NCBI GenBank assembly: GCA_947627945.1
Contig: CANQYC010000003.1
Location: 1 to 41,699 of the forward strand
Direction of reading: 5' to 3'
DNA: 41,699 nucleotides
Source: an uncultured Clostridia bacterium
Lineage (GTDB): Bacteria > Bacillota > Clostridia > Oscillospirales > Ruminococcaceae
Shown here piece by piece: positions 1 through 41,699 of the stretch. A program made the translations under genes and the position numbers. A model generated the notes under the pieces. The model did not search any database. It was not told where the DNA came from and saw only the letters and a list, made by a program, of their open reading frames with translations. Each line of letters starts with the position of its first letter. Within the stretch, counting starts at the first letter, position 1.

Positions 1-345
1 CCGCAGTCCCGCCAGTGCGAGGATGTACGCCGCAAACATCCCACCCGGTCCGTAGCCGATCACCACGGGTCTTACATGGCTTCGGCAGGGCATCACCCGG
101 TAGGGATGCTCCCGCACAGGCAGGACATCTTTATGCGGTCGCCGGAGCAGCTGCCGCTCCCCCTGCACAGTCAGATCGACCGTCAGCAGGAATGTCACCT
201 CCCTGCGTCTGGCATCCACCGAACGCCGCCGAAGACGGATCTCCCGGATCTGTGAGACGGGAATGTGCAGCTTGTCCGCAGCAGCCTGCCGCAGGGTATC
301 CTCTGTATAGTCCAGCGGCAGCCGCAGATTCTGCAAACGGATCAT
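1..345 (-). CDS. FAD-dependent oxidoreductase, N-terminal part (cut by window edge)
   Basis: The first 115 residues are visible; the rest lies beyond base 1. A basic N-terminal domain of about 90 residues precedes a dinucleotide-binding motif, G97-Y-G-P-G-G102. This is the layout of the COG2509-type FAD-dependent dehydrogenases, where an N-terminal domain comes before the FAD Rossmann fold. The substrate of the family is not established. The ATG overlaps the stop codon of the upstream flavoprotein gene (ATGA), and a GGGAGGA ribosome binding site lies inside that gene, so the two are translationally coupled. Family assignment is by motif and layout only; the C-terminal half could not be examined. 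Confidence 0.72.
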   Translation of the reverse strand, partial: MIRLQNLRLPLDYTEDTLRQAAADKLHIPVSQIREIRLRRRSVDARRREVTFLLTVDLTVQGERQLLRRPHKDVLPVREHPYRVMPCRSHVRPVVIGYGPGGMFAAYILALAGLR

Positions 346-1568
346 GCCTGTTCCTCCCTTCCAAGCTTTGCAGCTGCCATGCCCGCACAGGCACCACTTG
401 CCCAGCACCAATGCAGATGATAGCCGCCGCAAACGGAATGTACATCGACCGCTTCTCCGGTCACAAACAGACCGGGGTATCGCTTTACCTGTAGATCATC
501 CCCCAATGCGCTCCCCGGCACGCCGCCGACAGTCGCCTGTGCCTGTGCAAATCCGGCAGTACCCGTCACCGGAAATTCCAGACCATGCAGCCGCTCTGCG
601 ATCATGGCAAGCTGCCGCCCGGACAGACTGCTGCATTGCATGCCCGGCGGGACTGCACACCGTTCCAGTACTGCCCTGCCCAGAGCCTTATGGACAAGCC
701 CGGTCAGCATGTCCTCACACGATGCCTCCGGGCGGACTGCCTGACAGGTGTAGAGCCGTGCCAATGTCTCCCCCGTATCGCACTCCGGGAAACAGTTCAC
801 AGACAGCCGGAACGCCTTGGTGCGCATGGGATCTATCTGACCGGACAGATCGAATACACAGATGCCGGAAAGTGCCTTTTCCGTAAACTGCACTTCCCCG
901 TCACGGGTGCAGACAGGGACATCCCCGTCGAACAGCGTGACACTGCCCCGGACACGCAGTCCTTTGAGCTGCCGCAGCAATGCCGGATCTGTCCCGACCG
1001 GACAGAGGATCGGATGCGGACTGACGAGCGGGATGCCGAGCTGCTCTAAAATTTTCCACGAGCTGCCATCTGTGCCGAACTTTGGCGCAGCCCATCCGCC
1101 GGCTGCAAAGATCACAGACCTTGCCGCAAGGCACTCCCCTGCTGCCGTCTGTACCTGCCAGTATCCACGCTGCGGGATGAGGGCAGTGACTTCCCTGCCG
1201 CAAAGCTCCTGCGTGCCATCTGCTTTCAGCCGCAGCCGCAGGGCATCAAGCACCCCCGCTGCCGTCATGCTGTACGGGTACATCCGTCCCTGTGCATCGG
1301 TGCGGCAGAACAGCCCCAAATTTCCGAAAAAAGTCGAAACGTCACCGAAACTGCCGAGGATCCCTTCCACAGGAACGCTCCCGGCATAATCGGCGGCGGT
1401 GATCTCAGTATGACTAAGGTTGCATCTCCCGTTTCCGGTGGCAAGGAGTTTCCTGCCGGTACGGGGCAATTTTTCGAGTATGACAATGCGGCGCAGACCA
1501 CAGGCAGCAGCCGTAACAGCTGCTGCCATGCCAGAGGCACCGCCGCCGATCACGATCAGCGGATACAC
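342..1568 (-). CDS. BaiN/HI0933-type NAD(P)/FAD-dependent flavoprotein
   Basis: A full-length flavoprotein of 408 residues. The FAD-binding Rossmann motif G8-G-G-A-S-G13 is at the extreme N-terminus, followed by R39-K-LLATGNGRCN50, the hallmark of the HI0933/YhiN/BaiN family. Near the C-terminus the GLFVTGEAVDV segment and a glycine-rich stretch complete the FAD site. Some family members reduce bile-acid intermediates, but most have no known substrate, so function is left open. The start is a GTG at 1568, chosen because GAGGTG sits 8 bases upstream and the family motif begins at once. It overlaps the end of the serine hydrolase gene by 13 bases and the next flavoprotein gene by 4, consistent with one mRNA. 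Confidence 0.85.
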   Translation of the reverse strand: MYPLIVIGGGASGMAAAVTAAACGLRRIVILEKLPRTGRKLLATGNGRCNLSHTEITAADYAGSVPVEGILGSFGDVSTFFGNLGLFCRTDAQGRMYPYSMTAAGVLDALRLRLKADGTQELCGREVTALIPQRGYWQVQTAAGECLAARSVIFAAGGWAAPKFGTDGSSWKILEQLGIPLVSPHPILCPVGTDPALLRQLKGLRVRGSVTLFDGDVPVCTRDGEVQFTEKALSGICVFDLSGQIDPMRTKAFRLSVNCFPECDTGETLARLYTCQAVRPEASCEDMLTGLVHKALGRAVLERCAVPPGMQCSSLSGRQLAMIAERLHGLEFPVTGTAGFAQAQATVGGVPGSALGDDLQVKRYPGLFVTGEAVDVHSVCGGYHLHWCWASGACAGMAAAKLGREEQA

Positions 1569-2368
1569 GGCAGCAGCACCTCACAGATATATGTTCTTGC
1601 GTCTCCCGGCTGCGGCAGATGGGAATTGACTGCCACCAATGCGTGTTTTGACGGGAATCCGATGCAGTTCTGTCCCCATTTCCCGCTCAGGCAGAATGCC
1701 TCGCCATAGACCCAGAAGCCCATGCCGTAATCCCTGCCGTCATTGCTGCGGGCATGCGGACGCAGAGCATTCTCCATCCATGCCGCCGGATACATCTTGC
1801 CCTCAAGCACCGACTGTCCGAGCTTTGCCAGATCCCGGGTACTCATATGCAGTCCGCTCGCACCGAAGAACCGCCCTTTTTCGTCATATTCAAACGAATA
1901 TTCCCGGATGCCGAGCGGATGGAGGATCTCCCTGCCGAGAAATTCTGCAAGCGGCTCATCGGCTGCCTGTTCTGCGAGCAGCCCCGCAAGGTAGGTATTG
2001 GCATTGTTATAATAAAATTCCGGTGCGCCGAGGGTCTGTGCCAGACAGGCACCCAGAAAATGATCGCACTGGTATCTGTCCTCAAACAGCAGTCCCCTGT
2101 CCAGTCCGGACTGCATCGTGAGCAGTGCCTCCAGCGTCACCTCTGCGAGCGGAGCCGTCTGCGGCATGTCCGGAAGTGTGCCCAGTTTCGTATCGAGGCG
2201 CAGTTTCCCCGCATCTATGAGCATGCCGACCGCCAGCGAAGTCAGGCTTTTCGTCACAGAATACTGCGGGTGCATCTCATCTATACCGACAGTCTGTGCG
2301 ATGATCTCCCCGTCCTGCATCACAAGTGCAGCGTGGATGCCGGGTATGACAGTTTGCAGTTCCTTCAT
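1556..2368 (-). CDS. Serine hydrolase of the beta-lactamase/penicillin-binding fold
   Basis: A protein of 270 residues with the class C beta-lactamase fold. The S37-V-T-K40 tetrad provides the nucleophilic serine and general-base lysine, and a Y120-N-N122 motif fits the YxN position. A LSGKWGQ segment near residue 230 may stand for the KTG motif. There is no signal peptide or membrane helix, so it is probably cytoplasmic and acts as an esterase or peptidase rather than a true beta-lactamase; the substrate is unknown. Start ATG at 2368 is supported by AGGAGGT 6 bases upstream. It sits between the degV gene (10-base gap) and the flavoprotein gene (overlap). Confidence 0.85.
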   Translation of the reverse strand: MKELQTVIPGIHAALVMQDGEIIAQTVGIDEMHPQYSVTKSLTSLAVGMLIDAGKLRLDTKLGTLPDMPQTAPLAEVTLEALLTMQSGLDRGLLFEDRYQCDHFLGACLAQTLGAPEFYYNNANTYLAGLLAEQAADEPLAEFLGREILHPLGIREYSFEYDEKGRFFGASGLHMSTRDLAKLGQSVLEGKMYPAAWMENALRPHARSNDGRDYGMGFWVYGEAFCLSGKWGQNCIGFPSKHALVAVNSHLPQPGDARTYICEVLLPCIR

Positions 2369-2378
2369 GGGATACCTC

Positions 2379-3251
2379 CTATTCCTGCTTCTCAAGCATG
2401 GCGACAGCGGTCAGATCATAGCCTGCATTGATGGCGACCGCCGACCCGATCTTGCTCATCTCTGCCGGGGGATACCCGAGCCGCTGTGTCAGGGCTTCTG
2501 CCACCTGTGCGGCATACGTCCCATCCGCACCCTGAATGACGATATAGGGCGACTCCGGCTGTATGACACTGCAAATTTTTTCGGTCATACGGGACACAAT
2601 ATTCTTTTCCCCCCGTACCTTTTCGCTGACAGAGATCTTGCCGTGTGCAATACGGATGATGGGGCGCAGGCCGAGCAGTTCCCCCGCAAAGGCAGCCGCT
2701 GCGGTCAGTCTGCCGGACTTCTTGACATATTTCAGTGTCATCGGCAGGAAGTACACGCCGACGTTGTCGAGCCAGTGACGCAGGTATGTCAGGATCTCCT
2801 CTGCATCCTTTCCGGCGTCGATCATCTTCTTTGCCTGAAGCACCGGATAGCCGTAAGTCATGGTATAGTTGCCGGAATCAAGGATATGTATCCGCATCCG
2901 GTCATGTGACTCCGGGTACTCCTCATAGAGGGCATCCCGTGCATTGCAGGCGTTCTGATAGGTCGCAGAGCCGGAGGCATTGATGCTGACATAGATCACG
3001 TCCGTGTAGCCCTCGTCAAGATACTGCCGGAACAGCTCCTCAAAGGTGAACATCGTGATCTGTGAAGTGGAGGGCAGATCTGCGGCATGCTGGAGCAGAT
3101 CATAGAATTCTTCCTTTGACAGGTCACGCTGCTCCCGATAGGAATCCCCGTTGACCGTCAGCATAAAACTGAGCATTTCGATCCCGGCTGCCTCTGCCTG
3201 CTGCAGTGGAATGTCACTCGCCGTGTCTGTCATGAGTTTGATCTTCGACAT
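2379..3251 (-). CDS. DegV family fatty-acid-binding protein
   Basis: 290 residues, the usual length for the DegV family. The N-terminus reads as a beta strand followed by TDTASDIP, the family signature around the bound fatty acid. A second conserved region around residues 85-100 (VIYVSINASGSATYQNA) carries the binding-pocket serines. DegV proteins bind long-chain fatty acids; in Gram-positive bacteria FakB members hand them to the kinase FakA. No fakA gene is visible here, so a FakB role is only possible. AAGGAGA precedes the ATG. The gene lies between trmL and the serine hydrolase gene in a same-strand row. Confidence 0.92.
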   Translation of the reverse strand: MSKIKLMTDTASDIPLQQAEAAGIEMLSFMLTVNGDSYREQRDLSKEEFYDLLQHAADLPSTSQITMFTFEELFRQYLDEGYTDVIYVSINASGSATYQNACNARDALYEEYPESHDRMRIHILDSGNYTMTYGYPVLQAKKMIDAGKDAEEILTYLRHWLDNVGVYFLPMTLKYVKKSGRLTAAAAFAGELLGLRPIIRIAHGKISVSEKVRGEKNIVSRMTEKICSVIQPESPYIVIQGADGTYAAQVAEALTQRLGYPPAEMSKIGSAVAINAGYDLTAVAMLEKQE

Positions 3252-3320
3252 AGAATTCTCCTTCCTGTGATCATAGATCCTATACGTCTCAATTTGTTGA
3301 AAATGGGGGCATGGCAGGGC

Positions 3321-3869
3321 TTATGCCCCTGCGCCCCGCTTTGCATTCCCCTGCTCTGTCCCGTCAAGGGGATCCCAAGTCCCCTGTGTCAGTTCGCCAG
3401 CCTGCGCCATATCCGGAAAATCCCACTGGCGCAGCACCTCATATGCAGCGATCGCCGCCGAATTGGACAGATTCAAACTGCGCAGCGTCGGGCGCATCGG
3501 GATGCGCACCGCCGTTTCCCGGTTCGCCCTCAGCAATGTCTCCGGCAGTCCCGCATCCTCCCGTCCGAACATCAGATAGACCTCCTGCGGATAGTGCGGC
3601 TCCGTATAGCACTGCTGTGCCTTCGTCGTAAAATAATAGATCGTATCCTGCGGATGCCGTGCCTGAAATGCTGCAAGGGAGGGATATTCTGTAATTTCCA
3701 GTTTATCCCAGTAATCCAGACCTGCCCGCCGCAGATGCCTGTCGGAAATGGTGAAACCATAGGGCTGGATGAGATGCAGCGATGCGCCTGTGACGGCGCA
3801 GGTGCGTGAAATATTGCCTGTATTCTGTGGTATCTGCGGTTCACAGAGAACAATGTGCAGCTTTGGCAT
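3321..3869 (-). CDS. trmL: tRNA (cytidine/uridine-34-2'-O)-methyltransferase TrmL
   Basis: 182 residues of the SPOUT (knotted) methyltransferase superfamily. The N-terminus contains EPQIPQNTGNISRTC, the TrmL motif 1. The C-terminal knot is shown by FGREDAGLPE and by MRPTLRSLNLSNSAAI, which form the S-adenosylmethionine site. The enzyme methylates the ribose of the wobble base in tRNA-Leu isoacceptors. It is the first gene of the same-strand row running down to base 1; GGAG lies 7 bases before the ATG. No strong promoter could be picked in the 90 bases upstream, which also contain the ribosome binding site of the divergent small gene. Confidence 0.93.
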   Translation of the reverse strand: MPKLHIVLCEPQIPQNTGNISRTCAVTGASLHLIQPYGFTISDRHLRRAGLDYWDKLEITEYPSLAAFQARHPQDTIYYFTTKAQQCYTEPHYPQEVYLMFGREDAGLPETLLRANRETAVRIPMRPTLRSLNLSNSAAIAAYEVLRQWDFPDMAQAGELTQGTWDPLDGTEQGNAKRGAGA

Positions 3870-3959
3870 GGCGTGACTCCGTTTCTAAATGATGGTATGT
3901 AAGTTTCTTTGCACACGGGGCATACTGTTCACAGAATCTACAAGAAGGAGGGATGTTCT

Positions 3960-4133
3960 GTGAGTATGAAAGCGATCGTGAAAGGGATCTCCGTCGGTGC
4001 GACTGTCGGCACGGCGTGCTTTATGCTCGTCCGTTCCGGTGAGCGCAAAAAACGCAGCATCAAACGCCACGCCGGCAAGATGCTCCGTGCTGCCGGTGCC
4101 GTACTGGATGATTTCACTTCCGTCATGAGATGA
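3960..4133 (+). CDS. Small membrane protein, 57 residues, unknown function
   Basis: A short gene starting with GTG at 3960, supported by AAGGAGGG 8 bases upstream; an ATG two codons later (3966) is the alternative start. The product has one hydrophobic segment (about residues 8-22, GISVGATVGTACFML), then a very basic stretch (ERKKRSIKRH) and an amphipathic tail. It is probably a single-pass membrane protein with a basic cytoplasmic face. It is the only plus-strand gene between two minus-strand units and is followed by a palindrome that may end transcription from both sides. I do not recognise the family beyond a general likeness to short YtxH-like proteins. Confidence 0.7.
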   Translation: MSMKAIVKGISVGATVGTACFMLVRSGERKKRSIKRHAGKMLRAAGAVLDDFTSVMR

Positions 4134-4134
4134 T

Positions 4135-4172
4135 GCAGATGCCTGCCGTCCTTGCAAAAGGGCGGCATCTGC
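4135..4172. terminator. Palindrome between the small membrane gene and ruvX (possible bidirectional terminator)
   Basis: GCAGATGCC at 4135-4143 is complementary to GGCATCTGC at 4164-4172, and the inner part extends the stem imperfectly. It lies just after the plus-strand stop codon (4133) and 31 bases beyond the ruvX stop codon on the other strand, where convergent terminators are expected. There is no clear U-tract in either direction, so intrinsic termination is uncertain. Confidence 0.45.
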
Positions 4173-4203
4173 TTCGCACTGCCAAGCCATCCGGGGCTGT
4201 TTC

Positions 4204-4629
4204 TCAGTTCGCTCCCTGATGTTTCCGGTAGGCAAGGTAGCTCTCCAGTATGATGACCGCTGCCACGGCATCCACCACCGCCTTGCGCTTTTTTCCCCTC
4301 GTATTCGTGACATTCAGATACTGGTGCGCCGAGACCGTTGTACAGCGTTCATCCCAGAGTACATAGTCCAGTCCCGTCAGCTCATGCAGCCGTTCCGCAA
4401 ACGCCTGACATGCTTCCGCACGTTCCCCGATGGTATTGTTCATGTTTTTCGGATGCCCGACCACGAGCAGTTCTGCCTTCTGTGCCTTTGCCGCCTCTGC
4501 GACTGCCTGTGCGCAGCGTTCCCTGTCACGCTCCTGCACGACCGTCAGCGGTGAGGCAAGCAGCTCGTCCTTGTCACAGACAGCAAGCCCGGTCCTCGCA
4601 TCGCCAAAATCCACACCCATGATCCGCAT
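4204..4629 (-). CDS. ruvX: Holliday-junction resolvase-like protein RuvX/YqgF
   Basis: 141 residues, the standard RuvX/YqgF length. It has an RNase H-like fold signature: the N-terminal strand GVDFGDARTGLAV carries the first catalytic aspartate, VVGHPKNMNNT is the middle motif, and DERCTT plus the later KAVVDAVAA supply the other acidic residues. The family takes part in 16S rRNA maturation and may resolve Holliday junctions. The gene begins 6 bases after the pyrD stop codon with no terminator between, so it is the last gene of the pyrimidine operon, an unusual partner for it. Confidence 0.93.
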   Translation of the reverse strand: MRIMGVDFGDARTGLAVCDKDELLASPLTVVQERDRERCAQAVAEAAKAQKAELLVVGHPKNMNNTIGERAEACQAFAERLHELTGLDYVLWDERCTTVSAHQYLNVTNTRGKKRKAVVDAVAAVIILESYLAYRKHQGAN

Positions 4630-4635
4630 CGTACA

Positions 4636-5547
4636 TCACCAGGGCTCCACCGTGCCGATAATATCACGCACGGCGGCAATATGGTTCTGATTCAGAAATT
4701 CATCCATCTCCCGGAGGATGCGCAGCGGCGCACAGGGATCCGTAAAGCAAGCCATGCCCACCTGCACCGCAGAAGCACCTGCCATCATCAGCTCGATGGC
4801 ATCCTCTCCCGAAGTGACACCGCCCATGCCGATGACCGGGATCTGTACCGCATTGGCAACCTGCCATACCATGCGCACGGCGACTGGGAACACTGCCGGA
4901 CCAGACAGCCCGCCGACATTGTTATGCAGTATGGGGCGTCTGGTACGGACATCAATGCGCATCCCGAGCAGTGTATTGATGAGAGAAACGGCATCGGCAC
5001 CGGCTGCTTCCACGGCTTTTGCGATCTCCGTGATGCTGGTCACATTCGGGGAGAGCTTGACGACAAGGGGCTTTGCGGTGGCTTTGCGGACAGCCGCCGT
5101 CACCTGCTCTGCCATTGCGCAGGATGTGCCGAAAGCGGCACCGCCCTGCCGCACATTCGGACAGGAGATATTCAGCTCGATCATATGGGCATCCGTGCTG
5201 TCGAGCTTCGCCGCCACCTCTGCGCATTCCTCCGCCGTAGCACCGGCAATGTTGGCAAGGATGACCGTGTTTTCCTGCATCAGTCTGGGCAGCTCCCTCT
5301 CAAGAAAGGCGTCAATGCCGGGATTCTGCAATCCCACGGAATTGAGCATGCCAGCGGGCGTTTCTGCCACACGGGGCGGAAGATTGCCCGTGCGGGGCGA
5401 TCCGGTCGTGCCCTTGGTCGCAATGCCGCCGAGTGCGGAAAGCGGGTAAAATTCCGCATATTCCCTGCCGTATCCGAACACACCGGATGCCGGGATGATG
5501 GGATTTTTGAACGGGATCCCGCAAACCTCTGTAGAAAGATCCGCCAT
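4636..5547 (-). CDS. pyrD: Dihydroorotate dehydrogenase B, catalytic subunit
   Basis: 303 residues of class 1B dihydroorotate dehydrogenase, which oxidises dihydroorotate to orotate with FMN and passes electrons through PyrK to NAD+. The class 1B catalytic base is a cysteine, seen as C129 in LNISCPN. The N-terminus has NPIIPASGVFGYG and TKGTTG, which contact FMN, and the C-terminal GMGGVTSGEDA segment binds the FMN phosphate. Start ATG at 5547 shares one base with the pyrK stop codon (TAATG) and has GGAGGTG upstream. A longer frame upstream exists but would read through pyrK. Confidence 0.95.
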   Translation of the reverse strand: MADLSTEVCGIPFKNPIIPASGVFGYGREYAEFYPLSALGGIATKGTTGSPRTGNLPPRVAETPAGMLNSVGLQNPGIDAFLERELPRLMQENTVILANIAGATAEECAEVAAKLDSTDAHMIELNISCPNVRQGGAAFGTSCAMAEQVTAAVRKATAKPLVVKLSPNVTSITEIAKAVEAAGADAVSLINTLLGMRIDVRTRRPILHNNVGGLSGPAVFPVAVRMVWQVANAVQIPVIGMGGVTSGEDAIELMMAGASAVQVGMACFTDPCAPLRILREMDEFLNQNHIAAVRDIIGTVEPW

Positions 5548-6320
5548 TACCAGATCACCTCCTCTGCCCTGAACACAGGACCATCCTTGCAGACATGCAG
5601 ATAATGCTCCCCTCCATCGGCATCCTGCGTCCGTGTGGCACAGCAAAGACAGGCACCAACGCCGCATGCCATACGTTCCTCGAGCGAGACCTCACAGCGC
5701 ACCTGCTGCCGCAGACATACCTGTGCAACGGCTTTCAGCATCGCCACGGGGCCGCAGGCATAGACCATATCTGCCCCCTCGCTCACCAGCTGTTCGAGCG
5801 GTGCGGTGACAAACCCCCTGACAGCTCCGGCGGAACCATCCTCCGTACAGCAGATCGTCTGCGCCCCGGCTGCCTCCAGATCCTCCTGTAAGATCACCTG
5901 CGAAAAGCTGCGGAACCCGGAGATCGCAGCCGCCTTTACACCGTAATAGTCCGCCAGCGGCAGCATGGGCGGAACGCCGATCCCCCCGCCGACCAAGATC
6001 ACATGCGCCGCTTCCGGCAGCAGTGTAAAGCCATGTCCGAGCGGTGCGATCATGTCCATAGCATCCCCCGGGTTCAGGCGGGACAGCGTCTCCGTCCCCT
6101 TTCCCCGGATGGCGAAGACAAGGCGAAGCGTGCCATGTTCCCTGTCGATGCCCGCAATGGAGATCGGTCTTCGCAGTCCGGCACCGGCGGGCAAGATGTG
6201 AACGAACTGCCCCGGCTGTGCCTGCGCCGCCACATCGGGACAGGACAGCGTAAAGCTGAAAATGTCCTTTGCTATGGCAGTTTTTTTCAAGATGGGGTAA
6301 TTCCCCTGCATATACTTCAT
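5547..6320 (-). CDS. pyrK: Dihydroorotate dehydrogenase B, electron-transfer subunit
   Basis: 257 residues with the ferredoxin-reductase fold. The N-terminal barrel binds FAD (RRPISIAG near residue 50 is the FAD motif). The middle has GGGIGVPP (111-118) for NAD binding, and the C-terminus carries the [2Fe-2S] ligands C219-x4-C224-x2-C227 and C244, the PyrK pattern. It forms a heterotetramer with PyrD and allows NAD+-linked orotate synthesis, which suits anaerobes. AGAGGAGC precedes the ATG. The gene starts 16 bases after the carB stop codon. Confidence 0.95.
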   Translation of the reverse strand: MKYMQGNYPILKKTAIAKDIFSFTLSCPDVAAQAQPGQFVHILPAGAGLRRPISIAGIDREHGTLRLVFAIRGKGTETLSRLNPGDAMDMIAPLGHGFTLLPEAAHVILVGGGIGVPPMLPLADYYGVKAAAISGFRSFSQVILQEDLEAAGAQTICCTEDGSAGAVRGFVTAPLEQLVSEGADMVYACGPVAMLKAVAQVCLRQQVRCEVSLEERMACGVGACLCCATRTQDADGGEHYLHVCKDGPVFRAEEVIW

Positions 6321-6336
6321 GAGGATGCTCCTCTCA

Positions 6337-9300
6337 TCAGATCTTGGTAATATCCACCAGCTCTATCTCATCCATGCTCCGCCCGGAACGCAGGACATTT
6401 GCCAGTGCATTCGCCGTATCCACCGCCGTCAGCGAACAGATGGAACGTTCCACGGATTTGCGCCGCATCCGGACAGAATCCCTTGCCGGCAGTCTGCCCT
6501 TGGCAGAGGTGGAGATCATGTAGTGGATCTTCCCGCTCTCGAGCAGATCGAGCGTATTCGGGCTGCCCTCGGAGATCTTGCGGACGGTATTGGTGGCGAT
6601 CATATTTTTATTCAGGTAGCTGGCAGTGCCGCTGGTGGCATACAGCTCAAAGCCCATGCGGGCAAATTTGTCCGCTATGCTGATCATCTCACGCTTTTCG
6701 GAATCACGCACGGAGATCAGCACGCCGCCCTCTTTCTTGAGGTCGTAGCCCGCACCCACGAGCCCTTTCAGCAGCGCATCCTCAAAGTTTTTGCCGATGC
6801 CAAGGCATTCGCCGGTGGACTTCATCTCCGGACCGAGCATCGTATCCACATCCTGGAGCTTTTCAAAGCTGAACACCGGGACCTTGACTGCCACATACTC
6901 CCCTTCCGGATACAGACCGCTCTTGTAGCCAAGTGACTGCAAGGTGATGCCGAACATGACCTTGGTCGCAATGTCCACCATCGGGATGCCCGTGACCTTG
7001 CTGATGTAGGGCACCGTCCGGGAGGAACGGGGATTGACCTCGATGACATAGACCTCATCCCGATAGACCACATACTGGATGTTCACAAGTCCAACCACGC
7101 CCAGTGCCAGGGAAAGGCGGCGGGTATATTCAATGATCGTCTCACGGATGCGTTTTGACAGATTCTGTGCCGGGTAGACGGAAATGGAGTCGCCGGAATG
7201 CACGCCTGCACGCTCGATATGTTCCATGATGCCTGGGATCAGGAAATCTTTCCCGTCACAGATGGCATCGACCTCGACCTCTGTACCCATCATGTACTTG
7301 TCGATCAGCACGGGGTTTTCGATCATGTGGGAGGTGATGATCCCCATGTATTCCACCACATCCTGCTCGGAATGTGCAATGATCATATTCTGTCCGCCAA
7401 GGACATAGGACGGACGCAGCAGCACGGGATAGCCCAGCCTTTCGGCAGCTTTGACTGCCTCCTTGGTCGTCATGACTGTAAAGCCCTCGGGACGGGGGAT
7501 GCCGCACTGTTCGAGCAGCTCATCGAACCGTTCCCTGTCCTCGGCAGCATCGATATGATCCGCAGAGGTGCCGAGGATACGTACGCCGCTGTCAGCAAGA
7601 TGGCGTGTCAGCTTGATGGCAGTCTGTCCTCCGAACTGCACCACAACACCGTAGGGCTGCTCGGTGGCAATGATATTGTCCACATCCTCCGGCGTGAGCG
7701 GGTCAAAATACAGACGGTCGCCGGTGTCAAAATCGGTGGAAACGGTCTCCGGATTGTTGTTGCAGATCACGGCTTCATAGCCCAGCTCTTTCAGCGTCCA
7801 GACGCAGTGTACGGAGCAGTAGTCGAATTCGATGCCCTGCCCGATGCGGATGGGACCGGAGCCGAATACAATGACCTTTTTCTTGTCGGAATGTTTGCGC
7901 TCGATGAATTGCTTCGCCTCGTTCTCCTCGTCATAGGTCGAGTAGAAGTACGGCGTCTCCGCCTTGAATTCGCCCGCACAGGTATCGACCATCTTATACA
8001 CCGCATTCCGGTGCATGGGGCATTTCTGTCCGGACAGACGTTCGATCGTCTTGTCCAGATAGCCGTACTGCTTGGCGGTCAGGTATTTCTGCTCTGTCAG
8101 GGTATCCTCTGCCAGCCATGCCTCCAGCTCGACCAGATTCAGGAGCTTGTCAAGGAACCATTCGTCGATCAATGTGATCTCATGGATCTTTGCCACGGAA
8201 ACGCCTTTTTTCAGTGCGGCGAACACCTGAAATGCACGCTCGTCCTCCACACCGCCCTGCAGACGCCCGAGCAGCTCCTCCACGGTCATTGCTTCGTACT
8301 TCTTCATGTTCAGCGAATCGACACCCAGCTCCGTGGAACGTACTGCCTTCATCATAGCCTGTTCAAAGCTCGTGCCGATCGCCATGACCTCGCCGGTCGC
8401 CTTCATCTGCGTACCGAGGGTACGCTTGGCATAGACGAATTTATCAAACGCCCATTTGGGGAACTTGATGACGACATAATCCAGTGCCGGCTCAAAGCAG
8501 GCATAGGTCTTGCCGGTGACTTGGTTGATGATCTCATCGAGTGTATAGCCGATGGCGATCCTTGTCGCCACCTTGGCGATCGGATAGCCAGTCGCCTTGG
8601 ATGCGAGCGCAGAAGAACGTGACACTCTCGGGTTGACCTCGATCACCGCATATTCCATGCTCTCCGGATGCAGGGCAAACTGACAGTTGCAGCCGCCCTC
8701 GACTTTCAGCTCGGAAATAATATTGAGGGATGCCGTCCGCAGCATCTGGTACTCCCTGTCGGACAATGTCACCGCAGGGGCAATGACGATGCTGTCACCG
8801 GTATGAACGCCCACAGGGTCAAAATTCTCCATGGAGCAGACGGTGATGACATTGCCTTTCCGGTCACGGATGACCTCGAACTCGATCTCCTTCCAGCCGC
8901 TGATGCACTTCTCGATCAGCACCTGCGTGATGGGAGACAGCCGCAGTCCGTTGGTGGAAATGTCACGGAGCTGCGCCTCATCCTCTGCAATGCCGCCGCC
9001 GGTACCGCCGAGCGTGAACGCCGGACGGACAATGACCGGATAGCCGATCTCTCCGGCAAATGCCACGGCATCCTCCACAGTCTCCACGACTTTGGAGGGA
9101 ATGCACGGCTCTCCGATCTTCTCCATCGTATCCTTGAATGCCTGACGATCCTCCGCCTTGTGGATGGTCTCCGGATCGGCACCGAGGAGCTTCACATGGT
9201 GGCTGTCGAGGAAACCCTCCTCGGCAAGCTGCATCGAAAGCGTCAGACCCGTCTGTCCGCCGAGCGTGGACAGGATGCTGTCAGGTTTTTCCAGCTCAAT

Positions 9301-9531
9301 GACGCTCTTGACCACATCAAGCGTCAGCGGCTCGATATAGACCTTGTCCGCCATTGCCTTATCGGTCATGATGGTCGCCGGGTTGGAGTTGATGAGTACG
9401 ACCTCCAGTCCCTCCTGCTTGAGGGCACGGCATGCCTGCGTACCGGCATAGTCAAACTCCGCTGCCTGTCCGATGATGATCGGACCTGAACCGATCACCA
9501 GCACCTTTTTGATATCGCTGCGCAGTCCCAT
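6337..9531 (-). CDS. carB: Carbamoyl-phosphate synthase large subunit
   Basis: 1064 residues, the normal CarB length. Two homologous ATP-grasp halves are visible: the first opens with [21 protein letters not shown], the second (about residue 552) with [21 protein letters not shown]. A C-terminal MGS-like allosteric domain ([15 protein letters not shown]) follows, where UMP, IMP or ornithine act in the family. With CarA it makes carbamoyl phosphate from glutamine-derived ammonia, bicarbonate and two ATP. Start ATG at 9531 lies 1 base after the carA stop codon with AGGAGG overlapping the end of carA. Position in the pyr operon marks it as the pyrimidine enzyme. Confidence 0.97.
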   Translation of the reverse strand: [1064 protein letters not shown]

Positions 9532-9532
9532 C

Positions 9533-10648
9533 TTACTCAGCCTCCTTTTTGTATGCATCCATGCGGGCGGTGAATTCATCAAAGAGATATGCCGTATCCA
9601 GCGGACCGCCGTGCGCCTCCGGATGGAACTGCACGGTAAAGGCATTCAGCTTATGATAGCGCACGCCCTCGCAGGTATGGTCATTGGCGTTGATATGGGA
9701 GACCTCTGCATTGTCCGGATCCAGACTGTCCCCGATCACGGCATAGCCATGGTTCTGGCTGGTGACATATGTCCTGCCGCTTGCCAGATCAATGACAGGC
9801 TGGTTGGCACCCCGGTGACCGTATTTCAGCTTCTCCGTGCGTGCCCCCTGTGACAGTGCCATGAGCTGATGCCCCAGACAGATGCCAAACATCGGGATGG
9901 CAAGCTTTGCGATCTCCCGCAGATTTTCGATGATCTGTGTATTTTCTGACGGGTCTCCGGGACCGTTCGAGAGCATGATGCCGTCCGGGTGCAGTGCGGC
10001 GACCTCTTTGGCTGTCGTCTGTGCCGGGACTACGATCACCTCGCATCCCCGTTCGAGCAGAGACTGGCGGATGTTGCGCTTATATCCGAAATCAAACAGC
10101 ACGACCCGCCGGCGCACCTGTTCCGGCTGGTAGATGCGCTGCTCGGTGCCTGTGACATTTGCGACAGCGTCCCTGACGGCATAAGCACGGATCTGCGCAA
10201 GCAGCTCCGGCAGATGTTCCTGCGGATCAGATGTAGTGATGGCTCCGTTCATGACGCCTGCTTCACGCAGCGATCTGGTCAGGCGGCGGGTGTCGATGTT
10301 GTACAGACCGATGATGTTATGTGCTTTCAGGAAGCTGTCGATCGTGCCCTCACAGCGGAAATTCGAGGGCGTGTTGCACCATTCCCGCACGATATACCCG
10401 CCGACATAGGACTGCGCCGACTCATGATCCGCCGCATTTACGCCATAGTTGCCGATGAGCGGGAATGTCTGTGTCACGATCTGTCCGTAATAGCTCGGGT
10501 CAGTGAGCGTCTCCTGATAGGCGGTCATGCCCGTGGTGAACACGACCTCCCCGATGACAGTTCCCTCCGCACCGAAGCTCCTGCCTGTAAAGATCTGCCC
10601 GTCTGCCAGTACAAGACTGGCAGGCTTACCGTCCTTGATGAGTGCCAT
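9533..10648 (-). CDS. carA: Carbamoyl-phosphate synthase small (glutaminase) subunit
   Basis: 371 residues. The N-terminal CarA domain includes GEVVFTTGMTAYQE. The C-terminal class I glutamine amidotransferase domain has the triad C257 (FGICLGHQ), H342 and E344 (FHPEAHGGP). It releases ammonia from glutamine and channels it to CarB. AAAGGATG is upstream of the ATG. The 79-base gap to pyrF contains a short GC hairpin (10705-10721, TCCGGG with CCCGGA) with no U-tract; it may be an mRNA-processing or stability element rather than a terminator. Confidence 0.97.
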   Translation of the reverse strand: MALIKDGKPASLVLADGQIFTGRSFGAEGTVIGEVVFTTGMTAYQETLTDPSYYGQIVTQTFPLIGNYGVNAADHESAQSYVGGYIVREWCNTPSNFRCEGTIDSFLKAHNIIGLYNIDTRRLTRSLREAGVMNGAITTSDPQEHLPELLAQIRAYAVRDAVANVTGTEQRIYQPEQVRRRVVLFDFGYKRNIRQSLLERGCEVIVVPAQTTAKEVAALHPDGIMLSNGPGDPSENTQIIENLREIAKLAIPMFGICLGHQLMALSQGARTEKLKYGHRGANQPVIDLASGRTYVTSQNHGYAVIGDSLDPDNAEVSHINANDHTCEGVRYHKLNAFTVQFHPEAHGGPLDTAYLFDEFTARMDAYKKEAE

Positions 10649-10727
10649 AACCTTACATCCTTTCCTTGGTAAATATAGGGAATCTTTTCAAATATCTTCT
10701 CTGTTCCGGGACGTCCCCGGACGAAAA

Positions 10728-11651
10728 CTATCCAAGATGCAGATAGGAGGTGATGTCGTCCCGCATCCGGAGTGCTTCCCTGCGGGCTGCACCGGCGAAA
10801 TCATGCGGATCACAGCCCTCTTTCTGATAGGCGCACATGATGGCACGGGAGGAATTGACGACCGCACCGAGTCCCTGTGCATCAAATGCGGCTGCCACAC
10901 CTTCGGCACCGCCGCCCTGTGAACCATAGCCGGGCACTAAGAAGAAAGTGTGCGGCAGACGTTCCCGCAGTTCTTTGAGCTGTGCCGGATAGGTCGCACC
11001 GACCACGGCACCCACTGCGGAATAGCCGTATTTTCCGATGGTATCCGCACCCCACTGCTCACAGAGATCGCCCATCCGGGCATAGAGCGGGACGCCGTCG
11101 ATCTTCTGATCCTGCAATTCACCGCTCGAGGGATTCGAGGTCTTGACCAGTACAAAGATCCCCTTGTCCTCCGCTTTGCAGATGTCGAGCAGCGGCCGGA
11201 TGCCGTCTGAACCGAGGTAGCCGTTCACCGTCAGGGCATCGGCACCGAATGGCTGTAATTCATTCTCATCGACACGCACCGTACCGAGATGGGCGGCGGC
11301 ATATGCCTCCATCGTCGTGCCGATGTCATTGCGCTTGCCGTCCGTAATGACGAACATGCCTTTCAGCCGGGCATAGCGAATGGTTTTTTCCAGCGTCTTC
11401 ATCCCATGGTAGCCATACATCTCATAGTAGGCAGCCTGCGGCTTGATCGCCGGTACGATGTCGCAGATCTCATCAATGATCGCCTTGTTGAATGCAAAGA
11501 TGGCACGGGATGCCGCCTTGAGACTGCATCCGTCCTCCTGAAGAAAATCCCGGATCAGATGCTCCGGCACATAGTCCAGCTTCGGATCAAGTCCGACAAC
11601 GGACGGATTTTTGGTTGCTTTGATCTTTTCGATCAGTCTGTCAAATCCCAT
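10728..11651 (-). CDS. pyrF: Orotidine-5'-phosphate decarboxylase (long, type 2 form)
   Basis: 307 residues, the length of the type 2 PyrF subfamily rather than the roughly 235-residue type 1. The catalytic D-x-K-x-x-D array is visible as DGKRNDIG. The N-terminus NPSVVGLDPKLDYVP carries the first substrate-binding aspartate, and a late GYGSQGGG segment holds the phosphate. It decarboxylates OMP to UMP, the last step of UMP synthesis. AAGGAGAG lies before the ATG. It is third in the pyr operon, with an 81-base gap after pyrC. Confidence 0.95.
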   Translation of the reverse strand: MGFDRLIEKIKATKNPSVVGLDPKLDYVPEHLIRDFLQEDGCSLKAASRAIFAFNKAIIDEICDIVPAIKPQAAYYEMYGYHGMKTLEKTIRYARLKGMFVITDGKRNDIGTTMEAYAAAHLGTVRVDENELQPFGADALTVNGYLGSDGIRPLLDICKAEDKGIFVLVKTSNPSSGELQDQKIDGVPLYARMGDLCEQWGADTIGKYGYSAVGAVVGATYPAQLKELRERLPHTFFLVPGYGSQGGGAEGVAAAFDAQGLGAVVNSSRAIMCAYQKEGCDPHDFAGAARREALRMRDDITSYLHLG

Positions 11652-11732
11652 ATAATGCTCTCCTTTCAGAATGTTCCAGTTGATAGGGTGATCGATGTTC
11701 CCCGTGAGGGCGGGAAAAGCCGCTCCGTGCGG

Positions 11733-13010
11733 TCATTCCTGTTCATAGCGGATCGTTCCCTCCGTGATGGTCATGACGACCTTTCCGGTCAGCTCCATGC
11801 CACGGAATGCGGTATTGCAGGACTTGCTGTGGAATTTCGCAGGATCCACAGTCCATTTCTGTTCAGTGTCCACCAAGATCAGGTTTGCCGGTGCGCCGAT
11901 GCAGAGCCTTTCTGCGGCAATGCCCAGTATCTCCCGTGGGCGGATGCTCATCAGCTCCACGATCTTTTGCAGGTCTGCCTTGCCCGTGTGATACAGGGCG
12001 GTCAGGGCGGCTGACAGCGAGGTCTCCAGTCCCACGATGCCGTTCGGGGCAAGGGTGAAATTCGCCTTTTCTGCCTGTGTATGCGGGGCATGGTCGGTCA
12101 CGATGCAGTCGATCGTGCCATCTAGCACGGCTGCCTCGATGGCGGCACGGTCAGCCTCCTCCCGCAAGGGGGGATTCATGCGGTCATTCGCACTCCGGGA
12201 ACGGAGCTTCTCATGTGTCAGCATAAAGTAATGCGGTGCGGTTTCACAGGAAACATTGACACCGAGCCGTTTGGCAGCACGGATGATCTCCACACTGCCC
12301 TTGGTGCTGACATGACAGATATGCACCCGTCCGCCGACCGATGCGGCAAGGATGATCTCACGGGCGGTGATGTAGTCCTCCGACGCCCTGTCCATCCCCT
12401 TGACGCCAAGTTCTTCGGAAACACCGCCCTTGTGCATGATGCCGCCGTCAATGATCTCCAGATCTTCGCAGTGGGAGGCGATCAGCATGTCCTGCTGCTT
12501 TGCCTTTTCCAGTGCAAGGCGCATGAGTTCGGCACGCTTCACGGGTCTGCCGTCGTCCGAGAGACAGGCGGCTCCGTTGGCTTTCAGCAGTGCAAAATCT
12601 GTCAGTGCCTCGCCCTGCATGCCCTTTGTGATGCAGGCAGCGGGATAGACCGCAACACCCGTCTCCCTTGCTTTTTGCAGGATGTATCGCAGGATCTCCG
12701 GGGAATCCACAGGCGGGTTGGTATTCGGCATGCACAGCACACCGGTCACGCCGCCGGCAAGGGCTGCCCGGCAGCCGGTGAGGATGTCCTCTTTGTGGGT
12801 CTGTCCCGGGTCACGGAAATGGACATGCATGTCGAACAAGCCCGGCATGGCGGTCAGTCCCGTGGCGTCAATGACACGGTCGCCGTCGCCGTCACAAAGT
12901 TCCACGATGTCCGTCCCCATGCGGGTGATGGTGCCGTCTGTCACAAGGACGTCCGTGATCTCATCCAGTCCCCTGTCCACGGCATGGACATTTTTGATCA
13001 GCAGTTTCAT
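11733..13010 (-). CDS. pyrC: Dihydroorotase
   Basis: 425 residues, the class I (Bacillus-type) dihydroorotase length. Metal ligands are visible: H62-V-H64 in [10 protein letters not shown], later histidines in IASHCEDLE and VHICHVST, and the catalytic aspartate in VTDHAPH. It closes carbamoyl aspartate to dihydroorotate. Start ATG at 13010 overlaps the pyrR stop codon (ATGA) with GGAGC upstream; a longer frame exists but would overlap pyrR. The gene that should feed it, pyrB, is not in this operon. Confidence 0.95.
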
Positions 13011-13561
13011 GGCTGCTCCTTTCCGCCGTCTTCCGGCTGTACGATGCACACACGTTCCTCGCCGTCCAGCTCCTGCACAAAGACCTGTACCGTCTCGCTG
13101 CGGGAGGTAGGAAGATTCTTCCCCACATAGTCCGGTCGGATGGGCAGTTCCCGATGTCCACGATCTACCAGTACTGCCAACTGGATGGTGCGGGGTCTCC
13201 CCCGCTGGATCACGGCGTCGATCGCTGCACGGGTACTTCGCCCGGTGTAGAGGACATCATCACAGATCACGACATGCTTGTCTTTGGTAGAAAATGGTAT
13301 GACCGTCTTGTCCGGGCAGCTGCTGTCATGCGGCAGATCATCCCGGTAGGGCGTGATGTCGAGCGTCCCGCAGTCTACGGTGATGCCTTCAAGTTCCCGT
13401 ATCTTGTCGGCGATACGCTGTGCAATGACGGCACCCCGTGAGAGGATGCCGACCAGACAGACATCCTCCGCTCCCTTGTTGTGTTCCAGTATCTCATAGG
13501 TGATGCGTGCCAAGGCACGATGGATGGCATTTTCATCCATGATGACGGTATGCTTTCCCAA
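13007..13561 (-). CDS. pyrR: Bifunctional pyr operon attenuator/uracil phosphoribosyltransferase PyrR
   Basis: 184 residues. The PRPP-binding signature [19 protein letters not shown] is clear, and the basic N-terminal region matches PyrR. In Gram-positive bacteria PyrR binds a hairpin in the pyr mRNA when UMP is high and promotes termination. Here that hairpin and terminator are both present directly upstream. The start is a TTG at 13561, supported by GGAGGTG 7 bases upstream; the first ATG is seven codons later without a site. The ribosome binding site follows the attenuator terminator within a few bases. Confidence 0.96.
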
Positions 13562-13580
13562 CGAGCTTCACCTCCGGCAG

Positions 13581-13620
13581 AAAAATAACGCCGATCTATC
13601 CGGCAGACAGATCAGCGTTA
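13581..13620 (-). terminator. pyr leader attenuator terminator
   Basis: On the minus strand AACGCTGATCT pairs with AGATCGGCGTT (11 pairs, one G-U) around a loop of about 11 bases, followed by ATTTTT. It ends a few bases before the pyrR ribosome binding site, so termination here would prevent expression of the whole operon. It lies downstream of the PyrR-binding hairpin, the order expected for PyrR attenuation. Confidence 0.92.
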
Positions 13621-13700
13621 CCCACATTCATTCATATAGACTCCCATACACGGGCATTCCCGCATACAGGACCACTATGGCATTTTCCGCAATCTGAGCC

Positions 13701-13724
13701 TTGCCTGTCTCTCTGGACAGGATT
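13701..13724 (-). promoter_or_regulatory. PyrR-binding hairpin (anti-antiterminator) in the pyr leader
   Basis: On the minus strand CCTGTCCAGAGAGACAGG forms a hairpin whose loop region contains CCAGAGAG, matching the conserved PyrR-binding loop (UCCNGNGAGG type), followed by CAAGGC as in Bacillus pyr leaders. It starts about 12 bases after the predicted transcription start. Binding of PyrR-UMP would stabilise it and favour the terminator at 13581-13620. The antiterminator pairing was not worked out. Confidence 0.87.
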
Positions 13725-13741
13725 AAAGATTCAACATTACT

Positions 13742-13770
13742 ATTATACCACACTCTGATGCATTTGGCAA
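13742..13770 (-). promoter_or_regulatory. pyr operon promoter
   Basis: TTGCCA (13770-13765) and TATAAT (13747-13742) on the minus strand are separated by 17 bases, with TG one base before the -10 box. Transcription would start near 13735, just ahead of the PyrR hairpin. Confidence 0.9.
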
Positions 13771-13808
13771 GGGGTTTTGAGAATTTTTTTCCTGACTGAT
13801 ACAGGAAA

Positions 13809-14045
13809 CTACTGAAGAACCCCCAGCTGAAGCAGCACACCGGCGATAGAGTTGAGCAGTGCAAGCACGAGGGCGATGATGTCAATGACCAAGATCGCAG
13901 TGGTGTTGTGGGTCTCTTTTCTGGAAACACACTGCGTGAGGCTGATGACACAGCAGGGATAGGTGACGATCGGCAGCAGCAGTGCGAACACTGCGCCGAT
14001 GATCATGAGGACAAGGCTCGGGGTGTAAATAGGTTTCTTTTCCAT
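13809..14045 (-). CDS. Small two-helix membrane protein, unknown function
   Basis: 78 residues with two strongly hydrophobic segments (about 9-34 and 47-75) joined by a short polar loop (QCVSRKETHNTT). I recognise no family. Start ATG at 14045 has AAAGGA upstream; a longer frame would run into the preceding gene. It is the last gene of the tRNA-Leu/DUF4317 unit, 43 bases after the DUF2262-like gene. Just downstream TTTCCTG and CAGGAAA form a hairpin (13789-13811) ahead of the pyr promoter, but without a U-tract. Confidence 0.7.
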   Translation of the reverse strand: MEKKPIYTPSLVLMIIGAVFALLLPIVTYPCCVISLTQCVSRKETHNTTAILVIDIIALVLALLNSIAGVLLQLGVLQ

Positions 14046-14088
14046 AATAATTCCTTTCATGACAAATGGCAGCGGGTTTGAGGATCTC

Positions 14089-14571
14089 TCATCCCCACAG
14101 GTCGCCGCCTTGTAATGTATGGTCTGCACCGATCTTCATGCCGATGCTGTGACCTGCAAAATAATCCGGCTCACAGCCCAGAAACAGCTCCAGTGAGATG
14201 TTTTCTTCGGCATAGACCGTCACGGAAACATACCGGAGCGATGCAGCAAAGTCTTCCTTTGTGATCGGCAGGAACACCTTGGCACCGTTTTCCATGAGAT
14301 AGCACTCCTGCGTCTCATCTTCGGCGGGTTCTGCGGAAGATGCCCAATCCTCAGCAAGTCCGAGCATCCCCTGCTGCTCCACAAGGTGATCCACGATCGT
14401 ATCCTTGTGCGTATCCAACCAGCGCAGTTCCTCCTCGATCTGCGGGAGAATGGCTTTCAGCTTTTCCTGATCTTCCTCCATTTTGATGCGGATATCGGCT
14501 TCTGTGCCCCAGATGGGATATTTCCCCTCAAAGGCAAAATACTTTCCCGGTGTAAGATCGCTTACCTGCAT
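14089..14571 (-). CDS. DUF2262-like protein, unknown function
   Basis: 160 residues, soluble and acidic, with no signal peptide. The C-terminal third contains LFLGCEPDYFAGHSIGMKI followed by a DLWG end, the pattern of DUF2262/DUF6985-type domains (acidic residues, then GHSI, then a final glycine). A charged helical segment lies at about residues 25-70. The role of such domains is unknown; many occur as stand-alone immunity-like or housekeeping proteins. It starts 15 bases after the DUF4317 gene, with a GGGGGGAAG stretch before the ATG. Confidence 0.75.
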   Translation of the reverse strand: MQVSDLTPGKYFAFEGKYPIWGTEADIRIKMEEDQEKLKAILPQIEEELRWLDTHKDTIVDHLVEQQGMLGLAEDWASSAEPAEDETQECYLMENGAKVFLPITKEDFAASLRYVSVTVYAEENISLELFLGCEPDYFAGHSIGMKIGADHTLQGGDLWG

Positions 14572-14586
14572 GGCACTTCCCCCCTG

Positions 14587-15714
14587 TTACATCTTCATCT
14601 GATACCCGTTGACGGTGATCTCCGGGTCTTCGAGGGAGATCATGAGGAAACGCCTGCCGTCGATCTCCTTTGTTGTGATCTTATCTGTCGCATCGCCGCT
14701 GATGCTGACGGTCACGCCGCCGGTGCTAAGGGTCGTCTTGGTATCTGTCAGATTGGAGGCGATGAAATAATTGCCGTCTGTTGCCTCCTTGTACAATGCC
14801 TGCGCCGCCTCGGCACGATCCTGCGAAACGCCGGAATCGAGCAGTACATCCCGGACGAAAATATCGCTGACGACCGGCGGCTCCGGTTCATCCTTGAATG
14901 TCCGGGCATAGTCCTGTATCTTCTCATTGACGCTGGCAATGACCTGCAAGTTCAGCTCCTCGCCGACGCCCTTGTCGAGGATGGCACGGAATGTCTCCTT
15001 TTCCTCCTCTGCCGACAGCGTATAGTGGCAGCCCAGCACTTCCTCCACGAGGGAGATATTCGGCTCCTTGGGCTTCTTGGCAAAGTACATGACATGATTG
15101 ACATCGGGTCCCCGCCCGGTGAATGTCGGAAAGAGGAAGCCGTCTGTGGGGGCTTCGGCGACCACACGGTCAAAGCGGGTCTTGCGGATGATGTTGTTCT
15201 CATCCTCATCGTAGATCAGACCATCCACTCTTGACTCCACGGGGCAGACAGCACCGATGAGGAAGTGGAATTCCCGGCTGTCATACTTGTTTTTCTCGCC
15301 CATTTTATTTTTCTCGAACACCGTATAGGTACACTGTGCGATGAACACGGCATAGGGGAGCGGATATTCGAGTTTTTCCGTCAGGTGGGCGATGTACTTC
15401 TCCATCTGCGCCTCGTCGTCAAGACCATTTTCCAGAAGCTGCCAGAGCAGGTTCTGGGGCTGATCTTCCTCATAGACCTCATTGGGGAATTCATACTCGA
15501 TCAGGGCTTTGCCGAGTTTGCCCTTGAGGATGCGGGAGAGGGTGGTATATAGGACGCTCATCTCCTCCTGCGGGATCTCGGCGAAGCTGCGGACACTGCG
15601 GCAGCGCAGGGTCTTTTCAGAGTCGATAAACGTAGAAAATACCCGGCGGATGACGAGCAGGTCATCCGCAGGGACAAAGTGTTTTTTCAGCTCAGACAGG
15701 TCTTTCTGGTTCAT
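14587..15714 (-). CDS. DUF4317 domain protein
   Basis: 375 residues, matching in length and N-terminus (MNQKDLSELKKHF) the DUF4317 family found mainly in Clostridia; its function is unknown. No membrane segment or signal peptide is seen. A central stretch (FHFLIGAVCPVESRVDGLIYDEDEN) and a late FLMISLEDPEITVNGYQMKM end are the most conserved-looking parts. Start ATG at 15714 has AAGGAGAC upstream. An in-frame extension to 15921 would be read from the tRNA-Leu gene and is rejected. It begins 31 bases after the tRNA 3' end with no terminator between. Confidence 0.85.
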   Translation of the reverse strand: MNQKDLSELKKHFVPADDLLVIRRVFSTFIDSEKTLRCRSVRSFAEIPQEEMSVLYTTLSRILKGKLGKALIEYEFPNEVYEEDQPQNLLWQLLENGLDDEAQMEKYIAHLTEKLEYPLPYAVFIAQCTYTVFEKNKMGEKNKYDSREFHFLIGAVCPVESRVDGLIYDEDENNIIRKTRFDRVVAEAPTDGFLFPTFTGRGPDVNHVMYFAKKPKEPNISLVEEVLGCHYTLSAEEEKETFRAILDKGVGEELNLQVIASVNEKIQDYARTFKDEPEPPVVSDIFVRDVLLDSGVSQDRAEAAQALYKEATDGNYFIASNLTDTKTTLSTGGVTVSISGDATDKITTKEIDGRRFLMISLEDPEITVNGYQMKM

Positions 15715-15745
15715 GCTGGTCTCCTTATCTCTTGATTTCTTGAAA

Positions 15746-15828
15746 TGCCGGTGGTGGGACTTGAACCCACACGCCCTTGCGGACAACAGATTTTGAGTCT
15801 GTCTCGTCTGCCATTCCGACACACCGGC
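15746..15828 (-). tRNA. tRNA-Leu (anticodon CAA)
   Basis: 83 bases. The acceptor arm pairs GCCGGTG with CACCGGC, with discriminator A. The anticodon stem ACAGA/TCTGT encloses CTCAAAA, giving anticodon CAA (reads TTG). There is a long variable arm as in class II tRNAs, and the T arm contains GGTTCAAGTCC. CCA is not encoded. It is transcribed from a consensus promoter 10 bases upstream and reads into the DUF4317 gene. Confidence 0.96.
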
Positions 15829-15837
15829 AACGTGTTC

Positions 15838-15866
15838 ATTATACCATAACGGAGAGGAAATGTCAA
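15838..15866 (-). promoter_or_regulatory. Promoter of tRNA-Leu and the downstream genes
   Basis: TTGACA (15866-15861) and TATAAT (15843-15838) on the minus strand, 17 bases apart, with TG one base before the -10 box: a full consensus promoter. Transcription would start near 15831, three bases before the tRNA. Confidence 0.93.
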
Positions 15867-15887
15867 GGGGATTTACAAAAAAATTTG

Positions 15888-15934
15888 AAAAATCCGTATC
15901 CCGGGAGCGGCAAACGGGCATGCCAGCTCCCGGG
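15888..15934 (-). terminator. Terminator of the recJ-rel-DUF5662 unit
   Basis: On the minus strand CCCGGGAGC (15934-15926) pairs with GCTCCCGGG (15908-15900), nine GC-rich pairs, followed after a few bases by ATTTTTC. It lies 20 bases past the DUF5662 stop codon and separates that unit from the tRNA-Leu promoter. Confidence 0.78.
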
Positions 15935-15954
15935 GCGGGGCGATCCTGCGGGTG

Positions 15955-16500
15955 TCAATAGTCATTATGCGTGGCAAGATAGCGGCGGATCCAAGCGAAT
16001 GTATATGCCTCTCCCCTGTCGGCGAGCATCCGGAGCAGGCGTTCCAGAAATGCTGAGGTCTCCGGATGGATGCGGCGGGTCGCCTTGCCTTTCAGGAAAT
16101 ACCGCAGCGGGGCATCATCCGTGTAGTTTTTGCCGCCGTAGATGCGGCTTGCTGCCACACGGTCGCAGAACATCTCCACCACATACCGCAGCGGCATCTT
16201 CACAGGCTCTATGCGGCGGGTCTTGGGGGAATAGTCCGTCCAGTACTCAAAATGATGGCGGTTGCGTCCCTTGTGGTGCATCCACGCCGCAGAATAGCCT
16301 TTTTCATCACGTTCCTGCTCATTCGGGCTGCGGGTGCCCTGATAGTAGCGCACACCGGGAAGAAACTCGGCAGGCGTGTATTTGGACAGGTCATGCCGCA
16401 GTCCCTGCCAGAGGATCCCCGCCTTGCCGCAGTTGCGGATGACCGCATGGCGATGGCGGGTGATGGTACGGAAGTGCTTTATCAAATTCTCCGGCTTCAT
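15955..16500 (-). CDS. DUF5662 family protein
   Basis: 181 residues with features of the DUF5662 family: an N-terminal HFRTITRHRHAVIRNCGKAGILWQGLRHDLSKYTPAEF, then conserved histidines in WMHHKGRNRHHFEYW and MPLRYVVEMFCDRVAA. The many histidines and acidic residues suggest a metal-dependent phosphohydrolase-like helical fold, but this is inference. It is found in Firmicutes and phages. The ATG at 16500 has GGGGGGAG upstream and follows the rel stop codon by 16 bases, so it is the third gene of the recJ unit and may share control with the stringent-response enzyme. Confidence 0.85.
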   Translation of the reverse strand: MKPENLIKHFRTITRHRHAVIRNCGKAGILWQGLRHDLSKYTPAEFLPGVRYYQGTRSPNEQERDEKGYSAAWMHHKGRNRHHFEYWTDYSPKTRRIEPVKMPLRYVVEMFCDRVAASRIYGGKNYTDDAPLRYFLKGKATRRIHPETSAFLERLLRMLADRGEAYTFAWIRRYLATHNDY

Positions 16501-16516
16501 AGTGTCTCCCCCCTGC

Positions 16517-18709
16517 TCAATTCGTGGAGCGTTCCACAGACAGCACGCCTTTGACACGGCGCAGACGGTCAAATGTGGAGGTGAGCTGTGACTTGCTGAC
16601 GATGCGGATGCTGGCTTCAAAGATGGCATTGCCATTTTTCAGGTTGCGGGAGGAGGAGTGGATGATCGGGATGCGTGCTTCGGTCAGCACGGCGGTGATG
16701 TCGAACACCAGACCCACCCGGTCGGTGGCAACGACCTCGATGCTCGTCTGCATAGCGGCATCGGGACTGTCTGTCCACTGGACATCTACCCAGCGGTCAC
16801 GTTCCTCGGGGATGTTCCTGCCGAGCATGGCACGGTAGTTGACACAGGAGGTGGTGTGTACGGAAATGCCGTGTCCACGGGTGATATATCCGACGATGTC
16901 GTCCCCCGGCAGCGGATTGCAGCACTGGGCAAATTTCACGGCACAGTCGCTGATATCATCGAGGATGATATGGCTGCGGTGGGATTTCACGGGGGTGATC
17001 ACCGGCTGTTCTTCGGGTTCTTCCTCCTGTTCATAATTCTTGCGGTACAGGTCTTTCCAGCGTGGTGTGAGCTTTTGCAGACTGACACCGCCGTAGCCGA
17101 TGGAGGCATAAAAATCATCAAGTGTGGCGCAGTTGTGACGCTTCATGTCCTCGCTGAGGAATTTTCCGATCTCCTCCTCCGGGATGCGGATATGGCTGTG
17201 ACGGAACACCTTTTCGAGCATGGCACGCCCGGTGACGATGTTTTCCTCACGCCGTTCCCGCTTGAACCAAGAGCGGATCTTGGAACGTGCCTCATTGGTC
17301 TTGGCGATCTCGAGCCATGCACGGTTGGGTCCCTTTTCGGGATCCTTGCTGAGCATGATCTCACAGATCTGCCCGGTCTGGAGGGTATAGTCGAGCGGCA
17401 CGATCCTGCCGTCCACCTTGGCACCCATCATCTTATGCCCGATCTGCGTGTGGATGCGATAGGCAAAGTCAATGACCGTGGAGCCGACCGGCAAAGAGAT
17501 GGTGTCCCCTTTCGGGGTCATGCAGACGATGTCCTCCGGGGAAAGATCGTTCTTGATCATGCGGACGATCTCCTCCACATCATCAGAGGTCTGCTGCGCT
17601 TCGAGCATCTGGCGGATCCATGCAAGACGCTGCTCCATCTTGTCCTTGCCCTGAATGCCCTCTTTATACTTCCAGTGTGCGGCAATGCCGTATTCGGCAG
17701 TGGCATGCATATCCCATGTGCGGATCTGCACCTCGAACGGGATGCCCTCCCTGCCGAGGACGGTGGTATGCAGAGACTGGTACATATTCGCCTTGGGGGT
17801 GGCGATATAGTCCTTGAAACGGTTCGGGAGCGGGCGGTACATGTCATGGATGATGCCGAGTACATTGTAACATTCCGGGATGTCGGAGACGATGACACGG
17901 ACAGCGTATTTGTCATAGACCTGCTCGATGTCCTTGTGACCGATAAACACTTTTTTATACATGCCGTAGATGCTCTTGACCCTGCCCTCGATAGCGGGTT
18001 CCTTTGAAAATTTCAGGGTCTTGAGACGTTCGGAAATGCTCTCGATGATGGAGGCGATGAACTGCTCCCGTGCCTCTTTCTTGATCTCCATCTGATGCTC
18101 GATCTCGGAATAGGCGTAGGGATCGAGGTAGTGGAAGGCAAGGTCTTCCAGTTCCTCCTGAACTGCCTTGATGCCCAGCCGGTGGGCGATGGGGGCATAG
18201 ACATTCATGGTCTCGAGTGCCGTCCTGCGCTGCTTGTATTCGGGACGGAAGGCAAGGGTGCGCATGTTGTGCAGACGGTCGCAGAGCTTGATGATGATCA
18301 CACGGATGTCCTGCGACATGGCAAGCATGATCTTGCGGACATTCTCTGCCTGCTGCTGTTCCTTGTTGAAGATGGGGATCTTGGTCAGCTTGGTCACGCC
18401 GTCCACGAGTGCGGCAACGTCCCTGCCGAAACGTTTCTGGAGCTGCTCGGAGGTGGCTTCGGTATCCTCGACCACATCATGCAGCAGTGCGGCACAGATG
18501 GTATCGGTATCCATGCCGAGGTCGAGCAGAATGTCTGCCACTGCGAGCGGATGGATGATATACGGCTGTCCGGAGGAACGGAACTGCCCCTCATGCGCTT
18601 TGGCGGCAAACTCGTAGGCGGAGACGATCTTGCTCTCGTCATACTGTTTGTCGTTGTCCAAGATCTTCTGCACGAGCATGTCGATGGTCACGGCGGTATC
18701 CTGTGTCAT
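16517..18709 (-). CDS. Bifunctional (p)ppGpp synthetase/hydrolase (Rel/SpoT family)
   Basis: 730 residues with the full long-RSH layout. The hydrolase HD domain is intact (H53, H77-D78, E81-D82, and DRLHNMRTL). The synthetase domain has RFKDYIATPK and EVQIRTWDMHATAEYG, so both activities are predicted. A TGS domain (DTISLPVGSTVIDFAYRIH, about residues 395-455), a zinc-finger/helical region and a C-terminal ACT domain (residues about 655-730) follow. It makes and degrades the starvation alarmone. Start ATG at 18709 overlaps the recJ stop codon (ATGA) with GGAGGAGG upstream. Confidence 0.95.
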   Translation of the reverse strand: MTQDTAVTIDMLVQKILDNDKQYDESKIVSAYEFAAKAHEGQFRSSGQPYIIHPLAVADILLDLGMDTDTICAALLHDVVEDTEATSEQLQKRFGRDVAALVDGVTKLTKIPIFNKEQQQAENVRKIMLAMSQDIRVIIIKLCDRLHNMRTLAFRPEYKQRRTALETMNVYAPIAHRLGIKAVQEELEDLAFHYLDPYAYSEIEHQMEIKKEAREQFIASIIESISERLKTLKFSKEPAIEGRVKSIYGMYKKVFIGHKDIEQVYDKYAVRVIVSDIPECYNVLGIIHDMYRPLPNRFKDYIATPKANMYQSLHTTVLGREGIPFEVQIRTWDMHATAEYGIAAHWKYKEGIQGKDKMEQRLAWIRQMLEAQQTSDDVEEIVRMIKNDLSPEDIVCMTPKGDTISLPVGSTVIDFAYRIHTQIGHKMMGAKVDGRIVPLDYTLQTGQICEIMLSKDPEKGPNRAWLEIAKTNEARSKIRSWFKRERREENIVTGRAMLEKVFRHSHIRIPEEEIGKFLSEDMKRHNCATLDDFYASIGYGGVSLQKLTPRWKDLYRKNYEQEEEPEEQPVITPVKSHRSHIILDDISDCAVKFAQCCNPLPGDDIVGYITRGHGISVHTTSCVNYRAMLGRNIPEERDRWVDVQWTDSPDAAMQTSIEVVATDRVGLVFDITAVLTEARIPIIHSSSRNLKNGNAIFEASIRIVSKSQLTSTFDRLRRVKGVLSVERSTN

Positions 18710-20748
18710 AGCGTTTCCTCCTCCTTTGCGGCAAGCCGCCGCAGTGTCTGTAAAATGGCAGAACCCTCCAGATCTGCATGGGGCGCACCGCTGATGCGTC
18801 TGACGGATGTCTCTGTATCCTCGATGGCAAGCAGACCGAGCTGTGCGAGAATGTCCAGACACAGGCGCATTTTACAGTAGTTGACATCCTGCCGGTACAT
18901 CTGTGCGGCAAGCTGGCTGATGCGGATGCCATGCTTCGGCACGGACTTGTAGACGAGGATGCAGTCTTTTCTGTCGGGACAGACGGCACGGTACAATGCC
19001 GGCGTGAGCGGCTCTCCCCGCCGGTAGCGGTCATAGGTCTGTATGGCGGCGATCATGCGGCTCTGCTTCATGCCCGAAAGCCGGAGATCCTGCACATATA
19101 GGCTGATGCGGCGTTCATTCATATAGGTACTTACCTGCATTTTTACCATGAGATGGCACACATCACCGGGACGCAGTCCGGTGCTTTCCGGGCTGCGCCG
19201 GAAGAACAGTGCCTCACAGGACACACCATCCACTTCACAGAGCAGCTTGGTATGTACGCCGCCGGAAAGCGGGCGGATGTCACGGATCACGGCATTTTCT
19301 ACGGCAAAAAGCGGCTCCGGGTTGCCGGCACCGAACGGTGCGAGCTGGCTGAGGCTTTCAGCGGCGTCGAGCGTCAGAAATTCCCGCCGCAGCACACATG
19401 CCGCCCGCAGCTCCTGCACGGGCATTTCCGGATGCTGTGCTTCGGCGTAGGCAGCTACCCGCTCACGGAATGCCGGGACGTTCTCTGCCCGGATGGTAAA
19501 GCCGCCTGCTGCCGGATGCCCGCCGTATTTTTCCAGAAGATCGGCACATGCCGTCAGGCAGTCAAACACGGAGAAATTCCCGAAACTTCTGGCAGAACCG
19601 TGCCCGATGCCGTCATGCAGGCTGATCATGATGCAGGGTTTTCCATAGCGTTCCAGCATTCTGGCGGCGGTGATGCCGATGATGCCGGCATTCCAGCCCT
19701 CGCCCGCAAACACGAGGACACGCTCATGCAGCAGATCGGTCTCGGCTTCGATCGCCTCCCGCACCTGAAACAGGATGCTCTCCTCCTCGGTCTTGCGCTG
19801 GGCATTGATCTTTCCGAGCTGTTCGGCAAGCGTTTTCGCTTTGGTCGGGGATTCCTCGAGCAGGAGTTCCACTGCCAGACGGGGGGATGCGAGTCTGCCG
19901 GCGGCATTGATGCGTGGGGCGATGCCGAAGGCGATATTCTCGGCGGTCAGCGTCTTGACGCCCAGACCGCAAAGCTCCCGCAGGGCAAACAGTCCGGGGC
20001 GTTCGGTATTCTGGAGATATTCCAGTCCCATCTGCACGAGACAGCGGTTCTCCCCTGTCAGGGGGACGATGTCGGCGACTGTGGCGATGGCGGCAAGGTC
20101 GCCGAACTGCTCCATTGCCATTTCCACATCGCCGTCATTCAGGGCTGCCACGAGCAGCAGAGCGACTGCGGCACCGCAGTACAGGCGGAACGGTGAGGCA
20201 TTGTCCTCCCTGTGGGCATCCACAACGGCAACGGCATCCGGCAGGTCTTTGCCCGGCTGATGGTGGTCGGTCACGACCAGCTCCATCCCCAGCTCACGGA
20301 TGTAGGCGGCTTCCGGAATGGCTGAAATGCCATTATCCACCGTGATGATCAGCTCCACGCCGTCCTCGTGCATCTCCTCGACTGCTTTCCGGTTGAGTCC
20401 GTAGCCCTCGCTGCGTTCCGGGATGCGCCATGTCACATCGGCACCTGTTTCAAACAGATAGGTATACAGGATCACAGTCGCAATGACGCCGTCGCAGTCA
20501 TAGTCGCCGTAGATGCAGATGCGCCTGCCGCTGTCCACGGCGGCATTGACAGCATCGGCGGCTTCCCGCATATCACAGAGCAGAAAGGGGTCACTGAGCG
20601 ACTCACATCCGAGCAGCTGCGCTGCCTGCTCCACTGTGATACACCCCTCAGAAGCAAGCACCGTGCAGCAAAGTGCGGAAAGGTCACTGCGGCTCTGCAA
20701 GGTCTGCACTGCATCAGGATCCGGCGATCCGATGATCCACTTTTTCAT
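18706..20748 (-). CDS. recJ: Single-stranded-DNA-specific 5'-3' exonuclease RecJ
   Basis: 680 residues. The DHH phosphoesterase motifs are present: YGDYDCDGVIA near residue 82, VTVDNGIS, and VTDHHQPGKDLPDAVAVVDAH near 155-175. A DHHA1 domain follows (GWNAGIIGITAARML), with an OB-fold region. The last 120 residues form an extra C-terminal part resembling a winged helix (GIRISQLAAQMYRQ), as in longer Firmicute RecJ proteins. It degrades single-stranded DNA in recombination and mismatch repair. GGGAGG lies 5 bases before the ATG. It opens the recJ-rel-DUF5662 unit and has an unusual leader (see the structured leader entry). Confidence 0.94.
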   Translation of the reverse strand: MKKWIIGSPDPDAVQTLQSRSDLSALCCTVLASEGCITVEQAAQLLGCESLSDPFLLCDMREAADAVNAAVDSGRRICIYGDYDCDGVIATVILYTYLFETGADVTWRIPERSEGYGLNRKAVEEMHEDGVELIITVDNGISAIPEAAYIRELGMELVVTDHHQPGKDLPDAVAVVDAHREDNASPFRLYCGAAVALLLVAALNDGDVEMAMEQFGDLAAIATVADIVPLTGENRCLVQMGLEYLQNTERPGLFALRELCGLGVKTLTAENIAFGIAPRINAAGRLASPRLAVELLLEESPTKAKTLAEQLGKINAQRKTEEESILFQVREAIEAETDLLHERVLVFAGEGWNAGIIGITAARMLERYGKPCIMISLHDGIGHGSARSFGNFSVFDCLTACADLLEKYGGHPAAGGFTIRAENVPAFRERVAAYAEAQHPEMPVQELRAACVLRREFLTLDAAESLSQLAPFGAGNPEPLFAVENAVIRDIRPLSGGVHTKLLCEVDGVSCEALFFRRSPESTGLRPGDVCHLMVKMQVSTYMNERRISLYVQDLRLSGMKQSRMIAAIQTYDRYRRGEPLTPALYRAVCPDRKDCILVYKSVPKHGIRISQLAAQMYRQDVNYCKMRLCLDILAQLGLLAIEDTETSVRRISGAPHADLEGSAILQTLRRLAAKEEETL

Positions 20749-20760
20749 AAAAAGCCTCCC

Positions 20761-20817
20761 TCCCCCTTGACGGGGAAATGATAGACAGTAGTTGCACTGT
20801 ATGGAATAGATCTCCCC
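20761..20817 (-). other. Structured leader of recJ with two competing pairings
   Basis: In the predicted 95-base leader, GGGGA (20817-20813) can pair with TCCCC (20776-20772), enclosing a nested hairpin ACAGT/ACTGT (20800-20785). The same CCCC (20775-20772) can instead pair with GGGG (20765-20762), only 4 bases from the ribosome binding region. The two pairings exclude each other. This is a possible translational control element; no known riboswitch class was recognised. Confidence 0.35.
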
Positions 20818-20846
20818 GGAAGCGACCGAAGTAGCATCTTCTTTAT

Positions 20847-20875
20847 ATTATATCATTTTTTGGTGAAAATTGCAA
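20847..20875 (-). promoter_or_regulatory. recJ promoter
   Basis: TTGCAA (20875-20870) and TATAAT (20852-20847) on the minus strand are 17 bases apart, with TG one base before the -10 box. The predicted start near 20840 leaves a leader of about 92 bases. Confidence 0.82.
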
Positions 20876-20986
20876 TACCGGCGGGAAATTTTTTCCCATT
20901 TACATGGATATTCGGATCCCAGACTGTATATTTGGCAGAAAAATTTACTTTTTGGACAGTGCGGATAATTTTTTTCAAAAAAGTAC

Positions 20987-21015
20987 TTGACAAACCTGTG
21001 AGAATGTGCTATACT
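20987..21015 (+). promoter_or_regulatory. Promoter of the serine tRNA pair
   Basis: TTGACA (20987-20992) and TATACT (21010-21015), 17 bases apart, with TG one base before the -10 box. The first tRNA starts 20 bases downstream. The A/T-rich 110 bases between this promoter and recJ show no gene. Confidence 0.9.
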
Positions 21016-21035
21016 ATAAAAGTCGGTTCATGACT

Positions 21036-21121
21036 GGAGAGATGTCCGAGCGGTTTAAGGAGCCAGTCTTGAAAACTGGTGATACGGCAACGTACCGTGG
21101 GTTCGAATCCCACTCTCTCCG
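21036..21121 (+). tRNA. tRNA-Ser (anticodon TGA)
   Basis: 86 bases. The acceptor arm pairs GGAGAGA with TCTCTCC, discriminator G. The anticodon stem CCAGT/ACTGG encloses CTTGAAA, giving TGA (reads TCA and relatives). A long variable arm (GATACGGCAACGTACC) marks a class II serine tRNA. The T loop contains GTTCGAATCC. Confidence 0.97.
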
Positions 21122-21131
21122 CTATCTAAAG

Positions 21132-21218
21132 GCAGAAGTACCCAAGTGGTGAAGGGGCTCCCCTGCTAAGGGAGTAGGTCGGGAAACCGGCGCGAGGGTT
21201 CAAATCCCTCCTTCTGCG
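21132..21218 (+). tRNA. tRNA-Ser (anticodon GCT)
   Basis: 87 bases. The acceptor arm pairs GCAGAAG with CTTCTGC, discriminator G. The anticodon stem CTCCC/GGGAG encloses CTGCTAA, giving GCT (reads AGC/AGT). A long variable arm is present and the T loop contains GTTCAAATCC. It lies 10 bases after the first serine tRNA in the same transcript. Confidence 0.97.
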
Positions 21219-21226
21219 CTGCAGCT

Positions 21227-21264
21227 GCACCTTGATCTTGTGTAAGGTCAAGGTGCATTTTTTT
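21227..21264 (+). terminator. Terminator of the serine tRNA transcript
   Basis: GCACCTTGA (21227-21235) pairs with TCAAGGTGC (21248-21256) around a 12-base loop, followed by ATTTTTTT. It lies 9 bases after the second tRNA and 37 bases past the end of the convergent transporter gene. Confidence 0.93.
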
Positions 21265-21300
21265 GTGCTTTTGGGGATAGCGGCTTATTATCCTGCCGGA

Positions 21301-22425
21301 TCAGATGTCAATGTCCAGTGTGATGTGGAATGCATAGTCGGGGTAGGCTTTCTGGACATCGTCAGAAATATGCCGGAAGAGGGCATATCTGTCCGACAGA
21401 CCGTAGTCGATGATCACATCGAAACTGGCGGTCTTCTGTTCCGGCTCCGCATAAAAGCCATGCAGCTGCAGGACGCCCTCATGCCCGAGGACGATCTTCC
21501 GGATCTCCTCCCGCATGGAACAGACAGTACTGTCCCGCAGATCGACGGCGTAGATGCCGATGCAGGTCATCAGGACGCCGTGCCGCTTGAGGACATCGCC
21601 GGCGATCCTGCGCTGCATGCGGTCGATCTCCTTGGCGGTCATCGTATCCGGCACCTCCACATGGACGGAGCCGATGCAGAGATTCGGTCCGTAGCTGTGC
21701 AGCATCAGATCATAGGCACCCTGCACGCAGCTGTCTGCGCAGATGGTCTCACGGATGGCTGCAAGATAGGCACTGTCGAACCGCTTGCCGAGGAGATCAT
21801 CGAATGCCTCCATCAGCAAGGATACGCCCGTCCGGATGATGACGCCTGCAATGAGCAGTCCGACCACCGGCTCCAGCCGGATGTGCGTCAGCAGGAAAAG
21901 CACGGCGCAGAGCAGGACGGAGAGCGATACGACCGCATCGAAGAAGGCATCCGCACCGGAGGCGGTGAGCGCACCGGAATGCACCTTTTTGCCGACCATG
22001 GAAACATACTTTCCGAGCAGGAGTTTTACGATCACTGCCATGATCAGAATGCCGATGGAGAGCGGGGAGTAGTCCGGAGTCTCCGGATGCAGCAGCTTCT
22101 TGATGGATTCCACACCGGAGGCGATGCCGGCGTACAGCACGATGGCAGCGACGATCATTGCGCTGAGATATTCGATACGCCCGTGGCCGAGCGGGTGTTT
22201 TTTGTCGGGCATTTTCCCGGCAAGGCGTGTGCCGATGATGGTGACAACGGAGGAAAGCACATCGGTCAGGTTGTTGATGGCATCGAGCAGGATGGCGATA
22301 GAATGGGCAAATATACCAGTCACTGCCTTTGCTGCAGCAAGCAGCAGATTGGCAATGACGCCGATGGCACTGGTACGGATAATGATCCTGTCACGTTCTT
22401 TCTGTGTCATGTCCGGATGTTCCAT
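21301..22425 (-). CDS. Cation diffusion facilitator family metal exporter
   Basis: 374 residues with six predicted membrane helices in the first 210 and a C-terminal cytoplasmic domain (about 215-374, IGSVHVEVP). Family signatures include HSIAILLDAINNLTD in helix 2 and KKHPLGHGRIEYL after helix 3. In helix 5 the metal site reads D-x3-D (GADAFFDA) rather than the H-x3-D usual in zinc exporters, hinting at manganese or iron; this is inference. It exports divalent cations from the cytoplasm. The C-terminal domain is longer than average, with a tail after the normal alpha/beta module. AAGGAGA precedes the ATG at 22425. Confidence 0.92.
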   Translation of the reverse strand: MEHPDMTQKERDRIIIRTSAIGVIANLLLAAAKAVTGIFAHSIAILLDAINNLTDVLSSVVTIIGTRLAGKMPDKKHPLGHGRIEYLSAMIVAAIVLYAGIASGVESIKKLLHPETPDYSPLSIGILIMAVIVKLLLGKYVSMVGKKVHSGALTASGADAFFDAVVSLSVLLCAVLFLLTHIRLEPVVGLLIAGVIIRTGVSLLMEAFDDLLGKRFDSAYLAAIRETICADSCVQGAYDLMLHSYGPNLCIGSVHVEVPDTMTAKEIDRMQRRIAGDVLKRHGVLMTCIGIYAVDLRDSTVCSMREEIRKIVLGHEGVLQLHGFYAEPEQKTASFDVIIDYGLSDRYALFRHISDDVQKAYPDYAFHITLDIDI

Positions 22426-22446
22426 ACAGGTCTCCTTCTGATAGCC

Positions 22447-22480
22447 GCAGGGTGCTTTCCTCTGACAGAAAGCACCCTGC
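22447..22480 (-). terminator. Perfect 13-bp hairpin between the VWA gene and the metal exporter gene
   Basis: GCAGGGTGCTTTC and GAAAGCACCCTGC pair perfectly around an 8-base loop. No U-tract follows in either direction, and the exporter's ribosome binding site is 10 bases further on. It could be a partial terminator, a processing site or a regulatory hairpin for the exporter. Confidence 0.45.
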
Positions 22481-22512
22481 AAAGGTGGATTTTACGCCGA
22501 TCCTCTGAAATG

Positions 22513-24219
22513 TTACATCTGTGCGTTGAACAATGCGCCGAGCTTATAGGTCACATCCTCGGAATCGGCATCAATGGTCGCTGCCTCGTTGATGTCAGAA
22601 AGCTGTCCCAGTTCTTCGAGATCGGCATTGTAGCCGATGGTGTAGACGGGGATCTTGAGGGCGGAGACCACATCGGAGATCTTCTCCAGGCTGTTGCCCA
22701 CATTGGTCTCGCCGTCACTGAGGACGAACAGCATGAGCTTTGCATCCGGGATGGTCTGCTTTGCCTCCTGCAGCATCCGGATGCCCTGCAAAACGGCATC
22801 ATAGGTGCATGTCGAGCCGGAGGCGGACAGATCCTCCACGGCACCGGTGAAATAGGAACGCTGGTCGAGATCAAACTGTGCGATCGGGAGGTTGACAGTG
22901 ACATGGCTGCTGTAGGAGATCAGACCGATGTAGTTGTTGTTGCTGATGTACTGCGAAGCACTGATGAGGGAGGTCTTGAGGTTGTTCAGCGGCACGCCCT
23001 CCATACTGCCGGACACATCGGCGACAAACACTGCGACAACGGGCTTGCCGGAGTCCTTTTCCCGTTTCCAGAGCTGCTGGGCATTGAGCAAGGTGACGGC
23101 ATCAAATTCCGGTTCTGTGCTTTTATAGTCATCCATCTGGTTGAAGCCGTAGCGTTTTGCGGAATCCTGCTGCTCCTTGCCGAGGCAGTACTCTGTGAAG
23201 GCACGGAGGACTTCCTGCTTCTCCGGTCCGATGTTGCCGACCTCGTAGAGGGGGTTGTCATGGCGCACGCCGAACGGGAAGAACTGATACTGCTTCTGGA
23301 GCGTGGAATCGTTGACATAGGACTGATATTCCATGATACAGGCATTCAGGGAACCGCTGCTCATGGCGTTGCGCATCTGCATGGTGGTGTAGCAGACAAA
23401 GGGGACGTTCGCCTGAAATTTCTGGAAGGCACTGACAGCCGTGCTGCCCAAGGGGTCGTTATTGTCAAAGCTGTACAGTGAGGATACGAGAAAATTCAGT
23501 CCTGTGGAGCTGGTGTAGGGGTAGGTATATCCCATGGAGACTTTTCCGTCCATGGTGCCCTGTGTGATGGTCTCGATGCTGACAGAGCCGTAGTCCGCCG
23601 TGATCGTCTTGACCATATTATCCGCCAGCAAAATGCCTGCTACATTGCCGACAAGGCGGTCTGTGCCGTTTTCCAGACTAAGTTCGGCACCGTTTGCCTC
23701 CGCCATTGCACCCCACATCGTATTGGACGGTGTGAAGGCATCCGGAAGATATTTCCCGGATACGATGTAGTCCGATGCCATGCCGGAGGAAATGTTCCGG
23801 ATGGAGACGGACATCGTCCTGCCGTCCGAGGTGCGCATCTTCTGGGAATTGAAAGACTCGGCGGCTTCATTGATCCAGCCGTCTGTGCCGGTGCCGGATT
23901 TTTCCGGGGAGGCGAAGATCTCGATGTCGATATCCCCTTCCCCGCTGACGCTCAGCGGATACTGCTCAATATCCGGCAGGGAGGCTGCCAGATCCGTATC
24001 GACAAAATTGACGGGTGCCTTTCTTGGCTCCACGCTGGTCACTTGGATACCACGCAGCATTCTGTCCAGTTTGCGGTTCGCCTCTTCCTCAGAGATCTCA
24101 TAGGACGTCTTGCCGAGGTTGCCGGTGATGAGGACGCCGCCGATAATGGCTGCCATTACCAGTACGCCGATGCCGATAAGCAGACCAATGATCTTGGTAT
24201 TCTGATTGGGATTTGCCAT
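22513..24219 (-). CDS. Membrane-anchored substrate-binding and von Willebrand A domain protein
   Basis: 568 residues. One membrane helix near the N-terminus (about 9-33) leaves the rest outside the cell. Residues about 96-365 resemble a bacterial solute-binding protein (GDIDIEIFASPEKS, NTMWGAMAEANG, MGYTYPYTSSTGLNFLV). Residues about 394-560 are a VWA domain with a complete metal-ion-dependent adhesion site: D401-x-S403-x-S405, T472 and D502. No ABC transporter genes adjoin it, so binding is more likely used for sensing or complex assembly than for uptake. It starts 16 bases after the two-helix membrane protein gene and is probably co-transcribed with it. Partner and ligand are unknown. Confidence 0.85.
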   Translation of the reverse strand: MANPNQNTKIIGLLIGIGVLVMAAIIGGVLITGNLGKTSYEISEEEANRKLDRMLRGIQVTSVEPRKAPVNFVDTDLAASLPDIEQYPLSVSGEGDIDIEIFASPEKSGTGTDGWINEAAESFNSQKMRTSDGRTMSVSIRNISSGMASDYIVSGKYLPDAFTPSNTMWGAMAEANGAELSLENGTDRLVGNVAGILLADNMVKTITADYGSVSIETITQGTMDGKVSMGYTYPYTSSTGLNFLVSSLYSFDNNDPLGSTAVSAFQKFQANVPFVCYTTMQMRNAMSSGSLNACIMEYQSYVNDSTLQKQYQFFPFGVRHDNPLYEVGNIGPEKQEVLRAFTEYCLGKEQQDSAKRYGFNQMDDYKSTEPEFDAVTLLNAQQLWKREKDSGKPVVAVFVADVSGSMEGVPLNNLKTSLISASQYISNNNYIGLISYSSHVTVNLPIAQFDLDQRSYFTGAVEDLSASGSTCTYDAVLQGIRMLQEAKQTIPDAKLMLFVLSDGETNVGNSLEKISDVVSALKIPVYTIGYNADLEELGQLSDINEAATIDADSEDVTYKLGALFNAQM

Positions 24220-24235
24220 GACTCTCCATCCTTTC

Positions 24236-24940
24236 TTATAGCTCCTGCGACCCCTGCTGCATCATCATATCACTTTCCTCCGCAGGGGCGGCATGCTCAT
24301 CCCGCAGCTCCCGCAGGGCTTCTGTGATATTGTCCAGATGCAGGTTTTCAAGGTCTTTGGAATCACCGATCTGTGAGATCTCGATGATCAGGTTGTCATA
24401 TTGTGACAAGAGCTGTTTGTTCTGTCCCAGTACATGATGTACAAACTCGTTGTGCAGGGGGTATTTTGACTGATCTGTCGGGTCGAGGATGGTCATCCGG
24501 TTGAGCAGCTTGCGCATGTTGGACAGCAGACAATGCCGGACATCCTCACTGACAGAGAGGAATGGGTTCCCCTCCTCCTTTGCATTATCCCCCAAAAGTG
24601 CTTTCAGTGCGGTCTCCTTCTGGCAGAACAGGTCAAGCTGGTGGACAGCCTGCCGCAGCTCCGGATTAAAGGGATTCTGCTTTTCCTGCCATGCCTCAAG
24701 GGCATCACGGTAATCGTCCAGATCTTTGAGCTTGTCGGTGCTGACATGCCTTCGTTTGCCGGAGCCGGTCAGTATCCAGTAGTTGATGCCGACAAATGCT
24801 GCCACGCTGAGCAGTGCGGCAAGCAGTGCCGGGATCAGATGTGCGCCGAGATCCAGAAGTCCCCTTGAGAACAGGACGATCTCCACGATCACAAAAAGAA
24901 TATTGAACACAGCAAGCAGTACCTTTGTTTTACTTTTCAA
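24236..24940 (-). CDS. Two-helix membrane protein with helical cytoplasmic domain, unknown function
   Basis: 234 residues from a TTG start at 24940, chosen because GAGAGGTG lies 6 bases upstream and the membrane helices follow directly. Helices are at about 6-27 and 32-56; the remaining 175 residues are charged and mostly helical (for example QLLSQYDNLIIEISQIGDSKDLENL) and probably cytoplasmic. The plan resembles XpaC-type proteins, often found with TelA and VWA genes in Firmicutes, but I cannot confirm that family. Its own promoter and a short hairpin precede it. It is co-directional with the VWA protein gene, suggesting a joint membrane complex. Confidence 0.75.
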   Translation of the reverse strand: MKSKTKVLLAVFNILFVIVEIVLFSRGLLDLGAHLIPALLAALLSVAAFVGINYWILTGSGKRRHVSTDKLKDLDDYRDALEAWQEKQNPFNPELRQAVHQLDLFCQKETALKALLGDNAKEEGNPFLSVSEDVRHCLLSNMRKLLNRMTILDPTDQSKYPLHNEFVHHVLGQNKQLLSQYDNLIIEISQIGDSKDLENLHLDNITEALRELRDEHAAPAEESDMMMQQGSQEL

Positions 24941-24965
24941 GCAAAGCACCTCTCCCGTCAGTTCG

Positions 24966-24985
24966 TTCCGGAGACAGCTCCGGAA
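24966..24985 (-). other. Short perfect hairpin in the leader of the two-helix membrane protein gene
   Basis: TTCCGGAG and CTCCGGAA pair as an 8-bp stem around a 4-base loop, between the promoter and the ribosome binding site. There is no U-tract; it may stabilise the 5' end of the mRNA. Confidence 0.4.
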
Positions 24986-24995
24986 GCTCAACCTT

Positions 24996-25024
24996 ATTAT
25001 ATCACAACCCGCTGCAAATGTCAA
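24996..25024 (-). promoter_or_regulatory. Promoter of the two-helix membrane protein/VWA genes
   Basis: TTGACA (25024-25019) and TATAAT (25001-24996) on the minus strand, 17 bases apart, with TG one base before the -10 box. The -35 box directly abuts the stop codon of the upstream histidine kinase gene, so this pair has its own promoter despite the compact layout. Confidence 0.92.
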
Positions 25025-28000
25025 TCACTTTGCGCACAGATATTGCTTCAGGATATGATAGAGCTGTTCGATCTTGAAGGGTTTCGCAAGGTGATCATTC
25101 ATGCCGGCATCAATAGCGATCTGTCTGTCCTCATCGAAGGCATTGGCTGTCATGGCTACGATCGGGATCCCCGCAAGCTTCGGATCTTTCAGGGCACGTA
25201 TCTCCTTGGTCGCCTCATAGCCGTCCATGACGGGCATCTGCACATCCATGAGTATGAGCTGATACTGACCGGGCTGCGAGGTACGGAGCATTTCGACCGC
25301 TTCCCTGCCATTCTCGGCGGTATCCACATTGACGCCCATATTGCTGAGTATTTCGACGGCGATCTCACGGTTCAGCTCATTATCCTCCGCAAGCAGGACG
25401 GTCTGTCCGTCAAATTTCTGATCCTCCGGATCCTTGGGAGCCGCATTCTCGCCCTTGCCGGTCACTCTCACAAGTGCATAATGGAGATCGTTCACGAACA
25501 GGGGCTTGCTGATGAAATCGGTGACGCCTGCTTCTCTTGCTTCGTCCTCGATATCTGTCCAATCATATGCGGAGAAGAGGATGATAGATGCATCCTGCTT
25601 GATCACTCTCCGGATCTGTCTTACGGTCTCGATGCCGTTCATGTCCGGCATCGACCAGTCGATGATATACAGCATATAGGGGTCGCCGATCTCATGTGCC
25701 TCTTTGGCTCTGACGACGGCTTCTTTTCCGTACATTGTCCATTCCGGACGCATGCCGACCTGCCGGAGCATTTTGGTGACGCTCTGGCAGCTTGTGACAT
25801 CGTCATCTACGACCAGACTGCGCACGCCCTCGAGTTCCTTGATGGCAGTCGGCTCGTAAGGCTTTCCGTGTATGCGGAATGTCAGGTCGATCGTGAATTC
25901 GGTGCCCTTGCCCGGTTCGCTGTTCACCGCAATGGTACCGTTCATCATGTCCACGATGTTTTTGGTGATGGACATGCCAAGACCTGTGCCCTGGATACCG
26001 CTCACGGTGGATGTGCGTTCACGGGTGAACGGCTCGAAAATGGTCTTGATGAACTCGGGGTTCATGCCGATGCCGGTGTCCTTGACGACAAATTCATAAT
26101 TCCGGTGCTGCTCGTCCTCTGCCGGACGCTGTGTGACTTTCAGGGAGATGGCACCGCCCGGATTTGTGAATTTGATGGAGTTGGAGAGCAGATTCAGCAG
26201 GATCTGGTTCAGGCGGAGCTTGTCGCAGAAGATGTTCTCATTTGTGACATCTATCGTGTCGATGTAGAATTCAAGATGCTTGGCATGCACATCCGCCTGA
26301 ATGATGTTCCGCAGCTCCTGCAGGATCTCGGACAGGCTTTCCGGTTTTTCCTCGATCACCACATTTCCGGATTCAATGCGGCTCATATCCAGCACATCAT
26401 TGATCAGAGAAAGCAGATGGTTGGAGGACTGTGAGATCTTCGCAATGTAGTCCTGCGCCTTTTCCTTGTTGTCGAGATGGGTGGCGGCAAGGGAGGTAAA
26501 CCCGATGATCGCATTCATGGGGGTGCGGATATCATGTGACATATTGTTCAGGAACGTGGTCTTGGCACGGTTTGCCTGATCTGCCATTGCCAATGCCTTG
26601 GAGAGTTCTTTCTCCTTGATCTCATACTTCTCAGTGACCTCGTCGACCTTCCGCTGCAGCATCTTCTGTGAACGGGTGCGGATCAGCAGGATGATGCAGA
26701 TAATGGCAAAAAGAGACACAAACAGCACTAAGATCATGCAGTAGACGGGGTTGGAATACAGCATGGCGACAAGTGTCTTATTCCGGTTTGCGCTGTGCAG
26801 TCCGGATTCTTTCAGGATGATATTGGAAAGATCTGTTTCGCTCATGGCGGAAAGCTCTTTGTTCAGAATGGAGATCAGTTCGTGCTTCTCGTCGTCTTTG
26901 ACGCCGATCGCAAAGGGGAGCGTCATATCGCCGACAAGGGAGTAGGAATAGCGGTTTTTCACATCATCCTGAACCATTTTTTCTGCCCGGTAAGCGAGCA
27001 GCAGCAGGGCATCCGCCTCGCCCTTGTCCACGGCATCGATGCACTCTTCCATGCTGTCATGGAAGATGATGTTGTCCTCGGAGTAGATGTCTGTGATGTT
27101 CGTTGTCAGGAAGTCGGAACGCTTGACGGTCGTGATCTTCTGGATGTCACCGTTGCTTTTCTGGGTGAGCAGTGCCATATTCCCCTGCATATAGCCACGG
27201 GTGAGCTTGTAGCCCTCATCCTCTGCAACGGAATTGGAAAAGGTATAGTCCAGTACGATGTCCGCTTCGCCATTTTCACGCATCTCATAATATTCATCAC
27301 GGGTGGACGTCTGGATAAAGTCGTAAGGGATCTTCTCCCCTTCTGCGATATGGCGGAAGACCTCCGGCACGATGCCCTTTGCCTCGCCGTTTTCAAAATA
27401 GGAATACGGGTTGCGGTCGGGGTTCATCAGCACATGGAGCGTTCTTCCGGAGGCAAGGAGTTCCTCGAGATAGGCACGCTCGTCCGCATCCAGCATGATC
27501 GTACCGCCGGAGTCGGTCGCATAATATTTCTGATGCAGGACGCTTCTCCAGTCCGACTCGTTCAGATCCAGCTCATGGATGGCATTATTGATGCGATCCA
27601 TCAGCTCGGGGGCGTCCTTGTTTACGGCGACATAGAAATTCGCTTCGTTCATGGATTCGATCAGCCACTCATCATTCAGCCTGCGCAGGCTCCCCGAAAC
27701 GATGCCATCGACGGCACCTGTCTGCAATGCCTGTGTCAGCTCGCTCTCCGTGGTATAATAGGCGGGCGTATAGGTGAAATCATGCTCCTTGGAAAAATTT
27801 TCAAAATCGTTGTTTTTGGAATTCCCTGTCAGCATTCCGATCTTCAAACCATCGTAGGTCGTATAATCCCCGGCAATGACATGTGTATTCCCTTCCTTGA
27901 CTGTGAAGATCGTAGAATTGGTGCCGATCGGTTCTTCGGAAAACAGGAAGATCTTCTCCCGTTCCGGTGATTTGGAGACCGATGTGACAACGTCCAGTTC

Positions 28001-28306
28001 GCCGTTTTGGAGCATTTCGAGGCTGTCGGCATAGGATCTGTCGTAGCCGACATATTCAAATGTCCAGTCGTCCAAAATGCTAATCTTCTGGAAAAATTCA
28101 TAGCCGTAGCCTGTCCTTGTCCCGTCCTCATCGATCTCGTGGTATCCCGAAAATGCAAAAAAGCCCACTTTGAACGTATCGGTGTTTCCAGCCGCAGCAT
28201 GTACTGCAAGCTCTGCAAAACTGCCCTGCAGCAGCATTGTGAGGATGCAGCAGACAAGCAAGAGCCGGGAAATGCACAAGGGCAGGTGCAGCGTGTTTTT
28301 GTTCAT
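25025..28306 (-). CDS. Hybrid histidine kinase with two extracellular solute-binding domains and two receiver domains
   Basis: 1093 residues. A signal/membrane segment (about 11-37) is followed by two SBP_bac_3-type domains in tandem outside the cell (about 44-265 and 285-505). Next come a membrane helix (about 518-543), a short coiled coil and a HisKA domain with the phosphorylated H591 in NMSHDIRTPMNA. An HATPase domain follows with N (NLLSNSIKF), DTGIGM and GTGLGMSI boxes. Receiver 1 (about 828-948) has D883 and receiver 2 (about 968-1090) has D1021. It resembles BvgS/EvgS-type sensors of amino acids or similar solutes. No DNA-binding output gene adjoins it, so the target of the relay is unknown. 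Confidence 0.92.
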   Translation of the reverse strand: MNKNTLHLPLCISRLLLVCCILTMLLQGSFAELAVHAAAGNTDTFKVGFFAFSGYHEIDEDGTRTGYGYEFFQKISILDDWTFEYVGYDRSYADSLEMLQNGELDVVTSVSKSPEREKIFLFSEEPIGTNSTIFTVKEGNTHVIAGDYTTYDGLKIGMLTGNSKNNDFENFSKEHDFTYTPAYYTTESELTQALQTGAVDGIVSGSLRRLNDEWLIESMNEANFYVAVNKDAPELMDRINNAIHELDLNESDWRSVLHQKYYATDSGGTIMLDADERAYLEELLASGRTLHVLMNPDRNPYSYFENGEAKGIVPEVFRHIAEGEKIPYDFIQTSTRDEYYEMRENGEADIVLDYTFSNSVAEDEGYKLTRGYMQGNMALLTQKSNGDIQKITTVKRSDFLTTNITDIYSEDNIIFHDSMEECIDAVDKGEADALLLLAYRAEKMVQDDVKNRYSYSLVGDMTLPFAIGVKDDEKHELISILNKELSAMSETDLSNIILKESGLHSANRNKTLVAMLYSNPVYCMILVLFVSLFAIICIILLIRTRSQKMLQRKVDEVTEKYEIKEKELSKALAMADQANRAKTTFLNNMSHDIRTPMNAIIGFTSLAATHLDNKEKAQDYIAKISQSSNHLLSLINDVLDMSRIESGNVVIEEKPESLSEILQELRNIIQADVHAKHLEFYIDTIDVTNENIFCDKLRLNQILLNLLSNSIKFTNPGGAISLKVTQRPAEDEQHRNYEFVVKDTGIGMNPEFIKTIFEPFTRERTSTVSGIQGTGLGMSITKNIVDMMNGTIAVNSEPGKGTEFTIDLTFRIHGKPYEPTAIKELEGVRSLVVDDDVTSCQSVTKMLRQVGMRPEWTMYGKEAVVRAKEAHEIGDPYMLYIIDWSMPDMNGIETVRQIRRVIKQDASIILFSAYDWTDIEDEAREAGVTDFISKPLFVNDLHYALVRVTGKGENAAPKDPEDQKFDGQTVLLAEDNELNREIAVEILSNMGVNVDTAENGREAVEMLRTSQPGQYQLILMDVQMPVMDGYEATKEIRALKDPKLAGIPIVAMTANAFDEDRQIAIDAGMNDHLAKPFKIEQLYHILKQYLCAK

Positions 28307-28420
28307 AATATATCCTTTCTGTCAGCCGTCCGCCCCGCAGATGGTGCGGAGCAGGCAGTCTGTACAAGCAAGTTTCCCTATCATCCTGTCGGGAAGATAC
28401 CCCGCAGGATCGCTGTTTAC

Positions 28421-28449
28421 ATTGTACCATATTCTACATCGTTTGTCAA
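28421..28449 (-). promoter_or_regulatory. Histidine kinase promoter
   Basis: TTGACA (28449-28444) and TACAAT (28426-28421) on the minus strand, 17 bases apart, with TG one base before the -10 box. Confidence 0.87.
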
Positions 28450-28611
28450 TAGGAAATGGGGCGTGTGCCCTGTGTCAGAGGGCGGCTGTGCCTGATGGGA
28501 AGAAAACGCCCTCCACAACTTCCCGCATGCCGCCGCCCCCGTCTGCCGGTGCAGTTATTCTGTAATATTGGGACAAACCCCGGAAAGGGGGATGAGCTGA
28601 AAAATCATCAG

Positions 28612-28627
28612 ACACTATATGTTGTGG
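28612..28627 (+). promoter_or_regulatory. NrdR-box-like palindrome far upstream of nrdD
   Basis: ACACTATATGTTGTGG matches the NrdR consensus (ACACWATATATWGTGT type) at most positions. It lies about 230 bases before nrdD and has no partner at the usual spacing of about three helical turns, so it could be a distant or decayed site. Confidence 0.4.
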
Positions 28628-28703
28628 TCGAGAAAGTATGTTCGTTTTATTTTCCAATTCCTGAAAAACTTGACTTTTTCTTGTAAGATCCGTTATTTTA
28701 TCA

Positions 28704-28729
28704 ATTTTTAGTGCGATGTAGCTAAAAAT
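28704..28729. repeat. Perfect 8-bp inverted repeat upstream of the nrdD promoter
   Basis: ATTTTTAG (28704-28711) and CTAAAAAT (28722-28729) are separated by 10 bases, centred about 44 bases upstream of the nrdD -35 box. It could be an operator for an unidentified regulator, or a weak hairpin. Confidence 0.4.
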
Positions 28730-28757
28730 GCGGTGCGGTTATTGTGCAAAATTACGG

Positions 28758-28786
28758 TTGACAAGGAGGGAAATATGAGGTATACT
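28758..28786 (+). promoter_or_regulatory. nrdDG promoter
   Basis: TTGACA (28758-28763) and TATACT (28781-28786), 17 bases apart. The -10 box is part of an imperfect palindrome ATACTA-AGATA-TAGTAT (28782-28798), so a repressor bound there would block transcription. Unlike most promoters in this window it lacks the extended TG. Confidence 0.82.
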
Positions 28787-28808
28787 AAGATATAGTATGA
28801 AATCAGGA

Positions 28809-28824
28809 ATACAAGATATTGTAT
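28809..28824 (+). promoter_or_regulatory. NrdR-box-like palindrome in the nrdD leader
   Basis: ATACAAGATATTGTAT is a 16-base palindrome fitting the NrdR core (C-W-A-x-A-T-A-T-W-G). It lies between the -10 box and the start codon, about 27 bases centre to centre from the related palindrome over the -10 box. NrdR is the usual repressor of ribonucleotide reductase genes, so binding here is plausible; the spacing is shorter than the typical 31-32 bases. Confidence 0.5.
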
Positions 28825-28843
28825 ATGGAGGAGGAACCACGAA

Positions 28844-31159
28844 ATGCTGATGTATATCACAAAACGTGACGGAAGAAAGGTGCCGTTCAATGTCGAAAAG
28901 ATCGTCAATGCGATCTTCAAGGCAGCCAAGGCAGTCGGCGGTACCGATTATGAGGAGGCATCCCGTGTGGCAGAGGAAGTCTGCCGGCTCTGCGAAGCGA
29001 AGTACAGCGATGTGCCGACCGTGGAGCAGGTGCAGGATCTGGTGGAAAAGGTGCTGATCGAGCGTGGACATGCCCAGACAGCAAAGGCGTATATCCTCTA
29101 TCGCTATGAACGAACCCGCTCCCGTGAGATGAAGACCAATCTCATGAGCGTACTCAATGAACTGACCTTCCATTCCGCAAAGGACAGCGATATCAAGCGG
29201 GAAAATGCCAACATCGACGGCGATACCGCAATGGGCACCATGCTCAAATACGGCAGTGTTTCCGCCAAGGAATTCTATGAGCTGTATGTCCTCAAGCCGG
29301 AACATGCCAAGGCGCATGCGAATGGCGACATCCATATCCATGACCTTGACTTTCTGACACTGACAACGACCTGCTGTCAGATCGACCTGATCAAGCTGTT
29401 CCGCAACGGCTTCTCCACGGGGCATGGTTTCCTGCGGGAGCCGAACGATATTGCCAGCTATTCGGCACTTGCATGCATCGCCATCCAGTCCAACCAGAAC
29501 GACCAGCACGGCGGGCAGAGCGTCCCGAATTTTGATTACGCCATGGCAGATGGTGTCCGCAAGACCTATATCGCAAGGTACCGGCAGAATGTCTCCCGTG
29601 CGTTGGAGCTGCTGGCAGGCTGCGAGGATGCGGATGCACAGGCTGCGGCACTGATGGATGCGATGCAGACAGAGGGCGTCGAGCCGACACTGTCCAATGA
29701 CAACGGCTTTACGGAAAAGGCTGCCGCATGGCTCTCCGGACACGGGTTCGGCGATAATGCCGAGAAGGTGCTTGCCTTTGCCGCAAAGCACGCCTATCAG
29801 GAGACCAACCGTGCCACCTATCAGGCAATGGAGGCACTGGTACACAACCTGAATACAATGAACAGCCGTGCCGGTGCGCAGACGCCGTTCTCCTCCATCA
29901 ACTATGGTACAGACACCTCGCCGGAGGGACGGATGGTCATTGAAAACATTTTGCTTGCCAATGAGGCAGGTCTCGGCAACGGCGAAACACCGATCTTCCC
30001 GATCCACATTTTCAAGATCAAAGAGGGCATCAATTATAATCCGGAGGATCCGAACTATGATCTGTTCAAGCTCGCCTGCCGTGTATCGGCAAAGCGGCTG
30101 TTCCCGAATTTCTCGTTCCTCGATGCGCCGTATAATCTCAAGTACTACAAGCCCGGCGACTACCGCACCGAGATCGCCTATATGGGCTGCCGGACAAGAG
30201 TCATCGGCAATGTGCATGACCCGAGCCGGGAGATCGTCACCGGCAGGGGCAATCTGAGCTTCACCTCCATCAATCTGCCCCGTCTGGCGATCGAAGCCGA
30301 TCATGACATTGACAAATTCTATGAGTCGCTCGATGCTGTGATGGATCTGGCGATCGACCAGCTGAAAGACAGGTTCCGCATCCAGTGTCAGAAAAAAGTG
30401 CGCAATTTCCCCTTCCTGATGGGACAGGGTATCTGGATAGATTCCGACCGTCTCAGCCCGGATGAGAGTGTCGCAGAGGTGCTGCGCCACGGCACGCTTT
30501 CTGTCGGCTTTATCGGGCTGGCGGAGACGCTCAAATCGCTCATCGGAGTACACCATGGTGAGAGCGACCGTGCCCGTGCGCTGGGACTTGAGATCATCTC
30601 CCGGATGCGTGCCCGTCTGGATGCAGAATCGAAGAACACCAAGCTGAATTTCACGCTGCTTGCCACACCTGCCGAGGGGCTTTCCGGGCGTTTTGTGCGG
30701 ATGGATGCTAAAAAGTACGGCATCATTCCGGGTGTCACCGACAGGGCTTACTACACCAATTCTTTCCATGTGCCGGTCTATTATCCCATCAGTGCATTTG
30801 ATAAGATCCGCATTGAGGCTCCCTATCATGAGCTGACCAATGCCGGGCATATCAGCTATGTGGAGCTGGACGGCGATCCGCTCCAGAACTTGGAGGCATT
30901 TGAGAAGATCATCCGCTGCATGAAAGAATCCGGCATCGGCTATGGCTCTATCAACCATCCCGTTGACCGTGACCCGGTATGCGGCTACACAGGCATCATC
31001 GGCGACAGCTGCCCGATGTGCGGCAGACCGGAAAAGGATCACAATCGTGTCGGATTTGAGCGCATCCGCCGCATCACCGGCTATCTGGTGGGTACCCTCG
31101 ACCGCTTCAATGACGCCAAGCGCAGTGAGGTAGAGGACAGAGTCAAGCACAATGTCTGA
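28844..31159 (+). CDS. nrdD: Anaerobic (class III) ribonucleoside-triphosphate reductase
   Basis: 771 residues. An ATP-cone regulatory domain occupies about residues 3-95 (ITKRDGRKVPFNVEKI). The ten-stranded barrel follows, with the substrate-radical cysteine C449 in YMGCRTRV. The glycyl radical is at G746 (RRITGYLVG). The zinc site before it shows only three cysteines, C713, C723 and C726; D710 stands where the first cysteine usually is. The enzyme makes deoxynucleotides without oxygen after activation by NrdG. GGAGGAGG lies 9 bases before the ATG. nrdG follows 18 bases downstream. Confidence 0.97.
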   Translation: MLMYITKRDGRKVPFNVEKIVNAIFKAAKAVGGTDYEEASRVAEEVCRLCEAKYSDVPTVEQVQDLVEKVLIERGHAQTAKAYILYRYERTRSREMKTNLMSVLNELTFHSAKDSDIKRENANIDGDTAMGTMLKYGSVSAKEFYELYVLKPEHAKAHANGDIHIHDLDFLTLTTTCCQIDLIKLFRNGFSTGHGFLREPNDIASYSALACIAIQSNQNDQHGGQSVPNFDYAMADGVRKTYIARYRQNVSRALELLAGCEDADAQAAALMDAMQTEGVEPTLSNDNGFTEKAAAWLSGHGFGDNAEKVLAFAAKHAYQETNRATYQAMEALVHNLNTMNSRAGAQTPFSSINYGTDTSPEGRMVIENILLANEAGLGNGETPIFPIHIFKIKEGINYNPEDPNYDLFKLACRVSAKRLFPNFSFLDAPYNLKYYKPGDYRTEIAYMGCRTRVIGNVHDPSREIVTGRGNLSFTSINLPRLAIEADHDIDKFYESLDAVMDLAIDQLKDRFRIQCQKKVRNFPFLMGQGIWIDSDRLSPDESVAEVLRHGTLSVGFIGLAETLKSLIGVHHGESDRARALGLEIISRMRARLDAESKNTKLNFTLLATPAEGLSGRFVRMDAKKYGIIPGVTDRAYYTNSFHVPVYYPISAFDKIRIEAPYHELTNAGHISYVELDGDPLQNLEAFEKIIRCMKESGIGYGSINHPVDRDPVCGYTGIIGDSCPMCGRPEKDHNRVGFERIRRITGYLVGTLDRFNDAKRSEVEDRVKHNV

Positions 31160-31177
31160 TCAGAAAGAGGTCGTTAT

Positions 31178-31681
31178 ATGCTTCTGAATATCTCCGATAC
31201 CGTCAACGATTCGATCGTTGACGGTCCCGGACTGCGGTTCACGATCTTCGTGCAGGGATGTCCGCACCATTGTCCGGGATGTCATAATCCCCAGACACAT
31301 CCCTTCTCCGGCGGGACGCAGGTCACACCGGCGTCACTGCTGGAAAAAATACAAGCCAATCCCCTGCTGGACGGTGTCACTTTCAGCGGGGGCGAACCGT
31401 TCTGTCAGGCGTCTGCACTGGCGGCACTGGGCGAGGACATCCATCGGCTCGGACTGAACATCATGACTTACACCGGGTATACTTTTGAGTATCTCTATGC
31501 GCACCGGGCGGAGCATGGCTATGGAGAGCTGCTTGCGGTCACGGACATTCTCGTGGACGGTGAATTTGTGGAATCCCTGCGCAGTCTTGAACTGCGGTTC
31601 CGGGGCAGTGCCAACCAGCGTATCTTGGATGTACCCCGCAGTCTTGCCGCAGGTGCGCCCGTGGAAGCAGACATGCCATGA
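31178..31681 (+). CDS. nrdG: Anaerobic ribonucleotide reductase-activating protein (radical SAM)
   Basis: 167 residues. The radical SAM iron-sulfur ligands C28-x3-C32-x2-C35 are in [13 protein letters not shown], and FSGGEPF is the SAM-binding GGE motif. It reductively cleaves S-adenosylmethionine to place the glycyl radical on NrdD G746. The N-terminal [14 protein letters not shown] is typical of the family. It has AAGAGGT upstream of its ATG, follows nrdD closely, and its stop codon overlaps the start of the GIY-YIG gene. Confidence 0.95.
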
Positions 31682-31959
31682 ATTACACCTATATCCTCAG
31701 ATGTGCGGACGGCACACTGTACACCGGATGGACAAATGATCTCGCCAGACGTCTGAAAACGCACAATGCCGGAAAGGGTGCCAAGTACACACGCACACGC
31801 CTGCCGGTGCGGCTGGTCTATGCAGAGACGTTTGAGGACCGGCAGGATGCCATGCGGCGGGAATGTGCCATCAAGCGGATGACACGGGCGCAGAAAGAGC
31901 AGCTTGCAGCACAGTTTCCATGTGACGATGCGTTTTATACAAATGAAAGCCTCCCCTGA
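31678..31959 (+). CDS. GIY-YIG nuclease superfamily protein (YhbQ/UPF0213 type)
   Basis: 93 residues, a single GIY-YIG domain. The paired motif reads YTYIL then [17 protein letters not shown], giving the tyrosines and the catalytic arginine. [15 protein letters not shown] follows, and the late glutamate in RRECAIKRM fits the metal ligand. Such small stand-alone proteins may act in DNA repair, but their role is not settled. Its ATG overlaps the nrdG stop codon (ATGA), so it is translationally coupled to the reductase activator. The stop codon lies inside the terminator stem-loop. Confidence 0.92.
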
Positions 31960-31974
31960 ACGGGAGGCTTTCTT
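31945..31974. terminator. Bidirectional terminator between the nrdDG unit and the CE12 esterase gene
   Basis: GAAAGCCTCCC (31945-31955) pairs with GGGAGGCTTTC (31962-31972) around a 6-base loop. It closes the plus-strand unit and lies 27 bases past the stop codon of the convergent esterase gene. The U-tracts are short on both sides. Confidence 0.75.
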
Positions 31975-32000
31975 GTGTCAGGATACTTGTGTCAGTCAGG

Positions 32001-34943
32001 TCACTTGACCTCGGACGAGATCGGCAGACCCAGTCCCTTGATGGCATTTGCCACCAGTCCCGCTACGGCATTGGCACCGGTCTCTGTGAAATGTGTCATG
32101 TCGGTGGAACCCTCCACGGCACCGATGAGATGATACTGATAGGCAGCATCATAACCGATGGCATTGTAGTGATCGACCATCAATGTGTTCAGGTCGATGC
32201 ACGGGATGTTGTACTTGGCTGCCAGCTTCTTGCAGGCATCGCAGTAGTTGGTGTAGCTGTTGGTGAATTTGCCGTTGGAATATGCTTTCAGTCCGATGAC
32301 GGTCGTCACCAGCACAGGGGTCGCACCCTTATCCATCGCACCCTTGATGTACTGGGTCATGTACCATTCGTAGGAGCCTTCTGCCGGCTGATCGACATTC
32401 CCGCAGACGGGGGCATAGCGTTCCGCATTGCCCGAGGCGGAGTCATTGATGGCGAACTGTACGAGCAGATAATCCCCCGGCTGAATGGCATCGAGGATCG
32501 TGGTCAGTCTGCCGTTGTCGTAGAAGCTCTTGGAGCTGCGCCCGGCAATGGCATGATTGGAGACGGTCACATTGTCGGTAAAATAGGATCCGAGGTAATA
32601 CCCCCACCCCTGCTGCGGCGCATAGCTGGCACGATAGGACTGCACGGTGGAATCGCCGGCAATATAGATCGTTGCGCCGGCTGTCGGCTGCGGTTCCGGT
32701 CCTGCGGGCGGCTGATAGGTCTCTGCGATTGGTTCATCCGTCCACTCTGTCCGCAGATAATCGAGATTGGGGCCGCCCTCTGCCGTTGCAGAAGTCAGCC
32801 GGATGAGATTGGCACCGGCAACGAGCGGCAGCACGATGGCACGTTCGTTCCATTCCGTCCATGCACTGGTGGACAGGAAATCCTGCATCCAGTAGTCCGC
32901 TGCGTTGTTGACCTCGATCTTCATCTGCCGGTTATTGGCACTGCCGTTGGCAATGCCAAACGTACAGAGATAGTTGCCGTCTTTGGGGACGGTGACCGTA
33001 AACTCTGTGAAGCTCATGGCATCGTTATCAAGGTTCAGGTAGGCATCGGAAGTAAACCCTGCGTTCACGGATTCGTGTACGCCCTTGCTGAAAGCGGCAT
33101 CTATCGCATAATAGACCTGCTTGCCCTCTGCCACGGAGGTGATCTTTCCGCTGCCGAGTACAAAATCACGCAGCACTGCCAGATCGTCTGCATTGATCTG
33201 CACATCTCCATTGAGATCGGAGACCCTGCGCTGTGCATGGGTAACGGTGCCCGCTGTGAGCTGCCGTTTGAGCAGTGCCTCATCTACCACGTTCACAATG
33301 CCGTCGCCATTCAGGTCGCCCGGTGCCACGGCTCCGGCGGAGGTCACGGCATTGTCTATGAACCATGTCTGGCATGCATGGCCGTTTCTCTCCCATTCCT
33401 GCACATTCTCGCCGCTGATGCCGGAGGCATCCTTGACTTCTACGGCACTCTTGCTGTCACTGACTTTCGTTGCGATGACATAGCTGCCGTTCTCCTGCCG
33501 GAGGAAGCGAAAGAGCTGCGCATCGGATGCGGTATTCTCCCAGACGCCGATATTGGTGCCATTTGCCATTTTTCCGTTTGCAACATCTAAAAACAGGCTT
33601 TCGTCACTGGCACTCACAAGGTAATAATATCCATCCTCTGCGGGGACGGCTTTCCAGAGTGCTGCCCCGGAATCAATGCCCGGTGCGGCAAGCTGTGCCA
33701 CATTGGTGCCATTCTCCGGTGCGCCTGTCATGGACAGATACTGCCCGGAGTTGCCGTTGCGTAGCATGAAAACATCCGGCACATCCTCAAGAACACTGCC
33801 TGTTTCTGTAAATACCAGCCCTGCCACCAGCTCTGCGAGCTTCATGGAGCCGGTCTTGCTCTGGTGCAGATCATCTTCCTCTGCATAGTAGGCAGCCATG
33901 CCGTCATAGCCGACACTCAGCCCGAAATCCTGCCAGGGGTTAAACAGATCCACGACCGTTACACCCTCTGCGGCACCAATGCTGTCCATCTGTCCGCCGA
34001 ACCATCTGCCGGAAAGCAGCGGGCTTCTGTTCAGGTCGCTGCGGCGTCCCTGCTGCTTGACGAGGATGACGGTCATGCCCTTCTTTTTCGCACGCTGTAC
34101 CATATCGGTGACGACCTGCGTGTATTCCTCTGCATTGGAGTAGTTGGTGTCATTGATGCCGATGGCGATGATATAATAATCACCGGTCTTTCCGTAGGCT
34201 TCGATGGCATCGAACTGTCCGCCGTCCACAAAGCCCTTGGCATACTGACCGCTTGCCGCCATATTGCGGACTACATAGCCCTCGGCAGCCGTGCCGGTCA
34301 GGTTGTCTGCAAGGAACTGTCCCCAGCCGTGCTGTGCTGTGTCGTTGGTATTGTAGTAGTTGGCGACCGTGGAATCGCCGCAGAGCCATACCGTGGGGTT
34401 GGTCTCTCCCGTGGTATTGAGCTGCCGGATCTCCACAGCACTGATGGAAAATGCAGTGCCCGCCCTGCCGGCAACTGCCTGTAGATTGAGCTGTCCATCC
34501 GTGACAGGCAGCTCGAACGTCTCCACCGCATTGTTGCCGGTAAGATTGATCAGCTGGAGCATCCCCTCTGCCCGGATGCTGGTGCGGCTGGTGTTCCCGG
34601 TGGTCACCGTTACCTCATACAGACCCTTTGGCAGATCGACATTGAATGTGTTCCCCGCAGCTTCGGAAGTGAACTGTACCGCATCGCTGCGTGCGCCGCT
34701 TCCGGCGGCTGCCACATCCTTGACGCCGGATGTATTGGCAAAGCCATAGCCCGCCGATGCACTGTAGCCATTGGCGGCACTGACCCCGGTATAGCCGGAG
34801 GCTGCCCCGCCGCCGCCAAGGTCAAATTTCCACTCCGTCCCCGCCGCATCTGCCATCTGGGGGGTCTGCCCCATCCCCAGAACAGCCATTGAAGCGGCAA
34901 GGAACATGCCAAGGAACCGTTGTCTGAACGTTCGCATCTTCAT
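32001..34943 (-). CDS. Cellulosomal tandem CE12 rhamnogalacturonan acetylesterase with internal dockerin
   Basis: 980 residues. A signal peptide (about 1-33) is followed by a beta domain (35-175). A first CE12 SGNH esterase domain (about 185-380) has GDS189-191 and D357-x-x-H360. A ricin-type lectin domain (about 388-530) comes next, then a type I dockerin (about 541-598) with two calcium repeats beginning GDLNGDG and SDLNGDV. A CBM35-like domain (about 605-735), a Pro-rich linker and a second CE12 domain (about 757-970; GDS763-765, D948-x-x-H951) complete it. It should remove acetyl groups from pectic rhamnogalacturonan while docked on a scaffoldin. GGAGGA precedes the ATG. Confidence 0.92.
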   Translation of the reverse strand: MKMRTFRQRFLGMFLAASMAVLGMGQTPQMADAAGTEWKFDLGGGGAASGYTGVSAANGYSASAGYGFANTSGVKDVAAAGSGARSDAVQFTSEAAGNTFNVDLPKGLYEVTVTTGNTSRTSIRAEGMLQLINLTGNNAVETFELPVTDGQLNLQAVAGRAGTAFSISAVEIRQLNTTGETNPTVWLCGDSTVANYYNTNDTAQHGWGQFLADNLTGTAAEGYVVRNMAASGQYAKGFVDGGQFDAIEAYGKTGDYYIIAIGINDTNYSNAEEYTQVVTDMVQRAKKKGMTVILVKQQGRRSDLNRSPLLSGRWFGGQMDSIGAAEGVTVVDLFNPWQDFGLSVGYDGMAAYYAEEDDLHQSKTGSMKLAELVAGLVFTETGSVLEDVPDVFMLRNGNSGQYLSMTGAPENGTNVAQLAAPGIDSGAALWKAVPAEDGYYYLVSASDESLFLDVANGKMANGTNIGVWENTASDAQLFRFLRQENGSYVIATKVSDSKSAVEVKDASGISGENVQEWERNGHACQTWFIDNAVTSAGAVAPGDLNGDGIVNVVDEALLKRQLTAGTVTHAQRRVSDLNGDVQINADDLAVLRDFVLGSGKITSVAEGKQVYYAIDAAFSKGVHESVNAGFTSDAYLNLDNDAMSFTEFTVTVPKDGNYLCTFGIANGSANNRQMKIEVNNAADYWMQDFLSTSAWTEWNERAIVLPLVAGANLIRLTSATAEGGPNLDYLRTEWTDEPIAETYQPPAGPEPQPTAGATIYIAGDSTVQSYRASYAPQQGWGYYLGSYFTDNVTVSNHAIAGRSSKSFYDNGRLTTILDAIQPGDYLLVQFAINDSASGNAERYAPVCGNVDQPAEGSYEWYMTQYIKGAMDKGATPVLVTTVIGLKAYSNGKFTNSYTNYCDACKKLAAKYNIPCIDLNTLMVDHYNAIGYDAAYQYHLIGAVEGSTDMTHFTETGANAVAGLVANAIKGLGLPISSEVK

Positions 34944-34985
34944 TCCTCCTTTGGAATTGTGAATATTCGATGTCTTAGTAATTAC

Positions 34986-35014
34986 ATTATACCATATCTT
35001 CAGAGGAATGTCAA
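34986..35014 (-). promoter_or_regulatory. Promoter of the CE12 esterase gene
   Basis: TTGACA (35014-35009) and TATAAT (34991-34986) on the minus strand, 17 bases apart, with TG one base before the -10 box. The start codon is about 35 bases beyond the predicted transcription start. Confidence 0.92.
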
Positions 35015-35017
35015 GAC

Positions 35018-35054
35018 AAAATCAGGGGAAGTCTTTTGAAAAAACTCCCCCGAT
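35018..35054 (-). terminator. Terminator of the MATE gene
   Basis: On the minus strand ATCGGGGGAGT can pair with ACTTCCCCTGAT (one bulge, one mismatch), followed by TTTG. It begins a few bases past the MATE stop codon and ends just before the esterase promoter. Confidence 0.6.
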
Positions 35055-35057
35055 CTT

Positions 35058-36503
35058 CTATGCCTTCTGCGGCGTGTGGTTTTTCAGGATCCCTAAAGTC
35101 AAATCATTGGTATTTCTGTCCAGCTCCCGATACGTCCCGATGATAAGGAGAAAAGCGATCACAAATGTCAGGATATCCGACACGGGCATGGAAAATAAAA
35201 CACCGTCAAGTCCGAAAAAGACAGGGAGGACGACTGCAAAGCCCACGCCGAAAACAATTTCCCGTATCATGGAAAGTGCTGTCGATTGCACGGCTTTTCC
35301 CATTGCCTGCAAAAAGATGAAGCAGGATTTATTGACGCAGGCAAAGATCATCATGCAAAGGTAAATACGGAAAGCCCGTACTGCGAAATCGGTGTAATAA
35401 CTGCTCTCATTTGCGGCACCGAATATGTCGATGAGCTGCCTTGGAAAAATTTCCACGACCAGAAGTGCCACAGCACCGACAGCGGCTTCTGAGAGCAGTA
35501 ATTTTGTGAACAGCTCTTTCACACGTCTGCAAAGCCCTGCCCCCATATTGAATCCGACAATGGGGATGCAGCCTGCTGCCATCCCGACAGCGATCGAAAT
35601 GACGATCTGAAAGAATTTCATGACAATGCCGACCACTGCCATGGGGATCTGGGCATATTGTTCCTGTCCGAAGACCGCATCCATCGCACCGTATTTGCGG
35701 ATCATATTGTTGATGGCTGCCATTGCGGCGACAAGGGCGATCTGTGACAGAAAACTTGTCATGCCGAGCGAGAGCGTTTTGCGGATAGTGGAGCCATCAG
35801 GCTTGAGATCAGCCTTTCCGGGCTTCACGGCTTTCATGTGGCACAGATACCATACCGCAAGGGCTGCCGTTGCGATCTGTCCGATGACCGTTGCAGCTGC
35901 GGCACCCATCATCCCCCACCGGAAAACAAAAATGAAGAGCGGGTCAAGCAGGATGTTCAGCACAGCACCCGTAAACATGGAGAGCATCGCAAATTTAGGA
36001 TCGCCGTCCGCACGGATCACGGGATTCATCGCCTGCCCGAACATGTAGAACGGGATCCCCAGCGAGATATAGAAGAAATACGCTTTCGCATGACGGAACG
36101 TTTCCGGATTGACCGTACCGCCGAACAATGCGATGATGCTGTCGCTGAAGACCAGATAGACTGCGCAGAGCAGCAGACTCAAAACGATCGTCAATACCAC
36201 AGAATTGCCGACGCTTCTTTTCGCCTTATCGGGTTCTTCCCTGCCAAGGCTCAGACTCACGAATGCACAGCAGCCGTCGCCGATCATAACAGCAATGGCA
36301 AGGGCAATGACCGTCAGGGGAAAAACGACCGTATTGGCGGCGTTTCCGTAAGAGCCGAGATAGCTTGCATTGGCAATGAATATCTGATCAACGATGTTGT
36401 AGAGTGCGCCGACGAGCAGTGAAATAATGCACGGCACGGCGTATTTTTTCATCAGTCTGCCGACGGGGGCTTGCCCTAAAAATTGGTTTGCGGTCTGTTC
36501 CAT
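35058..36503 (-). CDS. MATE family multidrug/cation efflux transporter (MepA-like)
   Basis: 481 residues with about twelve hydrophobic segments in two homologous halves. The N-terminal LLVGALYNIVDQIFIANA is the MATE signature, and the half-repeat begins near residue 225-245. It has the two-lobe layout of MepA/NorM exporters, which expel organic cations using proton or sodium gradients. The ATG at 36503 has TAGGAGGT upstream; a longer frame would start inside the leader terminator and is rejected. It follows the CarD-like gene, but the copy of the leader RNA and a -10 box between them suggest separate control. The substrate is not known. Confidence 0.93.
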   Translation of the reverse strand: MEQTANQFLGQAPVGRLMKKYAVPCIISLLVGALYNIVDQIFIANASYLGSYGNAANTVVFPLTVIALAIAVMIGDGCCAFVSLSLGREEPDKAKRSVGNSVVLTIVLSLLLCAVYLVFSDSIIALFGGTVNPETFRHAKAYFFYISLGIPFYMFGQAMNPVIRADGDPKFAMLSMFTGAVLNILLDPLFIFVFRWGMMGAAAATVIGQIATAALAVWYLCHMKAVKPGKADLKPDGSTIRKTLSLGMTSFLSQIALVAAMAAINNMIRKYGAMDAVFGQEQYAQIPMAVVGIVMKFFQIVISIAVGMAAGCIPIVGFNMGAGLCRRVKELFTKLLLSEAAVGAVALLVVEIFPRQLIDIFGAANESSYYTDFAVRAFRIYLCMMIFACVNKSCFIFLQAMGKAVQSTALSMIREIVFGVGFAVVLPVFFGLDGVLFSMPVSDILTFVIAFLLIIGTYRELDRNTNDLTLGILKNHTPQKA

Positions 36504-36516
36504 GTGATTACCTCCT

Positions 36517-36573
36517 AAAAAAATAAAAACGCATGGCAAATAACTGGATTTACGCAGAAATTTGCCACACGTT
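36517..36573 (-). promoter_or_regulatory. Leader RNA copy A with terminator, upstream of the MATE gene (candidate riboswitch)
   Basis: The stem ACGTGTGGCAAAT (36572-36560) pairs with ATTTGCCATGCGT (36541-36529), 13 pairs with two G-U, and runs into TTTTATTTTTTT and then directly into the ribosome binding site. The loop holds CTGCGTAAATCCAGTT, in which CTG/CAG can form a small apical stem. The same loop sequence (one base different) occurs in copy B. A terminator in this position means something must relieve it for expression. Confidence 0.8.
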
Positions 36574-36583
36574 TCGATCTGAT

Positions 36584-36589
36584 AGTATA
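36584..36589 (-). promoter_or_regulatory. Probable -10 box of a MATE promoter
   Basis: TATACT on the minus strand lies 11 bases before the conserved AACGTG start of leader copy A, exactly the distance seen between TATAAT and AACGTG at copy B. No good -35 box is seen at 17 bases, so the promoter is weak or depends on an activator. Confidence 0.5.
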
Positions 36590-36602
36590 TGTTGCACAGA
36601 GT

Positions 36603-37100
36603 TTATGCGATATGTTTTTCGATATAGTCCACGACTTCGCTTCTGTCAATGTTAAGTGCAAAAGCGAATTCCTCAAACAGCATATTCTCTGCAAGGTTAA
36701 GATAATTCTCATCCGCAGAGCGGAGTTTCTTTCCGTTCTTTGCAAGCTCTTTGCGGCGCAGATACAGGGTCTTGACGAGCCGGATGACCTCATGCCTGTC
36801 GGCACCTTTCAGGATGCGGCTGTATTCCTCTTTGCGCTTTATGTCGTTGTCGATCCATATCAGCCCCTCGGAATTCATATGAGAGATCAGCTCATCGACC
36901 TCCGATCTGGAACATATCGGGTGTATCTTACTGAGCGCAGCTTCGTTATTGGTGGGTACATAGAAAATATTTTTATCGGAGTTGATATGGTTAAGGATAT
37001 AGTATTCCTGTTCTTCTCCTGTAAAATCCCGCTTTTCGATCGCCATGATCTTACATAGCCCGAACGAACCGTACATCACAACATCATCCACATGATGCAT
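36603..37100 (-). CDS. CarD-like transcriptional regulator
   Basis: 165 residues. The N-terminal 60 residues fit the CarD/CdnL Tudor-like RNA-polymerase-interacting domain (VDDVVMYGSFGLCKIMAIEKRDF, then YYILNHI and NIFYVPTNNE). A helical C-terminal domain follows (YSRILKGADRHEVIRLVKTLYLRRKEL), usual for DNA contacts. Such proteins bind the polymerase beta subunit and modulate promoter opening. The ATG at 37100 is chosen because GAGGTG sits 6 bases upstream; a GTG three codons earlier lies in that site. It is preceded by leader copy B and followed by leader copy A and the MATE gene. Confidence 0.88.
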   Translation of the reverse strand: MHHVDDVVMYGSFGLCKIMAIEKRDFTGEEQEYYILNHINSDKNIFYVPTNNEAALSKIHPICSRSEVDELISHMNSEGLIWIDNDIKRKEEYSRILKGADRHEVIRLVKTLYLRRKELAKNGKKLRSADENYLNLAENMLFEEFAFALNIDRSEVVDYIEKHIA

Positions 37101-37114
37101 AATGATCACCTCAC

Positions 37115-37175
37115 AAAAAAATAAGAGCGTGCGGCAAGCAACTGGACTTACGCAGTAACTGCTACACGTTCTCTA
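37115..37175 (-). promoter_or_regulatory. Leader RNA copy B with terminator, upstream of the CarD-like gene (candidate riboswitch)
   Basis: AACGTGTAGCA, the loop CTGCGTAAGTCCAGTT and CTTGCCGCACGC are followed by TCTTATTTTTTT and the ribosome binding site. The stem CGTGT-A-GCA pairs with TGC-C-GCACG (one A-C mismatch), and ACTG/CAGT forms an apical stem. Compared with copy A the outer arms differ while pairing is kept, and the loop is conserved. Transcription should begin near 37174, so the leader is almost nothing but this element. Confidence 0.8.
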
Positions 37176-37180
37176 AGTAT

Positions 37181-37209
37181 ATTATACCACAGTTTCGAGC
37201 GGAGCGCAA
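37181..37209 (-). promoter_or_regulatory. Promoter of the CarD-like gene
   Basis: TTGCGC (37209-37204) and TATAAT (37186-37181) on the minus strand, 17 bases apart, with TG one base before the -10 box. It drives leader copy B directly. Confidence 0.85.
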
Positions 37210-37392
37210 GGGTATTTTTGCACAAAAATGCAGGACAAAAATGAACTGACTTTTTCTTTTTGCAATGCAAAACGCTCCCTCCGCCGCCGTTTTGAGGGGC
37301 GTTTGCCATGTCCATGCAGGCGGGCAGACATCCTCTGCGGGCTTCATAAATATAAAAAATATGAAAATTTTGAAAAATTTTCTGATAACATC
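37210..37392. other. Non-coding stretch between the CarD-like and metY promoters
   Basis: A/T-rich at both ends, with one hairpin in the middle (about 37268-37305: AAACGC-T-CCCTC with GAGGGGCGTTT, one bulge). It has no U-tract. An open frame through this stretch has no ribosome binding site and is not a convincing gene. No S-box or T-box features were recognised. Confidence 0.5.
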
Positions 37393-37421
37393 TTGCAACT
37401 ATGGGCAGGATATGTTATAAT
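37393..37421 (+). promoter_or_regulatory. metY promoter
   Basis: TTGCAA (37393-37398) and TATAAT (37416-37421), 17 bases apart, with TG one base before the -10 box. Only about 28 bases of leader precede the start codon, too short for a methionine-type riboswitch. Confidence 0.87.
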
Positions 37422-37455
37422 TAAAAGTAATACTATGCTCAGAAAGGAAATTGTC

Positions 37456-38739
37456 ATGAACGATTATACAATTGATACCAAATGTGTACAGGGAGGGTAT
37501 ACGCCCGGAAACGGAGAACCCCGCCAGATACCGATCATCCAGTCCACCACTTTCAAGTACGAGACGAGCGAGCAGATGGGAAAGCTGTTCGATCTGGAAG
37601 AAAGCGGCTATTTCTACACCCGTCTCCAGAATCCGACGAATGATATGGTCGCTGCCAAAATTTGTGAACTGGAGGGCGGTGCGGCGGCAATGCTGACTTC
37701 CTCCGGGCAGGCTGCCAATTTCTTTGCCATCTTCAATATCGCCTCCTGCGGCGATCATGTCGTGGCATGCTCAACGATCTATGGCGGCACTTACAATCTT
37801 TTCCATGTCACCATGAAGAAAATGGGCATCGAGTTTACATTCGTCGATCCAAACTGTTCAGAAGAAGAGCTGAATGCGGCATTTCGTCCCGAAACAAAGG
37901 CAGTTTTCGGGGAGACCATCGCAAACCCCGCACTCACCGTCCTCGATATTGAAAAATTTGCCAAGGCAGCACATGCGCATGGGGTGCCGCTGATCGTGGA
38001 CAATACCTTTGCAACACCCGTGAACTGCCGCCCGTTTGAGTGGGGATGCGACATTGTGACACATTCCACAACAAAATACATGGACGGACACGGAGCCGGT
38101 GTCGGCGGCTGTATCGTGGACAGCGGCAAATTTGACTGGCTTGCACATGCGGATAAATTTCCGGGACTTACCACGCCGGACGACAGCTATCACGGTGTGA
38201 CCTATGCGGAAAAATTTGGTCTGGGCGGTGCGTTCATCACAAAATGCACGGCGCAGCTGATGCGGGACTTCGGTTCGATCCAGTCTCCGCAGAATGCATT
38301 TATCCTCAATCTCGGACTGGAAAGTCTGCATGTCCGGATGCCGAGGCACTGTGAAAACGGGCTTGCCGTTGCGAAATTTCTGAAAAGCCATCCGAAGATC
38401 CGGTTTGTGACATACCCGTCTCTGGAGGGCGATCCCTACTATGAACTGGCAAAGAAATACATGCCGGACGGCACCTGCGGCGTGGTGTCCTTTGGGTTCC
38501 ACGGTGGGAGAGCTGCTGCGGAAATGTTCATGAAGCATCTGAAACTTGCCGCCATCGAGACGCATGTCGCCGATGCACGCACCTGCTGTCTGCATCCGGC
38601 TTCTGCGACACACCGGCAGATGAATGACAAGGAACTGGAAGCCGCTGGCATCAGCTCGGATCTTGTGCGCATGTCGTGCGGACTTGAAAATGCGGCGGAT
38701 CTGATCGCAGATATTTCACAGGCTCTGGAAAAAATATGA
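37456..38739 (+). CDS. metY: O-acetylhomoserine sulfhydrylase (Cys/Met metabolism PLP enzyme)
   Basis: 427 residues. The N-terminus TKCVQGGYTPGNGEPRQIPI and the tyrosine/arginine pair in YFYTRLQNPT are typical of O-acetylhomoserine aminocarboxypropyltransferase. The PLP lysine is K207 in THSTTKYMDGHG, and D182 in VDNTFATP contacts the cofactor. It makes homocysteine (or methionine) from O-acetylhomoserine and sulfide in the cytoplasm. Start ATG at 37456 has AAGGAAA upstream; an in-frame extension to 37228 is rejected because it spans the promoter. Cystathionine gamma-synthase relatives are the alternative, but the length and N-terminus favour MetY. Confidence 0.92.
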   Translation: MNDYTIDTKCVQGGYTPGNGEPRQIPIIQSTTFKYETSEQMGKLFDLEESGYFYTRLQNPTNDMVAAKICELEGGAAAMLTSSGQAANFFAIFNIASCGDHVVACSTIYGGTYNLFHVTMKKMGIEFTFVDPNCSEEELNAAFRPETKAVFGETIANPALTVLDIEKFAKAAHAHGVPLIVDNTFATPVNCRPFEWGCDIVTHSTTKYMDGHGAGVGGCIVDSGKFDWLAHADKFPGLTTPDDSYHGVTYAEKFGLGGAFITKCTAQLMRDFGSIQSPQNAFILNLGLESLHVRMPRHCENGLAVAKFLKSHPKIRFVTYPSLEGDPYYELAKKYMPDGTCGVVSFGFHGGRAAAEMFMKHLKLAAIETHVADARTCCLHPASATHRQMNDKELEAAGISSDLVRMSCGLENAADLIADISQALEKI

Positions 38740-38802
38740 TATTGACAGAGCAGCATGCGCCTGTTGATTACCGGGGACGGATCTTGAAAAGGGGAACACC
38801 AT

Positions 38803-39837
38803 ATGAAACGAATTCTGGCTGGTCTGCTCAGTGTCCTGCTTTGCGTGCCGCTGACAGGCTGTCATAAAAATAATACGGCACAAAGCGAGAAGTCCGCACC
38901 GGATTTCATGCCCTTGACAGAAATTGTTGACGGGCGGAAAGATGTGTATCTGATCGTGAAGGTGCTGGAGAACAGCAGCTACTGGGATGTCATCATCGAG
39001 GGCGCACGGGATGCGGGAAATGACCTTGACTGCAATGTGTACTACAGCGGCTCCTATGTCGAGACCGACTGGGCATCCCATGAACGGCTGCTGAATGAGG
39101 CCTCTGCTGCCGGTGCGGATGCCATCGTACTGGCACCGGATGATTCTGTGAATCTGTCGGGCAAGATCGATGAGGTCTACAGTAAAGGTATCCCGCTCGT
39201 GCTGATCGACACCATTGCCAATACGGAAAATTATGATGTGTGTTACATGACGGACAACCTGATGGCGGGGCAGGAGGCAGCCAAGGAAATGCTCTCCCTG
39301 CTCGAAAAACAGGGAACGGATGCCTCCGAGCCGGCACAGGTCGGCATTCAGGTCGGGGCAACGTCCTCCCTGACGATCATTGAACGGCTGGCAGGATTTT
39401 TCCAGTACTGGAGCAAGTATGCGCCGCCCGCATGGGAGGTCATACCGGACGTGAAATGCAATGAGGGCGATACAGAAAAGGCTGTAGCATGTGCGGAGGA
39501 ATTGCTGGAGTATCCCGATCTCAAAGGGGTGTTCGGTGCAAACAACGGCTCCACGGTCGGGTTTGCCAAAGTCATCCGGGAACAGGAACGGAAAGATGTG
39601 GCAGTTGTCGGGTTTGACTATTCTGAGGAGATCGCAGGTCTCATCATGGATGATGACTATACAGTCTCCACCATTCTGCAAAAGCAATATGACATGGGGT
39701 ATATGGGCGTAGATACGGCATTGTCCCTGACCGACGGCGAGGAGATGCCTGTGAAGTTCATTGATACGGGCGTTATCGTCGTCAGTCAGGATACACTTCA
39801 ACAAAAAGAAGTGCAGGAAGCACTGTCGTATAATTGA
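38803..39837 (+). CDS. Solute-binding lipoprotein (type I, RbsB/Peripla_BP_4-like)
   Basis: 344 residues. A lipoprotein signal ends in LTGC with C20 as the lipidated residue. The rest is a two-lobe type I periplasmic-binding fold: YLIVKVLENSSYWDVIIEGARDAG, DAIVLAPDDSVNL, IPLVLIDTIAN and VAVVGFDYSEEIAGLI. Such proteins bind sugars or similar small molecules outside the membrane. There is no ABC permease or ATPase gene next to it. The next gene, 8 bases downstream, is a membrane diguanylate cyclase, so ligand sensing for that enzyme is more likely than uptake. AAGGGG precedes the ATG; a TTGACA at 38743 suggests a weak promoter of its own. Confidence 0.9.
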   Translation: MKRILAGLLSVLLCVPLTGCHKNNTAQSEKSAPDFMPLTEIVDGRKDVYLIVKVLENSSYWDVIIEGARDAGNDLDCNVYYSGSYVETDWASHERLLNEASAAGADAIVLAPDDSVNLSGKIDEVYSKGIPLVLIDTIANTENYDVCYMTDNLMAGQEAAKEMLSLLEKQGTDASEPAQVGIQVGATSSLTIIERLAGFFQYWSKYAPPAWEVIPDVKCNEGDTEKAVACAEELLEYPDLKGVFGANNGSTVGFAKVIREQERKDVAVVGFDYSEEIAGLIMDDDYTVSTILQKQYDMGYMGVDTALSLTDGEEMPVKFIDTGVIVVSQDTLQQKEVQEALSYN

Positions 39838-39845
39838 GGTGAGTC

Positions 39846-41360
39846 ATGAAGAAAAACCAATCTGAGATGCATTCTGAGGGGATCAGTGAAAATGTGTCAT
39901 TTGTCAGAATGCTGGTGATCTATCTGCTGATCTGCGGTATCGGGGTAACGCTGCTTCTGGTCAGCTTTGACTCCCTCATCCGGGAGCATGACAAAAAGCT
40001 GACGACAGATATTTGCAGTCTGGTGACAGAAAAAATGAACAACTCCATCCGGTATATGACAAGTGCGGCGCAGAATATGGCGGATGTCTTTTCGGCGCAG
40101 GATTATGAGGATCTGCAGGAGCTGTACGATACCCTGTCACTCTCACAGCAGGACAGCAGCTATGTCAGTCTCGGCTTTATTGATGCCAATAAAAAGATCT
40201 ATGCCACGCCGACAGAGCTGGAGGAATTTGAAAAGTGGGGGCTGCTCGAAACGGCAGATCTGGCGGATCCGATCTCCATTTCTGCGCCCTACCGATCCGG
40301 TGCAACGGGGCAGCCGGTGTATACCATGTTTGCGGATCTTACATATGACAACGGCAAAAAGGGCTATTTGTTCCTGACGTATCCGCTGAAAGAGATACAG
40401 ACTATGGCATATACTGAGTCGCTGTCGGAAGATACGGAGATCTGGCTGATGGAGGCAGCATCTGACAACATCATCCAGTGCGCCGGTTCCAGCACCTATT
40501 CCATCGGGAGCTGGAACAATGCGCTGCTTTCGATGCGGATGCAGATCGACGCTGCGGATGAAAATGCGTACATCCAGTGGAAAGACAAGATGCTCCACGG
40601 CGAAAAAAGTGCCAGCGTGAGCTACCATATCGGCAAGGAGACCTATACACAGGTATATTCCGATATTGACTTCATGTACGGCTGGTATGTGGTGGTGCGT
40701 ATCCCGAGCAGCTCGCTTTCGTCTGCCATCCAGCAATTTAGGAAGAATGTCATACTGTTCCTGTCCGTGCTGCTTGTAGCGACTGCCATCCTGTTCGTCC
40801 TGCTGCATAAACGGGAGGCGGCTGAAAAACGTGTGCTGGAAAATCTTTCTGTCCACGATCCCCTGACGTCGGTCATGAACCGGCGGGCATTCGATTTTGC
40901 GGCAGAGAACTATCTCGAAAAGGGTGCCAGAGCAGGCGCATCGCTGCTGTTCATGGATGTGGATTATTTCAAGCAGGTCAACGACCGCTTCGGGCATGAT
41001 GCCGGCGACCGGATACTGAAAGAGTTTTCGGCTGCTTTGCGTGAATTGTTCGGTGAAACGAGCTATATTTCCAGATACGGCGGCGATGAATTTGTCATTC
41101 TGGTGCGCAGTGCGGACACCGTGAAAGTCAGCGAACGGCTCACACATCTGCAAAAGAAAGCGGCAGCGATCAAGCCAAGTGACCATCCGGAGGAATATGG
41201 CGATTTTGTCCTGACGTTCAGCTGCGGTGCGGCGGTGTTCCCGAAAGACGGAGAACATTTTCAGGAACTGAAAGCAAGCGCAGACAGTGCCTTGTATCGT
41301 GTGAAGAAGAATGGACGGAACCATTTCGGATGGTATTTTGAGATGCCGGGAAGTAAATAA
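39846..41360 (+). CDS. Membrane diguanylate cyclase with extracellular sensor domain
   Basis: 504 residues. Membrane helices at about 19-42 and 301-320 frame an extracellular region of some 255 residues that looks like a double Cache (dCache) domain (SYVSLGFIDANKKIYATP, DFMYGWYVVVRIP). The C-terminal GGDEF domain (about 332-495) is complete: D371 in LLFMDVDYFKQVNDRFGHDAGD and G412-G-D-E-F416. The RxxD inhibitory site is missing (GETS at that place), so product feedback is probably absent. It should make cyclic di-GMP in response to a ligand, perhaps presented by the lipoprotein encoded 8 bases upstream. GAGGTGA precedes the ATG. Confidence 0.92.
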   Translation: MKKNQSEMHSEGISENVSFVRMLVIYLLICGIGVTLLLVSFDSLIREHDKKLTTDICSLVTEKMNNSIRYMTSAAQNMADVFSAQDYEDLQELYDTLSLSQQDSSYVSLGFIDANKKIYATPTELEEFEKWGLLETADLADPISISAPYRSGATGQPVYTMFADLTYDNGKKGYLFLTYPLKEIQTMAYTESLSEDTEIWLMEAASDNIIQCAGSSTYSIGSWNNALLSMRMQIDAADENAYIQWKDKMLHGEKSASVSYHIGKETYTQVYSDIDFMYGWYVVVRIPSSSLSSAIQQFRKNVILFLSVLLVATAILFVLLHKREAAEKRVLENLSVHDPLTSVMNRRAFDFAAENYLEKGARAGASLLFMDVDYFKQVNDRFGHDAGDRILKEFSAALRELFGETSYISRYGGDEFVILVRSADTVKVSERLTHLQKKAAAIKPSDHPEEYGDFVLTFSCGAAVFPKDGEHFQELKASADSALYRVKKNGRNHFGWYFEMPGSK

Positions 41361-41370
41361 ACAGAATGAT

Positions 41371-41409
41371 AAAAAGCAGCCTGTACAAGTTGTGCGGGCT
41401 GCTTTTTTT
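41371..41409 (+). terminator. Terminator of the lipoprotein/diguanylate cyclase unit
   Basis: AAAAAGCAGCC (41371-41381) pairs with GGCTGCTTTTT (41397-41407) around a 15-base loop, with the U-tract TTTTTTT running from the stem. It begins 10 bases after the cyclase stop codon. Confidence 0.92.
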
Positions 41410-41412
41410 GTG

Positions 41413-41650
41413 GGTGCGGGGTGTGACCCGCTACATCTTTATATTTGTATATATGTTGGCATAACAATGATCTTGTTATGCATTTATATTTGTGTATATG
41501 GGAACATGGTAATGATCCTGCTATGCCTTAACATAAGGATGCGGGTGTGACCCCGCTATGCTGCATGGGGTGCGGGGTGTGACCCCACTGGGGGTGCGGG
41601 GTGTAACCCCCGCTACGCCCTGCCATGCGGGGGTGCAACCCCCGCAAGAT
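41413..41650. repeat. Degenerate GC-rich repeat, about five copies (GGGTGTGACCCCGCTA type)
   Basis: Related units built around GCGGGGTGTGACCCC lie near 41413-41433, 41538-41560, 41567-41590, 41590-41620 and 41628-41650. Each is an imperfect palindrome (GGGG...CCCC around GTGTGA, TGTAA or TGCAA). They stand in a stretch without genes. No direct repeat/spacer regularity of a CRISPR array is seen. Confidence 0.7.
41438..41527. repeat. Two tandem copies of a 45-base A/T-rich repeat
   Basis: Copies start at 41438 and 41483. Both begin TTTATATTTGT, continue with GTATAT-like and AACATGG/GGCATAAC-like parts and end AATGATC-x-TG-x-TATGC. They are imperfect but in register and sit inside the GC-rich repeat block. 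Confidence 0.65.
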
Positions 41651-41652
41651 AG

Positions 41653-41676
41653 CCCCCTCCCCTTCAGGGGAGGGGG
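41653..41676. repeat. Perfect GC palindrome near the window end
   Basis: CCCCCTCCCC (41653-41662) pairs with GGGGAGGGGG (41667-41676) around TTCA, followed by TCGGGGGGTGGGGC. Such CCCC-TTCAG-GGGG palindromes look like dispersed intergenic elements rather than a terminator; there is no U-tract. The region continues past the window. Confidence 0.65.
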
Positions 41677-41699
41677 TCGGGGGGTGGGGCAAATGCCAA

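Follow-up and report, generated by a model that had tools for sequence, protein, structure and literature searches.

A conserved two-gene unit lies on the reverse strand of the window, by which we mean the whole stretch of 41,699 nucleotides analysed here from an uncultured Clostridia bacterium (genome G000). It consists of a gene for a protein of 568 aa, in which a solute-binding domain is fused to a VWA domain (the SBP-VWA protein, 22513-24219), and a gene for a small membrane protein of 234 aa (the partner, 24236-24940). The pair is real and well conserved, and it is a variant of a domain fusion and a gene cassette which are already catalogued. With a confidence that stays somewhat short of even, we read it as the sensing, extracytoplasmic half of a device against envelope stress, which would be related to the TelA/XpaC cassettes and would use a lineage-specific membrane partner.

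The SBP-VWA open reading frame is preceded by a good Shine-Dalgarno sequence and its product is predicted to be extracytoplasmic and membrane-anchored. The protein begins with a single hydrophobic segment as the putative membrane anchor (residues ~10-30, 24130-24192, hydropathy up to 2.85), followed by a type II solute-binding domain of SBP_bac_11 type (residues ~89-370, 23110-23955) and by the VWA domain (residues 394-568, 22516-23040), all on the reverse strand. The VWA domain was recognised by Pfam (PF00092, residues 397-554, E=7e-15). The solute-binding domain of the window protein itself falls just under the Pfam cut-off (PF13531, residues 109-359, E=1.7e-4, 21.8 bits against 25), and its assignment is stronger because 20 of 23 homologues match the same family at E<=0.01 (best 5.5e-10), a support which is independent of the AlphaFold model. 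That model has a mean pLDDT of 71 and a pTM of 0.66, with parts of low confidence; it matches the solved solute-binding protein 4r6y (E=2.3e-7, 347 columns, TM 0.61 by target length), from which the predicted structure appears to hold the two-lobed fold of such proteins, and the same search of the PDB also returned hundreds of VWA domains. The fusion had been proposed in an earlier note from the letters of the sequence, and it was borne out by the domain matches and by the structure prediction. The note had also placed the protein on the outer face of the membrane, and this agrees with the N-terminal segment and with the lipobox-like signal peptides which replace the anchor in homologues of L111, L060, Variovorax and Sphaerotilus; both domains probably stand outside the cell.

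The metal site of the VWA domain was found complete, as had been stated, with D401, S403 and S405 in the DxSxS motif (D401-V-S403-G-S405, 23005-23019) and the distal T470 (22810-22812) and D502 (22714-22716). Conservation was analyzed over 26 homologues, which span four bacterial phyla and come from Clostridia, Cyanobacteria, Betaproteobacteria and Deinococcus. Only ten residues are invariant among them, and five of these are the MIDAS residues. Seven of the ten lie in the VWA domain (D401, S403, G404, S405, T470, D502 and G503) and the other three, E106, P323 and Q351, in the solute-binding domain. Since the full MIDAS is invariant in all 26 homologues, the metal site is almost certainly in use.

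The partner has two N-terminal membrane helices by hydropathy, and in the structure model the remainder is a helical bundle, for which the distribution of charges suggests a cytoplasmic location. Its product has no Pfam or NCBIfam family, and its predicted fold matched nothing in the PDB at E<=0.001. A small membrane-protein gene was found upstream of the SBP-VWA gene and on the same strand in all 15 loci of the same genus that include the upstream DNA, and likewise in all 12 of the more distantly related Clostridia loci, giving 27 of 27 in total, with outer neighbour genes that vary; the one exception in spacing is G314, where a single SBP-OmpA gene lies between the two. The conservation of the gene pair, on which the earlier proposal of a joint membrane complex depended, was thus confirmed. 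The partners of the genus and of the other Clostridia fall into one family in profile comparison (99.7%, E=4e-26), and this family, conserved across Clostridia, is covered by no Pfam model. XpaC (PF10112) was tried as its identity and rejected: there was no Pfam match, and HHalign against 27 PF10112 proteins gave a probability of 27% over about 50 columns near the end, with 2.5% for the reversed alignment that served as control. The two N-terminal membrane helices with a presumably cytoplasmic helical domain do give the partner the topology of XpaC, so that it is XpaC-like in position and topology and may work like XpaC by analogy at most.

Full-length homologues of the SBP-VWA protein were found in 12 further genomes among 293 sampled of the class, and more remote matches in Nonomuraea, Streptomyces and Miltoncostaea; no relative was found on viral contigs. 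The tree of these proteins has two deep clades, each supported at 100/100, of which one holds the window protein. Four of the six members of the sister clade sit in a cassette with TelA, namely G044 (L060), G285 (L144), Variovorax and Sphaerotilus, and the remaining two, G267 and Deinococcus, keep the rest of the cassette without it. The cassettes of G044 and G285 consist of SBP-VWA, XpaC, a second SBP-like protein and TelA, and that of G267 of the first three. Those of Variovorax and Sphaerotilus have the second SBP-like protein, TelA, SBP-VWA and a small membrane protein, and that of Deinococcus has the same set without TelA. For the small membrane proteins in Variovorax, Sphaerotilus and Deinococcus an identity as XpaC was likewise not established (37%), and they do not match the window partner (0.3%). 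The second SBP-like proteins (L060 7579-8661, L144 8303-9565, L145 5364-6434, L148 4091-5212, L149 4490-5632 and L150 5868-6917) are mutually homologous, with E down to 1e-84; those scanned match no Pfam family, and the label SBP-like is what a reading of their sequences suggests.

Within the window's own clade, telA lies directly downstream of the pair in G315, with 18 bp between the genes, and adjoins the pair in divergent orientation in G314. Chance adjacency in these two genomes is unlikely, because telA is present in only 86 of the 293 class genomes. The majority of the clade members are without telA, it stands beside the pair in none of the genus loci examined, and neither TelA (PF05816) nor XpaC was found in the window genome, which is 81% complete. 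The hint at TelA- or XpaC-like partners in the neighbourhood thus held for the cassettes of the relatives and for the G314 and G315 pairs, and failed for the partner itself, which is not XpaC by sequence, and for G000, where TelA was not found.

Some further features of these loci were recorded. In the G314 cluster (L111, 8268-16923), TelA, SBP-VWA and the partner stand together with genes for an ABC ATPase and a permease-like protein and with two fusions of an NMT1-type SBP to OmpA, whose OmpA domains hint at a cell-wall connection. In some congeners and one relative of the same order (L066, L067, L070) telA occupies a separate locus away from the SBP-VWA pair, accompanied at least in L066 by TerD-like genes. 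The SBP-VWA/TelA cassette of the Variovorax plasmid (L148, 1-15455) is flanked by a flotillin-domain gene and by Wadjet (JetA-type) anti-phage genes. PADLOC, which covers known anti-phage defence, matched neither the SBP-VWA protein nor the partner of the window.

To read the pair as a sensor half that serves against envelope stress draws on the domains, the invariant MIDAS, the conserved pair, the XpaC-like topology and position of the partner and the TelA/XpaC cassettes of the relatives. This reading is weakened by the failure of the partner in the XpaC test, by the fact that TelA and XpaC were not found in G000, and by the lack of telA beside the pair in the genus loci examined and with most members of the clade. 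In the mechanism which we propose, the solute-binding domain would bind a small solute outside the membrane, which may be an oxyanion, a metal complex or an envelope-derived molecule, and, depending on the ligand state, the VWA domain would expose its MIDAS metal differently, and with this metal it would grip an acidic residue of a surface partner. The anchor helix of the SBP-VWA protein would pack on the pair of membrane helices of the partner (24236-24940), and the cytoplasmic bundle of the partner would relay the state inward, to TelA in complete cassettes and to another acceptor here, and the expected outcome would be protection from envelope or toxic-ion stress. A ligand-controlled membrane complex of the two proteins is plausible; we infer the topology, the physical complex, the ligand control and the stress role of the pair, the last of which is borrowed by analogy from TelA/XpaC. 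TelA and XpaC are tied to envelope stress, and we know of no sensor for them. The SBP-VWA proteins are concrete candidates for this missing input, as they recur beside both in several bacterial phyla and their metal site is strictly conserved, and the window's clade offers a minimal two-gene version. It is also possible, though on balance unlikely, that in Clostridia the pair works on its own as a ligand-gated complex for signalling or gating across the membrane, in which the MIDAS metal contact would be the switch and TelA would be dispensable.

The neighbouring genes offer other explanations. Directly 3' of the SBP-VWA gene and on the same strand lies a CDF cation-efflux transporter (21301-22425, PF01545, E=6.5e-41), a possible accessory, and neighbourhood tblastn showed such a gene in this place in 8 of 14 genus loci. 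The SBP-VWA protein might then sense or buffer an external divalent cation as part of a metal-homeostasis unit, and the CDF protein of G028, which is merely 27% identical to that of the window, speaks against mere synteny; the transporter is missing in the other six genus loci, however, it adjoins the pair nowhere outside the genus, and the set of metal ligands could not be assigned, which leaves this explanation improbable. The hybrid histidine kinase on the other side (25025-28306, reverse strand) is built of two SBP_bac_3 sensor domains, a HisKA domain, a HATPase domain and a pair of receiver domains, and it lies on the same strand only 84 nt from the partner gene. An accessory ligand receptor for this kinase would be in keeping with such an arrangement and with the kinase's own periplasmic sensor domains, but the kinase adjoins the pair at no other locus, and the single close homologue seen, in G007, is about 13 kb away from the pair there. 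The kinase was accordingly rejected as a conserved functional partner, and we give the receptor role a low probability.

The VWA domain and the solute-binding domain may also be read each on its own terms. Adhesion is a common role of MIDAS VWA domains; the MIDAS is the most conserved part of the protein and relatives of the organism inhabit the rumen and the gut, so a surface adhesin or cell-wall anchor could be imagined, in which the MIDAS would bind an extracellular polymer or a host or plant ligand and the solute-binding domain would merely hold or position the VWA domain. We consider this rather improbable, as neither the conserved two-helix membrane partner nor the TelA/XpaC linkage of the relatives is adhesin-like, and neither repeats nor a cell-wall anchor were seen within the 568 residues. 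The solute-binding fold could instead point to a substrate-binding subunit that an ABC importer has left behind as a relic or orphan, and the ABC ATPase and the permease-like gene of the G314 cluster might be quoted in favour of this; G314 is the only place where ABC genes were seen near the pair. No ABC permease or ATPase was recognised beside it in the window or in the genus loci, and most Clostridia are alike in this. The VWA fusion and its strictly conserved MIDAS point to a different task, and an importer relic is very improbable. The earlier statement that no permease or ATPase gene is near therefore stands for ABC genes and has to be corrected for the CDF transporter.

The earlier note knew of no characterised system of this kind. 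The fusion and the cassette are indeed uncharacterised, and our literature search, which reached few of the subscription journals, found no paper on a link between SBP-VWA and TelA; the pair is less isolated than was thought, since the architecture has an NCBI name and the cassette is widespread. NCBI lists a "substrate-binding and VWA domain-containing protein" (Variovorax WP_162570944, Streptomyces) with the same signal or anchor, SBP_bac_11 and VWA, a full MIDAS and a length of ~520-570 aa, and the architecture is thus already catalogued and not new. The window protein differs from the Variovorax type in belonging to the separate deep clade (100/100), whose members are mostly membrane-anchored and have their own two-helix partner. 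The cyanobacterial plasmid vWA proteins of Stanieria and Pseudanabaena are 30-33% identical over 86% of the window protein with the same domain order, but their genes have band 7/prohibitin, protease and CHAT/caspase-type neighbours, and the two-helix partner family was not seen there; MazF-like genes were also noted near the SBP-VWA homologues of these loci (L141-L143).

The best profile and fold matches of the VWA domain are the inter-alpha-trypsin inhibitor (ITI) heavy chains and alpha2-delta of the voltage-gated calcium channel. In alpha2-delta a ligand-binding domain on the outer face is likewise joined to a MIDAS VWA domain, but it has Cache domains and binds a channel, so the likeness to the SBP-VWA protein is an analogy only. 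A further comparison is with the TelA/XpaC envelope-stress genes of Listeria (lmo1966-1967) and Lactococcus (llmg_1115-1116), with which the relatives of the window protein share cassettes; the window's partner resembles XpaC in its two-helix topology but is not XpaC by profile, and the window genome differs from these systems in that neither TelA nor XpaC was found in it. In Lactococcus both genes, XpaC and TelA, are part of the CesSR envelope-stress response and are up in it (PMC3139573), and in Listeria the disruption of telA led to higher sensitivity to nisin and tellurite, as cited in PMC12791056.
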